From Streptomyces sp. HPF1205 (lineage in GTDB: Bacteria > Actinomycetota > Actinomycetes > Streptomycetales > Streptomycetaceae), in assembly GCF_020400825.1 (NCBI RefSeq), contig NZ_JAINVH010000014.1, positions 124,001 through 188,000 of the forward strand: DNA of 64,000 nucleotides. The letters are read 5' to 3'. Within the stretch, counting starts at the first letter, position 1, and every line of letters begins with the position of its first letter. A program made the position numbers and the translations under genes. The notes beneath the pieces are model-generated. The model saw only the letters and a program-made list of their open reading frames with translations, searched no databases and was not told where the DNA came from. Positions 1-64,000 of this stretch are shown here, in pieces.

Positions 1-21
1 CGGGTTAACCTTCTGGCCCAT
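1..21 (-). CDS. rpsC: 30S ribosomal protein S3, N-terminal fragment (gene runs off the window)
   Basis: Only the first seven codons are in the window. Read on the minus strand they give MGQKVNP, the usual start of bacterial S3. The ATG (19-21) overlaps the TAA stop of rplV by one base (TAATG), the tight coupling expected inside the S10 operon. The rest of the gene lies before position 1. Confidence 0.85.
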
Positions 22-368
22 TACCGGGTCCCTTCCTTGCTGGCGACGACCACGGTGATGTGGCTGGTCCGCTTGCGGATCCGGTAGGCGCGGCCCTGGG
101 CGCGCGGACGGAACCGCTTCAGGGTCGGGCCCTCGTCCACGTACGCCTCGCTGATGTACAGCGACTTCGGGTCCGTGTGGTCGTAGTTGTGCGCGGCGTT
201 GGCGATGGCGCTGTCCAGCACCTTGCCGACCGGCACGCTCGCGGCCTGCGGCGTGAATCGCAGGACCGCCTGAGCCTCCGTGGCGTCCATGCCACGGATG
301 AGGTCCACCACGCGGCGGGCCTTCATGGGCGTGACGCGGATGTACCGCGCCTGGGCCCTGGCTTCCAT
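21..368 (-). CDS. rplV: 50S ribosomal protein L22
   Basis: L22 lines part of the peptide exit tunnel and binds 23S rRNA. The 115-aa product starting [12 protein letters not shown] is typical of Streptomyces L22 and keeps the basic C-terminal hairpin ([20 protein letters not shown]). I chose the ATG at 368 because AAGGGA lies just upstream and the family begins there. An in-frame ATG at 392 would add eight residues (MTDTEGTT) and also has an AAGGA upstream, so the longer form cannot be excluded. The gene sits between rpsS and rpsC in the S10 operon. Confidence 0.95.
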
Positions 369-415
369 GGTTGTCCCTTCAGTGTCTGTCATGGTCTGGC
401 GTTCCTTGCCGCTGA

Positions 416-697
416 TCAGCGACGACGCGACTTGCGGTCGTCCTTCTCGTGGCCGCGGAAGGTGCGGGTCGGCGCGAACTCGCCGAGCTTGTGGCCGACC
501 ATCGACTCAGTGACGAACACCGGGACGTGCTTACGGCCGTCGTGCACCGCGATCGTGTGGCCCAGCATCGCCGGGACGATCATCGAGCGGCGGGACCAGG
601 TCTTGATGACGTTCTTGGTGCCGGCTTCGTTCTGGGCGTCCACCTTCTTGCTCAGGTGGTCGTCGACGAAGGGCCCCTTCTTGAGACTGCGCGGCAT
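416..697 (-). CDS. rpsS: 30S ribosomal protein S19
   Basis: S19 sits in the 30S head near the A-site tRNA. The 93-aa product begins [15 protein letters not shown], and its centre ([20 protein letters not shown]) and end ([20 protein letters not shown]) match the universal S19 pattern at normal length. It lies 12 nt downstream of rplB and 47 nt upstream of rplV, in the conserved rplB-rpsS-rplV order, so translation is probably coupled along the S10 mRNA. Confidence 0.97.
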
Positions 698-709
698 CTA
701 CACCCGCTC

Positions 710-1546
710 CTAGCGCTTCTTGTTCGTCTTGCGGCGGCGGAGGATCAGCTTGCTGCTCGCCTTCTTGGGAGAGCGGGTGCGACCCTCCTTCTGACCCCAG
801 GGGGAGACCGGGTGGCGGCCACCCGAGGTCTTGCCCTCACCACCACCGTGCGGGTGGTCCACCGGGTTCATGGCGACACCGCGGACGGTCGGGCGGACGC
901 CCTTCCAGCGCATGCGGCCGGCCTTGCCCCAGTTGATGTTGGACTGCTCGGCGTTGCCGACCTCGCCGATGGTGGCGCGGCAGCGCACGTCCACCATCCG
1001 GACCTCGCCGGACGGCATGCGAAGGGTGGCCATGTTGCCCTCCTTCGCCAGCAGCTGCACCGAAGATCCCGCGGAGCGGGAGATCTTGGCGCCGCCGCCG
1101 GGCCGCAGCTCGATCGCGTGGATCGTGGTGCCGACCGGGATGTTGCGCAGCGGGAGGTTGTTGCCCGGCTTGATGTCGGCGCCCGCGCCGTTCTCGATCC
1201 GGTCGCCCTGTCGCAGCCGGGCCGGGGCGAGGATGTAGCGCTTCTCGCCGTCGGCGTAGTGCAGCAGCGCGATGCGCGCGGTGCGGTTGGGGTCGTACTC
1301 GATGTGCGCGACCTTCGCGGGCACGCCGTCCTTGTCGTGCCGCCGGAAGTCGATGACACGGTAGGCGCGCTTGTGGCCACCGCCCTGGTGGCGGACGGTC
1401 ACACGACCGGCGTTGTTACGGCCGCCCTTGCTGTGCAGCGGGCGGACCAGCGACTTCTCCGGCGTGGACCGCGTGATCTCGACAAAGTCGGCGACGCTGG
1501 AGCCACGACGGCCCGGGGTCGTCGGCTTGTACTTGCGGATACCCAT
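710..1546 (-). CDS. rplB: 50S ribosomal protein L2
   Basis: L2 is needed for subunit joining and supports the peptidyl transferase centre. The product is 278 aa, normal for the family. It has the N-terminal [17 protein letters not shown] segment and the C-terminal region [20 protein letters not shown], which carries the functionally important histidine near the catalytic centre. It lies in the S10 operon between rplW and rpsS and starts with ATG. Confidence 0.98.
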
Positions 1547-1597
1547 TGTCTCTCAGTCCTCGGAATTTTCCGGACTATCAGGACGTCCCGGCCGCCG

Positions 1598-1936
1598 TCA
1601 GGCGGTCGGAGCGCCGAAGATGTCGATGCGGTCGCCCTCGGCGAGGGTCACGATGGCGCGCTTGGTGTCGGCGCGCTTGCCGAAGCCGGTACGGGTGCGC
1701 TTGCGCTTGCCCGGCCGGTTGATCGTGTTGACCCCGATGACCTTGACCTGGAAGACCGCCTCGACGGCCTGCTTGATCTGGGTCTTGTTGGCGCGCGGGT
1801 CGACGATGAACGTGTACTTGTTCTCGTCCAGCAGCGCGTAGCTCTTCTCGGAGACCACCGGCTTGAACAGGATGTCACGGGGGTCCGTGTACGTCTTGCT
1901 GGTGACGGCGGTCTGCGTCACGGTCTGCTCGGCCAT
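1598..1936 (-). CDS. rplW: 50S ribosomal protein L23
   Basis: L23 sits at the tunnel exit and is the docking site for trigger factor and SRP. The 112-aa product has a 20-residue Thr/Gln-rich N-terminal extension before the L23 core ([19 protein letters not shown]) and ends in a usual basic loop ([16 protein letters not shown]). Its ATG overlaps the rplD stop by one base (TGATG), indicating translational coupling. Confidence 0.97.
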
Positions 1937-2592
1937 CAGGCGTCGCTCCCTTCGGTCTCGGCGGCGCCGTTGCCGACACCCACGAACCGGTCGAAGGCGG
2001 CCTTGGTGAAGACCACGTCGTCGGAGACGAGCACGTCGTACGTGTTCAGCTGGCCGGCGTCCAGGATGTGCACCTGGGGCAGGTTGCGCGCCGACAGCCA
2101 GGCGGCCTCGTCGGAGCGCTCCAGGACCAGCAGCACGTGCTTGCGCTCGCTGATCCTGCCCAGCAGGCTCTTCGCGGCCTTGGTCGACGGGGCCTCGCCC
2201 TCGACGACGCCGGTCACGACGTGGACGCGGTTGTGGCGCGCCCGGTCGGTGAGGGCACCGCGCAGCGCGGCGGCCTTCATCTTCTTCGGGGTCCGCTGCG
2301 AGTAGTCGCGCGGCACGGGGCCGTGCACGACGCCACCGCCGGCGAACTGCGGCGCGCGGGTCGAGCCCTGGCGGGCCCGGCCGGTGCCCTTCTGGCGGTA
2401 CGGCTTCTTGCCGCCACCGCGGACCTCGCCGCGCGTCTTGGTCTTGTGCGTGCCCTGGCGGGCCGCGGCCAGCTGCGCGACGACGACCTGGTGGATCAGC
2501 GGGATGCTGACCTTGGCGTCGAAGATCTCGGCCGGGAGCTCTACGGTCCCGGCGGTGTCGCCGGACGGCGACAGGATGTCAATGGTGCTCAT
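1936..2592 (-). CDS. rplD: 50S ribosomal protein L4
   Basis: L4 lines the exit tunnel through a long loop, visible here as [19 protein letters not shown] followed by [12 protein letters not shown]. In Gram-negative bacteria L4 also represses the S10 operon. No such regulation is evident from this sequence. Length is 218 aa, typical for actinobacteria. It lies 4 nt after rplC and overlaps rplW. Confidence 0.97.
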
Positions 2593-2596
2593 ATCC

Positions 2597-3241
2597 TCAG
2601 GCCCCCTTGGCCGCGGTGCGGACCAGGACGAGGCCGCCGTTCGGACCAGGAACCGCGCCCTTGATCAGGAGCAGGCCCTTCTCCGCGTCAACGGCGTGGA
2701 CGGTCAGGTTCTGGGTGGTGACCCGCTCGTTGCCCATGCGGCCGGCCATGCGCAGGCCCTTGAACACGCGGCCCGGGGTGGCGCAGCCGCCGATGGAGCC
2801 CGGGGAGCGGTGCTTGCGCTGCACACCGTGGCCGGCGCCGAGGCCGCCGAAGTTGTGCCGCTTCATGACACCGGCGAAGCCCTTGCCCTTGCTCTTGCCG
2901 GTCACGTCCACCTTGACGCCGGCCTCGAACACCGTGGCGGTGATCTCCTGGCCGAGCGTGTACTCGGTGGCGTCGGCGGTGCGCAGCTCCACCAGGTGGC
3001 GGCGCGGGGTGACGTCGGCCTTGGCGAAGTGGCCCTTGAGCGGCTTGTTCACCTTGCGCGGGTCGATCTCGCCGAACGCGAGCTGGACCGCCTCGTAGCC
3101 GTCGGTGTCGTTGGTACGCACCTGGGTGACGACGTTGGGACCGGCCTTGACCACGGTCACCGGGACGACACGGTTGTTCTCGTCCCAGACCTGGGTCATG
3201 CCGAGCTTCTCGCCCAGGATGCCCTTGATCTGCTTGGTCAT
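2597..3241 (-). CDS. rplC: 50S ribosomal protein L3
   Basis: L3 binds the 3' part of 23S rRNA early in assembly and reaches toward the peptidyl transferase centre. The 214-aa protein starts [19 protein letters not shown]. It has the central extension [20 protein letters not shown], which includes the glutamine methylated in E. coli L3. The start is the ATG at 3241, 13 nt downstream of the rpsJ stop. Confidence 0.98.
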
Positions 3242-3254
3242 CTGTCCGCGCCTC

Positions 3255-3563
3255 TCAGAGCTTGATCTCGATGTCGACGCCGGCCGGCAGGTCCAGGCGC
3301 ATCAGCGAGTCAACGGTCTTCGGCGTCGGGTCGAGGATGTCGATCAGGCGCTTGTGCGTGCGCATCTCGAAGTGCTCGCGCGAGTCCTTGTACTTGTGCG
3401 GCGACTTGATGACGCAGTACACGTTCTTCTCAGTGGGCAGCGGCACCGGGCCCGCGACCTGCGCACCGGTACGGGTCACCGTCTCGACGATCTTCTTCGC
3501 CGAGGAGTCGATGACCTCGTGGTCGTAGGCCTTGAGCCGGATGCGGATCTTCTGTCCCGCCAT
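3255..3563 (-). CDS. rpsJ: 30S ribosomal protein S10 (first gene of the S10 operon)
   Basis: S10 is a 30S head protein and, as NusE, a partner of NusB in antitermination. The 102-aa product [19 protein letters not shown] to the end ([13 protein letters not shown]) is full length. The open frame continues far upstream, but the ATG at 3563 is the family start, so the upstream part is leader and not protein. It is the first gene of the minus-strand series rpsJ-rplC-rplD-rplW-rplB-rpsS-rplV-rpsC. Confidence 0.98.
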
Positions 3564-4073
3564 GGCTACTCCGTAGTCCTTGTCTCTGTATACGCTCTGG
3601 CATCCGCTCGTCCGACCCACGCGGTCGGGCGTGTCGCGCCCCTGGCACATGATTCTCCGCATGCGGAATTCCCTGCCCCAGGGAGGTTCGTGGGAGAGAC
3701 CCCACCGGATGCCTGGCCGGAGCCGCACTGACGCTTCCCGGAAGATTCCCGTACGTCCGCCCCAGCGCTGCCCGGAGGGCAGATAGGACGACGAGTACTG
3801 TGGGACTCGCTTCCGGTCCTCCCGACGGGAGGCGCGCAGCATCGGCGCTCGACCGAGCAACTTGGGTAGTTTGCCATACACCGGCAGCCCGGCGCCAATC
3901 GAGCGGGTCAGCTTACCCCTGACGAGTGGCCCGCCAAACCTGAGGGCGGCCGGACGGCGTCCTCGCGCCGCCTCGTCCCCGGACCCCGCGCGAAACGGCC
4001 CCGCCCGTCAGGGGGAGCCGTGGCATGCTGAGCACGGAAGCAGCCGGGCCCATTCCGCTGAAGGAGCGTCGCG
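3564..4073. other. Divergent intergenic region upstream of rpsJ and the Uma2 gene
   Basis: About 510 bases without a convincing gene. On the rpsJ side it holds the 28-bp leader element at 3612-3639. I see no clear -35/-10 pair for rpsJ. TCCTATCT, read on the minus strand near 3781-3790, is a weak -10 candidate. On the other side AAGGAG at 4061-4066 is the ribosome binding site of the Uma2 gene. Short open frames here are GC-driven. Confidence 0.6.
3612..3639 (-). promoter_or_regulatory. Shared ribosomal leader element, S10-operon copy
   Basis: On the minus strand this 28-nt block contains CCGACC, a GCGTG loop and GGTCGG, a 6-bp hairpin, preceded by GCGCGACAC. The same block with one base changed occurs at 11027-11054 before rpsL. 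Both end about 50 nt before the first start codon (rpsJ 3563, rpsL 10977). Conservation of sequence and spacing suggests a leader-RNA or DNA control site shared by the two ribosomal operons. The mechanism is inference. Confidence 0.6.
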
Positions 4074-4649
4074 ATGAGCACTGCCCTGCCGCAGTGGATG
4101 TATCCACCGCGCGACAGCGGGTGGGAGGCGGACGATCTCGACCTGCTCCCGCCCGACGCCCCCCGCCACATCGAGTTGCTCGACGGAGCGCTGATCTTCA
4201 ACATGTCTCCGCAACGCAGCTGGCACGACCGCGTGATCCGGCGCCTCACCGCAGCGCTCGAAGCCGCCGCACCGTCGGGGTGGACGGTCGAGGCCCAGAT
4301 GACGGTGAAGCTGAACCGACGGAGTCGACCGGAACCCGACGTGGTCGTCGCTTCGGTCCCGTACGACCCGCGGCGCACCCGGTTCCTGCCTGCCGATGTC
4401 GCGCTGCTGGTCGAAGTGGTGTCGGCGGAGTCGGAGGACCGCGACCGGCGATACAAGCCCGGGCTGTACGCCGACGCGGGTGTTCGGAACCTGTGGCGTA
4501 TCGAGGACGAGGACGGGCTGCCCGTCATCCACACCTACGAGCTGGACGACACCACTCGCGGCTACGTGGCCACGGGCGTGCACCGGGATGCGTTCATGGC
4601 CGCCGTTCCGTTCCGCGTCGAGCTCAACCCCGGGGCGCTTGCCCGCTGA
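4074..4649 (+). CDS. Uma2-family (DUF820) PD-(D/E)XK nuclease-like protein
   Basis: The 191-aa product has the Uma2/DUF820 layout: an N-terminal region ending IELLDGALIFNMSP, a strand with EPDVVVA (metal-binding Asp), then LLVEVVSAESEDRDRRYKPGLYADAGV, whose Glu and Lys complete a PD-(D/E)XK-type active site. Such proteins are abundant in Streptomyces, and their biological role is mostly unknown. The start is the ATG at 4074 with AAGGAG eight bases upstream. It is divergent from rpsJ. The next gene follows after about 110 bases, so co-transcription is possible but not shown. Confidence 0.85.
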   Translation: MSTALPQWMYPPRDSGWEADDLDLLPPDAPRHIELLDGALIFNMSPQRSWHDRVIRRLTAALEAAAPSGWTVEAQMTVKLNRRSRPEPDVVVASVPYDPRRTRFLPADVALLVEVVSAESEDRDRRYKPGLYADAGVRNLWRIEDEDGLPVIHTYELDDTTRGYVATGVHRDAFMAAVPFRVELNPGALAR

Positions 4650-4758
4650 ACTCGCCCCGCGCTCCGGAACCGGCGCCTGAACCGCCGCCGGAACCCGCAA
4701 CGCCGAACACGCGTCCACGGGGCGGAACCCCGGCCCGCCCGGAGCGCTCTTCACAGGT

Positions 4759-6558
4759 ATGAGGGTGCTGTCAGCAGGGGGGCCGTCCCGGCGCGGGCTG
4801 GTGGCAGCCGCGGTGGCCGTCGCGGCCGGAGCGGGCGGCGCGGTCGCGGGGTGCGGCGTCGGCGCGAAGGCCACGGCGCGGCGGCTCACGCTGCCGGACC
4901 CGCGCGCCACCCAGCCGTACCGGGAGACGCCCGCCGGCCAGGTGGTCATGAACATACTGGCGCACCCGGACGACGACCTGTTCTTCATGAACCCGGACAC
5001 GTACACCAGCCTGCGGGCGGGCGTCCCGGTGGTGTCCGTGTACGTCACGGCCGGAGAGGCGACGGGCGTCAACCACGAGCCGTACGGCCCGAGGAGGCAC
5101 CACGAACACGACCTCGACGGGTATTCCTCGGCGCGCCACCAGGGGCTGCGCCAGGCGTACGCCGCCATGCTCGGCCTGCCCCACTTCACCCCCTGGCAGC
5201 GGGAGGTGATCGCGCTCGGCAGCGGCATCCCCGTCGAGGTGGACACCCTGACCAGCGGCGCGATGACCGCCCGGCTGGTGTTCCTGCAGGTGTCCATGCA
5301 CGAGTGGGGTCCGACCGCCAGCCTGCCCATGATGTGGAGCCGCTCCGGCGTCGCGCTCCCGTACATCGTCGCCAAGGGCGCGCCCTCCCCCGCCGACAAG
5401 CCCGCGGTCTGGACCCGCGCCAAGCTCGTCGACGCCCTCGTCGACCTCATGGACCGGTACGGACCGACCCACATACGCACCCTCGACCCGGATCCCGACA
5501 TCCAGGTCCACGACAGGAAGCACCCCAAGGGCAGCGACCAGCCCGGCTACTCCGACCACCGCGACCACACCGCCGCCGCGCTGTTCGCCTGGAAGGCGAT
5601 GGACGAGTGGGTGGCGCGGTCCGCGGCCAAGGACGGCACGGTGCCGCGCTTCACCTCGGCCGCCTACCGCGGCTACTACAACCAGCGCTGGCCGAAGAAC
5701 CTCCCGCCGGCGACGGTCGCCCTCAAGGCGCGCTTCCTCTACCAGTACGGCGGCAACATGGCCTGGCACTGCGGGAACCCCAGTGGCTGCGGGGACTACG
5801 GCCAGGGCGAGAACGAGCCGCTGACCAACCACAAGGGCTGGATACGGTCCACCCACCCGCGCTATCCCGGTACGCGGACGGCGATCGCGGACACCCCGGG
5901 CGGACGGACCGCCTTCGAGGTGCTGGGGCTGCGGGCGGTACGGCGCACCGAGACCCGGCCCGGCGTGTGGGGCCCGGCGCAGGATCTCGGGGGCGGGCCG
6001 CTGGCTCCCGCGCTGTCGTGCGTGCGCACCCCCGACGGGACCGTCCGGCTGTTCGCCCTGCGCTTCGCCTCGCTCGAGGGGCACGGCGGGCGCAACGCGC
6101 GGGACATCGTGGTCTGGTCGCAGGGCCCGGGCTGGCGGTCGCTGGGCAACCCCGAGCCCGACGACGACCGCGGCCGCCGCGTCGGCTCGCCCGTCGCCCT
6201 GCTCACCCCCGACGGCCGGGTCCACCTCTTCGTACGCAACGCGGCACGCGGGCTGTCCGAGCGGGTCCTGGCCGACGGCCGCTGGACTCCGTGGCGGAAC
6301 CTGCGCGGCGGCGAGGTCCAGGAAGGGCTCGCCGCGCTGACCGACGCCTCGGGCCGGATCCATGTCTTCGGCGCCGGCCACGTGGCCGTGCACCACTGGG
6401 CCCAGGACGTCCCCGGCGGCCCCGTCGCCTACCGCCCGCTGAAGGGCCTGCCCCTCCCCGGCGACATCCCCGCGGCCCGCAGGTCGGGGACCGGCGTCGA
6501 GCTCTCGTACCCCCACCCGGCGAGCGGCCGGCGCTTCCGCCGGGACCTGGTCCTCTGA
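4759..6558 (+). CDS. Secreted PIG-L family deacetylase with C-terminal beta-propeller-like domain (Tat lipoprotein)
   Basis: A 599-aa protein. The N-terminus has twin arginines (SRRGLVAAAV), a hydrophobic stretch and a lipobox-like VAGC near residue 32, suggesting Tat export and lipid anchoring. Residues about 60-330 are a PIG-L/LmbE zinc N-deacetylase domain with AHPDDD and a second metal motif SDHRDH. The final 230 residues contain repeated modules of the type PDGTVRLFALRF, PDGRVHLFVRN and ASGRIHVFGAG, resembling a sugar-binding propeller. Together they suggest deacetylation of an extracellular glycan, but the substrate is unknown. It lies alone between the S10 and str operons. Confidence 0.85.
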   Translation: MRVLSAGGPSRRGLVAAAVAVAAGAGGAVAGCGVGAKATARRLTLPDPRATQPYRETPAGQVVMNILAHPDDDLFFMNPDTYTSLRAGVPVVSVYVTAGEATGVNHEPYGPRRHHEHDLDGYSSARHQGLRQAYAAMLGLPHFTPWQREVIALGSGIPVEVDTLTSGAMTARLVFLQVSMHEWGPTASLPMMWSRSGVALPYIVAKGAPSPADKPAVWTRAKLVDALVDLMDRYGPTHIRTLDPDPDIQVHDRKHPKGSDQPGYSDHRDHTAAALFAWKAMDEWVARSAAKDGTVPRFTSAAYRGYYNQRWPKNLPPATVALKARFLYQYGGNMAWHCGNPSGCGDYGQGENEPLTNHKGWIRSTHPRYPGTRTAIADTPGGRTAFEVLGLRAVRRTETRPGVWGPAQDLGGGPLAPALSCVRTPDGTVRLFALRFASLEGHGGRNARDIVVWSQGPGWRSLGNPEPDDDRGRRVGSPVALLTPDGRVHLFVRNAARGLSERVLADGRWTPWRNLRGGEVQEGLAALTDASGRIHVFGAGHVAVHHWAQDVPGGPVAYRPLKGLPLPGDIPAARRSGTGVELSYPHPASGRRFRRDLVL

Positions 6559-6588
6559 GGAGCCGGTCTTCCGAGGAGCCGGTCTTCC
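6557..6588 (+). repeat. 16-bp direct repeat at the end of the PIG-L gene
   Basis: GAGGAGCCGGTCTTCC occurs twice head to tail (6557-6572 and 6573-6588), beginning inside the stop codon of the PIG-L gene. It is probably a local duplication, and no function is apparent. Confidence 0.8.
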
Positions 6589-6626
6589 GCGGGCCCGGCC
6601 TTGCGAGGACTCCCCCGGGTACGCCA

Positions 6627-6660
6627 AGGGGCCCCGCGTCCTGGTGAACGCGGGGCCCCT
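6627..6660 (-). terminator. Terminator after tuf
   Basis: A perfect 13-bp inverted repeat, AGGGGCCCCGCGT and ACGCGGGGCCCCT, with an 8-nt loop, starting 29 nt beyond the tuf stop. There is no long U-tract, as is usual for streptomycete terminators. Being symmetrical, it may also stop transcription from the convergent PIG-L gene. Confidence 0.85.
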
Positions 6661-6689
6661 GCCGGCCGGAGCCGGATGCTAGCGCGAGG

Positions 6690-7883
6690 TCACTTGACGA
6701 TCTTGGTGACCTGGCCGGCGCCCACCGTGCGGCCACCCTCGCGGATGGCGAACTTCAGGCCCTCCTCCATGGCGACCGGCTGGATCAGCTGGACCGTCAT
6801 GGCGGTGTTGTCGCCCGGCATGACCATCTCGGTGCCCTCGGGGAGGGACACCACGCCGGTCACGTCCGTGGTACGGAAGTAGAACTGCGGGCGGTAGTTG
6901 TTGAAGAACGGCGTGTGGCGGCCGCCCTCGTCCTTGGACAGGATGTACGCCTGCGCCTCGAACTCGGTGTGCGGGGTGACCGAACCCGGCTTGATGATGA
7001 CCTGGCCGCGCTCGACGTCCTCGCGCTTGATGCCGCGGAGCAGCAGACCGACGTTCTCACCGGCCTGGCCCTCGTCGAGGAGCTTGCGGAACATCTCGAT
7101 ACCGGTGACGGTGGTCGAGGTCTTCTGCTCCTTGATGCCGATGATGTCGACCGTCTCGTTGACCTTCAGGATACCGCGCTCGATACGGCCGGTGACGACC
7201 GTACCGCGACCGGTGATCGTGAAGACGTCCTCGATCGGCATCAGGAACGGCTTGTCGACGTCACGCTCGGGGGTGGGGATGGCCTCGTCCACGGCCTTCA
7301 TCAGGCCGAGGAGCTTGTCGCCCCACTCCTTGTCGCCCTCAAGGGCCTTGAGCGCGGAGACGCGCACGACCGGCAGGTCGTCGCCCGGGAACTCGTACTC
7401 GGAGAGCAGCTCACGGACCTCGAGCTCGACGAGCTCCAGGATCTCCTCGTCGTCCACCATGTCCGCCTTGTTCAGGGCGACCACGATGTACGGCACGCCG
7501 ACCTGGCGGGCCAGGAGCACGTGCTCCTTGGTCTGCGGCATCGGGCCGTCGGTGGCGGCGACCACCAGGATGGCGCCGTCCATCTGCGCCGCACCGGTGA
7601 TCATGTTCTTGATGTAGTCCGCGTGACCGGGGCAGTCGACGTGGGCGTAGTGACGCGTCTCGGTCTGGTACTCGACGTGCGCGATGGAGATGGTGATACC
7701 GCGCTGGCGCTCCTCGGGAGCCTTGTCGATCTGGTCGAAGGCCGAGGCCTCGTTCAGGTCCGGGTACGCGTCGTGCAGCACCTTCGTGATCGCCGCGGTA
7801 AGGGTCGTCTTACCGTGGTCGATGTGACCGATGGTGCCGATGTTGACGTGCGGCTTAGTCCGCTCGAACTTCGCCTTCGCCAC
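6690..7883 (-). CDS. tuf: Elongation factor Tu
   Basis: EF-Tu delivers aminoacyl-tRNA to the ribosome A site as a GTP complex. The 397-aa product has the G1 loop GHIDHGKTT, the G3 motif DCPGHADY and the G4 motif NKADM, followed by the two beta-barrel domains at normal length. It uses a GTG start at 7883 with AGGAGG just upstream. It is the last gene of the str operon, 82 nt after fusA and followed by a strong hairpin. Streptomycetes often carry a second divergent tuf. This copy is the regular tuf1 type by position and sequence. Confidence 0.98.
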
Positions 7884-7965
7884 TGGGGTCCTCCTGGAAG
7901 TGGATCTGTACGCCTTGCTTCATCGGCGCCAGGTGATCTTTGCTGGAATTCAAGCCTACGGCGGG

Positions 7966-10092
<2,127 letters not shown>

Positions 10093-10131
10093 GTGGCTCA
10101 GTCTTCTCTCGGTTCTCGATGGGGTTGCTGA

Positions 10132-10602
10132 CTACCAGCGGTAGTGCGCGAAGGCCTTGTTGGACTCGGCCATCTTGTGCGTGTCCTCGCGACGCTTCAC
10201 GGAGGCGCCCAGACCATTGCTGGCGTCGAGGATCTCGTTCATCAGGCGCTCGGTCATCGTCTTCTCGCGACGGGCGCGGGAGTAACCGACCAGCCAGCGC
10301 AGCGCCAGGGTGTTCTGGCGGCCCGGGCGGACCTCGACCGGCACCTGGTAGGTCGCGCCACCGACGCGGCGGGACTTGACCTCAAGGGTGGGCTTGATGT
10401 TCTCCAGCGCGCGCTTGAGGGTGATGACCGGGTCGGTGCCGGCCTTCTCCCGCAGGCCCTCCAGGGCACCGTAGACGATGCGCTCGGCGGTGGAGCGCTT
10501 GCCGTGCAGGAGGATCTTGTTGACCAGCGACGTCACCAGCGGGGAGCCGTAAACCGGGTCGATGATGACCGGACGCTTCGGGGCGGGGCCCTTACGAGGC
10601 AT
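10132..10602 (-). CDS. rpsG: 30S ribosomal protein S7
   Basis: S7 organises the 30S head and contacts the E-site tRNA. The 156-aa product starts [13 protein letters not shown] and contains the conserved [18 protein letters not shown] hairpin and a C-terminal [20 protein letters not shown]. Its ATG is 3 nt after the rpsL stop, as usual for rpsL-rpsG. Confidence 0.98.
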
Positions 10603-10605
10603 TGC

Positions 10606-10977
10606 TTACTTCTCCTTCTTGGCGCCGTAGCGGCTGCGGGCCTGCTTGCGGTTCTTGACGCCCTGCGTGTCGAGGGATCCACGGATGATCTTGTAACGAA
10701 CACCCGGCAGGTCCTTCACACGGCCGCCGCGCACGAGCACGATGGAGTGCTCCTGCAGGTTGTGCCCCTCGCCCGGGATGTAAGCGGTGACCTCGATACC
10801 GCTGGTCAGACGCACACGCGCGACCTTACGGAGGGCCGAGTTCGGCTTCTTCGGGGTGGTCGTGTACACGCGTGTGCAAACGCCGCGGCGCTGCGGGGAA
10901 CCCTTCAGCGCGGGCGTCTTGTTCTTCTCGACCTTGTCCTGCCGGCCCTTGCGGACCAGCTGCTGGATCGTAGGCAC
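10606..10977 (-). CDS. rpsL: 30S ribosomal protein S12
   Basis: S12 controls decoding accuracy and is the classic streptomycin target protein. The 123-aa product has Lys at positions 43 (TTTPKKPNS) and 88 (GGRVKDLPG), the streptomycin-sensitive residues, so no rpsL resistance allele is present. It starts with GTG at 10977. As the first gene of the str operon it has a convincing promoter at 11173-11201 and a leader of about 190 nt. Confidence 0.98.
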
Positions 10978-11026
10978 CGTTTCTCCGGTTTCTGTGTGCC
11001 GATCTCGATAAATCTAACCCGGGGAC

Positions 11027-11054
11027 CGACCCACGCGGTCGGGTGTGTCGCGCA
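11027..11054 (-). promoter_or_regulatory. Shared ribosomal leader element, str-operon copy
   Basis: Identical except for one base (T for C on the plus strand, position 11045) to the block at 3612-3639 before rpsJ, with the same CCGACC/GGTCGG hairpin. It ends 49 nt before the rpsL start codon. It lies downstream of the predicted promoter, so it would be part of the transcribed leader. Confidence 0.65.
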
Positions 11055-11172
11055 CCCCGCACGCTTCCGTAGTGACGGAGAAGTGCGGTAGGACGGCATC
11101 GCGGCCTCGGTGTTTCCCGCGCGGTCCGATGGCACGCGCAAGAACCCGGGCACACCCCAGGCACAAAGTCAG

Positions 11173-11201
11173 AGATTACCCAGCCCGTCAGCTCCGGTCA
11201 A
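11173..11201 (-). promoter_or_regulatory. Promoter of rpsL (str operon), vegetative sigma type
   Basis: On the minus strand: TTGACC (-35, 11196-11201), a 17-nt spacer, and TAATCT (-10, 11173-11178). This is very close to the HrdB consensus and would give a transcript starting near 11165, about 190 nt before the rpsL GTG. Confidence 0.8.
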
Positions 11202-11327
11202 AACAGATCTCCGACGGCGATAAGGGCACCGGCCCGGAAGGCCCGGCGGCCCGCACGCGCCGGACACCCGGCCGCGGCCCGCCGGACACCCGGGCGCCGC
11301 CCGCCGGCCGTGCGCGGTCCACGCCCG

Positions 11328-11786
11328 CTAGCCGTGCGCGGTCCACGCGACGAGCCCCGCGAGCAGGACGGTCACGGCCAGCATGAGGCCCGTCACAACG
11401 TATCCCAGTACCAGCCCGGCCACCGCCAGGCCGTCTCCCTGCTCGCCGGTCCGGCGGATACGGCGGCGGGCGATGTGGCCGAGGACGATGGCGGGCACGG
11501 CGGGCAGGCCGAACATGGTGCCCGCGATGCCGCAGACCAGGGAGCCCACGGCGTAGCCGTTGGTACGCGGCGGGGCCGGGGGGTACGGCCAGAAGGCCGG
11601 CGGGGCCTGGACCGGCGGCAGGCCGTGCGGGATGTCCCCGGTCAGGACGTCCAGGTCGCCGTAGGTCCGCGCCTGGTACGCGCGGCCGATCCGGTCCTCG
11701 TACTCGCTCTGCGTCAACCGCCCCTCGGCGAACGCCTCCTTGAGGAGGCCCACCGCGTGTTCCCGATCCGCGTCACCGGCCAGCAT
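11328..11786 (-). CDS. DUF1707 plus DUF4190 small membrane protein
   Basis: Residues about 1-45 (GDADREHAVGLLKEAFAEGRLTQSEYEDR and following) form a DUF1707 domain, a short cytosolic domain common in actinobacteria. A Pro-rich linker and a DUF4190-like region with two hydrophobic segments follow (around YAVGSLVCGIAGTMFGLPAV and VLGYVVTGLMLAVTVLLAGL). The role is unknown. The start is uncertain: the ATG at 11786 matches the domain edge but its GGAG is very close, while a GTG at 11828 would add 14 residues. It lies between rpsL and the tail cluster. Confidence 0.75.
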   Translation of the reverse strand: MLAGDADREHAVGLLKEAFAEGRLTQSEYEDRIGRAYQARTYGDLDVLTGDIPHGLPPVQAPPAFWPYPPAPPRTNGYAVGSLVCGIAGTMFGLPAVPAIVLGHIARRRIRRTGEQGDGLAVAGLVLGYVVTGLMLAVTVLLAGLVAWTAHG

Positions 11787-12005
11787 CTCTCCATCATGCC
11801 TCCCGCAGGCGCCTCCCGCCGCGTCCACGGGCGACCGCGCGCCGGCCGGGACGCGGGACGGAGGGGCGGATCGGGCGGTGGGCCGGGCACGCGGGCCGGG
11901 GCGTGCCCGGCCGGGCCGGTCGGGCCGGCACGGTGACAGGGGCGGTGACAGGGGCGGTGGCCAGGCCGGTCGGGCGGGGCGGGGCAGGCCGGGGCGGCGG
12001 GGCGG

Positions 12006-12458
12006 TCAGTCCGATCCGGCGCCCTCGCCGCGCGGCGCCTCCGCCTCCCCGGGCAGGAACTGGCCGACGACCTTGACGAACATCCTGCGCTGGTCTGCCG
12101 GCACGCCGAGCGCCTCCGCCAACTCCTCCAGGGACGGCGGGCGGTCGGCGCTCGCCGCCCGGCCCGCGGACACGGCGGCGCCGGCAGTCGGCAGCGGCAG
12201 CTCCTCGGCGGTCAGCCGGCCCGAGCGGATGAGCATCTCGCGCACGGGCACGTCCAGCACGCGCGCCAGCCGGCGGGTGGTCTCCAGATCGGGCATGCTC
12301 TGCCGCTGCAGCAGCCGGGTCACGGCGGCACGGTGCACCCCCGCGTCGTCGGCGATCCGGGACTTGCCGCCGCCGCGCGGGCTGTCGATGTCGTAGCCCC
12401 GCCGGCGCATCAGCTCTTCGATCCAGGCCGCGAAGGCATCGAGTTCACTAGCGGTCAT
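12006..12458 (-). CDS. XRE-like helix-turn-helix regulator of the tail cluster
   Basis: The 150-aa product contains an HTH at about residues 30-75 (SRIADDAGVHRAAVTRLLQR, then DLETTRRLARVLDVPV), typical of the XRE/lambda-repressor superfamily, and a C-terminal Ala/Pro-rich tail. The open frame runs upstream to 12929, but the ATG at 12458 matches the domain start and has a purine-rich sequence before it. It is transcribed away from the tail genes. Operator-like site A lies in its upstream region and B before the divergent wbl-like gene, so it may repress both directions. Function is inferred from position. Confidence 0.8.
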   Translation of the reverse strand: MTASELDAFAAWIEELMRRRGYDIDSPRGGGKSRIADDAGVHRAAVTRLLQRQSMPDLETTRRLARVLDVPVREMLIRSGRLTAEELPLPTAGAAVSAGRAASADRPPSLEELAEALGVPADQRRMFVKVVGQFLPGEAEAPRGEGAGSD

Positions 12459-12493
12459 GCCTGCCTGCTCTCTAGAGGGGGGACTCTCTATCG

Positions 12494-12509
12494 TAGCGCG
12501 CTTGCACGC
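12494..12509. promoter_or_regulatory. Operator-like site A (upstream of the XRE regulator)
   Basis: TAGCGCGCTTGCACGC on the plus strand. Over a 21-bp window it matches site B at 17 positions, and it fits a shared pattern TWGCGCGCKYGCRCGM. It lies about 36 nt upstream of the regulator ATG, where autoregulation would act. Confidence 0.5.
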
Positions 12510-12602
12510 ACGAAATGACCACAGACCGAGCAGGTCCAACCGGCAAGAAATCCGTACTTTCCGGCGGACTTCGCGTGAGCGGCGGCCCCTTGGGCGGCAT
12601 AG

Positions 12603-12620
12603 TTGCGCGCTCGCGCGCAA
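12603..12620. promoter_or_regulatory. Operator-like site B (perfect inverted repeat before the WhiB-like gene)
   Basis: TTGCGCGC-TC-GCGCGCAA is a perfect 8-bp inverted repeat with a 2-bp centre, 60 nt before the ATG of the WhiB-like gene. It matches sites A and C. The symmetry fits a dimeric HTH repressor. Binding by the adjacent XRE protein is inferred. Confidence 0.6.
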
Positions 12621-12680
12621 TCTGTCACGGTGAGGAGGCTCCGGACCACTCTCCGGACCCGCTCTCCCCAGGGAGGCCCC

Positions 12681-13052
12681 ATGCCCGTCGTCACCGCGCC
12701 CACCGCGCCCACCGCACCCACCGCCGTTCCCGCCGCGTCCGCGGCACCCACCGGGTCGGCGCCGTCCGCGCCGCCCGCGCCGTCCGCCGCGCCGCCGCCG
12801 GTGCCCCTGTCCGTCCTGCTGTCCGCGTCCCGGCCCGCGTGCGCGGGACTCGACCCGCGTGCCGTGTTCGCCCGGCGCGTCAAGGACGCCGCGCCCGCCC
12901 TGCGCGCATGCGCCCGCTGCCGGCTGCACGAGGCGTGCGAGCGGGCGGTCGCGCCCGCCGAGTCCTGGTTCGACGGCGTGTGCGCCGGCCGCCTGTGGCG
13001 CAACGGCCGCCCGGTGGCCGCCGCCACTCCCGACCCGCGGGAGCGCCCGTGA
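12681..13052 (+). CDS. WhiB-like (Wbl) iron-sulfur protein at the head of the tail cluster
   Basis: The 123-aa product starts at the ATG at 12681 and has an Ala/Pro-rich N-terminus. A Wbl-like core follows: one Cys in RPACAGLD, then CARCRLHEAC (C-x2-C-x5-C), completing the four cysteines that bind a [4Fe-4S] cluster, and WFDGVCAGR where Wbl proteins have the G-V/I-W-G-G turn. Wbl proteins act with sigma factors in developmental and stress transcription in actinobacteria, and some phages carry them. Here it may activate the tail genes. Its stop overlaps the next gene (GTGA). Confidence 0.75.
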   Translation: MPVVTAPTAPTAPTAVPAASAAPTGSAPSAPPAPSAAPPPVPLSVLLSASRPACAGLDPRAVFARRVKDAAPALRACARCRLHEACERAVAPAESWFDGVCAGRLWRNGRPVAAATPDPRERP

Positions 13053-14035
13053 CCTCTCGGCCCGCCGCCGACGCCGCCGACGCCGCCGTATGGATCGGCA
13101 CCCTGATCAGCCAGTTCCCCGAGCTCGCCGAGGAACTCGTCCCCGGCCGCGGGTCCCGCGCCGCCGCCGGCCCGGAACCGGGGCTCGGCCGTCTCACCGA
13201 CGCCGAACGCGAGCGCCGCCTCGCCCGCCGGGAGCGGCGCCGCGCCGAGGAGCGCGGGGAGGCCCTGCTGCTGCAGCAGCGCCACGGCCTGGCCGTCCCC
13301 GGGTACAGCGCCGCCCCGGTACGGCTGCACATCTCCGACACCATCCGCGACGTCACCGACGGTGTCGTGGAGTTGGAGGAGGCCGTGCACGCGCGGCTGC
13401 GGCTGGGCCGCCCGCGCCGCGCGGACGTGCCCGAGCGGCTGCGCCGCCTCGCCGCGCTGCTGGACGTGATCGCCGGCCACCCGGTCCTGGCCCGCCACGT
13501 CCGCGACGAGACCCGGCGCATGGCCCGCCGTGTCGCGCACGCCCTGGGCGACACCGAGGCACTGGTCCGGCTGCCGGGCCGCTGCCCGTGGTGCGACTCG
13601 GTGTCACTGCGCTCGGCTCCCGCCCACGGCACGGTGCTGTGCGTCAACCCCGCGTGCCGCTGCGACGACCCCGACTGCGGCTGCCACGACGACCCGGCGT
13701 ACCGGCACGTGTGGCCGTCCGGCACGGGCGACGCCCCGGGCGCGTCCGGCGCGGGAAGCGCCGCGGACACCGCGGGCCCCGCAGGCCCCGCGGGCCCCGC
13801 AGGCACCGCGGACACGGCGAACGGCGGGCCGGCCCGCGCGAGCACCACGAACGACCCGCGCGACCCGCACCGCGCAGGCGCGACGGGCGGCAGCCCCGGT
13901 CCCCGCGCCGCAAGGGCCACCGCCGCCGCGAGCGGCACGAGCGCCGCGAGCAGTACGAGCCGTACGAGCGGCACGAGCGCTACGCACCGTACGTACGGCA
14001 CGAGGGCCGGGACCACGGAAGGCGGTGTCCGATGA
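13049..14035 (+). CDS. Zinc-ribbon protein of unknown function
   Basis: The GTG start at 13049 overlaps the preceding stop. The product is 328 aa. Residues 1-170 are helical and charged (including RLTDAERERRLARRERRR, a likely coiled coil). Near 175-215 lies a Cys cluster, CPWC followed by LCVNPACRCDDPDCGC, probably binding zinc. The last 100 residues are low-complexity Ala/Gly/Thr/Pro. A frame open to 12515 exists but overlaps the Wbl gene. Position between Wbl and MerR-like genes suggests a regulatory or DNA-binding accessory. No family function is recognised. Confidence 0.65.
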   Translation: MTSRPAADAADAAVWIGTLISQFPELAEELVPGRGSRAAAGPEPGLGRLTDAERERRLARRERRRAEERGEALLLQQRHGLAVPGYSAAPVRLHISDTIRDVTDGVVELEEAVHARLRLGRPRRADVPERLRRLAALLDVIAGHPVLARHVRDETRRMARRVAHALGDTEALVRLPGRCPWCDSVSLRSAPAHGTVLCVNPACRCDDPDCGCHDDPAYRHVWPSGTGDAPGASGAGSAADTAGPAGPAGPAGTADTANGGPARASTTNDPRDPHRAGATGGSPGPRAARATAAASGTSAASSTSRTSGTSATHRTYGTRAGTTEGGVR

Positions 14036-14235
14036 CCCGGGCGGCGGCGCGGCCGACGCTGATCCCCGGCACGCTGGCGGCCCACGAGGCCGGGGTCGTG
14101 CCCGCCACGATCCGCAAGTGGGTGCAGCTCGGCTACCTGCGGCCCGCCGGGAAGTCCGGGCGGATGCTGATGTTCCGGCTGGAGGACGTGTTCGCCGCCG
14201 AGCGCGCCGCGCGCCGCCGCCCCGCGGCACCCTGA
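14032..14235 (+). CDS. Small MerR/excisionase-like helix-turn-helix protein
   Basis: The 67-aa product starts at the ATG at 14032, which overlaps the previous stop (ATGA). Residues about 17-55 (AAHEAGVVPATIRKWVQLGYLR, then a Gly-rich wing and LMFRLEDVFAAE) form a winged HTH of the MerR/HTH_17 kind. Such small proteins act as DNA-bending cofactors or excisionases. No integrase is nearby, so a regulatory role is more likely. Translationally coupled to the two upstream genes. Confidence 0.75.
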   Translation: MTRAAARPTLIPGTLAAHEAGVVPATIRKWVQLGYLRPAGKSGRMLMFRLEDVFAAERAARRRPAAP

Positions 14236-14394
14236 CCGGCGGGCGGCCCCATGCGTGCGCGTACGCACACTGATCGCGCCGCAGCCCCCTCTCCGACGCC
14301 CCGACCGCGCCCATCGCGCAGCGGGGCGTCAGGCGTTTCCGGGCCCGGCCGCGCGCCCCTCCGTACCGTCGGCGGAATTCGCCTCCCCCACGAG

Positions 14395-14410
14395 TTGCGC
14401 GCGCGCACGA
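14395..14410. promoter_or_regulatory. Operator-like site C (before the structural tail genes)
   Basis: TTGCGCGCGCGCACGA lies 100 nt before the first structural gene, in a 275-nt gap. It matches 12-14 of 16 positions of sites A and B. A control point for the late operon is inferred. Confidence 0.45.
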
Positions 14411-14510
14411 TCTCAATCACACTGGATGCAACGGCGGAGCTGTGCCCGGAACCGGGGACGGCCCGCCGTCCGCCGTTTCCCGCCCCTTCGCCGCCGTCCG
14501 AGGTGACCGC

Positions 14511-14924
14511 ATGACCACACCACCCCCGAGCACCTTCCCCGACGTCGAGGCGATGGTCGTCGACGTCCTGAAGGCCGACCCCGGCCTGGCCGGCGCGACC
14601 GTGGCGGTCCAGCCGCCGGCCGGTTTCGACGGCACCCAGCCCGTCGTCCTGGTCAACCGCCGCGGCGGCGCCTGGATCAGCGACCGGCACGTCGACCAGC
14701 CGCTGATCGAGCTGGAGTGCTACGGCCCGGACAAGACCACCGCGCTCACCCTGGCCAACGCCGGCCGGCACGCGCTGCTGGCCGCCGACGGCCACACGTA
14801 CGGCACCTCGCGGGTCACCGAGGTGCTGGAGCAGGACGGGCCGCACTGGCTGCCCGACTACGTGTACAGCGGCGCCAACCGCTACGTGACCCTCATCAAG
14901 GTCTTCATGACCGCCACCGGCTGA
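14511..14924 (+). CDS. Tail completion/terminator-like protein
   Basis: The 137-aa product follows the pattern of tail terminator proteins in actinophages: FPDVEAMVVDVLKADPGLAG at the start, a central strand-rich part (PVVLVNRRGG and PLIELECYG), and a C-terminal RYVTLIKVFMTATG strand. In siphophages this protein caps the tail tube at the head-proximal end. It lies directly before the tube gene, which is the expected place. The ATG at 14511 has GAGG upstream. Assignment rests on size, order and strand pattern, not on a sequence signature. Confidence 0.65.
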   Translation: MTTPPPSTFPDVEAMVVDVLKADPGLAGATVAVQPPAGFDGTQPVVLVNRRGGAWISDRHVDQPLIELECYGPDKTTALTLANAGRHALLAADGHTYGTSRVTEVLEQDGPHWLPDYVYSGANRYVTLIKVFMTATG

Positions 14925-15087
14925 CGCGCCCCGCGCGCGCAAGCCCACAGGACCGGGCCCCGCCGACGGCGGGGCCCTCGCCGTGTCCGCACCCGCCTCC
15001 CGCGCTCGCGGCCCCGGCACCGCACCACCACCGCCCCACCACCGCACCACCCCAAATCCCGCGTTCCCCTTCTTCCGAGGAGACACC

Positions 15088-15669
15088 ATGGCAGGCAACA
15101 ACACCTCCGAGATCCGCGTCGCCGGCTCGGGCCGCATCCTGGTCGCCGCCGCCGGCGCGGCCGTTCCGGCGGACTTCAGCACCGACTGGGACCCCGCCGT
15201 CTGGAAGGACCTGGGCTACACCTCCACCGACGGCGTGACCTTCAGCAAGAAGGACAAGCTGGACCCGGTGGACACCTGGCAGGCCGTCAGCCCGGTCCGC
15301 TTCATCTACTCCGACCGCGAGCTGACCCTGAAGTTCTCGCTGATGCAGTTCAACGAGGACACCTTCCCGTTCTTCATGGGCGGCGGGACGGTGGCCCAGG
15401 TGGACGCCACCAAGTACCCCGGCGTCTACGGCTACTCGCTCGCCGACGGCCCGCAGAAGGACGAGCGGGCGCTGGGCCTGGAGTTCACCGACGGCGGTGA
15501 CGTGACCTACCGGTTCGTCATCCCGCGCGGCCAGGTCACCGCGTCGGACGACATCAAGCTGGCCCGCAAGTCCGCGGCCCTGCTCGGCGTCACCTTCACC
15601 GCGCTGTCGTCCGGCACCACCGTGCCGCTGGCGAGCTTCGTGATGAAGGACCCGGCGTACGGCGCCTGA
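15088..15669 (+). CDS. Major tail tube protein
   Basis: The 193-aa product begins MAGNNTSEIRVAGSGRILVA and continues with alternating strands (VRFIYSDRELTLKFSLMQF, LGLEFTDGGDVTYRFVIPRG) typical of siphophage tube proteins, whose hexamers stack to form the tail. The ATG at 15088 has GAGGAGA upstream, a strong ribosome binding site as expected for the most abundant structural protein. It lies before the chaperone pair, the standard order. Confidence 0.8.
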   Translation: MAGNNTSEIRVAGSGRILVAAAGAAVPADFSTDWDPAVWKDLGYTSTDGVTFSKKDKLDPVDTWQAVSPVRFIYSDRELTLKFSLMQFNEDTFPFFMGGGTVAQVDATKYPGVYGYSLADGPQKDERALGLEFTDGGDVTYRFVIPRGQVTASDDIKLARKSAALLGVTFTALSSGTTVPLASFVMKDPAYGA

Positions 15670-15855
15670 TCCGCGGTCCGCGTACGGGGGCGGCGGGCCG
15701 GACTCCCGTCCCCCGCCCCCGCGCGCGCCCGGCCCCGCGCCCCTCCCGGACGCGGGGCCGCCCCCCGCCTTCCGTACCCCCCGCCTTCCGTACCCCCGCC
15801 CCACCGGCCCCGCCCGCTCCACCGACCGCGAGTCACCCCGAAGAGAGGAACTCCC

Positions 15856-16146
15856 ATGGCCGCCTTCAACGTCAACGCCGCCCGGGCCCAGCGTCTCGAA
15901 GCCCTGGGCCGCAGTTGGTCCTTCGACCTGGACGGCGAGAGCTTCGAGCTGCCCACCGAGCTGACCCGGGCGACCGCCAAGGCGCTGCGCAGGCTCGACG
16001 ACAACGACATCGACGGCCTGCTGCGCCTCCTCCTCGGGGAGCGGCAGTTCGAGCGTTTCAACAGCCACGACGTGACGGTCCAGGACGTCGCGGCGATCCT
16101 GGAGGCGTACGGCAAGGAGACCGGGCTCGGCCTGGGGGAAGACTGA
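15856..16146 (+). CDS. Tail assembly chaperone G
   Basis: The 96-aa product (MAAFNVNAARAQRLEALGRS and following, ending GKETGLGLGED) is the usual small helical chaperone encoded between tube and tape measure. It coats the tape-measure protein during tail assembly. GAGAGGAA precedes the ATG. Its last codons contain the run GGGGGAA, where a -1 shift would join the overlapping frame and make the longer G-T protein. Confidence 0.8.
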   Translation: MAAFNVNAARAQRLEALGRSWSFDLDGESFELPTELTRATAKALRRLDDNDIDGLLRLLLGERQFERFNSHDVTVQDVAAILEAYGKETGLGLGED

Positions 16147-16574
16147 GCCTCGACGCGTTCGCCGAAGAACACGCCGAGGCCCTCGAAGCCGACCTCCTGC
16201 GCTTCTACGGTCTTGACCTGCTCGACTGGTACCGCGGCGAGTTGTCCTCGCGCCGGCTGTCGGTGCTGGTCAAGCACCTGCCGCGGGAGGGCGCGGTGGC
16301 CCGCGAACTGCACGGCGAGGCCGCCGAGTGGTCGGTCGGGGACCATCTGCTGGCCGCGGCGGTCGACCACCTGGCCGCGGCGAACTGGATGTTCGCCTGC
16401 GTCAACACCGCCGAGGACGCCGAGCAGCCGGCCCCGCCCGAGCCGGTCCCCCGGCCCGAGCAGGGCGGCGTCCCGGCCGACGTGACGCCCGGCCCGCGGC
16501 AGGGCCCGGCGCCGCAACCCGAACCGGAACCCGAGCAGCCCACGGCCACCGAACTCGCGGGGTTCTTCTCCTAG
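15856..16574 (+). CDS. Tail assembly chaperone G-T, made by -1 programmed frameshift
   Basis: After slippage at 16134-16140 translation continues in the -1 frame to 16574. The join reads ...GLGLGE-RLSLDAFAEEHAEALE..., about 239 aa in all. The T part (DLLRFYGLDLLDWYRGELSS, and DHLAAAVDHLAAANWMFACV-like helices) has no start codon of its own near the join and ends in a Pro/Glu-rich tail. This is the conserved lambda-type G/GT arrangement, in which GT recruits tube subunits to the tape measure. A sequencing error is less likely because the slip run sits exactly at the overlap. Confidence 0.75.
16134..16140 (+). other. Slippery heptamer for -1 frameshift
   Basis: GGGGGAA read as G GGG GAA in the G frame, two codons before the TGA of G. 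In the -1 frame the Gly tRNA re-pairs perfectly on GGG, and Glu slips from GAA to GGA. The overlap between the frames and the stop eight bases later fit a programmed site. Confidence 0.7.
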
Positions 16575-16637
16575 CGGTACGGGTGCCGACGCCGTTCGTG
16601 TGCCGACGCCGTACGGACCCCCGGCAGGCGGCAGCGG

Positions 16638-17780
16638 CTACGCCGGCGGGTCCGGGGGCGGCAGTGTGCCGCCGTCCGGTCCGCGGGCCGGCAGCCGCTG
16701 CGGCGGCACCAGACGCGGGATGGTCGGGGAACGGGACCTGCGGCTCTTGGCCTGGAGGGCCGGCCGCTGCCCGGACCCCGGCTGCCCCGGGCGGCCCGGC
16801 CGGGCGCCGTCGGGGTCCTTGCCGGCGTCCTGCCCCTCGCCCCCTTCTTCGGCGTCGTGGGCACCGGCGCCCTCGCCGCCGCGTACCGCGGTTCCCTCCT
16901 CCGGGTCGCACGCCAGGTCGCCGTCGTCGGCCGTCCCGTGGTCCGGAAGCGGTTCCGGCTCCGCGGGGCGGCCGTACGGCATGGCCATCGGGAAGGGGAT
17001 GACGTCGCCCGGGCCGCTGAGGGCGCGCGGCGGGCGCCAGCGGCCCAGCAGACCGTCCCGCCGGGCGGCGGCCGCGCGCGCGGCGAAGTCGGCGGCGGCG
17101 TCCTGCCATCCGGCGGCGTAGGCCATCAGCTCCCGCCGCTCGGCCTCGGTCCGGGCCATCGCGACGACGCCGCCGGCCCCGTGGCGGGCGATCAGCCGCC
17201 CCAACCGGGCCATCAGGCGCGGCAGTTCGTCGGCGTCGCGGTAGCCGGGGTCGTCGTCCCACGGCTCGCCGTCCCGGGAGGTGTCGTCCGACGGGCCGTC
17301 ACCGCTCCGGCTCCCGTACGGCCGCCGGGAGTCGTCGGACCCGCTGTCGTACGAGAGCCCGGTGCGGTACGGGGCCTCGTCGGGCGGGTCGCCGTACGGC
17401 AAGGGGCCGCCGTGGCGGGTGTCGTCGGAGAGGGCGCCGTACAGCCGCCCCTCGCCGTAGGGGAGGTCGTCGTCCGGCAGCAGGTCGTCGTACCGGGCCT
17501 CGTCCGGCAGCAGGTCGTCGGAACGGCCGCCGTGGGCGCGGATCGGGCCGGGCCGCCCACCGGCCGGACGGGGCGTGGCCGCCGGGCCGTGGTCCCAGGG
17601 GAGGTCGTCGTCCCACGGGAGGTCGTCCTCCAGGCCGTCGTCCTCCGGGCCGTCCCGTTCGAGCTCCGGCACGTCCACGTCGTCGAAGTCGTCCGGCTCC
17701 CCCGCCGCCCCCGCCCGGTCCGCGCCTCCGAGTGCCGCCCTGCGGCTGCGCCCGGGCCCAAGTCCGCTGTCCCCGCCCAT
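16638..17780 (-). CDS. Cargo protein of unknown function, antisense to the tail genes
   Basis: A 380-aa product on the opposite strand. Residues about 1-190 are very acidic and low-complexity (repeats such as DDLLPDEARYDDLLPDDDLP). Residues about 190-280 are a folded helical core with ELPRLMARLGRLIARHGAGG and AYAAGWQDAAADFAA. The C-terminus is Pro/Gly-rich. GAGGG lies before the ATG at 17780. The AYAAGWQDA motif recurs in the small protein at 17993-18166, which supports it as a real gene. No family function is recognised. Confidence 0.6.
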   Translation of the reverse strand: MGGDSGLGPGRSRRAALGGADRAGAAGEPDDFDDVDVPELERDGPEDDGLEDDLPWDDDLPWDHGPAATPRPAGGRPGPIRAHGGRSDDLLPDEARYDDLLPDDDLPYGEGRLYGALSDDTRHGGPLPYGDPPDEAPYRTGLSYDSGSDDSRRPYGSRSGDGPSDDTSRDGEPWDDDPGYRDADELPRLMARLGRLIARHGAGGVVAMARTEAERRELMAYAAGWQDAAADFAARAAAARRDGLLGRWRPPRALSGPGDVIPFPMAMPYGRPAEPEPLPDHGTADDGDLACDPEEGTAVRGGEGAGAHDAEEGGEGQDAGKDPDGARPGRPGQPGSGQRPALQAKSRRSRSPTIPRLVPPQRLPARGPDGGTLPPPDPPA

Positions 17781-17818
17781 GCGACATCACCCTCGGCTCC
17801 CGGAACCCCCCTGCGAGT

Positions 17819-17848
17819 GTGAACGCTTCTCTGGTTCGGAACGTTCAC
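17819..17848. promoter_or_regulatory. Inverted repeat between the two AYAAGWQDA genes
   Basis: GTGAACG (17819-17825) and CGTTCAC (17842-17848) separated by 16 nt, in the 212-nt divergent gap between the antisense gene and the 57-aa gene. It could be an operator for the divergent pair. No clear promoter hexamers were identified. Confidence 0.35.
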
Positions 17849-17992
17849 CTCCACCTGGCTGCGGCGTCTGAACTGGTACTTCACACGCTGCACACAAGAC
17901 GTCCCAGTTTACCTCCCCCGCAGTAAGCCCTTCCGTGTCCTGCCGGAAACCCGTTCGATCCGGATCCGCACCTTCGAAAGCGGTGAGACCGC

Positions 17993-18166
17993 GTGTCCGC
18001 ACACCCCGCGCCGAAGCACCTCGCACCGAAGCCCCCCGCCACGCCGCCCGACGACCCCCCGGTCGTCACCCTCACCCGCGCCGAACTCCACGCCCGCGAG
18101 GCCCGCGCCTACGCCGCCGGCTGGCAGGACGCGATGACGGCCGTCCGCGCGGCACCGCCACGGTAA
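17993..18166 (+). CDS. 57-aa protein sharing the AYAAGWQDA motif
   Basis: GTG start at 17993, TAA at 18164. After a Pro-rich first half comes VVTLTRAELHAREARAYAAG followed by WQDAMTAVRAAPPR. The nine-residue stretch AYAAGWQDA is identical to one in the antisense protein at 16638-17780. This makes a real short gene, possibly a truncated paralogue or partner, more likely than chance. The ribosome binding site is weak. Confidence 0.5.
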   Translation: MSAHPAPKHLAPKPPATPPDDPPVVTLTRAELHAREARAYAAGWQDAMTAVRAAPPR

Positions 18167-18224
18167 CGGACCCGCCGCCTCTTCAACACCCCTGCTGACG
18201 TGGTGGGTTGCCGCCGATCGCGGC

Positions 18225-18896
18225 TCAGGCCGACGTGCCGGGCGACTGCCGCGCCCAGCGGCGGAAGTCACGTACGACGGGCCGGGCCCGCCAGGTCGAC
18301 CGGAACCGGACATCGGGCAGGTCCGCTCCGCGGTGCCGGCCGTCGCGTTTCCAGAAGCGGTCGGTGCGCGCGTGCTGCACGACGGTGAAGAACTGCCAGA
18401 AGACGCCGGGAGTCGCGTGCCGCCGCAGGAAGAAGAGGACGTCGTTGAACTGCTCCGCGGGTCCGTCGTCCAGCCAGAACAGCACCAGCGTGCACCCGGG
18501 CCGTTCGGCGGTCGCCTCGAACACCCCGCGGACGCCGGACAGCGGCGGGACACTCCACCGTTCGAGTCCGGCACCGAAGTGCTGACGCAGCCCGGCGCCC
18601 CTGCCCGGCTCCTTCGACAGGTCCACGGCGGAGTCCGGCAGGAACGTCCAGTCCCGCAGCCACTCGTCCCGGCCGGCGGCCTCCAGCCGGGTACGCACGG
18701 CCTTCTCGTCCCCGCCCGCGGTCCGGCCGTAGAACACCGCGTCGACGCCCGCGCCGTGCTCCAGCCGTTCGGCGATGCGCAGCGCCTGCTTCGCGAACCT
18801 CCCCACCGCGGTGGTCCGCCACTGGGTCGTGAACGGCCACTCCCGGCAGGCCGGCACGGCCACCACGACCCGGCACTCGCCCCCGAAGTCCGCCAT
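18225..18896 (-). CDS. Hypothetical protein, faintly like the TerF-type vWA fold
   Basis: The 223-aa product starts MADFGGECRVVVAVPACREW and has alternating hydrophobic strands and helices, including TLVLFWLDDGPAEQF and TPGVFWQFFTVVQ. The last resembles the xxFWQFxxxx strand of TerF-like von Willebrand A domains, but no MIDAS DxSxS motif is visible, so the assignment is weak. It is divergent from the next gene, with only 36 nt between the start codons. It is part of the cargo block between chaperones and tape measure. Confidence 0.55.
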   Translation of the reverse strand: MADFGGECRVVVAVPACREWPFTTQWRTTAVGRFAKQALRIAERLEHGAGVDAVFYGRTAGGDEKAVRTRLEAAGRDEWLRDWTFLPDSAVDLSKEPGRGAGLRQHFGAGLERWSVPPLSGVRGVFEATAERPGCTLVLFWLDDGPAEQFNDVLFFLRRHATPGVFWQFFTVVQHARTDRFWKRDGRHRGADLPDVRFRSTWRARPVVRDFRRWARQSPGTSA

Positions 18897-18932
18897 GGAG
18901 CGGACCTTATCGCACTGCTGCGAGGTGATGGC

Positions 18933-19649
18933 ATGTCAGATCGTTCCCAAAAGCAGATCAATTCCGACCTGGACTCACTGGACACGTCGGTCCGCGACCT
19001 GAACACCAAGCTGAAATCCGTGCCGAGTACCGGCGACCTGGCAAAGACGAGCGCGGACGTCGCGGAACTGCAGACATCCGTCAAGAAACTCAAGAACCCG
19101 GCCTTCTACAAGCCCAATCGCGCGGCGACGGGGGCGATCACGACCCGGACCGTCACAGCCATCGCGGCGAGCGCGACAGCGACACTCGCGGTCAGCATCA
19201 CGCTGTTCAAGATAGACGAGAAAGGCATCACCATTCTCGGCGTCACGCGGGAGATGCCCTGGAAAAAGGCCTTCGACAAGCTGCAGAAGCTGGTCGACTC
19301 GCCTGGCCAGAAGGAGAAGCGCCGCCAAGAGGCACAGCTCAAGGACAAGGTCGAAGGACTCGGCATCAAGGCCGGCAAGGTCGACGGGAAGATCCGCGAC
19401 GCCAAGTCCGAGGTGAGGCGGCAGCTCAACCAGAAATACGGCCCGCTCATCGGAAGGGTCGAGCGCATCGAGACCAAGTTGCGGGAAGCGGCTGCCGTCG
19501 TCGACGCCGCCCGGAAGGACAGAACCGGTCTGACCCACAACCACAAAGGCGCCAGGGCGAAGGAACCGGCGATCAGCCCGGTCGCGAAGGACGTCGTGAA
19601 GCTGCAGAACGCCGTGGACAAATTGGTCGAGTCACTCGCCGGGATCTGA
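18933..19649 (+). CDS. Coiled-coil protein with one membrane-like segment
   Basis: The 238-aa product has an N-terminal helix with heptad spacing (SDLDSLDTSVRDLNTKLKS). A hydrophobic segment near residues 70-92 (VTAIAASATATLAVSITLF) follows, then long charged helices (GQKEKRRQEAQLKDKVEGLG). Codon use is less GC-biased than its neighbours (AAA, ATA, ATT and AAT occur), a sign of more recent acquisition. It lies 20 nt before the tape measure and may be an effector, an immunity protein or a tail accessory. Function unknown. Confidence 0.65.
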   Translation: MSDRSQKQINSDLDSLDTSVRDLNTKLKSVPSTGDLAKTSADVAELQTSVKKLKNPAFYKPNRAATGAITTRTVTAIAASATATLAVSITLFKIDEKGITILGVTREMPWKKAFDKLQKLVDSPGQKEKRRQEAQLKDKVEGLGIKAGKVDGKIRDAKSEVRRQLNQKYGPLIGRVERIETKLREAAAVVDAARKDRTGLTHNHKGARAKEPAISPVAKDVVKLQNAVDKLVESLAGI

Positions 19650-19669
19650 CGACCAGGAAGTGAGAACGC

Positions 19670-20863
19670 ATGTCCCTCGTACAGGCATTGCAGAAATCCA
19701 CCACCGCGCTCAAGAACTTCGTCACCCAGGCCGACGCCGCCGGGACCGCCGCCAAGGGGATCGGGGACAAGGCGCGGGCCGGGTCCGGCGAGATGAAGCA
19801 GTTGCAGACCGCCGCCCAGGGCTCGTCCTCGGCGGCGAAATCGCTGAAGACCACCACCGACGACATGGAGAAGTCGGTGGGGCGGGCCGGGAAGACCGGG
19901 GAGAAGAGCGGCGGGCTGCTCTCGAAGTTCAAGTCCGGTGCCGACAAGGCGCGTCAGGGCATGGACGGCATGAACAAGTCCATGAAGGGCAATCTGCTGG
20001 GCGTCCTGCTGGGCCTGCTCGCGCCGCTGATCGGCATGGTCGTGCAGATGGCTCTGCAGTCCAAGACGATGCAGAACATCATGAAGAAGGCGTTCGGCGT
20101 GATCCAGTCGGCGATCAGCGGCGCCATGAAGATCATCGGCCCGGTGATGAAGAAGGCCGGCGCGCTGATCAAGCAGGTCTGGAACGGCATCAAGTCCGCG
20201 ATCACCACGGTGGTCAAGGCCGTCGGCACGGTCATCAAGACCTACTTCACGATCTACAAGACGATCATCGAGACCGTGCTCAAGGTCGTCAAGGCGGTCG
20301 TGAAGGGCGCCTGGAACGGCATCAAGGCCGTGATCGTGCCGGTGGTCGACTGGGTGAAGTCGGCCATCCCGCACGCCTTCCAGGCCGTCAAGGACAAGCT
20401 GTCGAGCATCTGGGGCGGGCTGAAGGGCATCGCGAGCCGGGCGTTCGACGGGATCAAGAGCGCGGTGGTCGGGCCCATCGACGGCGTCATCGGGCTGATC
20501 AACCGCGCGATCGGCGCCCTGAACTCGATCCACGTGTCGATCCCCGGCTGGGTGCCGGTGGTGGGCGGCAAGACGTTCGGCGTGCACCTGCCGACCATCC
20601 CGATGCTCGCCGCCGGCGGCGTGGTGATGCCGCGGGCCGGCGGTGTGCCGGCGATCCTGGCCGAGGCCGGCGAGGCCGAGGCGGTGCTGCCGCTGAGCAA
20701 GCTGAACCGGCTGCTGGGCGCCACGGCGTCCGCGGGCCGGACGGCGGTTGGGGCGGCGGCCGCGGGTTCCGCGCTGCACATCGAGAACTACTACGCGGCC
20801 CCCGCCGGTGACGCGCAGAGCACCGCCGACGCCCTGATGTACCTCGCCAAGGCCCGCGGATGA
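19670..20863 (+). CDS. Tape-measure protein 1
   Basis: The 397-aa product has helical, Ala/Gly/Lys-rich repeats, hydrophobic segments (around residues 108-130, LLGVLLGLLAPLIGMVVQMA) and a run of amphipathic repeats with regular Trp (VWNGIKSAIT, AWNGIKAVIV, IWGGLKGIAS). The C-terminal GKTFGVHLPTIPMLAAGGVV and EAVLPLSKL form the tape-measure tail motif. Using about 0.15 nm per residue, the tail would be about 60 nm, short for a siphophage. Its TGA overlaps the next ATG (ATGA). Confidence 0.85.
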   Translation: MSLVQALQKSTTALKNFVTQADAAGTAAKGIGDKARAGSGEMKQLQTAAQGSSSAAKSLKTTTDDMEKSVGRAGKTGEKSGGLLSKFKSGADKARQGMDGMNKSMKGNLLGVLLGLLAPLIGMVVQMALQSKTMQNIMKKAFGVIQSAISGAMKIIGPVMKKAGALIKQVWNGIKSAITTVVKAVGTVIKTYFTIYKTIIETVLKVVKAVVKGAWNGIKAVIVPVVDWVKSAIPHAFQAVKDKLSSIWGGLKGIASRAFDGIKSAVVGPIDGVIGLINRAIGALNSIHVSIPGWVPVVGGKTFGVHLPTIPMLAAGGVVMPRAGGVPAILAEAGEAEAVLPLSKLNRLLGATASAGRTAVGAAAAGSALHIENYYAAPAGDAQSTADALMYLAKARG

Positions 20864-22140
20864 GCGCCGGGGCGGACGCCGAGGGCTACGACGACCCGCT
20901 CGCCGGGACCGCCAGGCCGCTCGCGGCCCTGGGAGAGCAGGCCCGCGCGATGGCCTCGGCGCTCAAGAAGGCGCTCTCCGGCGCCGACCGCGCCGCCGGC
21001 GGCGCCGACGCGATCCGCGGCGCCGCGCAGGCCGACACGGCCGCGGTGCGCGGCATGAAGGACTCGGCGGCCGCCGCCGAGACGTCCATGGGCAAGGCCG
21101 CGATGACGGCGGGGACGGCGGCCGGCGGGCTGCGCGGCGCGCTCGCCCGGATCCGCGGGGTCAGCGGCTCGCTCGGGCAGCTCGCGCTCGGGGCGGGCGG
21201 CGCGCTGGCGATGCTCGTCGCGATGACGCCGGCCCTCGCGCCCGTGCAGAACCTGCTCGACAAGCTCGGACTGGCGATGATGATCGGCTCGCTCGCCATC
21301 ACCGCCGTCAACACCCTGATCAAGGCCAATCCGATCGGCTTCGTCACCGGAGTGCTCGCGCCGCTCGCCGCCTACCTGATCGACCTGGCGCTCAACTCCG
21401 AGACGGGGCAGCGGATCATGCGCAAGGTCGCCGACACCGTGACGCGGGGCATCCCGGCCGTGCTGACGGTCCTGGGCCCGCTGCTGAAGGTCGTCGCGAC
21501 CGTCGTCGCCACGTACTTCGCGGTGTACCTGACGGTGGTCGTCGACGTGCTCAAGGTCGTCGCCGCCGTGGTGAACGGCGGCTTCGCCGTCATGCGCGCC
21601 CTGCTGACCGGGAACGTCGGCAGCCTGCGCGGGATCGTCTCCCGGGCCTGGCAGGGACTGAGGAACGCGCTCTCGCCGGTGCTCAACTGGCTGACCAGGA
21701 CCCTGCCGGGCGCGTTCACCCGTGTGAAGGACGCGGTGTCGCGTGCGCTGGGCGCCGCCGGCGGCTTCCTGACGACGGGCGCCCAGACGGTCGCCGGCGT
21801 GGCCAAGGCCCCGCTGGAAGGGCTGATCGCGTTCGCCAACTGGGTCATCAGCGGCCTGAACAAGATCGGCTTCTCGTTCTTCGGCAAGCACTTCGGCATC
21901 CACCTGTCGCCGATCCCGATGCTGGCCGAGGGCGGGATCGTCCTTCCCGCCGCCGCCCGCGGCGCCGCCCGCGTCCTGCCGCTCACGGCCCTCGACCGGC
22001 AGCTCGCCCTCGCGGCCTCCCTGCACCGCGCGGGCGGCACCGGCTGCCCGCACCGGGTCCAGGAGTACCGGGAGAGCGCCGCGCTCGGCGCCCACGGCAC
22101 CGCCGAGGAGCTGCTGTTCCTCGCCGCCGTGCACGCCTGA
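20860..22140 (+). CDS. Tape-measure-like protein 2 (tandem paralogue)
   Basis: The 426-aa product begins with an Ala-rich coiled-coil domain, then two hydrophobic segments (near 110-125 and 140-180), an amphipathic region and a C-terminal GKHFGIHLSPIPMLAEGGIV that matches GKTFGVHLPTIPMLAAGGVV of the previous protein. The sequence then reads RVLPLTALDRQL. It is therefore a diverged duplicate. Start and stop are coupled to the first copy by ATGA. Both may be built into the particle, or one may set length and the other act at the tip. This is not resolvable from sequence. Confidence 0.8.
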   Translation: MSAGADAEGYDDPLAGTARPLAALGEQARAMASALKKALSGADRAAGGADAIRGAAQADTAAVRGMKDSAAAAETSMGKAAMTAGTAAGGLRGALARIRGVSGSLGQLALGAGGALAMLVAMTPALAPVQNLLDKLGLAMMIGSLAITAVNTLIKANPIGFVTGVLAPLAAYLIDLALNSETGQRIMRKVADTVTRGIPAVLTVLGPLLKVVATVVATYFAVYLTVVVDVLKVVAAVVNGGFAVMRALLTGNVGSLRGIVSRAWQGLRNALSPVLNWLTRTLPGAFTRVKDAVSRALGAAGGFLTTGAQTVAGVAKAPLEGLIAFANWVISGLNKIGFSFFGKHFGIHLSPIPMLAEGGIVLPAAARGAARVLPLTALDRQLALAASLHRAGGTGCPHRVQEYRESAALGAHGTAEELLFLAAVHA

Positions 22141-22236
22141 CCGGCAGCCCGACTGCCTTGCCGCCCGACAGGCTCCTCGCGCGTGCCCGCGCCGCGTCCC
22201 CCAACCCGCCCGCTCCCCAAGTGAGGTGACGGCCCG

Positions 22237-23157
22237 ATGGCCGAATCCACGACCCCGTACACCGACGACGTCCCGCCAGGCTCGCTGATCACCCAGGACG
22301 GGCAGGTCCAGTGGGCCGGGCTGCTGCTCGGGCCCGGAACCCCGTACGGCATCGACAGCAGCGGTATGACCGGCTGGGAGGACCTGCCGGAGATCCAGTC
22401 CGCCGACGCCGACCGGCCCACCGACCACGGCGCGTGGCCGGGCGCCAGGTACGCCAAGTCCCGGCTGGTCGGCGGCCAGGTGTGGCTGCTGCCCGACGCC
22501 GACGGCGGCGGACCGGCCGCGCTCGACACCGTCCGCACGCTGCGCCAGGCGCTGGCGCTGCGCGACGAGGAGCGCTGGCTCGCGGTGCGCGTGCACGGCG
22601 AGACGCTCGCGGTGCGCGCCCGGGTCAGCCAGCGCGTGGTGCCCACCGACCAGACGTACGCCACGCAGGGCGTGGCCAAGGCTTCCGTGCAGTGGATCGC
22701 CGCGGACCCGCGCCGCTACCAGCCGACCGAGCGCACCGCGGGCACCGAGCCGCCGGAGCCGGAGGCCGGCCTGACCTGGCCGCTGGTGTGGCCGCTGGAC
22801 TGGGGCCAGGCGCTGAGCACCGGCGACCTCGCGCTGGACAACGAGGGCTCCGCGCCCACCCACCCGGTGATCACGTTCCAGGGGCCGTGCACGACCCCGT
22901 CGGTGACCGAGCAGACCACCGGCCGCCGGCTGCGGTACGGCATCACGCTCGCGGCGCAGGACCAGCTCGTGGTGGACACCACCGAGGGCACGGTCGTGCT
23001 CAACGGCACCGCGTCCCGCCGCTACACCGCGCTGCCGGACAGCGGCCCCGAGGAGCTGTTCACCTTCGACCCCGGGCGGTCGGAACTGTCCTTCCGGGCC
23101 GACAGCTTCCAGGCCGGCGCCCGCATGACCGTCACCTGGCGCAGCGCCGAATGGTGA
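22237..23157 (+). CDS. Distal tail (Dit-like) protein
   Basis: The 306-aa product has an N-terminal half with GSLITQDGQVQWAGLLLGPG and YAKSRLVGGQVWLLPDADG, resembling the N-terminal barrel of Dit proteins. The C-terminal half has GDLALDNEGSAPTHPVITFQ, the hallmark jelly-roll galectin-like strand of siphophage Dit C-domains. Dit forms the hexameric hub joining the tube to the tip. Position directly after the tape measure supports this. Confidence 0.8.
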   Translation: MAESTTPYTDDVPPGSLITQDGQVQWAGLLLGPGTPYGIDSSGMTGWEDLPEIQSADADRPTDHGAWPGARYAKSRLVGGQVWLLPDADGGGPAALDTVRTLRQALALRDEERWLAVRVHGETLAVRARVSQRVVPTDQTYATQGVAKASVQWIAADPRRYQPTERTAGTEPPEPEAGLTWPLVWPLDWGQALSTGDLALDNEGSAPTHPVITFQGPCTTPSVTEQTTGRRLRYGITLAAQDQLVVDTTEGTVVLNGTASRRYTALPDSGPEELFTFDPGRSELSFRADSFQAGARMTVTWRSAEW

Positions 23158-23245
23158 CCGGCCCCGCACCCGCGTCCGGCCCCGCATCCGCCTCCGTACC
23201 CGCCTCCGTACCCGCCCGTACGACCTCCCCGAACGGAGTGACCCC

Positions 23246-24433
23246 ATGACCGCGACCGTACGATCGGCATGGCTGCTCGGCACCGGCCAGACCCGCGAGG
23301 ACACCCGGCTGACGGAGCTGGGCGCGACGCTGCCCGCGGACCCGCTGAAGGTGACCAGCGGCATCCTGCCCGGTTCCGCCGACGGCTCGGCGAAGGTCGC
23401 GGCCTTCTGGCTGACCGACCAGACGGCCATGACCGCGACCGTGCAGCCGGGCCGCGCGGTGATCCAGGGCATGGCCACCCAGGGCGCCTACGCGGTGACG
23501 CTCGCCGAGGCCACCACCTTGACCTTCGCCGACGGGGACCCGCAGCCCCGCGTCGACCTGGTCTGCCTGCGGGTCTACGACACGCCCTACGACGGCTCCG
23601 GGCAGACGGCGGCGGCGCTGGAGATCGTACGGGGCACGGCCGCCGCCACGCCCGTCCCGCCGCCGGTGCCGGCCCAGGCGCTGCCGCTCTACACCGTCGC
23701 CGTGCCCGCCGGCGCCTCCGCCGGCAACACCGGCATCCTGTGGGCGTCGGCCGTCACGGACCTGCGCGTCACCACCGTCGCGACCGGCGGCGTACTGCCG
23801 GTGTACGGAAACGCGGCGGTGCCCGGCTCCTACATCGGCCAGTTGCGCGACAACAACAACGTGGTGGAGCGCTGGAGCAAGAGCGCCTGGGTCGGCTACC
23901 CGCAGGCGCTGGGCGGCATCATCCCCTCCGGGAGCGGTGTCGCGGCCACCTACGTCGGCCAGTACCGCGACAGCGGCGGGAAGCTGCAGCGGTGGAACGG
24001 CACCGCGTGGGACACCGTGTCCCCGGCGACGCTGGGCTTCGTGTACAGCTACGACGCGGGCAGCACCACTTCCACCACGTACAACAGCACGCTCGCGGAC
24101 CGCACCGCACCGCTGACCGTCAACTTCACCGCGCCCCCCACCGGGGCGGTGCTGGTCACCCTGGGGGCGACCGTCCACACCACGGGCGACGCCACGACCA
24201 CCGGTTACATGGCCGCCGCGATCACGCAGGGCGCCACGGTGGTCAGCGCGGCCGGCGACAACTACGCCGCGCAGGGCACCTACAGCTACCCCAACTCCGT
24301 GATGGTCACCTACCGCGTCGGCGGCCTGACCCCGGGCGCCGCGAGCACCGCGACGGCCTGGTTCCGCAGCACCAACTCCAAGTTCGACACCTGGTTCGAC
24401 AACCTCCAGATCCGCATCGAACCCGCCGCGTAG
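23246..24433 (+). CDS. Tail-tip/receptor-binding protein A
   Basis: The 395-aa product starts MTATVRSAWLLGTGQTREDT and contains GILPGSADGSAKVAAFWLTD, PQPRVDLVCLRVYDTPYDGS and two copies of YxGQxRDxxxxxxRW (SYIGQLRDNNNVVERW and TYVGQYRDSGGKLQRW). A Ser/Thr-rich beta domain fills the last 130 residues. The N-terminal 190 residues are shared with the next gene, while the C-terminal domains differ, as in receptor-binding proteins. Ligand unknown. Confidence 0.7.
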   Translation: MTATVRSAWLLGTGQTREDTRLTELGATLPADPLKVTSGILPGSADGSAKVAAFWLTDQTAMTATVQPGRAVIQGMATQGAYAVTLAEATTLTFADGDPQPRVDLVCLRVYDTPYDGSGQTAAALEIVRGTAAATPVPPPVPAQALPLYTVAVPAGASAGNTGILWASAVTDLRVTTVATGGVLPVYGNAAVPGSYIGQLRDNNNVVERWSKSAWVGYPQALGGIIPSGSGVAATYVGQYRDSGGKLQRWNGTAWDTVSPATLGFVYSYDAGSTTSTTYNSTLADRTAPLTVNFTAPPTGAVLVTLGATVHTTGDATTTGYMAAAITQGATVVSAAGDNYAAQGTYSYPNSVMVTYRVGGLTPGAASTATAWFRSTNSKFDTWFDNLQIRIEPAA

Positions 24434-24523
24434 GCGGCTCCCCCGGGCCCGGCACCCCCGCGGTGCCGGGCCCGCGGCATGCCCGGCCCGGCCACCCCGA
24501 CCCTTCCGCGCAAGGAGACCCGC

Positions 24524-25615
24524 ATGTCCGTCAGTTCCGCCTGGCTCGCCGACAGCGGCCAGACCCGCCAGGACACCCGCCTGTCGCCCACCGGCACCTT
24601 CACCCCCGCCACCTCGCCGCTCGCCAGCCGCTCGGGGGTCATCCCCGGCTCCACCGACGGCGCCTCCCGGTTCTCCGGATTCAACGCGACGGGCTCCGGG
24701 ATGACCCTCACCGTCTCCCCGGGCCGGGCCGTCGTCCAGACCAGCGACGCCCAGGGCGCCTACCCGGTCGCGCTGACCGGCCCGGTGACGCTCACCGTGT
24801 CCGACGGCAACCCGCAGCCGCGCATCGACCTGGTCGTGCTGCGCGTGTACGACAACCTCTTCGACGCCTCCGGCCGCAACGAGGCCACCGTCGAGATCGT
24901 CCCCGGCAGCCCCGCCGCCACGCCGGTGCCGCCGCCCGCCCCCGCCGGGTCGCTGCCGCTCTACCACATCGCGGTCGCGGCCGGGGTGAGCGCCGGAACC
25001 GGCGGCATCGTCTGGAACAGCGCCCTGACCGGGGTGCGCACCGCCACCGTCGCCGTCGGCGGCATCCTGCCCGTCTCCACCGACACGGCGCCGGGCGCCT
25101 ACCCCGGCCAGTACCGCGACGCCGGCGGCGCCCTCCAGCGCTGGGACGGCGGCGCCTGGCAGCCGTACCCGCCGGTCCCGGCCTGGCAGGACTGGGTACC
25201 GGTGTGGACCACCGACAACGGGCCGGTGAGCTTCGGCAACGCGACGCTGAACTGCCGCTACGTGCAGTACGGGCCGATCGTGCACATGGCCTTCGGCGTC
25301 GTCTTCGGCAGCACCACCAACTTCGGCACCGGCACCACGACCTCGCAGAACTGGCACTTCACCCTGCCCGTGCCGATCGCCTCGACGACGCAGTGCATCG
25401 GCTTCGCCGAACTCAACGACGTCACCAACGTCAACTACCGCGCGCTGTCCCGGATGCGCGTCACGACCACCACGTCCTTCCAGCTGGAGATCGACACCGG
25501 CCGGGTGGACGGCAACGCCGCCACGCCCGGCGGCCTGGTCGACTCCTCCAGCCCGTGGACCTGGGCGGCGGGCGACGCCATCTGGGGCACCGCGACGTAC
25601 GAGGCCGCCGTATGA
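24524..25615 (+). CDS. Tail-tip/receptor-binding protein B (paralogue of A)
   Basis: The 363-aa product shares the A-protein N-terminus (SSAWLADSGQTRQDTRL, VIPGSTDGASRFSGF, PQPRIDLVVLRVYDNLFD) and one YPGQYRDAGGALQRWDGG linker, then has a different beta-rich C-terminal domain (AWQDWVPVWTTDNGPVSFGN and following). The shared base and different ends suggest duplication followed by diversification of binding specificity. The start is the ATG at 24524 with AAGGAG upstream. Its stop overlaps the next gene. Confidence 0.7.
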   Translation: MSVSSAWLADSGQTRQDTRLSPTGTFTPATSPLASRSGVIPGSTDGASRFSGFNATGSGMTLTVSPGRAVVQTSDAQGAYPVALTGPVTLTVSDGNPQPRIDLVVLRVYDNLFDASGRNEATVEIVPGSPAATPVPPPAPAGSLPLYHIAVAAGVSAGTGGIVWNSALTGVRTATVAVGGILPVSTDTAPGAYPGQYRDAGGALQRWDGGAWQPYPPVPAWQDWVPVWTTDNGPVSFGNATLNCRYVQYGPIVHMAFGVVFGSTTNFGTGTTTSQNWHFTLPVPIASTTQCIGFAELNDVTNVNYRALSRMRVTTTTSFQLEIDTGRVDGNAATPGGLVDSSSPWTWAAGDAIWGTATYEAAV

Positions 25616-26775
25616 GCGGCGGCCCGGTCACCACGCCGTACCGGGCGATCTTCTGCGACCTGCGGACGGACGAGACCATCGACGTGCTGCCGCTGTCCCA
25701 GGTGTCCTTCGACGACTACATCGGCAAGCCCGGCTCGCTCGACGGCACCGTGCCGCTGCCCAACGCCGAACTGGCCACGCGGGCGCGGCGGGTGGAGGAG
25801 GGCCGCACCTCGGTGTACCTCGAACGCGGCGGCGACCTGTGGTGGGGCGGCATCGTGTGGACCCGCACCCTGACCAGCGACACCCAGGGCGTGATGACCC
25901 TCGGCATCCAGGCCGCGACCTTCGACTCGTACGCCTCGCGCCGCATCATCCGCCGCTCGCTCGCCTACAACGGCGTCGACCAGCTGCAGATCATGCGCAA
26001 CCTGTGGGACTACATGCAGCAGCCGCCGCAGGACGACCCGAACTGGGGCGGCGACATCGGCGTCACCTACGGCGACGAGGGCTCCACGATCTTCACGTCC
26101 GCGTCGTGGAGCGACGGCGACGAGACGGTCGTGGCCGACGCCATCAGCACCCTCGCCGACACCGACACCGGCTTCGAGCACCACATCGCGATCTTCCGCG
26201 ACCCCGTCACGGGCCTTCGGGTCCGGCAGCTCCAGCTCGGCCGGATCGACGAGACCGACCAGTCGCCGACCGGGCAGGTCGCCAAGATCCGCACCGGGGA
26301 GACGGACCTGGTCCTGGACCGGCCCGGCTCGATCCTGTCCTACACGATGCCCTACGACGCCACCCGCGGCGGCAGCACCGCGCGGGCCCGCGGCGCGGAC
26401 GTCAGCGACGACCAGTCCACCCACGCCGGGCCGATCATCTGCCCCGAGGTGGTCGCCGACGACCTGCTCGCCGGCGGCTTCCCCCGCGTCGACCTGTCCT
26501 CGGACCACAGCACCGTCACCGACACGACGACGCTGACCTCGCTGGCCAGGGCCCAACTGGCCACGTCCCGCGGCTCGGTGATGATCCCCGACGTCACGAT
26601 CCGGCTCGACGACCTGGTGCCGCCCGCGCTGCTCGGCCGCACCGCGCGCATCCGGATCACCGACGCCTGGTTCACCGAGGGCCTGGACGCGCGCTACCGG
26701 ATCATCGGCGTCAAGGTCACCCCGCCCGAACGCGGCACACCGGAGACCGCGGAACTGTTCCTGGAGGACGTCTGA
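25612..26775 (+). CDS. Tal-like tail hub protein
   Basis: The 387-aa product begins with YRAIFCDLRTDETIDVLPLS and GKPGSLDGTVPLPN and contains TSVYLERGGDLWWGGIVWTR, a phrase typical of actinophage minor tail proteins of the gp27-like hub fold (Tal, ORF16-like). The middle has DSYASRRIIRRSLAYN and FEHHIAIFRDPVTGLRV. The C-terminus has RIRITDAWFTEGLDARYRII. Hub trimers close the tail end and may carry lytic domains. No lysin domain is seen here. Coupled to both neighbours (ATGA, TGATG). Confidence 0.75.
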   Translation: MSGGPVTTPYRAIFCDLRTDETIDVLPLSQVSFDDYIGKPGSLDGTVPLPNAELATRARRVEEGRTSVYLERGGDLWWGGIVWTRTLTSDTQGVMTLGIQAATFDSYASRRIIRRSLAYNGVDQLQIMRNLWDYMQQPPQDDPNWGGDIGVTYGDEGSTIFTSASWSDGDETVVADAISTLADTDTGFEHHIAIFRDPVTGLRVRQLQLGRIDETDQSPTGQVAKIRTGETDLVLDRPGSILSYTMPYDATRGGSTARARGADVSDDQSTHAGPIICPEVVADDLLAGGFPRVDLSSDHSTVTDTTTLTSLARAQLATSRGSVMIPDVTIRLDDLVPPALLGRTARIRITDAWFTEGLDARYRIIGVKVTPPERGTPETAELFLEDV

Positions 26776-27476
26776 TGCCCGCACTGCCCGAGGACATCGT
26801 CGACCGGCTCCGCGCCCTGGAACGCCGGGTCCAGCAGATCTACACCGCGGCCAACAGCCGCCCACCGCTGAACAAGTTCACCAACGGCACGCTGCAGGTC
26901 TTCGCCCCCGGCGGCACCTCCGCGATCCTGGCGGTCGGCCAGTGGACCGGCCAGGAATACGGACTGTCGCTGCGCCGGCAGACCGGCCAGCCGGTGCTGG
27001 ACGTGTGGAACGGCTCGGGCTCGGCCACGGCGCTGCAGCCGTTCCGCATGCACGACGCCTACGACCACGAACTGATCTCCGACGACGTCGGCACCGGCGG
27101 CCTGGCCCGGCCGTGGCTGGCCATGCTGCCGCCGCAGGACACCGCGCCCGCCCGCTGGCCGCAGACCAACTCCGCCTCGTGGACCACCGTGGCCCGCTCG
27201 CAGAACCCGCTGTGGCAGCCCAAGATGCGGCTGCTGATCGCCACCACCGCCTCCGCCAGCACCTCCGGCCAGGTCCGCGTCCTGGTCAACGGCGTCCAGT
27301 GGGGCGACGCCGTCAACTCCGGCGCCAACCTCGACCGCACCGACTTCACCGTTCCCGCCGACACCTTCGCCACGGCGTTCGGGACCCCGGTGACCGTCGA
27401 GATCCAGGCCGTGGTCAACAGCGGCACCGGCTCCGTGTACGCCCAGCCGATGGCGATGTACGGCACGCAGACCTGA
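26775..27476 (+). CDS. Small tail-tip protein with coiled-coil start
   Basis: The 233-aa product starts with a short coiled coil (EDIVDRLRALERRVQQIYTA), then a beta-rich domain (FTNGTLQVFAPGGTSAILAV and VLDVWNGSGSATALQPF) and a jelly-roll-like end. It resembles the fibre-like minor tail proteins that follow the hub in actinophages, probably trimeric. The ATG overlaps the previous stop by one base. The exact role is unproven. Confidence 0.65.
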   Translation: MPALPEDIVDRLRALERRVQQIYTAANSRPPLNKFTNGTLQVFAPGGTSAILAVGQWTGQEYGLSLRRQTGQPVLDVWNGSGSATALQPFRMHDAYDHELISDDVGTGGLARPWLAMLPPQDTAPARWPQTNSASWTTVARSQNPLWQPKMRLLIATTASASTSGQVRVLVNGVQWGDAVNSGANLDRTDFTVPADTFATAFGTPVTVEIQAVVNSGTGSVYAQPMAMYGTQT

Positions 27477-27523
27477 CCCCCCTCCGTACCGCCCTTCCAG
27501 CCCCGTCCGAGGAGACCCAGCGC

Positions 27524-27901
27524 ATGGACATCGACACCACACAGCCGTGGGGCATCGCGATCGACTACGCGGGCCGCGCCACCGTCACCGACTCCGGGCA
27601 CACGGTGCACATCCGGATCTACGACAACAGCCTCGACCCCGTCAGCGAGGTCGACTCGCTCAGCGGCCAGTACCCGCCGGTCTACGTCACCGCGCAGATC
27701 AGCGAGAGCGGCGACCTGGGCTCCCAGCTGCGCGGCCTCGGGCAGGTCGTCGTCGTCCCGGTGGGCACCGACCCGGTCGTGCCGGACCAGACGGCCGCCC
27801 AGAACGCCGTCGCCGCGGCCGTCACCGACTTCAACTCCCGCGCGGCCGCGTACGCGGCGCTGTGCGCGCAGTGGCCGGCCCAGCCGCCGGCGACCGCCTG
27901 A
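27524..27901 (+). CDS. Small conserved tail-cluster protein
   Basis: The 125-aa product MDIDTTQPWGIAIDYAGRAT continues with strand-rich sequence (VHIRIYDNSLDPVSEVDSLS, YVTAQISESGDLGSQL) and an Ala-rich C-terminal helix. No family is recognised. GAGGAGA precedes the ATG. Its location between tip proteins and endolysin suggests a tip accessory or chaperone. Confidence 0.6.
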   Translation: MDIDTTQPWGIAIDYAGRATVTDSGHTVHIRIYDNSLDPVSEVDSLSGQYPPVYVTAQISESGDLGSQLRGLGQVVVVPVGTDPVVPDQTAAQNAVAAAVTDFNSRAAAYAALCAQWPAQPPATA

Positions 27902-27974
27902 CACCCGGCCCGCCCCGGGCCGGCCCACTCCGGTCGCGCCCCGCCCCGCCTCCAGGACACCCCGGGAGAGCACC

Positions 27975-28862
27975 ATGGCCACACCCCTGTCCGCCGACAC
28001 CCTGCTGGCCGCGCTGCGGCACGAGGGCGTCACCGTCGTCGAACACCCCGGCTGGCGCACCCACAACCGCGCCGGCCACGGCCCCTGGGGCCCGGTGCAC
28101 GGCGTCGTCATCCACCACACCGTCACCACCGGAACCGACTCCAGCGTCGCCCTGTGCTGGGACGGCCGCTCCGACCTGCCGGGCCCGCTGTGCCACGGCG
28201 TGATCGCCAAGGACGGCAGCGTCCACATGATCGGCAACGGCCGCGCCAACCACGCCGGGCTCGGTGACGGCCGCGTGCTCGACGCGGTCGCCGCCGAACG
28301 CCCGCTGCCGCCGCCGCGCGCCAACGACACCGACGGGAACACCGCCTTCTACGGCTTCGAATGCGTCAACATGGGCGACGGCCGGGACCCCTGGCCGGCC
28401 GCCCAACTGGACGCCATCGAGCGGGTGTCGGCGGCGATATGCCGCGCCCACGGCTGGCACGCGCCCTCGGTCATCGGCCACAAGGAGTGGACCGACCTCA
28501 AGGACGACCCGCGCGGCTTCTCGATGGACGGCATGCGCGCCCGGATCGCCGCCCGACTCGGCCGGGCCCCGGCCGCAGGCTCCGGGAACCCGCCCCGGCC
28601 GCCCGCCCCCGCGTACCAGCCGTACCCCGGGGCCGCCTGGTTCCACGCGCAGCCGACCTCGCCGGTCGTGGCCGCGATGGGCCGGCGGCTGGTCGCCGAG
28701 GGCTGCTCCGCGTACCGCGTCGGACCCGGCCCGCGCTGGACGCAGGCCGACCGGGACAGCTACGCGCTGTGGCAGCGCAAGCTCGGCTACCGCGGCGACG
28801 CGGCCGACGGCTGGCCCGGCCCCGCCTCCTGGGCCGCGCTGCGGGTCCCGCACGTCGCCTGA
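27975..28862 (+). CDS. N-acetylmuramoyl-L-alanine amidase endolysin with C-terminal wall-binding domain
   Basis: The 295-aa product has an Amidase_2/PGRP domain at residues about 15-195: GVVIHHTV (zinc His), NHAG (zinc His region) and GHKEW for the catalytic end. After a Pro-rich linker, residues about 225-295 form a peptidoglycan-binding-like domain (DRDSYALWQRKLGYRGDAAD, WPGPASWAALR). No signal peptide is visible, so release needs a holin, two candidates for which follow. It probably lyses the producer cell to free the tail particles. Confidence 0.9.
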   Translation: MATPLSADTLLAALRHEGVTVVEHPGWRTHNRAGHGPWGPVHGVVIHHTVTTGTDSSVALCWDGRSDLPGPLCHGVIAKDGSVHMIGNGRANHAGLGDGRVLDAVAAERPLPPPRANDTDGNTAFYGFECVNMGDGRDPWPAAQLDAIERVSAAICRAHGWHAPSVIGHKEWTDLKDDPRGFSMDGMRARIAARLGRAPAAGSGNPPRPPAPAYQPYPGAAWFHAQPTSPVVAAMGRRLVAEGCSAYRVGPGPRWTQADRDSYALWQRKLGYRGDAADGWPGPASWAALRVPHVA

Positions 28863-28899
28863 CCGCCCACCGTCACCCTCGATGCGAAAGGTGGACCCC

Positions 28900-29298
28900 A
28901 TGTCCGACGCCGCCAAGCGCGCCCTGCGCACGGCCCTGCAGACCCTGGCCGGCCTGATCGTCCTGCTGCCGTCCGCGGCCGCCTCCTCCGGGCTGACCGC
29001 GACCCTGCCGTGGGCCGCGGGCGCCGTAGCCGTCGCCGGCGCGCTCAGCCGCCTCATGGCGCTGCCCGGTGTGCAGGCGCTCCTGCCCTCCTGGCTGCGC
29101 ACCGACGTGCCCGTCAACGGCGACCGCGCGCTGCGGGGCCTGCCCGACCCCGCCTCCGGCGGAACCGGAGCCGGAACCGAAGCCGGAACCGGAACCGGCA
29201 CGGACGCCGCACAAGGTGCCGCGCCCGCCACCGGTTTCGGCTTCGCCGCCGGCGCGCGACCCGCCCCCGGCACAAGTGAGGAGGGCAGCGGTGCATGA
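28900..29298 (+). CDS. Holin-like membrane protein
   Basis: The 132-aa product has two hydrophobic segments (TALQTLAGLIVLLPSAAASS and LPWAAGAVAVAGALSRLMAL, about residues 10-50), a short charged loop and a Gly/Thr/Ala-rich tail. This layout and the position after an endolysin are typical of actinophage holins. The ATG at 28900 follows GATGCGAAAGGTGG. The stop overlaps the next ATG. Confidence 0.75.
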   Translation: MSDAAKRALRTALQTLAGLIVLLPSAAASSGLTATLPWAAGAVAVAGALSRLMALPGVQALLPSWLRTDVPVNGDRALRGLPDPASGGTGAGTEAGTGTGTDAAQGAAPATGFGFAAGARPAPGTSEEGSGA

Positions 29299-29558
29299 AC
29301 GATTCGAGTCTGTCCGATCCGGCCGCCGTCGCCCTCGAACTGGAACGCCTGCGGGGCACCGTGGAGGCCGGTTTCGCCCGGGTAGACGGCGCCCTCGCGC
29401 TGCTCGTGCAGCGCAGTGACCAGACCGACCGGCAGCTCGCCGACCACGAGGCCCGCCTGGACTCGCTGGAACGCGCGCGATGGCCGCTGGCCAGCATCGG
29501 GGCGCTCGCCGCGGTGGCCGCGGTCGTGGTGACCGCCCTGCAGATCCTGGCCCGCTGA
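29295..29558 (+). CDS. Small coiled-coil protein with C-terminal membrane segment
   Basis: The 87-aa product has a helical region with regular Leu/Val (ALELERLRGTVEAGFARVDG, LDSLERARW) and ends in one hydrophobic segment (LASIGALAAVAAVVVTALQI). It is the last gene of the cluster, coupled to the holin by ATGA. It could be a second holin, an antiholin or a membrane anchor for release. Confidence 0.7.
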   Translation: MNDSSLSDPAAVALELERLRGTVEAGFARVDGALALLVQRSDQTDRQLADHEARLDSLERARWPLASIGALAAVAAVVVTALQILAR

Positions 29559-29578
29559 CCGGACCCGGCCCGGGGCAC

Positions 29579-29626
29579 GAAAGGGGGCGGCGCCCCGGGC
29601 CCAGTGCCCGGGGCGCCGCCCCTTTC
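29579..29626. terminator. Bidirectional terminator between tail cluster and rpoC
   Basis: A stem of about 21 bp with one bulged G. The left arm GAAAGGGGGCGGCGCCCC plus GGGC pairs with GCCCGGGGCGCCGCCCC plus TTTC across a 5-nt loop. The A/T ends give short U-runs on both strands, so it can end both the plus-strand tail operon and minus-strand rpoBC. It isolates the two systems. Confidence 0.9.
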
Positions 29627-29653
29627 CTCGCGTTCACACCACCGCCGGCGACC

Positions 29654-33553
<3,900 letters not shown>

Positions 33554-33645
33554 TGTGTCGTCAATCCCTCTCAGGGTTGATTCTCAAATGGTCTGTACGG
33601 GTCCTGGGAGCCCCGTCCGGTTGGCGGCCGGACGGGGGTAACCCG

Positions 33646-37131
<3,486 letters not shown>

Positions 37132-37300
37132 GAGGGGGTCCTTCCGAGGGCTCGGACTCACTACGCGCGTACCGGTCCGCCCCTTAACCGAGCCCTCAGC
37201 CGAGGAAAAGTCCTGATGGCGGGCTTCCTCTTGGGTGCTCAGACGTGGGCATGCCGCTGGTGACGGGCCAGGCAGCAGCTAACAGGCAGCGCAAAGGGTC

Positions 37301-37329
37301 AGTGTAGCCACTTGGCCCACTGATGTCCA
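37301..37329 (-). promoter_or_regulatory. Promoter of rpoB
   Basis: On the minus strand TGGACA (-35, 37324-37329), a 17-nt spacer and TACACT (-10, 37301-37306). One mismatch to TTGACA and a TAnnnT -10 fit the HrdB-type consensus. The transcript would start near 37294, about 163 nt before the rpoB TTG. Confidence 0.75.
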
Positions 37330-37614
37330 GAGCTGTGATTCGGAGTACCGAATCGCCGCCCCCTCACGCTCTCGCGGGCCCGGCCAGCCGCCCTCGGACG
37401 TCGAACTGGAACCGGATCCGCACCCGTCACGCTGCATCGTCATGCATTCCCGCATCGGAGCCGATCCATGCATCCGAGATGAATCTCGGCGGGACCGTCC
37501 GGGACCGCCGTCCCGGTGCCTCCGGGGCGGGAGCGCGCTGGCGAACCGTCCTGAGAATTGCGCGATGCGTGCCGTACGTCAAGGCCCCGACCTCGTGGAG
37601 ATCGAAAACGACCG

Positions 37615-37644
37615 GGAGCGGCCACCCGTTCGGGTGGCCGCTCC
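37615..37644 (-). terminator. Hairpin terminator/attenuator after rplL
   Basis: A perfect 14-bp stem GGAGCGGCCACCCG / CGGGTGGCCGCTCC with a TT centre, about 75 nt after the rplL stop, followed on the minus strand by CCGGTCGTTTTCG. It probably lowers read-through into rpoB, giving the known excess of L7/L12 over polymerase. Confidence 0.8.
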
Positions 37645-37719
37645 ACGGCCCGACGGGGCTCGCGGGCCCCGCTGGATGGTGCTGGGTGTTGCTGGGTCGT
37701 GCTGGGTGCTGCCTGGGTG

Positions 37720-38112
37720 TTACTTGACCTCGACCGAGGCGCCGGCGGCCTCCAGGGCCTCCTTGGCCTTGTCGGCGGCCTCCTTGTTAGCCTTCTCCAG
37801 GACGGGCTTCGGGGCGCCGTCCACGAGGTCCTTGGCCTCCTTCAGACCCAGCGAGGTCAGCTCGCGCACGACCTTGATGACCTGGATCTTCTTCTCGCCC
37901 GCGCCGGTGAGGATGACGTCGAACTCGTCCTTCTCCTCGACCTCGGGAGCGGCACCGCCGGCGGCACCACCCGGGGCGGCGACGGCGACGGCCGCCGCGG
38001 CGGCCTTGACGTCGAACTTGTCCTCGAACGCCTTCACGAAGTCGGCGAGCTCGAGGAGGGTCATCTCCTCGAACTGGGCGAGCAGGTCTTCCTGGCTGAG
38101 CTTGGTCGCCAT
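37720..38112 (-). CDS. rplL: 50S ribosomal protein L7/L12
   Basis: L7/L12 forms the mobile stalk that recruits translation factors. The 130-aa product starts [20 protein letters not shown], has the Ala/Gly-rich hinge ([20 protein letters not shown]) and the C-terminal domain with [20 protein letters not shown]. The ATG at 38112 with AAGGA upstream is preferred over the longer frame at 38178. It follows rplJ by 123 nt. Confidence 0.98.
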
Positions 38113-38235
38113 TTCGGCGGTCCTTCCACTAAATCGGCTGGTGCCGGATGTACATGTCGGCGGGCGGCCGATGGACACGACGGGCCCGCGGTGACCGCTG
38201 CCCGGGCCGGGCCGGCGGTCGATGTGCGAGCCGAG

Positions 38236-38769
38236 TTACTCGGCACCGCCCTGCTCGTCGGCCTTCTTGGCCCGAAGCGCCTCCGCGGTGCGGACGAACT
38301 TCGTGGGAAGCGCCTGGAAGAGCGAGGCAGCCTGGGACTGCTTGCCCTTCAGGGCGCCCGCCAGCTTGGCGAGCAGAACCTCGCGGGACTCGAGGTCCGC
38401 GAGCTGCTTGATCTCGTCGGCGGACATCGCCTTGCCGTCAAGGACACCGCCCTTGATGACGAGAGCGGGGTTGTCCTTGGCGAAGTCGCGCAGACCCTTC
38501 GCCGCCTCGACCGGGTCACCGGTGACGAAGGCGACGGCCGACGGACCCGCGAACAGGTCGTCGAGCGTGCTGATCCCGGCCTCGTTGGCCGCGATCTTGG
38601 TCAGCGTGTTCTTCACCACGGCGTACGTGGCGTTCTCACCGAGCGAACGGCGCAGCGTCTTGAGCTGCGCCACGGTGAGACCGCGGTACTCGGTCAGCAC
38701 AGCGGCGTTCGAGGAGCGGAACTTGTCCGTCAACTCGGCAACCGCGGCGGCCTTGTCGGGCCTCGCCAT
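38236..38769 (-). CDS. rplJ: 50S ribosomal protein L10
   Basis: L10 anchors the L7/L12 dimers on 23S rRNA, and the complex usually represses its own mRNA. The 177-aa product begins [20 protein letters not shown], and ends with an Ala/Lys-rich helix that binds L12. The ATG at 38769 is the family start, with GGAAGGAGG upstream. The open frame to 38967 is leader. The probable attenuator at 38836-38867 lies about 70 nt upstream. Confidence 0.98.
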
Positions 38770-38835
38770 GAGTCTCGGCCTCCTTCCGGGTGATTGCGGA
38801 CCGTCCGGCTGACGAAGGAGGCGTGCTCGGCACAA

Positions 38836-38867
38836 CAAAAACGCCCCGGCGCAGGCGCACGGAGCGT
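38836..38867 (-). terminator. Attenuator in the rplJ leader (L10 autoregulation)
   Basis: On the minus strand ACGCTCCG, an 11-nt GC-rich loop and CGGGGCGT form an 8-bp stem (one T-G pair) immediately followed by five T: an intrinsic terminator upstream of rplJ. In Gram-positive bacteria the L10-L12 complex binds the leader and favours such a terminator. The upstream GGTGAACGTGGATGATC part would be the binding region, which is inferred. Confidence 0.7.
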
Positions 38868-39112
38868 TACTCGACGAAGGCGCGAGCCTCCGGAGATCAT
38901 CCACGTTCACCTGCGCGGGTCGTCCGCGATGTGCGGATCCTTCGGCCGCCCGCCCCGGAAAGGGCACGGCGACAACCTGCGGTCTCTGGCTTCTCAGGAA
39001 GCGTACGGGACCGGCCCCCGCCCGGGCAAATCGCCTCCGGCGGCGAGCGCGGGCGCCGGCCCGCCGGGGGGCCGAGCGGCCGGGACACGGGCGGCGAGCC
39101 GCCGGGACGGCC

Positions 39113-39222
39113 GGGACACGGGCGCCGAGCCGCCGGGACGGCCGCAGGGGCCGGAGGGACGGGACACGGGCGCCGAGCCGCCGGGACGGCCGCAGGGGCC
39201 GGAGGGACGGGACACGGGCGCC
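39113..39222. repeat. 48-bp tandem repeat (two copies plus a partial third)
   Basis: Unit beginning GGGACACGGGCGCCGAGCCG at 39113, 39161 and 39209, the last broken off after 14 bases. The copies are identical by eye, suggesting recent expansion. It lies just beyond the rplA stop, in untranslated DNA. Confidence 0.85.
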
Positions 39223-39298
39223 GGAAAGGCCGAGGCCCCGCCCCGGAGGATCGGGACGGGGCCGCCGGCTTTCGCGCGGACGCGCGGCGTGCGCCGGA

Positions 39299-40024
39299 TC
39301 AGACGCTCGCCGGGTCCTCCTCGACCATGAGGTTGCGGGTGCGGTTGGGGTCGACCGGGATGCCGGGGCCCATCGTGGTGGACACGGCGGCCTTCTTCAC
39401 GTACCGGCCCTTGGCCGCGGACGGCTTCAGACGCAGGATCTCGTCCAGCGCCGCCGCGTAGTTCTCCACGAGCTGGGCGTCGTCGAAGGACACCTTGCCG
39501 ATGATGAAGTGCAGGTTCGAGTGCTTGTCGACGCGGAACTCGATCTTGCCGCCCTTGATGTCCGTGACCGCCTTGGCCACGTCCGGCGTGACGGTGCCGG
39601 TCTTCGGGTTCGGCATCAGGCCGCGCGGGCCGAGCACGCGGCCGAGGCGGCCGACCTTGCCCATGAGGTCCGGGGTGGCGACGACGGCGTCGAAGTCCAG
39701 CCGCCCCTTCGCCACCTCGTCGATCAGTTCGTCGGAGCCGACGATGTCGGCTCCCGCGGCCTCCGCGGCCGCGGCACGGTCACCGGTCGCGAAGACCAGG
39801 ACCCGGGCGGTCTTGCCGGTGCCGTGCGGGAGGTTCACGGTGCCACGGACCATCTGGTCGGCCTTGCGCGGGTCGACACCCAGGCGGAAGGCGACCTCGA
39901 CGGTCGAGTCGAACTTGGTGGTCGCGGTCTCCTTGGCGAGGCGGACGGCCTCCAGGGGCGCGTACAGACGCTCCCGGTCGACCTTGGTGTCCGCAGCGCG
40001 GAGAGACTTGCTGCGCTTGCTCAC
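39299..40024 (-). CDS. rplA: 50S ribosomal protein L1
   Basis: L1 forms the movable L1 stalk at the E site and can repress its own mRNA. The 241-aa product begins with a GTG at 40024 ([20 protein letters not shown]). The longer frame to 40078 overlaps the spacer and is not typical. Motifs [20 protein letters not shown] and [20 protein letters not shown] are conserved. It lies 72 nt downstream of rplK. Confidence 0.97.
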
Positions 40025-40096
40025 TTGCTGCTCCTGAACGTGTGGGAGTCGTGGTGCGGGCCGAGCAGGCCCTTCCACAGAACGACGTGGTGGGCG

Positions 40097-40531
40097 TCAG
40101 CCCTCGACCGTGATGCCCATGGAACGGGCGGTGCCGGCGATGATCTTCTCGGCGGCGTCCAGGTCATTGGCGTTGAGGTCGGGGAGCTTGGTGGTGGCGA
40201 TCTCCCGCACCTGGTCGCGGGTCAGCTTGGCGACCTTCGTCTTGTGCGGCTCGCCGGAGCCCTTGTCCACGCCCGCGGCCTTGAGGATGAGCTTCGCGGC
40301 CGGCGGGGTCTTGGTGATGAAGGTGAAGGTGCGGTCCTCGTAGACCGTGATCTCCACCGGGATCACCATGCCGCGCTGCGACTCGGTGGCCGCGTTGTAG
40401 GCCTTGCAGAACTCCATGATGTTCACGCCGTGCTGGCCCAGCGCGGGGCCGACCGGCGGTGCCGGGTTGGCCGCACCGGCGTTGATCTGGAGCTTGATCA
40501 GCCCCGTGACCTTCTTCTTCTTGGGAGGCAT
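40097..40531 (-). CDS. rplK: 50S ribosomal protein L11
   Basis: L11 sits at the GTPase-associated centre, binds the thiostrepton region of 23S rRNA and activates RelA. The 144-aa product starts [20 protein letters not shown] and has the conserved Pro-rich [19 protein letters not shown]. The ATG is at 40531. Unusually, it is separated from nusG by two unrelated genes. Confidence 0.98.
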
Positions 40532-40624
40532 TTGCTCTCTCCGGGTCTTGTTGAGAGTTTCCATGCCTGCGTACAGGCATACCGCACCACTTTAGCGGGT
40601 ACGGAGGGAAACTCCGAAACGCGG

Positions 40625-40694
40625 CCCCCGGCCCCCGGCCCCCGGCCCCCGGCCCCCGGCCCCCGGCCCCCGGCCCCCGGCCCCCGGCCCCCGG
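40625..40694. repeat. Ten perfect copies of a 7-bp repeat (CCCCCGG)
   Basis: CCCCCGG repeats ten times without a break, immediately after the hemC-like stop (40708) and before rplK. It is likely to vary in copy number by slippage. It may act as a transcription barrier, which is inferred. Confidence 0.95.
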
Positions 40695-40707
40695 GCCGGG
40701 GGCGGGC

Positions 40708-41643
40708 TCAGTGCGCGATGCCGTCGATCAACTCGCGGGCGCCCTGCCGCAGCAGCGCGACCGCCACCGACGTACCCAGCGTCGCCGGGTCCAGCCGGCC
40801 GGCCCACTCGTGGGCGTTGAGCACCGTCTTGCCGTCCGGGGTGAACACCGACGCGCGCAGGCTGAGCTCACCGCCGCGCGTGGCGCTGGCGTACCCGGCG
40901 ATCGGCGAGTTGCAGTGGCCCTGCAGGACGTGCAGGAACATCCGCTCGGCGGTCGCCTCGCGGTGGGTGTCCGGGTCGCCGAGGCCGCTGACCGCCTCGA
41001 TCAGGTCGGCGTCGTCCTCACGGCACTGCAGCGCGAGTATGCCCGCGCCGATCGGCGGCATGATCGTGTCGGGCGACAGCACCTCGGTGATCACGTCGGT
41101 CCGGCCGATCCGCTCCAGTCCGGCGGCGGCCAGCAGCAACGCGTCCGCTTCCCCCGCGGCGAGCTTGGCCAGCCTGCTGTTGGCGTTGCCGCGGAACGGC
41201 ACGCACTCCAGGTGCGGGTGCGAGGCCGCCAGTTGGGCCTTGCGCCGCACCGAGGAGGTTCCGATGCGGGTCCCGGCGGGCAGTTCGTCCAGCCGCAGCC
41301 CGCCCGGGTGGACCAGGGCGTCGCGGATGTCGTCGCGCTTGAGGAAGGCGGCGAAGATCGTGCCGGCCGGCAGCGGCCGGTCCGCGGGCACGTCCTTCAC
41401 GCAGTGCACCGCGAGGTCCGCCGCTCCGGCCAGCAGCGCGGCGTCCACCTCCTTGGTGAACGCGCCCTTGCCCTCGACCTTGGCCAGGTCGCCCATCCAC
41501 TTGTCGCCGGTGGTCTTGACCGGCACGACCTCCGTACGCACCCCGGGATGCAGCGCGCCCAGCTCGGCGCGCACCCGCTCGACCTGCGCGAGTGCCATCG
41601 GTGAGTCGCGGGACACGATTCGGATCAACTCAGGCACGGCCAT
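40708..41643 (-). CDS. hemC: Hydroxymethylbilane synthase (porphobilinogen deaminase) homologue
   Basis: HemC joins four porphobilinogens into hydroxymethylbilane in heme/corrin synthesis. The 311-aa product has [12 protein letters not shown] (substrate loop), AVHCVKDVP (the catalytic Asp is kept, but the usual Ser is Cys), [11 protein letters not shown] and the cofactor cysteine in [11 protein letters not shown]. The ATG at 41643 (MAVPELIRI) is preferred over the frame to 41754. No other heme gene is nearby. Streptomycetes normally have hemC with hemA/hemD, so this may be a second copy or a specialised paralogue. Confidence 0.85.
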
Positions 41644-41819
41644 GGGCTCCACGATAGCCGTACGCCCGGCCCGCCCCTCACCCGCGTCCCCCGCGCGCGC
41701 CCGCGTTGCCGCCCACACACCGCCCACGCGCCGCCCACCGCCCGCGCCCGTCACGTGAATTGAGGGTCTACGCGCAGAGAATTTTTGGCATGAACACTTC
41801 CCATGGACGGCACTCGCTT

Positions 41820-41835
41820 GCTACCAAGTGGTAGC
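41820..41835. promoter_or_regulatory. Perfect palindrome before the SGNH hydrolase gene
   Basis: GCTACCA-AG-TGGTAGC, 7-bp arms, 24 nt before the GTG start and just before the AGGAGG ribosome site (41849-41854). It could be a repressor operator or a 5' hairpin of the mRNA. The regulator is unknown. Confidence 0.55.
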
Positions 41836-41858
41836 CAGCTTTCCGCCCAGGAGGTTCC

Positions 41859-42659
41859 GTGAGACTGACCAAGTCGTTAACGGCTCTCGCCACGCTGATC
41901 CTCGCGATGATGTTCAGCCTGGTACTCACCGGTCCGGCACACGCTGCCGGGCCTTCGTATGTGGCACTGGGGGACTCGTACTCGGCCGGCAACGGCGCGG
42001 GGAACTACGACAGCGCGAGCGGCAACTGCCACCGCAGCTTCAGCGCGTACCCCTACCTGTGGAAGAACGCCCACTCCCCCTCGTCGTTCGCGGACACCGC
42101 CTGCTCGGGCGCGGTGACCACGGACGTCACCAACAGCCAGCTCGGCCCGCTGAACTCCGGCACCGGACTGGTCTCCCTCACGATCGGCGGCAATGACGCG
42201 GGCTTCTCCGACGTCATGACCACGTGCGTCACGGGCTCGGACAGCGACTGCGTCAACCGCGTCAACCAGGCCGAGTCGTACGTGCAGAACACCCTCCCGG
42301 GCCGCCTGGACGCCACGTACAACGCGATCAGGAGCAAGGCGCCCAACGCCAAGGTCGTCGTGCTCGGCTACCCGCACATGTACTACATGCCCGACGACTG
42401 GTACTGCCTCGGAATGAGCACCACCAAGCACCAGAAGATCGACGAGGCGGCGGACGTGCTCGACAACATGATCGCCGCCCGGGCCCAGGCCCACGGCTTC
42501 GCCTTCGGTGACGTCCGGCCGACCTTCAACAGCCACGAGCTCTGTTCCGGCGACGGCTGGCTGCACTCCCTCGTCATCTCCCCGAGCTGGGAGTCCTACC
42601 ACCCCACCGCGACCGGCCACGCGAGCGGCTACTACCCCGTCCTCAACGCCAACAGCTGA
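41859..42659 (+). CDS. Secreted SGNH/GDSL lipase-esterase
   Basis: The 266-aa product has a Sec signal peptide (positive start MRLTK, hydrophobic core, cleavage after AHA near residue 29). Block I is YVALGDSYSAGNG (nucleophile Ser), block III is TIGGNDAGF, and block V is SYHPTATGH with the catalytic His. Six cysteines suggest three disulfides. It resembles extracellular Streptomyces lipases such as the S. rimosus enzyme. It starts with GTG and a perfect AGGAGG. It lies on the opposite strand from the ribosomal genes around it. Confidence 0.92.
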   Translation: MRLTKSLTALATLILAMMFSLVLTGPAHAAGPSYVALGDSYSAGNGAGNYDSASGNCHRSFSAYPYLWKNAHSPSSFADTACSGAVTTDVTNSQLGPLNSGTGLVSLTIGGNDAGFSDVMTTCVTGSDSDCVNRVNQAESYVQNTLPGRLDATYNAIRSKAPNAKVVVLGYPHMYYMPDDWYCLGMSTTKHQKIDEAADVLDNMIAARAQAHGFAFGDVRPTFNSHELCSGDGWLHSLVISPSWESYHPTATGHASGYYPVLNANS

Positions 42660-42731
42660 CCGAACCGCCACCGGCCGGCCACCGGCCGACCGGCCACCGG
42701 TCCCCGACGAACGGGCGCGCGCACCACGAAA

Positions 42732-42766
42732 AGCCCCTGCCCGCGGCACCGCCGCGAGCAGGGGCT
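42732..42766. terminator. Bidirectional terminator between the SGNH gene and nusG
   Basis: AGCCCCTGC and GCAGGGGCT enclose a second GC stem (CGCGG/CCGCG). AAAA precedes it on the plus strand, so a U-run follows on the minus strand. It serves the convergent SGNH and nusG genes. Confidence 0.85.
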
Positions 42767-42815
42767 GACTTCCGCTCCCCCGGCCACCGGAAGCATTCGG
42801 CGGCCGGGAGGAGGA

Positions 42816-43703
42816 TCAGTTCTTCTGGATCTGGTCGAAGCTCAGCTCGACCGGGGTCTCGCGGCCGAAGATCTCCACCAGGCCCTTGACCTTCTTCGAG
42901 TCGGCGTTGATCTCGTTGATCGTGGCCTGCAGGGTGGCGAAGGGGCCGTCGGTGACGGTCACCGAGTCGCCCACCTCGAAGTCCAGCACCTGGACCTCGA
43001 CCTTGCGCGGGACCGCGGTGCCCTCGGCGACGGCGGCGGCCTCGGCCGCGGCCTCCACCTCGGGGGCGAGCATCTTGACGATCTCGTCCAGCGTCAGCGG
43101 GTACGGGTCGTAGGCGTTGCCGACGAAGCCGGTGACGCCGGGCGTGTTGCGGACCACACCCCACGACTCGTTCGTCAGGTCCATGCGGACCAGGACGTAG
43201 CCGGGGAGCTTGTTCTGCCGGATGGTCTTGCGGTCGCCGTTCTTGATCTGGACGACCTCTTCCTGGGGCACCTCGGCCTGGTAGATGTAGTCCTCGACGT
43301 TGAGCGAGACGGCGCGCTGCTCCAGGTTGGACTTCACGCGGTTCTCGTAGCCCGCGTAGGTGTGGATCACGTACCACTCGCCGGGGAGGGTGCGCAGTTC
43401 CTCGCGGAACGCGGCCACGGGGTCGACCACCTCGGCGGGAGCCTCGTCACCGGACGCGGTCTCGGCCTCGGACCCGCCTTCGGCCTCCGCGTCCGTTCCG
43501 TCCTCGGAGTCCGACTCCGGCTCGGACTCGGACTCGGACTCGGCGGGAGCCTCGTCGCCGTCGGCCCGGTCCTGCGCAGCCTCGGCCTGGTCGACGTCGC
43601 CGTCGGCCGCCTCCACGGTGTCGAGCGCGCTGTCGTCGCCCTGGGCGGCGGACTCGTCGGCGTCGCCGGCGGCATCGGCGCTGTACACGTTCGGGTCAGA
43701 CAC
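42816..43703 (-). CDS. nusG: Transcription termination/antitermination factor NusG with long acidic N-terminus
   Basis: The 295-aa product starts with GTG at 43703. Residues about 1-110 are an extremely acidic Glu/Asp/Ser-rich extension ([20 protein letters not shown]). The NGN domain ([39 protein letters not shown]) and the C-terminal KOW domain ([20 protein letters not shown]) follow. Acidic extensions are common in actinobacterial NusG. NusG links RNA polymerase to Rho or the ribosome. It is downstream of secE (73 nt). Confidence 0.97.
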
Positions 43704-43776
43704 GGTGACTGCTTCTTCCTGACTTCAAGGGGTGGAACATGCGGTGACGCGCCCGTGACCCGGGCTCACCGCGGGA

Positions 43777-44070
43777 TCAGCCGAAGACGTACGAGACGAC
43801 CTTCGAGAATCCCCAGTCAACCAGACTCACGAACGCGATGACGGCCACGACGAACACAATCACCACTGTGGTGTAGGTGATCAGGTCGTTACGGGTAGGC
43901 CAGACGACCTTGCGCAGCTCCGCCACGATCTGGCGGTAGAAGAGAGCAAGACGGCCGAGAGGGCCCTTCTTGCCGCGCTTGCCACCGCGGCGGGGCTTCT
44001 TCTCGGTCTCCTTGTCATCCTGAGTCGTGCCAGGCTCAGGGACGTCGATGGAGTCCGTGATCTCAGTCAC
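43777..44070 (-). CDS. secE: Preprotein translocase subunit SecE
   Basis: SecE clamps SecY in the Sec translocon. The 97-aa product has a charged N-terminus (KKPRRGGKRGKKGPLGRLAL), the amphipathic helix FYRQIVAELRKVVWPTRNDL and one C-terminal membrane helix (TTVVIVFVVAVIAFVSLVDW), the single-TM form of most bacteria. It starts with GTG at 44070, between tRNA-Trp and nusG. Confidence 0.96.
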   Translation of the reverse strand: MTEITDSIDVPEPGTTQDDKETEKKPRRGGKRGKKGPLGRLALFYRQIVAELRKVVWPTRNDLITYTTVVIVFVVAVIAFVSLVDWGFSKVVSYVFG

Positions 44071-44163
44071 TCGTCCTCACCTGACTCCGGTCGTGGCCAT
44101 GCCGCGCCCGTCGCGCGGTACGGCGAGTGCTTATCTGCCAACGCCCATCGCTGGACGTGTGGA

Positions 44164-44236
44164 GCAGGGCCGGAGGGACTTGAACCCCCAACCGCTGGTT
44201 TTGGAGACCAGTGCTCTACCAATTGAGCTACGACCC
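44164..44236 (-). tRNA. trpT: tRNA-Trp (anticodon CCA)
   Basis: The minus strand folds into a full cloverleaf: acceptor AGGGTCG/CGGCCCT, D-loop AGCTCAATTGGTAGAGC, anticodon arm CTGGT-CTCCAAA-ACCAG (anticodon CCA) and T-arm with GGTTCAAGTCC. CCA is not encoded. The tRNA-Trp, secE, nusG order is the same as in Mycobacterium. Confidence 0.97.
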
Positions 44237-44418
44237 TTTGCGCCGACTCCCCCAACGTACAGCAGTGCTGCGGCTGGGACAGCCAACGATCGATGAGTGT
44301 ACGTGTTCGGCGGCGGTCCGTCGAACGCCTTGCACGGCCAAAACGAGCCGACCACCCTCGCGGCGGTTTTCCACAAACCACGATGCCCCGGATCGGCGGG
44401 GTCTGGGAGCATGCAGAC

Positions 44419-45690
44419 ATGAGCGCAGCAACCCCCGCATCATCAGCGACACCGTCACCGTCCCCCGCGCCCGCCGGGTCCCCCGCCCAGCGGCGGGTGT
44501 CCGCCCGTGTCGGGTCGATCACCGAGTCCGCGACCCTGGCCGTGGACGCCAAGGCGAAGGCCCTCAAGGCGGCCGGCCGGCCGGTGATCGGCTTCGGCGC
44601 CGGCGAGCCGGACTTCCCGACGCCCGACTACATCGTCGAGGCCGCCGTCGAGGCCTGCCGCGTCCCGAAGTACCACCGCTACACGCCGGCCGGCGGCCTG
44701 CCCGAGCTGAAGACCGCCATCGCCGCCAAGACGCTCCGCGACTCGGGCTACGAGGTGGACGCCTCGCAGGTCCTGGTCACCAACGGCGGCAAGCAGGCCA
44801 TCTACGAGGCGTTCGCCGCCATCCTCGACCCGGGTGACGAGGTGATCGTCCCCACGCCGTACTGGACCACCTACCCCGAGTCGATCCGGCTGGCCGGCGG
44901 CGTCCCGGTCGAGGTCGTGGCCGACGAGACCACCGGCTACCGGGTGAGCGTCGAGCAGCTGGAGGCGGCCCGCACCGAGCGCACCAAGGTGCTGCTGTTC
45001 GTCTCGCCGTCCAACCCCACCGGCGCCGTCTACAGCGAGGCGCAGTCCGAGGAGATCGGCCGCTGGGCCGTCGAGCACGGCCTGTGGGTGCTCACCGACG
45101 AGATCTACGAGCACCTGGTGTACGGCGACGCGGCCTTCACCTCCCTGCCCGCGATCGTCCCCGAGCTGCGCGACAAGTGCATCGTGGTCAACGGCGTGGC
45201 CAAGACCTACGCCATGACCGGCTGGCGGGTCGGGTGGGTCATCGGCCCCAAGGACGTGGTGAAGGCCGCCACCAACCTCCAGTCGCACGCCACCTCCAAC
45301 GTCTCCAACGTGGCGCAGGCCGCCGCCCTGGCGGCCGTCAGCGGCGATCTGACGGCCGTGGCCGAGATGCGGACCGCCTTCGACCGCCGCCGCCGGACCA
45401 TCGTGCGGATGCTGTCCGAGATCGAGGGTGTGGTCTGCCCCACTCCCGAGGGCGCCTTCTACGTCTACCCGTCGGTCAAGGCCCTGCTCGGCAAGGAGAT
45501 CCGCGGCAAGCGCCCGCAGACCACCGTCGAGCTCGCCGCGCTGATCCTGGACGAGGCCGAGGTCGCGGTCGTCCCGGGTGAGGCCTTCGGCACCCCCGGC
45601 TACCTGCGCCTGTCGTACGCCCTGGGTGACGACGACCTGGCCGAGGGGGTCTCGCGACTGCAGAAGCTGCTGGGCGAGGCGAGCGCCTGA
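44419..45690 (+). CDS. Class I pyridoxal-phosphate aminotransferase (aspartate aminotransferase type)
   Basis: The 423-aa product has a Ser/Pro-rich start and then the aminotransferase fold: [50 protein letters not shown] and the PLP lysine in [16 protein letters not shown]. These are features of the aspartate/prephenate aminotransferase Ib group. Substrate is not certain. The ATG at 44419 is preferred over the upstream frame to 44293. It is divergent from tRNA-Trp and followed by a terminator at 45740-45774. Confidence 0.92.
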
Positions 45691-45739
45691 AGCCGCGGCC
45701 CACGCCCCCACCGGGGACGTACGCACGCGGTCCGGTCGA

Positions 45740-45774
45740 GCCCCCGTCCGGTGAAAGCGCTACCGGACGGGGGC
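45740..45774 (+). terminator. Terminator after the aminotransferase gene
   Basis: A perfect 13-bp inverted repeat GCCCCCGTCCGGT / ACCGGACGGGGGC with a 9-nt loop, 50 nt after the stop and 23 nt before the deaminase ATG. Confidence 0.85.
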
Positions 45775-45796
45775 CTTCGTACAGCAGGATCAGGAA

Positions 45797-46840
45797 ATGG
45801 CACGCGAGGAACCAACGGCCCGGGACGTCCGGGGCCTGCCCAAGGCACATCTGCATCTGCACTTCACCGGGTCCATGCGGCCCACCACCCTGCTGGAACT
45901 GGCCGACAAGCACGGCGTCCACCTGCCCGACGCCCTGACCTCGGGCGAGCCCCCCAAGCTGCGGGCGACCGACGAGCGCGGCTGGTTCCGCTTCCAGCGG
46001 CTGTACGACATCGCCCGCTCCTGCCTGCGTACCGCCGAGGACATCCACCGGCTGGTCCGCGAGGCCGCCGAGGAGGACGCGGCGGACGGGTCCGGCTGGC
46101 TGGAGATCCAGGTCGACCCGACCTCCTACGCCCCCCGGCTGGGTGGCCTGATCCCGACCCTGGAGGTCATTCTCGACGCGGTGCGCACCGCCTCACGCGA
46201 CACCGGCGTCGGCATGGCCGTGGTGGTCGCCGCCAACCGCATGAAGCATCCGCTGGACGCCCGCACCCTTGCCCGGCTCGCCGTGCGGTACGCCGACCAC
46301 GGCGTGGTGGGCTTCGGCCTGTCCAACGACGAACGCCGCGGCCTGGCCCGCGACTTCGACCGCGCCTTCGCCATCGCCCGCGAGGGCGGCCTGCTCGCCG
46401 CCCCGCACGGCGGTGAGCTGGCCGGCCCGTCCAGCGTCCGCGACTGCCTGGACGACCTGTACGCCACGCGCGTGGGCCACGGGGTGCGCGCCGCCGAGGA
46501 CCCCCGGCTGCTGCGCCGCCTCGCCGACCACGGCGTCACCTGCGAGGTCTGCCCGGCCTCCAATGTCGCCCTCGGGGTCTACGACAAGCCGGAGGACGTC
46601 CCCTTGCGCACCTTCTACGAGGCCGGCGTCCCCATGGCCCTCGGCGCCGACGACCCCCTCCTGTTCGGCTCCCGCCTCGCCGCGCAGTACGAACTCGCCC
46701 GCGCGGCGCACGCCTTCACCGACGCGGAGCTGGCCGAACTCGCCCGCCAGTCGGTACGTGCCTCCCGCGCCCCCGACACCGTCCGGGACCGGCTCCTGAA
46801 GGGCATCGACGACTGGCTGGCCGCACCGGCGCACTCCTAG
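45797..46840 (+). CDS. Adenosine deaminase family protein
   Basis: The 347-aa product has the zinc site HLHLHFTGSMRP at residue about 16, substrate/catalytic region GLSNDERRG, APHGGEL, GHGVRAAED, CPASNVALGVY and the metal Asp pair in GADDPLLFG. Members deaminate adenosine to inosine. The HFTGS and NDERRG variants are usual in streptomycete homologues but may mean a different nucleoside. The ATG at 45797 directly follows the terminator. It is convergent with murB. Confidence 0.85.
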   Translation: MAREEPTARDVRGLPKAHLHLHFTGSMRPTTLLELADKHGVHLPDALTSGEPPKLRATDERGWFRFQRLYDIARSCLRTAEDIHRLVREAAEEDAADGSGWLEIQVDPTSYAPRLGGLIPTLEVILDAVRTASRDTGVGMAVVVAANRMKHPLDARTLARLAVRYADHGVVGFGLSNDERRGLARDFDRAFAIAREGGLLAAPHGGELAGPSSVRDCLDDLYATRVGHGVRAAEDPRLLRRLADHGVTCEVCPASNVALGVYDKPEDVPLRTFYEAGVPMALGADDPLLFGSRLAAQYELARAAHAFTDAELAELARQSVRASRAPDTVRDRLLKGIDDWLAAPAHS

Positions 46841-46850
46841 GAGCGCGCTG

Positions 46851-47909
46851 CTAGAGCGAAACCCCCACCATCACGGGCTCGTTCTCCAGGGTCACGCCGA
46901 AGGCGAGCCGCACGCCCTCGCGGACCTCGCGGGCCAGGGCCAGCAGGTCCCGCGTGGTGGCCGCGCCGCGGTTGGTCAGGGCCAGCGTGTGCTTGGACGA
47001 GATCCGGGCGGGGCCGCTCCCGTAACCCTTGGTGAAGCCCGCCTTGTCGATCAGCCAGGCCGCCGACGTCTTGACCCGGTCGGTTCCCTCCGGCCAGGAC
47101 GGCGGCGGCGGGGCGTCGGGCCCGAGCCGGTCGCGCACCCGGTCCAGGAGGGCGGCGAACTCTCCCGCGCCGAGGACCGGGTTCGTGAAGAACGAGCCGG
47201 CCGACCAGGTGTCGTGGTCGGCCGGGTCGAGCACCATGCCCTTGGCCCGGCGCAGCGCGAGAACCGTCTCGCGGGCCTTGGCCAGCGGCACCCGGTCCCC
47301 CGGCTCGACGCCCAGCGCCCGAGCGGTCTCCGCGTACTTCACCGGCCCGGACAGCCCGCCCGCGTCCTCCAGCGCGAACCGCACCCGCAGCACCACGAAG
47401 CGGTCCGGGTCCGCCTTGAACCGGCTGCCGCGGTAGGAGAACGCGCACCCCGCGCTGTCCAGCACCACCGTCTCGCGGGCCCGGCGGTCGTACGCGACGA
47501 CCTCGGTGATCGTGCTCGCGACCTCCTGGCCGTACGCCCCCACGTTCTGGATCGGCACGGCCCCGGCCGAACCGGGGATGCCGGCCAGGCACTCGACGCC
47601 GGCCAGCCCCGCCCGCACGGTCTCGGCGACGGCGTCCGTCCACACCTCGCCCGCGGCCAGTTCCAGCCCGGTGCCGCTCAGCGCGACCCCGCTGGTGGCG
47701 ATCCGCACGGCGGTCCCCTCGAACCCCTCGTCCGCGATCACCAGGTTGCTGCCGCCCCCGATGAGCAGGACGGGCTCGCCGCGCGCGTCGGCGCCGGCGA
47801 CCGCCTCGACCAGCTCCCGGTCGGTCCGTGCCGTCACGAGACGGCTCGCCGGCCCCCCGAGTCTGAAGGTCGTCAGGGGGGCCAGCGAGCCGTTCGGTGT
47901 CTCGTGCAC
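46851..47909 (-). CDS. murB: UDP-N-acetylenolpyruvoylglucosamine reductase
   Basis: MurB reduces enolpyruvyl-UDP-GlcNAc to UDP-MurNAc with NADPH and FAD. The 352-aa product has the FAD-binding part TTFRLGGPASRLVTA and LLIGGGSNLVIADEGF, GIPGSAGAVPIQNVGAYGQE (NVGAYG motif), SYRGSRFK with the catalytic Ser region, and a C-terminal Glu in LENEPVMVG. It starts with GTG. It lies only 10 nt from the convergent deaminase gene. Confidence 0.95.
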   Translation of the reverse strand: MHETPNGSLAPLTTFRLGGPASRLVTARTDRELVEAVAGADARGEPVLLIGGGSNLVIADEGFEGTAVRIATSGVALSGTGLELAAGEVWTDAVAETVRAGLAGVECLAGIPGSAGAVPIQNVGAYGQEVASTITEVVAYDRRARETVVLDSAGCAFSYRGSRFKADPDRFVVLRVRFALEDAGGLSGPVKYAETARALGVEPGDRVPLAKARETVLALRRAKGMVLDPADHDTWSAGSFFTNPVLGAGEFAALLDRVRDRLGPDAPPPPSWPEGTDRVKTSAAWLIDKAGFTKGYGSGPARISSKHTLALTNRGAATTRDLLALAREVREGVRLAFGVTLENEPVMVGVSL

Positions 47910-47995
47910 GCGCCTACCTTAGCTTTTCCGGTTCCCCGGGAGCCGGGGCCGGGGCCCGGGTCCCGGCGCGCGCTGCCGGGGAACCCGGCCCGGGG

Positions 47996-49510
47996 CTACG
48001 CGGTGGGCCGCAGCTCCAGCGCCGCCGGGTCCGCGTCCCGCGCGTCCGCCCGCCCGCCGCGCCCCGGGTAGGCCAGGGCCGCGGCCGTGCCGGCGACCAG
48101 GATGGCGGCGCCGACCCACAGCGCCGGCACCAGCCCGTCCGCGAACAGGGCGGGCGTGCGGTACCCGCCGCGGGACGAGAAGATCGAGCCGAGCAGCGCG
48201 ATGCCCAGCGCCCCGCCGATCTCGCGCAGCGCGTTGTTGGCGCCGGAGGCGATGCCCTGCTCGGCCGGACGGACCGAGGACATCAGCAGGTTGGTGGCCG
48301 GCGCGATGAACAGCGCCATGCCGGTGCCGCTGATGATCAGCGCCGGGAGCTGGGCGGCGTACGAGACGTGGGCGCTGACGATCAGCGCGAACCAGCCGAG
48401 GCCGACCGCCTGCAGCGCCAGCCCGGCCGCGGCGACCGGGCGGCCGCCGACGCGGTCGGAGAGGTAGCCGGCGATGGGGGCGACGATCATCGGCATCCCG
48501 GTCCAGGGCAGCATCCGCAGGCCGGCCTCGGTGGGGCCGTAGCCGATCGCGTTCTGCAGGAACTGGCTGAGCAGGAAGATCGAGCCGAACATGCCGGTGA
48601 ACATCAGCAGACCGGCCGCGTTGACCGCCGCGAAGCCCCTGCTCCGGAACATCCGCATCGGCAGCATCGGGTTGCGCGCGACCTGCCCGTACCGGATGAA
48701 GGCCGCCACCAGCACCGACCCGCCGATCAGGCCGGCCAGCACCCGGCCGCTGGTCCAGCCGTGCGAGGTGGCGTTGACCAGCGCGTACACGATCCCGAAC
48801 AGGCCGAGGCTGACCAGCGCGGTGCCCTTGGCGTCCAGCCGGGCGCCCGGGGCGGTCGACTCGCCGAGCCGCAGCCGGGCCAGCGGCAGCAGGACGACGC
48901 CGAGCGGCACGTTCAGCCAGAAGATCCAGTGCCAGGAGATGTGCTGGGTCAGGCTGCCGCCGATGAGCGGGCCGCCGGCGACGGCCAGGCCGTTGACGGC
49001 GCCCCAGATCCCGTACGCCATCCCGCGCCGCTCGGCCGGCACGGCGGCGGTCAGCAGGGTCAGCGTGAGCGGCATCATGACCGCCGCGCCCACCCCCTGC
49101 ACGGCCCGCGCCGCGATCAGCTCGCCGATGCCCGGCGCCATGGCGGCCGCCGCCGACGCGCCGGTGAACACGGTCAGGCCGGCCAGGAAGAGCCTGCGCC
49201 GCCCGAACCGGTCGCCGAGCGCGGCGCCGAACATCAGCAGTACGGCGAAGGTGAGGGTGTAGGCGTTGACCGTCCACTCCAGGTCGGACAGGGAGCCGCC
49301 CAGGTCCCTCCGGATGGAGGGCAGGGCGGTGGTGACCACCAGGTTGTCGAGGGCCGCCATGAAGCCGGCGACGCTGGTGATGATCAGGGCCCACGTGGCG
49401 CCGCTTGTGCCGCCGGAGGCCTTCGCGGCGGCCTTCGCGGAGGCGTTCGCGGCCTCTTTCGCGCCATTCTCGGTGGCCTTCGGGCCGGGTTCCGCTGTCG
49501 GTGTGCTCAT
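47996..49510 (-). CDS. MFS drug-efflux transporter, DHA2 (14-TM) family
   Basis: The 504-aa product has many hydrophobic segments consistent with 14 helices. It contains the motif LGDRFGRRRLFLAGL after helix 2 and GPLIGGSLTQHISWHWIFWL near helix 5 (antiporter motif C type). The ATG at 49510 is preferred over the frame to 49552, which would overlap the operator at 49528-49545. It is probably repressed by the divergent-side TetR protein encoded at 49657-50208. Substrate unknown. Confidence 0.9.
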   Translation of the reverse strand: MSTPTAEPGPKATENGAKEAANASAKAAAKASGGTSGATWALIITSVAGFMAALDNLVVTTALPSIRRDLGGSLSDLEWTVNAYTLTFAVLLMFGAALGDRFGRRRLFLAGLTVFTGASAAAAMAPGIGELIAARAVQGVGAAVMMPLTLTLLTAAVPAERRGMAYGIWGAVNGLAVAGGPLIGGSLTQHISWHWIFWLNVPLGVVLLPLARLRLGESTAPGARLDAKGTALVSLGLFGIVYALVNATSHGWTSGRVLAGLIGGSVLVAAFIRYGQVARNPMLPMRMFRSRGFAAVNAAGLLMFTGMFGSIFLLSQFLQNAIGYGPTEAGLRMLPWTGMPMIVAPIAGYLSDRVGGRPVAAAGLALQAVGLGWFALIVSAHVSYAAQLPALIISGTGMALFIAPATNLLMSSVRPAEQGIASGANNALREIGGALGIALLGSIFSSRGGYRTPALFADGLVPALWVGAAILVAGTAAALAYPGRGGRADARDADPAALELRPTA

Positions 49511-49527
49511 TGCCGTTCCCCAGTAGG

Positions 49528-49545
49528 TTAGTAATTGATGACTAA
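49528..49545. promoter_or_regulatory. TetR operator copy 1 (before the MFS gene)
   Basis: TTAGT-AATTGATG-ACTAA: inverted half-sites with an 8-bp spacer, 18 nt upstream of the MFS ATG. The same half-sites and spacing occur at 50219-50236 before the tetR gene. Confidence 0.75.
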
Positions 49546-49656
49546 CTTTCACGGACAGAAAAACGCGCGGGTCCGCGTCCGAGCAGAAGCCCGCCGAGCC
49601 GGTTCAGGCCGGTCCCGCCCCGCGCCGGGGCCGGGCTCCCTCGGCCCCGGGGCTCA

Positions 49657-50208
49657 CTACGGCCTGGCGGCCTCGTAGAACCCCTCCCACAGCCGGTGGC
49701 CGGCCGGATAGCCGAGCGCCACCAGCGTGTTGACCAGCATTCCGTAGGCCAGGAACTGGGTGGTCTCCTCGGTGCTGCCGCCCAGCGCCAGCAGGACGGT
49801 GTCCCACAGCTCCTCCCACCCCCTGCGGATCGAGGTGCCGAACTCGTGGTCGCCGGCCGCCTCCGCCGTGGCGACGGCGGTGTAGGTCTGCATCTGCAGC
49901 AGCAGGAGTTCGGGGTCGTCGTGGATCAGCCGCTGGTAGGCCAGCGCCATGGCGGTCAGCCGCTCCTCTGGCGGCAGTCCCTCGGCGGCGTCCGAGAACA
50001 CCTTCCGCGTCGCCTGCGAGCACCGCTGGGCGGCGGCGAGGAACATCGCCTCCTTGTTCGGGAACAGGCGGAAGAGGTACGGCTGCGAGACGCCGACACG
50101 GCGGGCGATCGCCTCCGTGGAGGTCCCCTTGTAGCCGCCCTGCGCGAACTCGCTCATCGCCGCGCGGATGACGCTCTCGCGCCTGTCTTCTGCGCTCATC
50201 CTGACCAT
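49657..50208 (-). CDS. TetR-family repressor of the MFS exporter
   Basis: The 183-aa product has the N-terminal TetR HTH (FAQGGYKGTSTEAIARRVGV, SQPYLFRLFPNKEAM) and a helical ligand domain. Starts at 50208 (MVRMSAED) or 50199 (MSAED) are both plausible. A GTG at 50229 is inside the operator and is rejected. It is upstream of the MFS gene on the same strand. Twin operators indicate autoregulation plus control of the exporter. Confidence 0.88.
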   Translation of the reverse strand: MVRMSAEDRRESVIRAAMSEFAQGGYKGTSTEAIARRVGVSQPYLFRLFPNKEAMFLAAAQRCSQATRKVFSDAAEGLPPEERLTAMALAYQRLIHDDPELLLLQMQTYTAVATAEAAGDHEFGTSIRRGWEELWDTVLLALGGSTEETTQFLAYGMLVNTLVALGYPAGHRLWEGFYEAARP

Positions 50209-50218
50209 GGGGCTTAAG

Positions 50219-50236
50219 TTAGTGACCAATCACTAC
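50219..50236. promoter_or_regulatory. TetR operator copy 2 (before tetR)
   Basis: TTAGT-GACCAATC-ACTAC: same half-sites and 8-bp spacing as the copy at 49528-49545, with one mismatch. It lies 11 nt from the preferred start of the repressor gene. Confidence 0.75.
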
Positions 50237-50338
50237 CTTGTCAAGCGAGGGGCGAGCGGCTCGGCCCGGCGCTCACGTGCCGGGCCGCCGCCGCGCCGCG
50301 CCGCGCCCGCCGGAGCCGGGGCGTCGTACGGCCGCGTC

Positions 50339-50767
50339 TCAGGCGAGCCGCACGACCGCCCGCGCCATGCCGAGCACCTTCTGGCCCTCGCAGGTGGCCG
50401 TCAGGTCGACCCGGACGAGTCCGCCCTCCAGCTTGGCGGCGACCTTGGCGGCGACCTCGACGCAGGCCCCGCGCTCGCCGTCGGGCACCACGACCGGCTT
50501 GGTGAACCGCACGCCGTACTCCACGACGGCCCCGGGGTCGCCCACCCAGTCGGTGACCACCCTGATCGCCGAGGCCATGGTGAACATGCCGTGCGCGATC
50601 ACGTCCGGCAGCCCGACCTCGCGCGCGAATCGCTCGTTCCAGTGAATCGGGTTGAAGTCCCCGGAGGCCCCCGCGTATCGCACCAGCGTCGCCCGGTCCA
50701 CCGGGAAGACCCGCCCCGGCAGTTCGGTCCCGACCTCGACGTCCTCGTACGCGACCGTCGCCGCCAT
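50339..50767 (-). CDS. hadB: MaoC/HadB-type (3R)-hydroxyacyl dehydratase subunit
   Basis: The 142-aa hot-dog protein carries the hydratase motif at residues about 38-43 (SGDFNPIHWN) with catalytic Asp and His, followed by HGMFTMASAI. In mycobacteria HadB pairs with HadA or HadC to dehydrate fatty-acid synthase II intermediates. The ATG at 50767 overlaps the upstream gene stop (TGATG). The hadB-hadA-rpmG neighbourhood matches the Mycobacterium rpmG2-hadA-hadB order, supporting the names. The physiological substrate in streptomycetes is not certain. Confidence 0.85.
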   Translation of the reverse strand: MAATVAYEDVEVGTELPGRVFPVDRATLVRYAGASGDFNPIHWNERFAREVGLPDVIAHGMFTMASAIRVVTDWVGDPGAVVEYGVRFTKPVVVPDGERGACVEVAAKVAAKLEGGLVRVDLTATCEGQKVLGMARAVVRLA

Positions 50768-51279
50768 CACACCCCGCCCTTCCCGCCGCTGTCCGCCGGG
50801 CCGCCGTCCGCCTGCCCGCTCGCCGTCCCGCCGTCCTCCGCCGCCCGCGCGACCAGCTTCGTCCAGGCGGTCACCACGTGCTCGCCGGTCTCGTCGTGCA
50901 CCTCGCCGCGGACGTCCAGGATGTCATTGCCGGCCATCGACTTGATGCCCTCGATCGTCGAGGTGACCGTCAGCCGGTCACCGGCCCGCACCGGCCGCGT
51001 GTAGGCGAACCGCTGGTCGCCGTGCACCACCCGGCTGTAGTCGAGCCCGAGTTCCGGGTCCTGGATCACCTGCCCGGCCGCCTTGTAGGTGATCGTGAAG
51101 GCGAATGTCGGCGGCGCGATCACGTCCGGGTGCCCGAGCGCCTTGGCCGCGTCCGGATCCGTGTACGCCGGGTTCCCGTCCCCGATCGCCTCGGCGAATT
51201 CGCGGATCTTCTCCCGTCCCACCTCGTAGGGGGCCGTGGGCGGGTAATTCCGCCCCACGAAGGACTGATCCAGGGCCAT
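50767..51279 (-). CDS. hadA: HadA-type MaoC dehydratase partner
   Basis: The 170-aa product is a FAS1-like/MaoC N-terminal hot-dog domain (REKIREFAEAIGDGNPAYTD, HPDVIAPPTFAFTITYKAAG). It lacks the catalytic His of the partner (NPAY in place of NPIH), as in mycobacterial HadA, which stabilises the dimer and binds substrate. The ATG at 51279 with GGAGG is preferred over an ATG two codons earlier. Coupled to hadB. The C-terminal 20 residues are Gly-rich and probably disordered. Confidence 0.85.
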   Translation of the reverse strand: MALDQSFVGRNYPPTAPYEVGREKIREFAEAIGDGNPAYTDPDAAKALGHPDVIAPPTFAFTITYKAAGQVIQDPELGLDYSRVVHGDQRFAYTRPVRAGDRLTVTSTIEGIKSMAGNDILDVRGEVHDETGEHVVTAWTKLVARAAEDGGTASGQADGGPADSGGKGGV

Positions 51280-51509
51280 CGGCACCTCCGGTACGGTTCC
51301 CCGCGCCGCGGTGACGTGCCGCGCGGGTGCGTGACTGCGTGCGGTGATACGCCGCGAGGCCGCTCCCGGTGGTGTGACGGGAACGGCCTCGCGATGGAAC
51401 TACGGCTGACTGCGCGGCTCACACGATCGTGTGAACCGCTACGGCAGGCTGTGCGCGGACTCGCGGACTTCGCGGACTCGCGGACCGCGCGTCCGCCGAC
51501 CGCGTGGCG

Positions 51510-51674
51510 TCAGCGGGTCTCGCGGTGTGCGGTGTGCGAGTTGCAGCGCGGGCAGAACTTCTTCAGCTCAAGACGGTCCGGGTCGTTGCGCCGGTTCTTC
51601 TTGGTGATGTAGTTCCGCTCCTTGCACTCCACGCAGGCCAGCGTGATCTTCGGGCGGACGTCGGTGGCGGCCAC
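51510..51674 (-). CDS. rpmG: 50S ribosomal protein L33
   Basis: The 54-aa product starts with GTG at 51674 and reads [20 protein letters not shown], with CVEC and CPRC pairs that bind zinc. It is therefore the zinc-containing (C+) form, not the Zur-controlled C- paralogue. It is followed 230 nt later by hadA and preceded by tRNA-Met and tRNA-Thr. Confidence 0.97.
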
Positions 51675-51766
51675 GTGAGTGCTCCTTGACGAACGGGTGT
51701 ACGGGTGTAATCAACGCAGAAATAGTAGCCGACCGAGGGAGCGAACCCGCAATCGGCTACGGAGAG

Positions 51767-51839
51767 TAGCGGCGACCGGACTTGAACCGGTGACACAGCG
51801 ATTATGAGCCGCTTGCTCTACCGACTGAGCTACGCCGCT
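51767..51839 (-). tRNA. tRNA-Met (anticodon CAT, elongator type)
   Basis: Minus-strand cloverleaf with acceptor AGCGGCG/CGCCGCT, D-arm GCTCAGTCGGTAGAGC, anticodon arm GCGGC-TCATAAT-CGCTG (a C-C mismatch and G-T or G-C pairs in the stem; anticodon CAT), and T-arm CCGGTTCAAGTCCGG. The 1-72 pair A-T and the lack of three G-C pairs at the anticodon stem point to elongator Met. Confidence 0.92.
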
Positions 51840-51891
51840 TCGATGAACTGGCCCCCGCCGACCACAGGCCCGCGGGGAACCGATCCATCCG

Positions 51892-51964
51892 AGCCCCAAT
51901 ACGGAATCGAACCGTAGACCTTCTCCTTACCATGGAGACGCTCTACCGACTGAGCTATTGGGGC
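51892..51964 (-). tRNA. tRNA-Thr (anticodon GGT)
   Basis: Minus-strand cloverleaf with acceptor GCCCCAA/TTGGGGC, D-arm GCTCAGTCGGTAGAGC, anticodon arm TCTCC-ATGGTAA-GGAGA (anticodon GGT) and T-arm TACGGTTCGATTCCGTA. It lies 52 nt upstream of tRNA-Met on the same strand, probably one transcript. Confidence 0.96.
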
Positions 51965-52139
51965 GAGCGAGGAAGACATTACACGCTCCGCCCGCATACG
52001 TGAAATCCGTATCCGCCCGCCCCACATCGCCCCTCGCGCCCGGCCGCCGCGGGGCCGCGACCCGGGCGCCCGACCCCCGCCGGTCATACAAATCCCTCCT
52101 CCCGGCCGGCCCCGGCACCGAGCCGTACGCTCGGTTCGT

Positions 52140-53405
52140 GTGAGCAGCCCGCACGACACACCCAGCAGCACCACCCCGCCGCAGGACAGCGGAGCGCTGC
52201 TGCTGAGCGGCGCACGGCTGACCGACGGCCGCACGGTCGACGTGCGGCTGAGCGGCCCCCGGATCGAGGCCGTCGGCACGGCGGGCAGCCTCCTGCCCGA
52301 ACCGAGCCGCGCGGCCGCCCGTACCCGGATCGACCTGAGCGGTTACCTGCTGCTGCCGGCCCCCGCGGAACCGCACGCCCACCTCGACCTGGCGCTGACC
52401 GCGGGCGGGCCGCCGTCCGGCGAGATCACCGAGATCCAGCGCCGCGCCACCGAGGCCGCCCTCCTCCAGCTCGGCCACGGCGCGACGGCGGTCCGTACCC
52501 ATGTGCGCATCGGCGACGTCCAGGGCATGCGCGCCCTGGAGGCGGTCCTGCAGGCCCGGCACGCGCTGCGCGGTCTGGTGGACCTCCAGGCGGTGGCCGT
52601 GCCCCGCCTGCTGACGGGGGTCGCGGGGGCCGACGGTCTCGCGATGACCCGCGACGCGCTGAAGATGGGCGCCGGCGTGGCCGGCGGCTGCCCCGACCTC
52701 GACCCGGACCCCAGCGGGTACGCGGAGGCCGTCCTGTCGCTGGCCGCCGAGTTCGGCGCGCCGGTGGACCTGCACACCGCCGCCGGCGACCCGGCCCGCC
52801 TGGCCCGGCTCGCCGCGATGGCCGGCGGCCTGCGGCCGGGCGTGACCCTCGGTCCCTGCCACGGCCTGTCCGGCCTGCCCCCGCGCGAGGCGGCCCGTAC
52901 CGCCGACCGCCTGGCCGCCGCCGGCGTGTCCGTGGCCGCGCTCCCCCAGGGCGGCTGCGGCGTGCTGGACCGCGGCGGCGTCGCGCCCGTACGCCTGCTG
53001 CGGTCCGCCGGGGTGCGGGTCACGGCGGGCAGCGGCGCCCTGGGCGACCTGACCAACCCCGTGGGCCGCGGCGACCCGCTGGAGGCCGCGTTCCTGCTGG
53101 CCACCCACGGCGAGTGCGACGCCACGCGGGCGTACGAGACGGTCAGCGCCCAGGCCCGGGCCGTGCTCGGGCTGCCGGAGGTCCGCGTGGAGGCCGGCTT
53201 CCCCGCCGAACTGCTGGCGGTGCGCGGGACGACCGTGGCGCAGGTGCTGTCGCTGGCCTACAGCCGGGTCGTCATCCACCGCGGCCGGGTGGTCTCGCGC
53301 ACGAGCGCCGTGCGGGAGTTCACCGGTACGGGCGGCGGGGGCGCGGGCGACGCGCCCTGGGAGCCCGCCCGCGGCCTGCCGCGGCAGGCGAACCGGGAGG
53401 CGTAA
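52140..53405 (+). CDS. Amidohydrolase superfamily protein (cytosine-deaminase-like) with degenerate active site
   Basis: The 421-aa product has the amidohydrolase frame: GYLLLPAPAEPHAHLDLAL (first metal His pair), RTHV, VDLHTAAGDPA and a C-terminal composite-domain return. Compared with cytosine deaminases it lacks the catalytic Glu after the third His (HTAAGD where HxDE is usual). It also lacks the metal Asp near residue 300 (TAGSGALGDLTNPVG in place of a GxDN motif). It may be inactive or have changed chemistry. It starts with GTG. Confidence 0.75.
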   Translation: MSSPHDTPSSTTPPQDSGALLLSGARLTDGRTVDVRLSGPRIEAVGTAGSLLPEPSRAAARTRIDLSGYLLLPAPAEPHAHLDLALTAGGPPSGEITEIQRRATEAALLQLGHGATAVRTHVRIGDVQGMRALEAVLQARHALRGLVDLQAVAVPRLLTGVAGADGLAMTRDALKMGAGVAGGCPDLDPDPSGYAEAVLSLAAEFGAPVDLHTAAGDPARLARLAAMAGGLRPGVTLGPCHGLSGLPPREAARTADRLAAAGVSVAALPQGGCGVLDRGGVAPVRLLRSAGVRVTAGSGALGDLTNPVGRGDPLEAAFLLATHGECDATRAYETVSAQARAVLGLPEVRVEAGFPAELLAVRGTTVAQVLSLAYSRVVIHRGRVVSRTSAVREFTGTGGGGAGDAPWEPARGLPRQANREA

Positions 53406-53414
53406 CGTCGCCTC

Positions 53415-54077
53415 ATGCGTACGGTGATCGCTGGTGGACACGGAAAGATCGCGCTGCGGCTGGAACGGCGGCTCACGGCGCGCGGGGACAGCGCCGTCGG
53501 CCTGATCCGCGACCCCGGCCAGGGCGGCGACCTGCGGGCGGTGGGCGCCGAGCCGGTCGTCCTCGATCTCGAATCGGCCTCCGTCGAGGAGGTCGCGGCG
53601 GTCCTGGAGGGCGCGGACGCCGCCGTCTTCGCGGCGGGCGCGGGGCCGGGCAGCGGCGCCGCCCGCAAGCAGACCGTGGATCACGCGGCGGCCGTCCTCC
53701 TCGCGGACGCGGCCGAACGCGCCGGGGTGCGCCGGTTCCTGGTGGTCTCCTCCATGGGCGCGGACGCGGAGGCCACCGGCTCCGACCCGGTGTTCACCGC
53801 GTACCTGCGCGCCAAGGGCCAGGCCGACGACGCCGTCCGCTCCCGTACCGGCCTGGACTGGACGATCCTGCGGCCCGGCGCTCTCACCGACTCCCCCGGG
53901 ACCGGCCGCGTCAGCCTGACCGCCGGTCGCGCCGGCCGCGGTTCCGTGCCCCGCGAGGACGTCGCGGCCGTGCTCGCCGCCCTGCTGTCCACTCCCGCCG
54001 CCTCCGGCCTCACCCTGGAGCTGCGCTCGGGCGACACGCCGGTCGATGAGGCGGTACGTCAGGCGGCGGGGGCGTAA
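53415..54077 (+). CDS. NAD(P)-binding atypical SDR protein
   Basis: The 220-aa product has a Rossmann fold with N-terminal TVIAGGHGKIALRLERRL (GGxGxI-type variant of GxxGxxG), a charged RDPGQ after strand 2, DAAVFAAGAG after strand 4 and WTILRPGALTDSPGTG. It resembles SDR_a5-like NAD(P)H-binding proteins such as YwnB. The catalytic YxxxK is not obvious. It starts 10 nt after the amidohydrolase stop, so it is probably co-transcribed. Role unknown. Confidence 0.85.
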   Translation: MRTVIAGGHGKIALRLERRLTARGDSAVGLIRDPGQGGDLRAVGAEPVVLDLESASVEEVAAVLEGADAAVFAAGAGPGSGAARKQTVDHAAAVLLADAAERAGVRRFLVVSSMGADAEATGSDPVFTAYLRAKGQADDAVRSRTGLDWTILRPGALTDSPGTGRVSLTAGRAGRGSVPREDVAAVLAALLSTPAASGLTLELRSGDTPVDEAVRQAAGA

Positions 54078-54150
54078 CCCGGCGGGGCGCGGCGCGGGCG
54101 GCGGAACCTCACCCTCTTCGCCTCCTCCGTCCCCTGGCCGCGCCCAGACT

Positions 54151-54170
54151 TCTCTGACTAGAGTCAGAGA
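54151..54170. promoter_or_regulatory. Perfect 20-bp palindrome at the MarR-GNAT start
   Basis: TCTCTGACTAGAGTCAGAGA is perfectly symmetrical and ends one base before the ATG at 54172. It is the right size for a MarR dimer, suggesting autoregulation. No Shine-Dalgarno sequence fits between it and the ATG, so the mRNA may be leaderless or the palindrome may cover the transcription start. Confidence 0.8.
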
Positions 54171-54171
54171 T

Positions 54172-55134
54172 ATGGACCGGGACGCGGGCGCGGGGACGGG
54201 CGCCAGGACGGGCACGGAGGCGGATGTGGCGCAGATCGAGCAGGTGCGGCGGTTCAACCGCACCGTCACCCAGCGTGTGGGCGTGCTCCACGACCACTAC
54301 CTGGGCCGCGAACGGCCCATCGGCGAGGCCCGGCTGCTGTGGGAGATCGGCGAGGACGGCCAGGACGTGCGGCGGTTGCGCGAGCGGCTCGGGCTGGACT
54401 CGGGGTACGTGAGCCGGCTGCTGCGATCCCTGGAGGCCGGCGGGCTGGTGACGGTGGAGCCGCAGGCCGGGGACCGGCGGGTCCGCACGGTCCGGCTGAC
54501 CCGCGCCGGGCGCGCCGAGCGGGACCTGCTCGACGCCCGCAGCGACGAACTGGCCGGCTCCCTGCTGCGGCCGCTGAACGCCGGCCAGCGCGCCAGGCTG
54601 GTCGCCGCGATGGCGGAGGTCGACCGGCTGCTGACCGCCGCCATGGTCACGGTGGACGCCGTCGACCCCGCGCACCCCGACGCCGAGCGCTGCCTGCGGT
54701 CGTACGTCACCGAGCTGCACGAGCGCCTGGACACCGGCTTCGACCCCGCGCGCAGCCTGCTGCCCGACCCGGGCGAACTGCGCCCGCCGCGCGGCCTGTT
54801 CCTGATCGCCCGCCTGCACGGCGAGCCCGTCGGCTGCGCCGGCCTGAAGCTCCCGCCCACCGCCCCGGCCGAGATCAAGCGCATGTGGGTCGCCCCGCGC
54901 GCCCGCGGCCTCGGCCTCGCCCGCCGCTTCCTGGCGGAACTGGAGGCCCTCGCCCTGCGCCACGGCCGCGACGTGGTGCGCCTGGACACCAACAAGGCGC
55001 TGACCGAGGCGATCGCGCTCTACCACTCCTGCGGCTTCGAGGAAGTGCCCGCCTTCAACGACGAGCCCTACGCCCACCACTGGTTCGAAAAGCGCCTCCC
55101 GCGGGACCCGGCGCCGGGCCGCGTCCCGGGCTGA
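54172..55134 (+). CDS. MarR-family regulator fused to a GNAT acetyltransferase
   Basis: The 320-aa product combines a winged-helix MarR domain (residues about 20-165: RLLWEIGEDGQDVRRLRERL, SGYVSRLLRSLEAGGLV, wing GDRRVRTVRLTRAG) with a GNAT domain (about 175-310: FLIARLHGEPVGCAGLKL, RMWVAPRARGLGLARRFLAE, the acetyl-CoA loop, and ALYHSCGFEEVPAF). Such fusions are common in actinobacteria, and the modified substrate is unknown. The ATG directly follows the palindrome. Confidence 0.9.
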   Translation: MDRDAGAGTGARTGTEADVAQIEQVRRFNRTVTQRVGVLHDHYLGRERPIGEARLLWEIGEDGQDVRRLRERLGLDSGYVSRLLRSLEAGGLVTVEPQAGDRRVRTVRLTRAGRAERDLLDARSDELAGSLLRPLNAGQRARLVAAMAEVDRLLTAAMVTVDAVDPAHPDAERCLRSYVTELHERLDTGFDPARSLLPDPGELRPPRGLFLIARLHGEPVGCAGLKLPPTAPAEIKRMWVAPRARGLGLARRFLAELEALALRHGRDVVRLDTNKALTEAIALYHSCGFEEVPAFNDEPYAHHWFEKRLPRDPAPGRVPG

Positions 55135-55162
55135 CCTCGGCTGAGGGCGCCCGTGAACCCGT

Positions 55163-55193
55163 GCGGCCGCCGCCTTGGTCGGGCGGCGGCCGC
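55163..55193. terminator. Bidirectional terminator between the two GNAT genes
   Basis: A perfect 12-bp inverted repeat GCGGCCGCCGCC / GGCGGCGGCCGC with a 7-nt loop between convergent genes ending at 55134 and 55226. Confidence 0.8.
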
Positions 55194-55225
55194 TCGGCGG
55201 GCAGGGCCGCGCCGGACGGACCCGC

Positions 55226-55753
55226 TCAGTCCAGCGCGAGGCGCATGATCAGGCGGTCGGCGTCGGGGCCGAAGTAGCCCGCGCGTTCCTCGCCGCGGCG
55301 AAAGCCCAGCGAGGCGTACAGCATGATGGCGGCGGCGTTGGACGGCTCCACGGTGAGCGCCACCGTGCGTACGCCGCGGACGCGCAGCCCGCGCAGCGAC
55401 TCGGCCATCAGCCGGCGGCCGAGCCCGAGGCCGCGCCACCCCTGGTCTATGGCCAGGCCCAGGACCCAGCCCTCACGGTCGGCGTTGACCCCGGTCATCA
55501 CGTAGCCGTGGAAGGTGCGGCCGTCGTCGAGTACGAACGTGTCCGCCCGGAACAGGTCGTAGAGCTGACGCAGCGCGAAGTACGGGTAGGCGTGCTGTCC
55601 GAAGACCTCCCGGTCCAGGCGGTGCAGCTCCGGCAGGTCCTCCTCCCCTGCCTGTCTCAGGCGCAGCGGCAGCCCCTCGGCGGTGACGAACAGCGGGGAG
55701 GCGAGCGGCGGGCGGCCCGGGCGGTCGTCGGCGCCGTGCAGAGGAATGGTCAT
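55226..55753 (-). CDS. GNAT N-acetyltransferase
   Basis: The 175-aa product has GNAT motifs A (GWVLGLAIDQGWRGLGLGRR, with Q/RxxGxG/A) and B (NAAAIMLYASLGFRRGEERA). RimI-like substrate groups are possible but unproven. The ATG at 55753 (MTIPLHG) with AAGGGCGG upstream is preferred over the frame to 55861. It is divergent from the methyltransferase cassette. Confidence 0.85.
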   Translation of the reverse strand: MTIPLHGADDRPGRPPLASPLFVTAEGLPLRLRQAGEEDLPELHRLDREVFGQHAYPYFALRQLYDLFRADTFVLDDGRTFHGYVMTGVNADREGWVLGLAIDQGWRGLGLGRRLMAESLRGLRVRGVRTVALTVEPSNAAAIMLYASLGFRRGEERAGYFGPDADRLIMRLALD

Positions 55754-56040
55754 ACCGCCCTTTCCGTCGGGATGATGGACGTCATTGGCAAGGGGCCCCA
55801 TTCGTTCGGGTGATGACGAGTGGCGCTTCATGACGGCGGGCGCGGTGGCGCCCGGTGTCACGGATCAGACCAGCGTCACCCGCGCGAACCGCCACTTCAA
55901 GGCGGAAACGGGACCTGGCAGGGCAGACGCCACAACGCGCCCCCCGTGCGCCCTCGCCGGTTCGCCGCCCGCCACCGGCCGCCGTCACCGTTCATTGCCG
56001 AAGGAGCGCCGACGGGCCCCGGGGCCACTATCCTTGGACA

Positions 56041-56853
56041 ATGGACCTGAGATCGCGCGACGCCGCGGACGGGGAACAACCCGGGGCCGCGCAGAGGCTG
56101 AATGCGGACGCCCCCTGGGACTCATTCGACCCGGCCGCCTATATTGATCACAATTACCGCCATCTGCGGTCGGACGACGAGGAGATCCTCCACATCGTCC
56201 GGGATCACTTCAGCGATCACTTCCGCGGCAGGACCGCGAACTCCGGGCCGCCGTTGCGCGGTATCGACGTGGGCGCGGGCGCCAACCTCTATCCCGCGCT
56301 CGCGATGCTTCCGTGGTGCGACGAGATCACCCTCCTGGAACGGTCGGCCGCCAACATCGCTTACCTGCGCGGCCAGCGTCCCTCCTACGACCGGAACTGG
56401 AACGAGTTCTGGGACGTCCTGTGCAAGGAGAACGCCTACTGCGAACTCCCGGAGGACCCCCGTGCCCGCTTCGGAAGGATCGTCGACGTCGAGGAGGGGA
56501 ACCTTTTCGATCTCGACCGCCGCCCCGGCCGGTGGTCCATGGGCACCATGTTCTTCGTCGCGGAGTCGATGTCGACCTCCCACGAGGAGTTCGCTACCGG
56601 CGTCGAGCGCTTTTTGCGGTCCCTCGCCCCCGGCGCGCCCTTCGCGGCCGCCTTCATGGAGGGCTCGCTGGGGTACAAGGTCGGCGGCCAGGAATTCCCC
56701 GCGTGCAGCGTCGGCAAGAACGAGGTCCGCGAGGCGCTCGCCCCGCTTTCCGACGGTCCGGTCGACATCACGCCCATCGGCATGCCGCAAGGCCCGCTCC
56801 GCCCCGGTTACGAGGGAATGATCGTGGCTTGCGGACGGCGCGGTTCCGAATAG
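56041..56853 (+). CDS. SAM-dependent methyltransferase (NNMT/PNMT/TEMT-like; SCO2525-type)
   Basis: The 270-aa product has SAM motif I GIDVGAGANLYPAL, the acidic loop DEITLLERSAANIAYL and a catalytic-domain end with GMPQGPLRPGYEGMIVA. It resembles small-molecule N-methyltransferases of the NNMT/PNMT/TEMT group and, from memory, the SCO2525 family. TATCCT at 56029-56034 lies at -10 distance from the ATG, so the mRNA may be leaderless. It is the first gene of the cassette of unknowns. Confidence 0.8.
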   Translation: MDLRSRDAADGEQPGAAQRLNADAPWDSFDPAAYIDHNYRHLRSDDEEILHIVRDHFSDHFRGRTANSGPPLRGIDVGAGANLYPALAMLPWCDEITLLERSAANIAYLRGQRPSYDRNWNEFWDVLCKENAYCELPEDPRARFGRIVDVEEGNLFDLDRRPGRWSMGTMFFVAESMSTSHEEFATGVERFLRSLAPGAPFAAAFMEGSLGYKVGGQEFPACSVGKNEVREALAPLSDGPVDITPIGMPQGPLRPGYEGMIVACGRRGSE

Positions 56854-56897
56854 CCCGGTAATCCCGGCCGATGCTTTCCGCTTCCGCCGGCCGTACA

Positions 56898-56938
56898 GTT
56901 TTCCGCACAGTGTTTTCCGCACAGTGTTTTCCGCACAC
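56898..56938 (+). repeat. 14-bp iteron-like repeat upstream of the 613-aa gene
   Basis: GTTTTCCGCACAGT occurs at 56898-56911 and 56912-56925, and again as a 13-base copy at 56926-56938. It is AT-richer than the surroundings and lies 33 nt before the next ATG, in the promoter region between the methyltransferase and the rest of the cassette. Possible binding array for a regulator. Confidence 0.85.
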
Positions 56939-56970
56939 GCACGAGGCACCTTAACGAAAGGTGTGGGGGG

Positions 56971-58812
56971 ATGCAGATCAAGCCGCGCCAGCACCTGCTG
57001 GACATCTGGCAGGCAATGGCACGCCACTCCTTCGCGGAGGGCGACTGGGACTGGGGTGACTGGGGCGGGCGCAGCAGCGTCGCCGACGCCGAGCGACTGC
57101 TGTGCCTGATGTATCCGGCCACCGAAATCCCCGCGTTCCGGCTCGACGATCCGGACACCACGGAGCGCGACGTGCAGAACGCGCTCAAGAGCGTCGGCGG
57201 ACGCATGGAGGTCCCCGCCAAACTCGTCGCGGTGCTGGCCGAATTCATGCGCGACCACATGGCCGAGGACAAGCGCCCGAGTTTCGCCGGCGGCCACTAC
57301 TTCAGTGCCCGCGACACCGAGCACAGCCTCACCGAGGAACAGCGTCAGCAGGGCGTGGTCGACTCGTTCTCCATGTCCATCACTCTCTCGCTGGCCACGT
57401 TGGGCTTCCTGAAGGTCTACGAGACCAAGACCCGCCGCCGGGAGATCCGCGCGCTGATCGACGAGCTCAAGGCCGCCACCGAGACCCGGCTGACCGCCGC
57501 CATGGTGAGCATGCTGCGCTCCTTCACGGTCAACGTCTTCGACCCCGAGGAGCCCACCGGCGCCACGCTGTGCCGGCTGCTCGGCCAGGGCCGGCTGTCG
57601 GAGCGGGTGGTCCTGCAGCAGTTCCAGCGCCGCTTCAAGGCCCTGCGCGCCACCATCAACGACAGCCTCACCCTCGGTGTCGACGTCGCCGACCGGATCA
57701 AGGACGAGAACCAGCTCTTCGAGTGCGGCTGGGCCTGGGGCCTGGTCAAGGACGCCCCGCCCGTCGCCACCAGCGAGCCGATCGGCCCCCAGCCGGACGG
57801 CGTGGCCAAGCCGATCCCGTACCTGTACTTCACCGTGGTCGCCCTGGACGGCATCCAGGACCTGTTCTCCGACCGCACCCTGACCCTGGGTCTGCTCAAC
57901 GCCGAACAGCAGAAGCTCGCCGAGGCGTTACGGCTGCGCTGGGAGATCACCCAGCAGTACTGGTCGGGCATCGCGCGCTTCGGCGACACCGACTGGCCGC
58001 TGGAGGACATCCCCTGGCGGACCATCGGGCAGCGCCTGGAGTCCGAGTACTTCTCGCTGTCGGTGGCCTCCATCCTGGTCCACGACCTGGTACGCCGCAG
58101 GGCGACCGACGACGACCTGACCCGTACCGTCACCGTCATGGAGCGGCTGGCCGAGCGCGGCCGCATCACCAGCCGCATGACCTACCGGGACCGCGCGGCC
58201 GAGCTGCACAGCCCCGGGGTGCGGCTGCCGCTGCAGGGCAGCGAGGCCATCGGCCCGCCGATGATGTGGACGATGGGCGACTTCTCCGCGCAACTGCTGA
58301 AGCGGTGCATCCAGCTCTGCGCCCTGTCGCGGAACATCTCCTCGCACGACCGGCTGCTGAACCTGTCCGAGGACATCTTCGACCACGTGTGGCGGCGCCG
58401 GATCCGGGTGGGGAACGCCGCCGGCCTGTGGGACAACGTCAAGGCGGTCTATCCCGACTCCGACGTGCGGGAGGCGGGGCTGTCCTGGAGCATCACCGAG
58501 CGCGTCACCGAGTGCATGGTGGCCGCCCGCCAGCTCTACACCCAGCCCCCGATCCGCAGCTCGGAGGTCACCTCCCTGACGTCCGCCCTGCTCAGCGAGG
58601 CCACCCACCTGCTCGGCAACGAGCTGCTGGAACCGACCTCGCACGCCGAGGCGTCCCGGGCCACCGCCCTCACCGGGGTCGAGGTCAAGCTCAAGCGGGC
58701 CCGCGAACTGTCCGACCGGCAGCCCGGCACGGCCGCCGCGCTGACCCTGGAGGTCCTCAGCGAGCTCGACGCCCTGGCGCTGGCCAGGCAGACCGCCTCC
58801 CGGGGGGTGTGA
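56971..58812 (+). CDS. SCO2524-type protein of unknown function
   Basis: The 613-aa product is mostly helical and begins MQIKPRQHLLDIWQAMARHS. A hydrophobic stretch near 140 (SFSMSITLSLATLGFL) and heavily charged helices follow. No catalytic signature was found. ATG with a G-rich ribosome site (GGTGTGGGGGG). Its stop overlaps the next GTG (GTGA). It matches what I recall as the SCO2524 family. It may be a scaffold or sensor for the P-loop partner. Confidence 0.7.
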   Translation: MQIKPRQHLLDIWQAMARHSFAEGDWDWGDWGGRSSVADAERLLCLMYPATEIPAFRLDDPDTTERDVQNALKSVGGRMEVPAKLVAVLAEFMRDHMAEDKRPSFAGGHYFSARDTEHSLTEEQRQQGVVDSFSMSITLSLATLGFLKVYETKTRRREIRALIDELKAATETRLTAAMVSMLRSFTVNVFDPEEPTGATLCRLLGQGRLSERVVLQQFQRRFKALRATINDSLTLGVDVADRIKDENQLFECGWAWGLVKDAPPVATSEPIGPQPDGVAKPIPYLYFTVVALDGIQDLFSDRTLTLGLLNAEQQKLAEALRLRWEITQQYWSGIARFGDTDWPLEDIPWRTIGQRLESEYFSLSVASILVHDLVRRRATDDDLTRTVTVMERLAERGRITSRMTYRDRAAELHSPGVRLPLQGSEAIGPPMMWTMGDFSAQLLKRCIQLCALSRNISSHDRLLNLSEDIFDHVWRRRIRVGNAAGLWDNVKAVYPDSDVREAGLSWSITERVTECMVAARQLYTQPPIRSSEVTSLTSALLSEATHLLGNELLEPTSHAEASRATALTGVEVKLKRARELSDRQPGTAAALTLEVLSELDALALARQTASRGV

Positions 58813-59732
58813 CGGTGATCGTGTTCGCCGCCTCCGACAAGGGAGGCACCGGCCGCTCGGTGACCAGCGCCAACGTCGCCTTCCGGCGGGCGCTGGCCGG
58901 GGACGACGTGGCGTACGTCGACTTCGACTTCGGCTCGCCGACCGCCGCCGCGGTCTTCGACGTCCCGGCCGCGACGGGCGGCGTCGAGGCCGGCGGCCTG
59001 CACTCGTACCTGCTGGGCAAGGTCACCGAGCCGGTCAGGCTCGACGTGTGGGCGCAGACCGAGCACGAGGTGCTGCGCGACCGGCCCACCGGCTCGGGCA
59101 GCCTCACCCTGCTGCCCGGCGACCGCGGCGGCGGGGAGTTCGCCGTCGGCAAGGAGGCGGTGAACCGCTGCGCCGACCTGTTCCTGCGGCTGAACGCCGA
59201 GTTCGACGTGGTCGTGGTCGACCTCAGCGCCGGCCGCAGCTACGCCATGGACATGGCCCTCGAAGTCACCTCGCGGCCGGAGCTGCGCGGTGTCGGGTCC
59301 CGCTGGCTGGTCTACCACCGCTGGACCCGGCAGCACGTGATCGCCGCGTCCGGCCTGGTCTTCGGCGACCGCGGCATCCTCGCCGGCGGCGTGGCCCGCG
59401 GCCACGACGAGGACGACCTGGCCAACCGGATCGGGTTCGTCCGCGCCGCCGTACCCGATCCCGAGGCGCCGCCCTGGTCGCTGGTGCCGCCCGCGCAGTC
59501 GGCGTGGATGCGCAAGTGCGACCAGGACCTCAGCGAACTGGCCGCGGAACGCGGTGTCGGCTACAGCAGGGTGGTCGGCGTCGTCCCGCTCGAACCCGTA
59601 CTGCAGTGGCGCGAGCAACTGATCACCGACGAGGACGTCCTGTCCAGCCGTGTCGCCAACATGGAGACGCTGCAGGCGCTCAAGGACCTCGCCGCCGCGC
59701 TCGACGACGAGGACGCCTGGGGGCCCGCGTGA
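58809..59732 (+). CDS. Variant P-loop (ParA/MinD-like) protein, SCO2523-type
   Basis: The 307-aa product starts with GTG at 58809 and has FAASDKGGTGRSVTSANVAF. This is the deviant Walker A of ParA/MinD ATPases, with the signature lysine kept but the P-loop lysine replaced by Arg. Switch-like YVDFDFGSPTAA and a Walker-B-like FDVVVVDLSAGRS follow. Nucleotide may be bound but hydrolysis could be altered. This agrees with the SCO2523 variant P-loop family I remember. Coupled on both sides. Confidence 0.8.
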   Translation: MTVIVFAASDKGGTGRSVTSANVAFRRALAGDDVAYVDFDFGSPTAAAVFDVPAATGGVEAGGLHSYLLGKVTEPVRLDVWAQTEHEVLRDRPTGSGSLTLLPGDRGGGEFAVGKEAVNRCADLFLRLNAEFDVVVVDLSAGRSYAMDMALEVTSRPELRGVGSRWLVYHRWTRQHVIAASGLVFGDRGILAGGVARGHDEDDLANRIGFVRAAVPDPEAPPWSLVPPAQSAWMRKCDQDLSELAAERGVGYSRVVGVVPLEPVLQWREQLITDEDVLSSRVANMETLQALKDLAAALDDEDAWGPA

Positions 59733-60766
59733 CCGATGCCGCGACCGGCGCCCCCGCGGGGACGTCCCCGGCCGTGCCACCCGCCGGGCCGGGCACGCCC
59801 GGAGCGCCCGGCACGCCCCGCGTCTACCGGGAGACCGCCGCCCAGCCCCGCACCCAGGCCGTGCCGCTGGCCCATGTCTCCTTGGAGCTCGGCCACCTGT
59901 ACATGGAGGACTTCGAAGCCGGCCCGGAACGGCTGGCCGAGCACTTCGCCCAGGTCAAGCCGTGGGCCGAGGCGTTGCACACGGCCGCCGCCGTCGGTGC
60001 GCGCCGTCCCCGTGTCAGCACCTGCTTCCTGATCGACGACTACTTCACCCGCTTCTCCTCGCCCGCCGAGCTCGTCCCGATGGTGCTGGCCCAGGCCGAG
60101 AAGGCGGGGCTGACCATCGACTACCTGGCCCGCGAGTCCGCCTGCGCGGTCGCCGACGGCATCGCGACGGCCGAAGCCGTGGAGGGCAGGCTGGTCGACT
60201 CCCCGCCCCCGGGCAGCGACGGCTCCCGGCCGCCGGCCAGGGAGACCGGCTGGCTCGCCAACGGGCAGCGCTCCGCGGGTACGACGGGCCGGGAGGCCAT
60301 GGCCCACGTCACCGGGTGGCAGCCGCCGCGGGAGACCGCCGCGCGCCGGCACTCGGTGTTCCTGGACGTCGAACTGTGGGACGAGCGGGACGGCGTGCGC
60401 ACCTGGTCGTGCCCCTTCCTGGCGGCCGTGTGGCAACTGGCCCGGCTCGGCCTGCTGCGCCACCTCGGGGAGCCGGTGCTGCGCCCGGCGCCGTGGGCGG
60501 ACGAGCCGTTCCCGCGCGAGTGGGCGGACCTGCCGCCGCTGATCCGGCTCAATCCCGCGGCCGCGCCCTTCTCCGCCTACCGGACCTGCTCCGTGCTGCC
60601 CTCCCGGTTCGTGCCCGTCGAGCACGCGGTCCGGGTGCTGCTCGACCAGGTCGAGGCCGATCCCGAGGCGCTGCGCCAGACCGCGCTGCGCGCGGCGGGC
60701 GAGGGGCTGGCGGTCCCGGACGAGATCGCCGACCGTATCTCCTACGTCTTCTACTGGGGGACCTGA
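59729..60766 (+). CDS. SCO2522-type protein of unknown function
   Basis: The 345-aa product starts with GTG at 59729 (overlap GTGA). After a Pro/Gly/Thr-rich start comes a core with VSLELGHLYMEDFEAGPERL, STCFLIDDYFTRFSSPAELV, a variable loop and a C-terminal helical part (LPSRFVPVEHAVRVLLDQVE). No domain is recognised apart from similarity in layout to the SCO2522 family as recalled. The acidic DDYF pattern could be a metal or substrate site, but that is speculation. Confidence 0.65.
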   Translation: MTDAATGAPAGTSPAVPPAGPGTPGAPGTPRVYRETAAQPRTQAVPLAHVSLELGHLYMEDFEAGPERLAEHFAQVKPWAEALHTAAAVGARRPRVSTCFLIDDYFTRFSSPAELVPMVLAQAEKAGLTIDYLARESACAVADGIATAEAVEGRLVDSPPPGSDGSRPPARETGWLANGQRSAGTTGREAMAHVTGWQPPRETAARRHSVFLDVELWDERDGVRTWSCPFLAAVWQLARLGLLRHLGEPVLRPAPWADEPFPREWADLPPLIRLNPAAAPFSAYRTCSVLPSRFVPVEHAVRVLLDQVEADPEALRQTALRAAGEGLAVPDEIADRISYVFYWGT

Positions 60767-60767
60767 G

Positions 60768-61742
60768 GTGGCCGCCCGGGGGGAGCCCGCCGCGTCGGCG
60801 CTGATCTGCGGCGAGGTGCGCACCGGCCTGCTGCAGACCTCCCGGTCGCTGCCCGCCCGCGACGTGTCCGCCCTGTTGCGGCTGCGCGCCGACGAGCGGG
60901 TGCTGATCTCCGAGCGCCCGCACGGCTACGCCGTCTCCCCCGTCGTCCTCACCGGCGTCGACTGCCGGCTGCCCACGGCCGGCGGGGCGCGGGTCCGCGC
61001 GGTCGGCACGATCGCCGCCCGCGCCGTGGTCACCGAGGGCCGGATGCTGCAGGCCACCGCGTTCGCCGACGTCCTGGGCACCGGCCCCGACGTCCGCCGG
61101 CCCTGGGGCCACTACCTCGCCCACCCCGGGGTCGTCGAGCCGGCCGGGAAGCTGCCGGAACGCGCCGCCGCCGACGGGCTGCTCACCGGCGCCGCCCGCC
61201 CCGGCGAACTCGACCTGGGCGCCATAGCCGAGCGCCTGCTCGCCCGGGTGGCCCGCCACCGCCTGCTCGACCAGCGGGCCCCCTTCAAGTCCCGGCGTAC
61301 CCGGCTGCGCTGGGTGGCCGTGCGCAGCCTGGACGGGGAGGAGCCGTCCATCGAGAGCTTCACCCTGGCCGAGGACGGCCTGCGCACCGTCGAACTGCGG
61401 CTGCCCGAGGGGATGCGGGCCGAGGACGCGGCGACCCTGTGCGAGGACCTGGCCCTGCACGACTGGCTGCTCACCACGCTGGTCCGGATGATCGAGCGCA
61501 GCCGGCTCGGTTCGGCCGACGGACCCGGCGCGGTCCTGTCCCTGCGGCCGGCCGTCGACCATCTCCTGCATCTGTGGATGCCCACCGCGCACGTGGACCG
61601 GAGTCTGGCCCCGCTCTGGGAGGTACTGGAGCGGGACCCGGGCTTCACCCGGCAGTGGCAGACCATGGTCCAGCGCGTCCGGGACCAACTGGCTCTGCAT
61701 GCCATCACCTTGCGGCGTGACGCCCCGACCGCCCGCACCTGA
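60768..61742 (+). CDS. SCO2521-type protein of unknown function
   Basis: The 324-aa product starts with a GTG one base after the previous stop. It begins with SALICGEVRTGLLQTSRSLP and has a strand-rich first half (AVRTIAARAVV-like repeats) and a helical second half (CEDLALHDWLLTTLVRMIER, AVDHLLHLWMPTAHVDR). No known motif. Position places it as the SCO2521 equivalent. Confidence 0.65.
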   Translation: MAARGEPAASALICGEVRTGLLQTSRSLPARDVSALLRLRADERVLISERPHGYAVSPVVLTGVDCRLPTAGGARVRAVGTIAARAVVTEGRMLQATAFADVLGTGPDVRRPWGHYLAHPGVVEPAGKLPERAAADGLLTGAARPGELDLGAIAERLLARVARHRLLDQRAPFKSRRTRLRWVAVRSLDGEEPSIESFTLAEDGLRTVELRLPEGMRAEDAATLCEDLALHDWLLTTLVRMIERSRLGSADGPGAVLSLRPAVDHLLHLWMPTAHVDRSLAPLWEVLERDPGFTRQWQTMVQRVRDQLALHAITLRRDAPTART

Positions 61743-61797
61743 GCCCGCGCCTGAGGGCGTCGCCGCACCCGATCCCGTTGGGGGGGAGAGGAAGACA

Positions 61798-62742
61798 ATG
61801 ACCGGATCGTCAGCCTCGCAAGTCGCCACAGCTCCGTACCAGGCGCAGTTACGCGTCCCGCCGTTCCTGCTCAAGACCCTGATCACCGCGGTCGTCGGCG
61901 GCGTCACCTACGCCCTGACCAACATCGCGAACCAGCCCGAGGTGTGGAAGCTCACCGCCTCCATCTTCCTCGGCGGCGCGGCCCTCATCGTCCAGTACAT
62001 GATCGACTTCGAGCGCCGGCTCGGCTCGGTGGAGGAGACCCTGTCCGTCCACAACGCCGAGATGAAGGAGCTCGTCCACGACGGATTCGCCCGGATCAAC
62101 GAGGTCACCGAGCTGTTCGGGCTGGTCGACCGGTCGGCGCTGCAAACCGAGAAGGTCACCAAGCTGCTGCTCAGCGCCACCCAGGCGGGCGCGGGCGCGC
62201 CGCCCATCATGCAGTCCTTCATCACCAAGCAGATCGCCGGGCTCACCGACCTGATGGAGGCGCTCAGCCGCAAACTCGTCGACTACGAGGGCGAGGACCA
62301 CGACTGGATCGTCGCGCTCACCCACTGCGTGTCGATGACCATCGACGCCACCAGCACCCCCGTGGACCGGGGCTTTTGGGGCAGCGAGCTGGGCCAGCGC
62401 TATCTGCGCGCCCAGCACGAGGCCATCAAGGAGCGCCAGGTACGCATCCGGCGCCTTTTCATCGTCAAGAACCCCGAGGACAACGGCCCGGAGCTCGGAC
62501 AGCTCTGCGACGACCAGCAGAGCCTGGGCATCGAGGTGCGCGTCCTGGTCCTGTCGGAGCTGTCCCCCATCGCGCGCATGGACGAGACGGACGACTTCAT
62601 CGTGTTCGACGACTCCATGTCGTACGAGATCGGCGCCGACCTGCGGGAGGTCAACACCCGCACCGTCATGGACTGGCGCCCCGACCGGGTGTCCCGCCGC
62701 GTGCAGCGCTTCCGCGCGCTGTGGGAGGCGGCCGGGGAATAG
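61798..62742 (+). CDS. Membrane-anchored coiled-coil protein with C-terminal phospholipase-D-like or DUF6879-like domain
   Basis: The 314-aa product has two hydrophobic segments (LLKTLITAVVGGVTYALTNI and TASIFLGGAALIVQYMIDF), a charged coiled coil at about 75-120 (RRLGSVEETLSVHNAEMKEL) and a C-terminal domain. That domain contains VRIRRLFIVKNPED, GIEVRVLVLSEL and DDFIVFDDSMSYEI, a layout like DUF6879/PLD-like domains but without an HKD motif. ATG after GGGGGAGAGG. It may be the effector or localisation partner of the upstream cassette. Confidence 0.7.
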   Translation: MTGSSASQVATAPYQAQLRVPPFLLKTLITAVVGGVTYALTNIANQPEVWKLTASIFLGGAALIVQYMIDFERRLGSVEETLSVHNAEMKELVHDGFARINEVTELFGLVDRSALQTEKVTKLLLSATQAGAGAPPIMQSFITKQIAGLTDLMEALSRKLVDYEGEDHDWIVALTHCVSMTIDATSTPVDRGFWGSELGQRYLRAQHEAIKERQVRIRRLFIVKNPEDNGPELGQLCDDQQSLGIEVRVLVLSELSPIARMDETDDFIVFDDSMSYEIGADLREVNTRTVMDWRPDRVSRRVQRFRALWEAAGE

Positions 62743-62783
62743 CCCCCGCCCACCCGTCCCGCCCCCGAACGCCCCCGGCCCGT

Positions 62784-62819
62784 ACGGCTCCTCCCGGAAA
62801 AGCCCGGGCCGGGAGCCGT
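62784..62819 (+). terminator. Terminator after the unknown cassette
   Basis: A nested hairpin: outer stem ACGGCTCC/GGAGCCGT, inner CCCGG/CCGGG, 41 nt after the cassette stop and 30 nt before the HD gene start. Confidence 0.75.
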
Positions 62820-62848
62820 CCGGGACCCGGGATTGCTACCCTGCCGCG

Positions 62849-63424
62849 GTGATCGTTCCGACCACGGAGGACATCCGCGACCTGCACGAGCGGCACGCCC
62901 CCTCGCGCCAGGCCTTCGAGATCGTCTACGGCCACTGCGACATCGTCCGGCGTATCGCCGAACAGCTCATGGCGGGCTTCGACGGCGCCATCGACAAGGA
63001 TCTCGTGCGGGCCGGATGCCTCCTGCACGACATCGGTGTGTACCGCCTGTACGACGCCGACGGAAACCTCGACCACGCGAACTACATCCGCCACGGTCTG
63101 CTCGGTCACGAACTGCTGCGGTCCGAGGGGTTCCCGGAGGTCTTGTGCCGGTTCTGCTCCCACCACACGGGAGTGGGCCTGACGAAGGACGACATCGTCG
63201 GCCAGGGGCTCCCCCTCCCGCCGGCCGACTACCTCGCGGTCACCGCCGAGGAGCGGCTGGTGATGTACGCCGACAAGTTCCACAGCAAGACGACACCGCC
63301 GACGTTCCTCACCGCGGACGCCTACGCCGCCTACGTCGCCCGTTTCGGAGCCGCCAAGGTCGGCGCGTTTCGCGCGCTGCGTGCGGTGTTCGGCGAACCG
63401 GATCTGTCGCGGCCAGTGCTGTGA
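62849..63424 (+). CDS. HD-domain phosphohydrolase
   Basis: The 191-aa product has the HD-superfamily metal signature: YGHCDIVRRIAEQL (first His), CLLHDIGVYRL (HD pair), HGLLGHELLRSEG and CSHHTGVGL (paired His), then MYADKFHSK with the final Asp. It probably hydrolyses a nucleotide or phosphate ester. It starts with GTG. It is convergent with the acyltransferase gene 5 nt away and separated from the cassette by a terminator. Confidence 0.88.
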   Translation: MIVPTTEDIRDLHERHAPSRQAFEIVYGHCDIVRRIAEQLMAGFDGAIDKDLVRAGCLLHDIGVYRLYDADGNLDHANYIRHGLLGHELLRSEGFPEVLCRFCSHHTGVGLTKDDIVGQGLPLPPADYLAVTAEERLVMYADKFHSKTTPPTFLTADAYAAYVARFGAAKVGAFRALRAVFGEPDLSRPVL

Positions 63425-63429
63425 CCGGG

Positions 63430-63999
63430 TCAGCTGAGCCAGGACTTCAGGCGGGAGGCCACCGGCCGTTCGACGAAGCGGTGGACCAGCCAGGCGGCGG
63501 AAAGCATCAGCGCCACGAGGACGCAGACCAGCGCCCAGGCGTTCACCCGGCCGTGGGTGTGCCGGATGACCTCCCAGCCGATGTCCTCGTGCAGCAGGTA
63601 GAGCGGGTACGTCAGGCTGCCGGCCAGGCCGAGCAGCCGCCAGTTCATGAAGTCGAGCCCGCCCAGGGCGGCGGCCAGCATCAGCGCGTAGAACGAGGTG
63701 ACGATCGCCAGCGCGACCGGCAGGGACAGGCCGCCGCCCACGGAATGGTCGGCGTCCGAGACCAGTCCGGCCAGCGAGTCGCGCGCCATCAGCCATGACG
63801 CCCCCAGCAGCAGCCACAGCTCCGGGCGCCGGGCACCGAAGCGGTGGATCAGGTGGATCACGATGCCGCCGACGAAGAAGGGCGCGTACTCCGGCACCAC
63901 CATGAGGTTGAACAGGCCGCTGCCGGAACCCGGGGCCAGGGTCGCGGCCAGCAGCCACGCGACGCAGAACCCGACGACGCGGCGGTAGGTCAGGCCCAC
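63430..63999 (-). CDS. Acyltransferase 3 (OafA-type) membrane protein, C-terminal part, truncated by window end
   Basis: At least 189 aa. Repeated hydrophobic segments and the C-terminal phrase LAGSLTYPLYLLHEDIGWEV with WLVHRFVERPVASRLKSWLS are typical of acyltransferase_3 membrane proteins, which are usually 350-400 aa. The N-terminal half, including the catalytic Arg-His region, must lie beyond position 64000. The GTG at the edge is not a real start. Confidence 0.85.
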   Translation of the reverse strand: MGLTYRRVVGFCVAWLLAATLAPGSGSGLFNLMVVPEYAPFFVGGIVIHLIHRFGARRPELWLLLGASWLMARDSLAGLVSDADHSVGGGLSLPVALAIVTSFYALMLAAALGGLDFMNWRLLGLAGSLTYPLYLLHEDIGWEVIRHTHGRVNAWALVCVLVALMLSAAWLVHRFVERPVASRLKSWLS

Positions 64000-64000
64000 C

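What the first reader, a model, noticed from the sequence alone, without database searches (positions are those of the whole stretch)
19670..22140. Tandem duplicated tape-measure proteins
Two adjacent coupled genes of 397 and 426 aa share the C-terminal motif GKxFGxHLxxIPMLAxGGxV. One siphophage tail normally has one tape measure. Two short copies could give tails of defined short length, a heteromeric core, or two particle types.
Basis: partly seen in the sequence, partly recalled or inferred. Interest (0 to 1): 0.55.

Follow-up and report, generated by a model that had tools for sequence, protein, structure and literature searches.

The report
Paired tape-measure proteins, length-matched
A headless phage-type tail in the Streptomyces family carries two related "ruler" genes side by side instead of one, and in the relatives examined both rulers have matching lengths, which suggests that the two proteins lie together inside one tail.

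Summary
TmpA (19670-20863, 397 aa) and TmpB (20860-22140, 426 aa) overlap by ATGA, are paralogues (E 6e-34), and match tape-measure (TMP) families. They sit in a siphophage-type tail cluster without recognised head genes, between rpsL and rpoC of a Streptomycetaceae genome. Of 69 loci picked by TmpA matches, 47 have the adjacent pair, 20 one TMP, one has two TMPs with separate tip modules, and one decayed locus has them fused. A and B form separate supported clades. The two related Streptomyces phages opened have one TMP.

The new finding is lock-step length. The segment between two conserved anchors is 115 aa in A and 115 or 114 in B in 40 loci, and 71 in A and 71 or 70 in B in 7 loci; none is mixed. 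The 44-aa step equals four 11-residue tape units and occurred at least twice. Gene conversion within the segment is not evident, although the preceding flank is somewhat alike in two loci.

Best reading: A and B co-assemble side by side in one tail as a two-component ruler, B perhaps specialised for the membrane. Stoichiometry and particle content are untested. Two equal-length particle types are less likely but not excluded.

The parts
19670..20863 (+). TmpA, tape measure protein A, 397 aa
   Evidence: phrog_3981 5.5e-31; orthologues in 47 two-TMP loci, window included
20860..22140 (+). TmpB, paralogous tape measure protein B, 426 aa
   Evidence: phrog_3981 5.4e-19; 32% identity to TmpA
20860..20863 (+). 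ATGA overlap of TmpA stop and TmpB start
   Evidence: sequence; same overlap in 36 of 47 loci
19994..20338 (+). TmpA lock-step segment, 115 aa between hydrophobic anchor and PVVDW anchor
21331..21675 (+). TmpB lock-step segment, 115 aa between hydrophobic anchor and PVLNW anchor
20567..20626 (+). TmpA C-terminal motif GKTFGVHLPTIPMLAAGGVV
21883..21942 (+). TmpB C-terminal motif GKHFGIHLSPIPMLAEGGIV
18933..19649 (+). upstream gene, 238 aa, coiled-coil-like by inspection; similar-looking genes stand at this place in most of the 13 loci printed, with one or two TMPs
   Evidence: no significant family match (weak hits only)
14511..14924 (+). tail terminator
   Evidence: phrog_123 (that query began at 14463)
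15088..15669 (+). major tail (tube) protein
   Evidence: phrog_117, Pfam Phage_TTP_17 (queries began at 14983); only match of phrog_117 in the genome
15856..16146 (+). tail assembly chaperone
   Evidence: phrog_10551
22237..23157 (+). distal tail protein (Dit-like)
   Evidence: phrog_5577, Pfam SPP1_Dit
23246..24433 (+). virion structural protein 1; taken as a tip protein from its position after Dit
   Evidence: phrog_3398, filed by PHROGs under head and packaging; SV1 gp18 stands at the same place
24524..25615 (+). virion structural protein 2, paralogue of 1
   Evidence: phrog_3398 (query began at 24479)
25612..26775 (+). minor tail protein
   Evidence: phrog_1885
27975..28862 (+). endolysin (amidase)
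   Evidence: phrog_880, Pfam Amidase_2
12006..12458 (-). transcriptional repressor (called XRE type from inspection)
   Evidence: phrog_3949
10606..10977 (-). rpsL, one flank of the insertion site
   Evidence: named from the translation; used as query
29654..33553 (-). rpoC, other flank of the insertion site
   Evidence: named from the translation; used as query

Best explanation
The locus makes a headless, non-contractile tail (F-type tailocin-like) whose core is a two-component tape measure. TmpA and TmpB are translated coupled, are both held by the single chaperone set, and lie parallel and in register inside the same tube, so the tail tube must stop at one length set by both. Shown: the paralogy, the gene overlap, the conservation of both copies under purifying selection, and the matching length of their central helical segments, which changed in both by 44 residues (four 11-residue units) at the same aligned place on at least two occasions. 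Inferred: translational coupling, physical co-assembly, its stoichiometry, and a division of labour in which A keeps the full C-terminal motif, presumed to dock at the tip, while B, which is more hydrophobic and has lost part of that motif in most loci, is the part that enters the target membrane.
For: Segment lengths A/B are 115/115 or 114 in 40 loci and 71/71 or 70 in 7, none mixed of 47. An alignment-free check gave A 194 in 40 of 40 long loci, B 186-188 in 34 of 40 (6 not measurable), A 150-151 in 7 of 7 short loci, B 143 in 5 and 134-135 in 2 of 7. Named Streptomyces loci agree in 36 of 36 measurable of 39 listed (several are the same records). On a tree of 30 of the 47 pairs plus 13 single-type rows, A (99/97) and B (100/100) are separate clades and short locus L097 lies among long ones in both. 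A tree of five other tail genes from the same 30 loci needs 2 length changes on starred branches. Single TMPs span 42-141 aa in the same segment. Hydrophobic periodicity peaks at 3.63-3.67 residues in A and B. dN/dS is below 1 for A and B in 12 of 12 close pairs shown. One Dit and one chaperone gene in 46 of 47. A has the AEAGExEA motif in 47 of 47, B has AEAGExE in 11 of 47, and those 11 are the loci without the ATGA overlap. B is more hydrophobic. Both profiles match FtbJ, deposited with 3 chains.
Against: No particle has been seen; no expression or mass-spectrometry data exist here. Two independent length changes are too few for a sign test (p 0.5). In L105 two TMPs that each have their own tip module are also equal in length (178/42/86), so equal length alone does not prove one particle. 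Three single TMPs (L095, L096, L106) also have 115 aa in the segment, so 115 is not special to pairs. End parts of A and B are also weakly correlated in length (r 0.43 and 0.45, against 1.00 for the segment). In the flank before the segment, A and B of L099 and L100 are more alike within a locus than between loci (0.43 vs 0.29, 0.40 vs 0.31), so some gene conversion there cannot be ruled out. Douge TMP is a homotrimer (PMC13033339, passages), and a trimer cannot be 1:1. B has about 45 extra N-terminal residues. The structure models are too poor to test an interface.
Confidence: 0.57

Rival explanations
1. Two particle types: each TMP is used alone to build its own tail on the shared tube and tip, and both tails are kept at the same length because both must span the same target cell wall.
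For: Both proteins keep N-terminal, hydrophobic and C-terminal parts of a TMP. L105 shows one cluster with two equal-length TMPs, each followed by its own tip module.
Against: 46 of 47 pair loci have one chaperone and one Dit gene (the other is a 4.5-kb contig), so two particle types would share these and differ mainly in the core; phrog_3398-like genes number 1-4 per locus in those 46. Strict adjacency in 47 loci and the ATGA overlap in 36 of 47 point to a fixed ratio.
Confidence: 0.18
2. A is the only tape measure; B is a passenger or pore protein that rides beside it in the tube and is length-matched only so that it fits.
For: B is more hydrophobic, has the higher dN/dS in 10 of 12 pairs, and lacks the AEAGE part of the C-terminal motif in 36 of 47 loci.
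Against: B keeps the 11-residue periodicity and the segment length of A. In practice this is a variant of co-assembly.
Confidence: 0.14
3. A and B are stacked end to end, giving one long tape of about 820 aa, like the 805-aa TMP of phage SV1.
For: 397 + 426 aa is close to the length of SV1 gp16.
Against: A and B align with each other from the N-terminal part to the C-terminus, each with its own hydrophobic anchor and C-terminal motif. Serial tapes need not change length in step.
Confidence: 0.05
4. B is a redundant duplicate drifting towards loss, and the shared length is inherited or spread by gene conversion.
For: B has the higher dN/dS in 10 of 12 pairs; one decayed locus (L068) has A fused to the rest of B; raised within-locus A-B likeness before the segment in L099 and L100.
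Against: B is kept in 47 loci over wide divergence with dN/dS below 1 in the pairs tested, and length changed in both copies after the duplication. In the segment itself within-locus identity is hardly raised.
Confidence: 0.06

Closest known systems
Streptomyces phage SV1 tail module (NC_018848, gp13-gp23)
   Same: Similar gene order: major tail protein, chaperones, TMP, Dit-like minor tail protein, virion structural protein, minor tail protein, endolysin; Dit 44.9% identical
   Different: One TMP of 805 aa and a complete phage with a head; the cluster here has two short TMPs and no recognised head genes
F-type bacteriocin of Listeria (monocin, ftb cluster); TMP FtbJ, PDB 9j1k
   Same: F-type tailocin cluster with a holin-lysin cassette (PMC7076858, passages); FtbJ matches the profiles of A and B at 4.3e-13 and 4.7e-13, TmpA alone at 1.8e-5
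   Different: FtbJ is 622 aa; that 9j1k is the monocin, that FtbJ is its TMP and that monocin has one TMP rest on the name Ftb and recall, not on a call. The B profile also hits tropomyosins and other coiled coils, so part of such matches is helix composition
TP901-1 TMP
   Same: 11- and 18-residue repeats and hydrophobic regions; deletions shorten the tail at about 0.15 nm per residue (PMC5099701, passages)
   Different: Single, longer TMP of an infectious phage
Streptomyces contractile injection system (SLP/eCIS)
   Same: Phage-tail-derived particle of Streptomyces (PMC8910223, passages)
   Different: Contractile; no sheath family was found in this cluster, and the tube family is a siphophage-type one

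Membership tests
Tape measure proteins | Sequence match to TMP families | tested here: met
   phrog_3981 for both A and B
Tape measure proteins | Position between tail chaperone and distal tail protein | tested here: met
   the 238-aa gene and two opposite-strand ORFs also lie in between
Tape measure proteins | Long helical tape with about 11/3-residue periodicity | tested here: met
   helices in low-confidence models
Tape measure proteins | Hydrophobic segment | tested here: inconclusive
   Kyte-Doolittle 19-residue mean 1.6 or more: B has 1-5 such segments in 45 of 47 loci, A has 1-2 in 23 of 47 and none over the threshold in 24; in the window A has 1 and B 5
Tape measure proteins | Sets tail length | not testable with these tools
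   needs mutants and electron microscopy
F-type tailocins | Tail genes without capsid, portal or terminase | tested here: met
   no capsid, portal or large-terminase match in the genes scanned. Against: the two phrog_3398 proteins belong to a family filed under head and packaging and also hit phrog_9534 'head protein' (about 1e-6); weak hits to head scaffolding (0.007, the 238-aa gene) and small terminase (0.008, a MerR-like gene). Not scanned: ORFs 11328-11786, 12801-13052, 16263-16574, 17993-18166
F-type tailocins | Non-contractile: tube but no sheath | tested here: met
   tube family found, no sheath family in the genes scanned
F-type tailocins | Lysis cassette for release | tested here: inconclusive
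   endolysin found; the two small downstream genes match PHROGs of unknown function
F-type tailocins | Kills related bacteria | not testable with these tools
   no experiment available

The most novel reading that the evidence does not exclude
A heteromeric tape measure: a molecular ruler built from two different paralogous proteins running in register inside one tail tube, with the two copies constrained to change length together in whole 11-residue units and one copy specialised for membrane entry.
Probability: 0.54. Interest if true: 0.72.

Novelty: new variant of a known kind. Interest (0 to 1): 0.57.

Why it matters
Tape measures are usually treated as single-protein rulers, and the one with a described oligomer among the papers I saw is a homotrimer (Douge). 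A natural pair, kept together across the Streptomyces family and changing length together, would be a ready experimental handle on two open points: how many tape chains fill a tail and how they are arranged, and which part of the tape sets length and which part acts on the target membrane. It also draws attention to a headless non-contractile tail locus, often at rpsL-rpoC, in many Streptomyces; the Streptomyces tail particles in the papers I saw are contractile.

Tried and rejected
Split of one gene into N- and C-terminal halves: rejected, because A and B align with each other along nearly their whole length. Frameshift or assembly error: rejected, because the two-gene form recurs in 47 loci. 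Gene conversion as the source of the lock-step: in the central segment within-locus A-B identity is hardly above between-locus identity (class I 0.252 vs 0.237; class II above the mean in 4 of 7 and below in 3), and in the flank before it L097 shows no rise (0.22 vs 0.24); but L099 and L100 do show a rise there (0.43 vs 0.29, 0.40 vs 0.31), so it is disfavoured, not excluded. Natural A-B fusion as evidence for contact: L068 looks decayed, with truncated tube and minor tail genes, so I do not use it. Fold comparison: models had mean pLDDT 34 (A) and 53 (B), so no fold search was run. Phage homologues: A matches 219 of 50,697 phage records, none over 80% of its length; B matches none at 1e-5. 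Viral contigs: of 154 loci kept from two capped scans, 0 have two TMP-like frames on that strand, but many are short pieces. Plasmids: the A-B DNA has no match; B as protein matches two Paraclostridium TMPs weakly. My regular-expression anchor failed for most loci and was replaced by the one. Papers: the searches showed me no report of paired TMP genes or of this locus; listings were capped and most subscription papers are not held. Nearest wording: the SuMu paper (PMC3447690, passages) lists mass-spectrometry matches to more than one TMP homologue of other phages; in those passages it does not describe paired genes.

Rows dropped: weak or long-frame hits were not fetched (for example G068, G078, G196 and most hits above about 1e-10), so the 69 loci are a chosen set. 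Among named loci, L130 and L160 have an incomplete frame of one copy and L158 has one TMP, so they are not in the 36; L137, L152, L153 and L165-L168 were not measured. L068 was left out of the 47. Trees used 30 of the 47 pairs. The clade labels were mine: only part of those loci were placed by the tree.

Full report
What was checked. The two genes are at the stated coordinates with the stated lengths, and the stop of the first overlaps the start of the second as ATGA. A search of the window's own genome with TmpA finds itself and TmpB at 118.8 bits, E 6e-34, 32% identity over A residues 99-394. Both proteins match PHROG tape-measure families, best phrog_3981.

Setting. The genes lie among tail genes on the + strand: tail terminator, tube protein, chaperone, a 238-aa gene that looks coiled-coil, TmpA, TmpB, Dit-like protein, two phrog_3398 virion structural proteins, a minor tail protein and an amidase endolysin. 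The flanking genes are rpsL/rpsG and rpoC, on the opposite strand. No capsid, portal, large terminase or sheath family was found among the genes scanned. Against that, phrog_3398 is filed under head and packaging and its members here also hit a 'head protein' family at about 1e-6; I take them as tip proteins because they follow Dit, as gp18 does in SV1. Four small ORFs of the interval were not scanned. The host belongs to Streptomycetaceae: family-mates named only by code are the same contigs as named Streptomyces records (for example G271:C15, 1,724,015 bases, is S. hyaluromycini NZ_BCFL01000016). The window itself lies in another genus of that family. This is therefore an F-type tailocin-like locus by anatomy; killing activity is untested.

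Copy number. TmpA was searched in whole genomes: 8 of 35 in the genus, 60 of 297 in the family and 66 of 293 in the order had a match at E 0.001 or better, the sets overlapping. TmpB as query matched 3 of 296 genomes across the class, the window's own included, all in the same family. I fetched 68 stretches chosen from those hits and called genes with a simple GC-codon method of my own. With the window that makes 69 loci: 47 with A and B adjacent (39 of L055-L094, all but L068, plus L097-L100, L102-L104 and the window), 1 decayed locus with A and B fused (L068), 1 with two TMPs separated by a different tip module (L105), and 20 with one TMP (one of them, L108, runs into a contig end). Of the 47, 31 show rpsL, rpsG or rpoC within the fetched stretch; the other 16 do not reach it or lie elsewhere. 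The ATGA overlap is present in 36 of 47; in the other 11 TmpB starts 6 to 100 bases after TmpA. In 46 of 47 there is one chaperone and one Dit gene; the exception is a 4.5-kb contig.

Origin. On a tree of 73 TMP rows (30 of the 47 pairs and 13 single-type rows) without the length-variable segment, all A sequences form one clade (99/97), all B sequences another (100/100), and the single-type rows fall outside with weak support (73/91). One duplication before the spread of the locus is the simplest reading. The two Streptomyces phages with a related Dit that I opened have one TMP each: SV1 gp16 of 805 aa and Attoomi gene 15.

Lock-step length. In an alignment of A and B the stretch from the hydrophobic anchor (LLGVLLGLLAP in A) to the PVVDW/PVLNW anchor is 115 aa in A in 40 loci, where B has 115 or 114, and 71 aa in A in 7 loci, where B has 71 or 70. 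No locus is mixed. A check without alignment, from the hydrophobic anchor to the IPxLAxGG motif, gives the same step: A 194 against 150-151, B 186-188 against 143 (134-135 in two loci that lost a further 8-9 residues); B could not be measured in 6 of 47. In named Streptomyces loci the rule holds in 36 of 36 measurable of 39 listed, with B counted from one column later; several are the same records. Other parts follow much less: lengths of the N-terminal and C-terminal parts of A and B correlate at 0.43 and 0.45, against 1.00 for the segment. Single TMPs of related clusters range from 42 to 141 aa in this stretch, three of them being 115 too; alignment of the more distant ones is less sure.

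Why this is not inheritance alone. The short locus L097 sits among long loci in the A tree, in the B tree, and in a tree of chaperone, tube, Dit, minor tail protein and endolysin; the other six short loci sit elsewhere. So A and B both changed by 44 aa on at least two separate occasions. Two events are too few for a test (sign test p 0.5); the strength lies in the match of size and place. Within a locus A and B are hardly more alike than between loci in that segment (0.252 against 0.237 in 40 class I loci; 4 of 7 class II loci above the between-locus mean, 3 below). In the 60 columns before it, L097 shows no rise, but L099 and L100 do (0.43 vs 0.29, 0.40 vs 0.31), so copying between A and B is disfavoured rather than excluded. 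Forty-four is four 11-residue units, the tape unit described for other TMPs (PMC3271669 and PMC5099701, passages read), and hydrophobicity in A and B peaks at 3.63-3.67 residues, near 11/3.

Difference between the copies. dN/dS is below 1 for both in the 12 close pairs shown (A 0.12-0.48, B 0.34-0.67), B being higher in 10 of 12. B is more hydrophobic: in 25 long loci that I assigned to the window's side (13 of them placed by the tree) B has 2-5 strongly hydrophobic segments and A 0-1; elsewhere the contrast is weaker (15 other long loci: A 0-2, B 1-3; 7 short loci: A 0-2, B 0-3), and single TMPs have 0-2. A keeps the AEAGExEA motif in 47 of 47 loci; B keeps AEAGExE in 11 of 47. Those 11 are exactly the loci without the ATGA overlap: where B has lost the motif, the two genes overlap. 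The 11 fall in two related groups, so this is few events, but it fits a B that came to depend on A. AlphaFold models are low in confidence (mean pLDDT 34 and 53) and only show that both are mostly helical.

Mechanism. Douge TMP is a homotrimer in a tube rising 41.8 A per ring (PMC13033339, passages), lambda gpH is called an oligomer (PMC10721106, passages), and FtbJ, which both A and B profiles match, is deposited with three chains. Side-by-side packing of A and B in register in one tube predicts the equal lengths seen. By the TP901-1 relation (0.15 nm per residue, about 127 residues not counted; PMC5099701, passages) TmpA would give a tail of about 40 nm, and the 44-residue step about 6.6 nm. 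This is an estimate by analogy. Stoichiometry is open; a trimer cannot hold equal numbers of A and B, so mixed trimers or six chains are possible.

Main doubt. L105 carries two TMPs, each followed by its own set of tip genes, and these too are equal in length. If they serve two particles, equal length can arise without sharing a tube. That is why two particle types stay at 0.18 and co-assembly at 0.57. In the A/B loci one Dit follows the pair, which is the reason for preferring co-assembly.

Verdict. A real, conserved, unusual feature; a new variant of a known kind. I found no report of it in the library searched, which lacks most subscription papers.

Noticed in passing
L105:9061-19407: One cluster with two TMPs (389 and 391 aa), each followed by a different tip module: a natural candidate for two tail types sharing one tube.
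   Followed up: partly
L109-L118 (fetched loci): A second tail type, with one TMP and a tip module that does not match the window's Dit; where flanks are visible (L113, L117, L118) it lies beside rpoC, and in L117 and L118 it is inverted relative to rpoC.
   Followed up: partly
L055, L079, L083, L085: In these four loci of the window's genus the open frame of TmpA extends upstream to 713-791 aa; in L079, the only one whose sequence I printed, the extra part looks coiled-coil, as if the upstream gene were fused to TmpA.
   Followed up: partly
16638-18896: A 2.3-kb stretch among the + strand tail genes carries two ORFs on the - strand (16638-17780, 18225-18896) with no PHROG match.
   Followed up: no
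23246-25615: Two tandem proteins of phrog_3398 with different C-terminal matches, a second tandem duplication in the same cluster.
   Followed up: no
L106:10682-16157: A related cluster with one TMP but two Dit-like genes and three phrog_3398-like genes; L122 also has two Dit-like genes, so duplication of tail genes recurs in these clusters.
   Followed up: no
L068:9301-11184: Decayed cluster in Streptomyces sp. SM11 with TmpA fused in frame to most of TmpB (627 aa).
   Followed up: partly
19670-22140 and the 47 pair loci: TmpB keeps the AEAGE motif in exactly the 11 of 47 loci where it does not overlap TmpA.
   Followed up: partly
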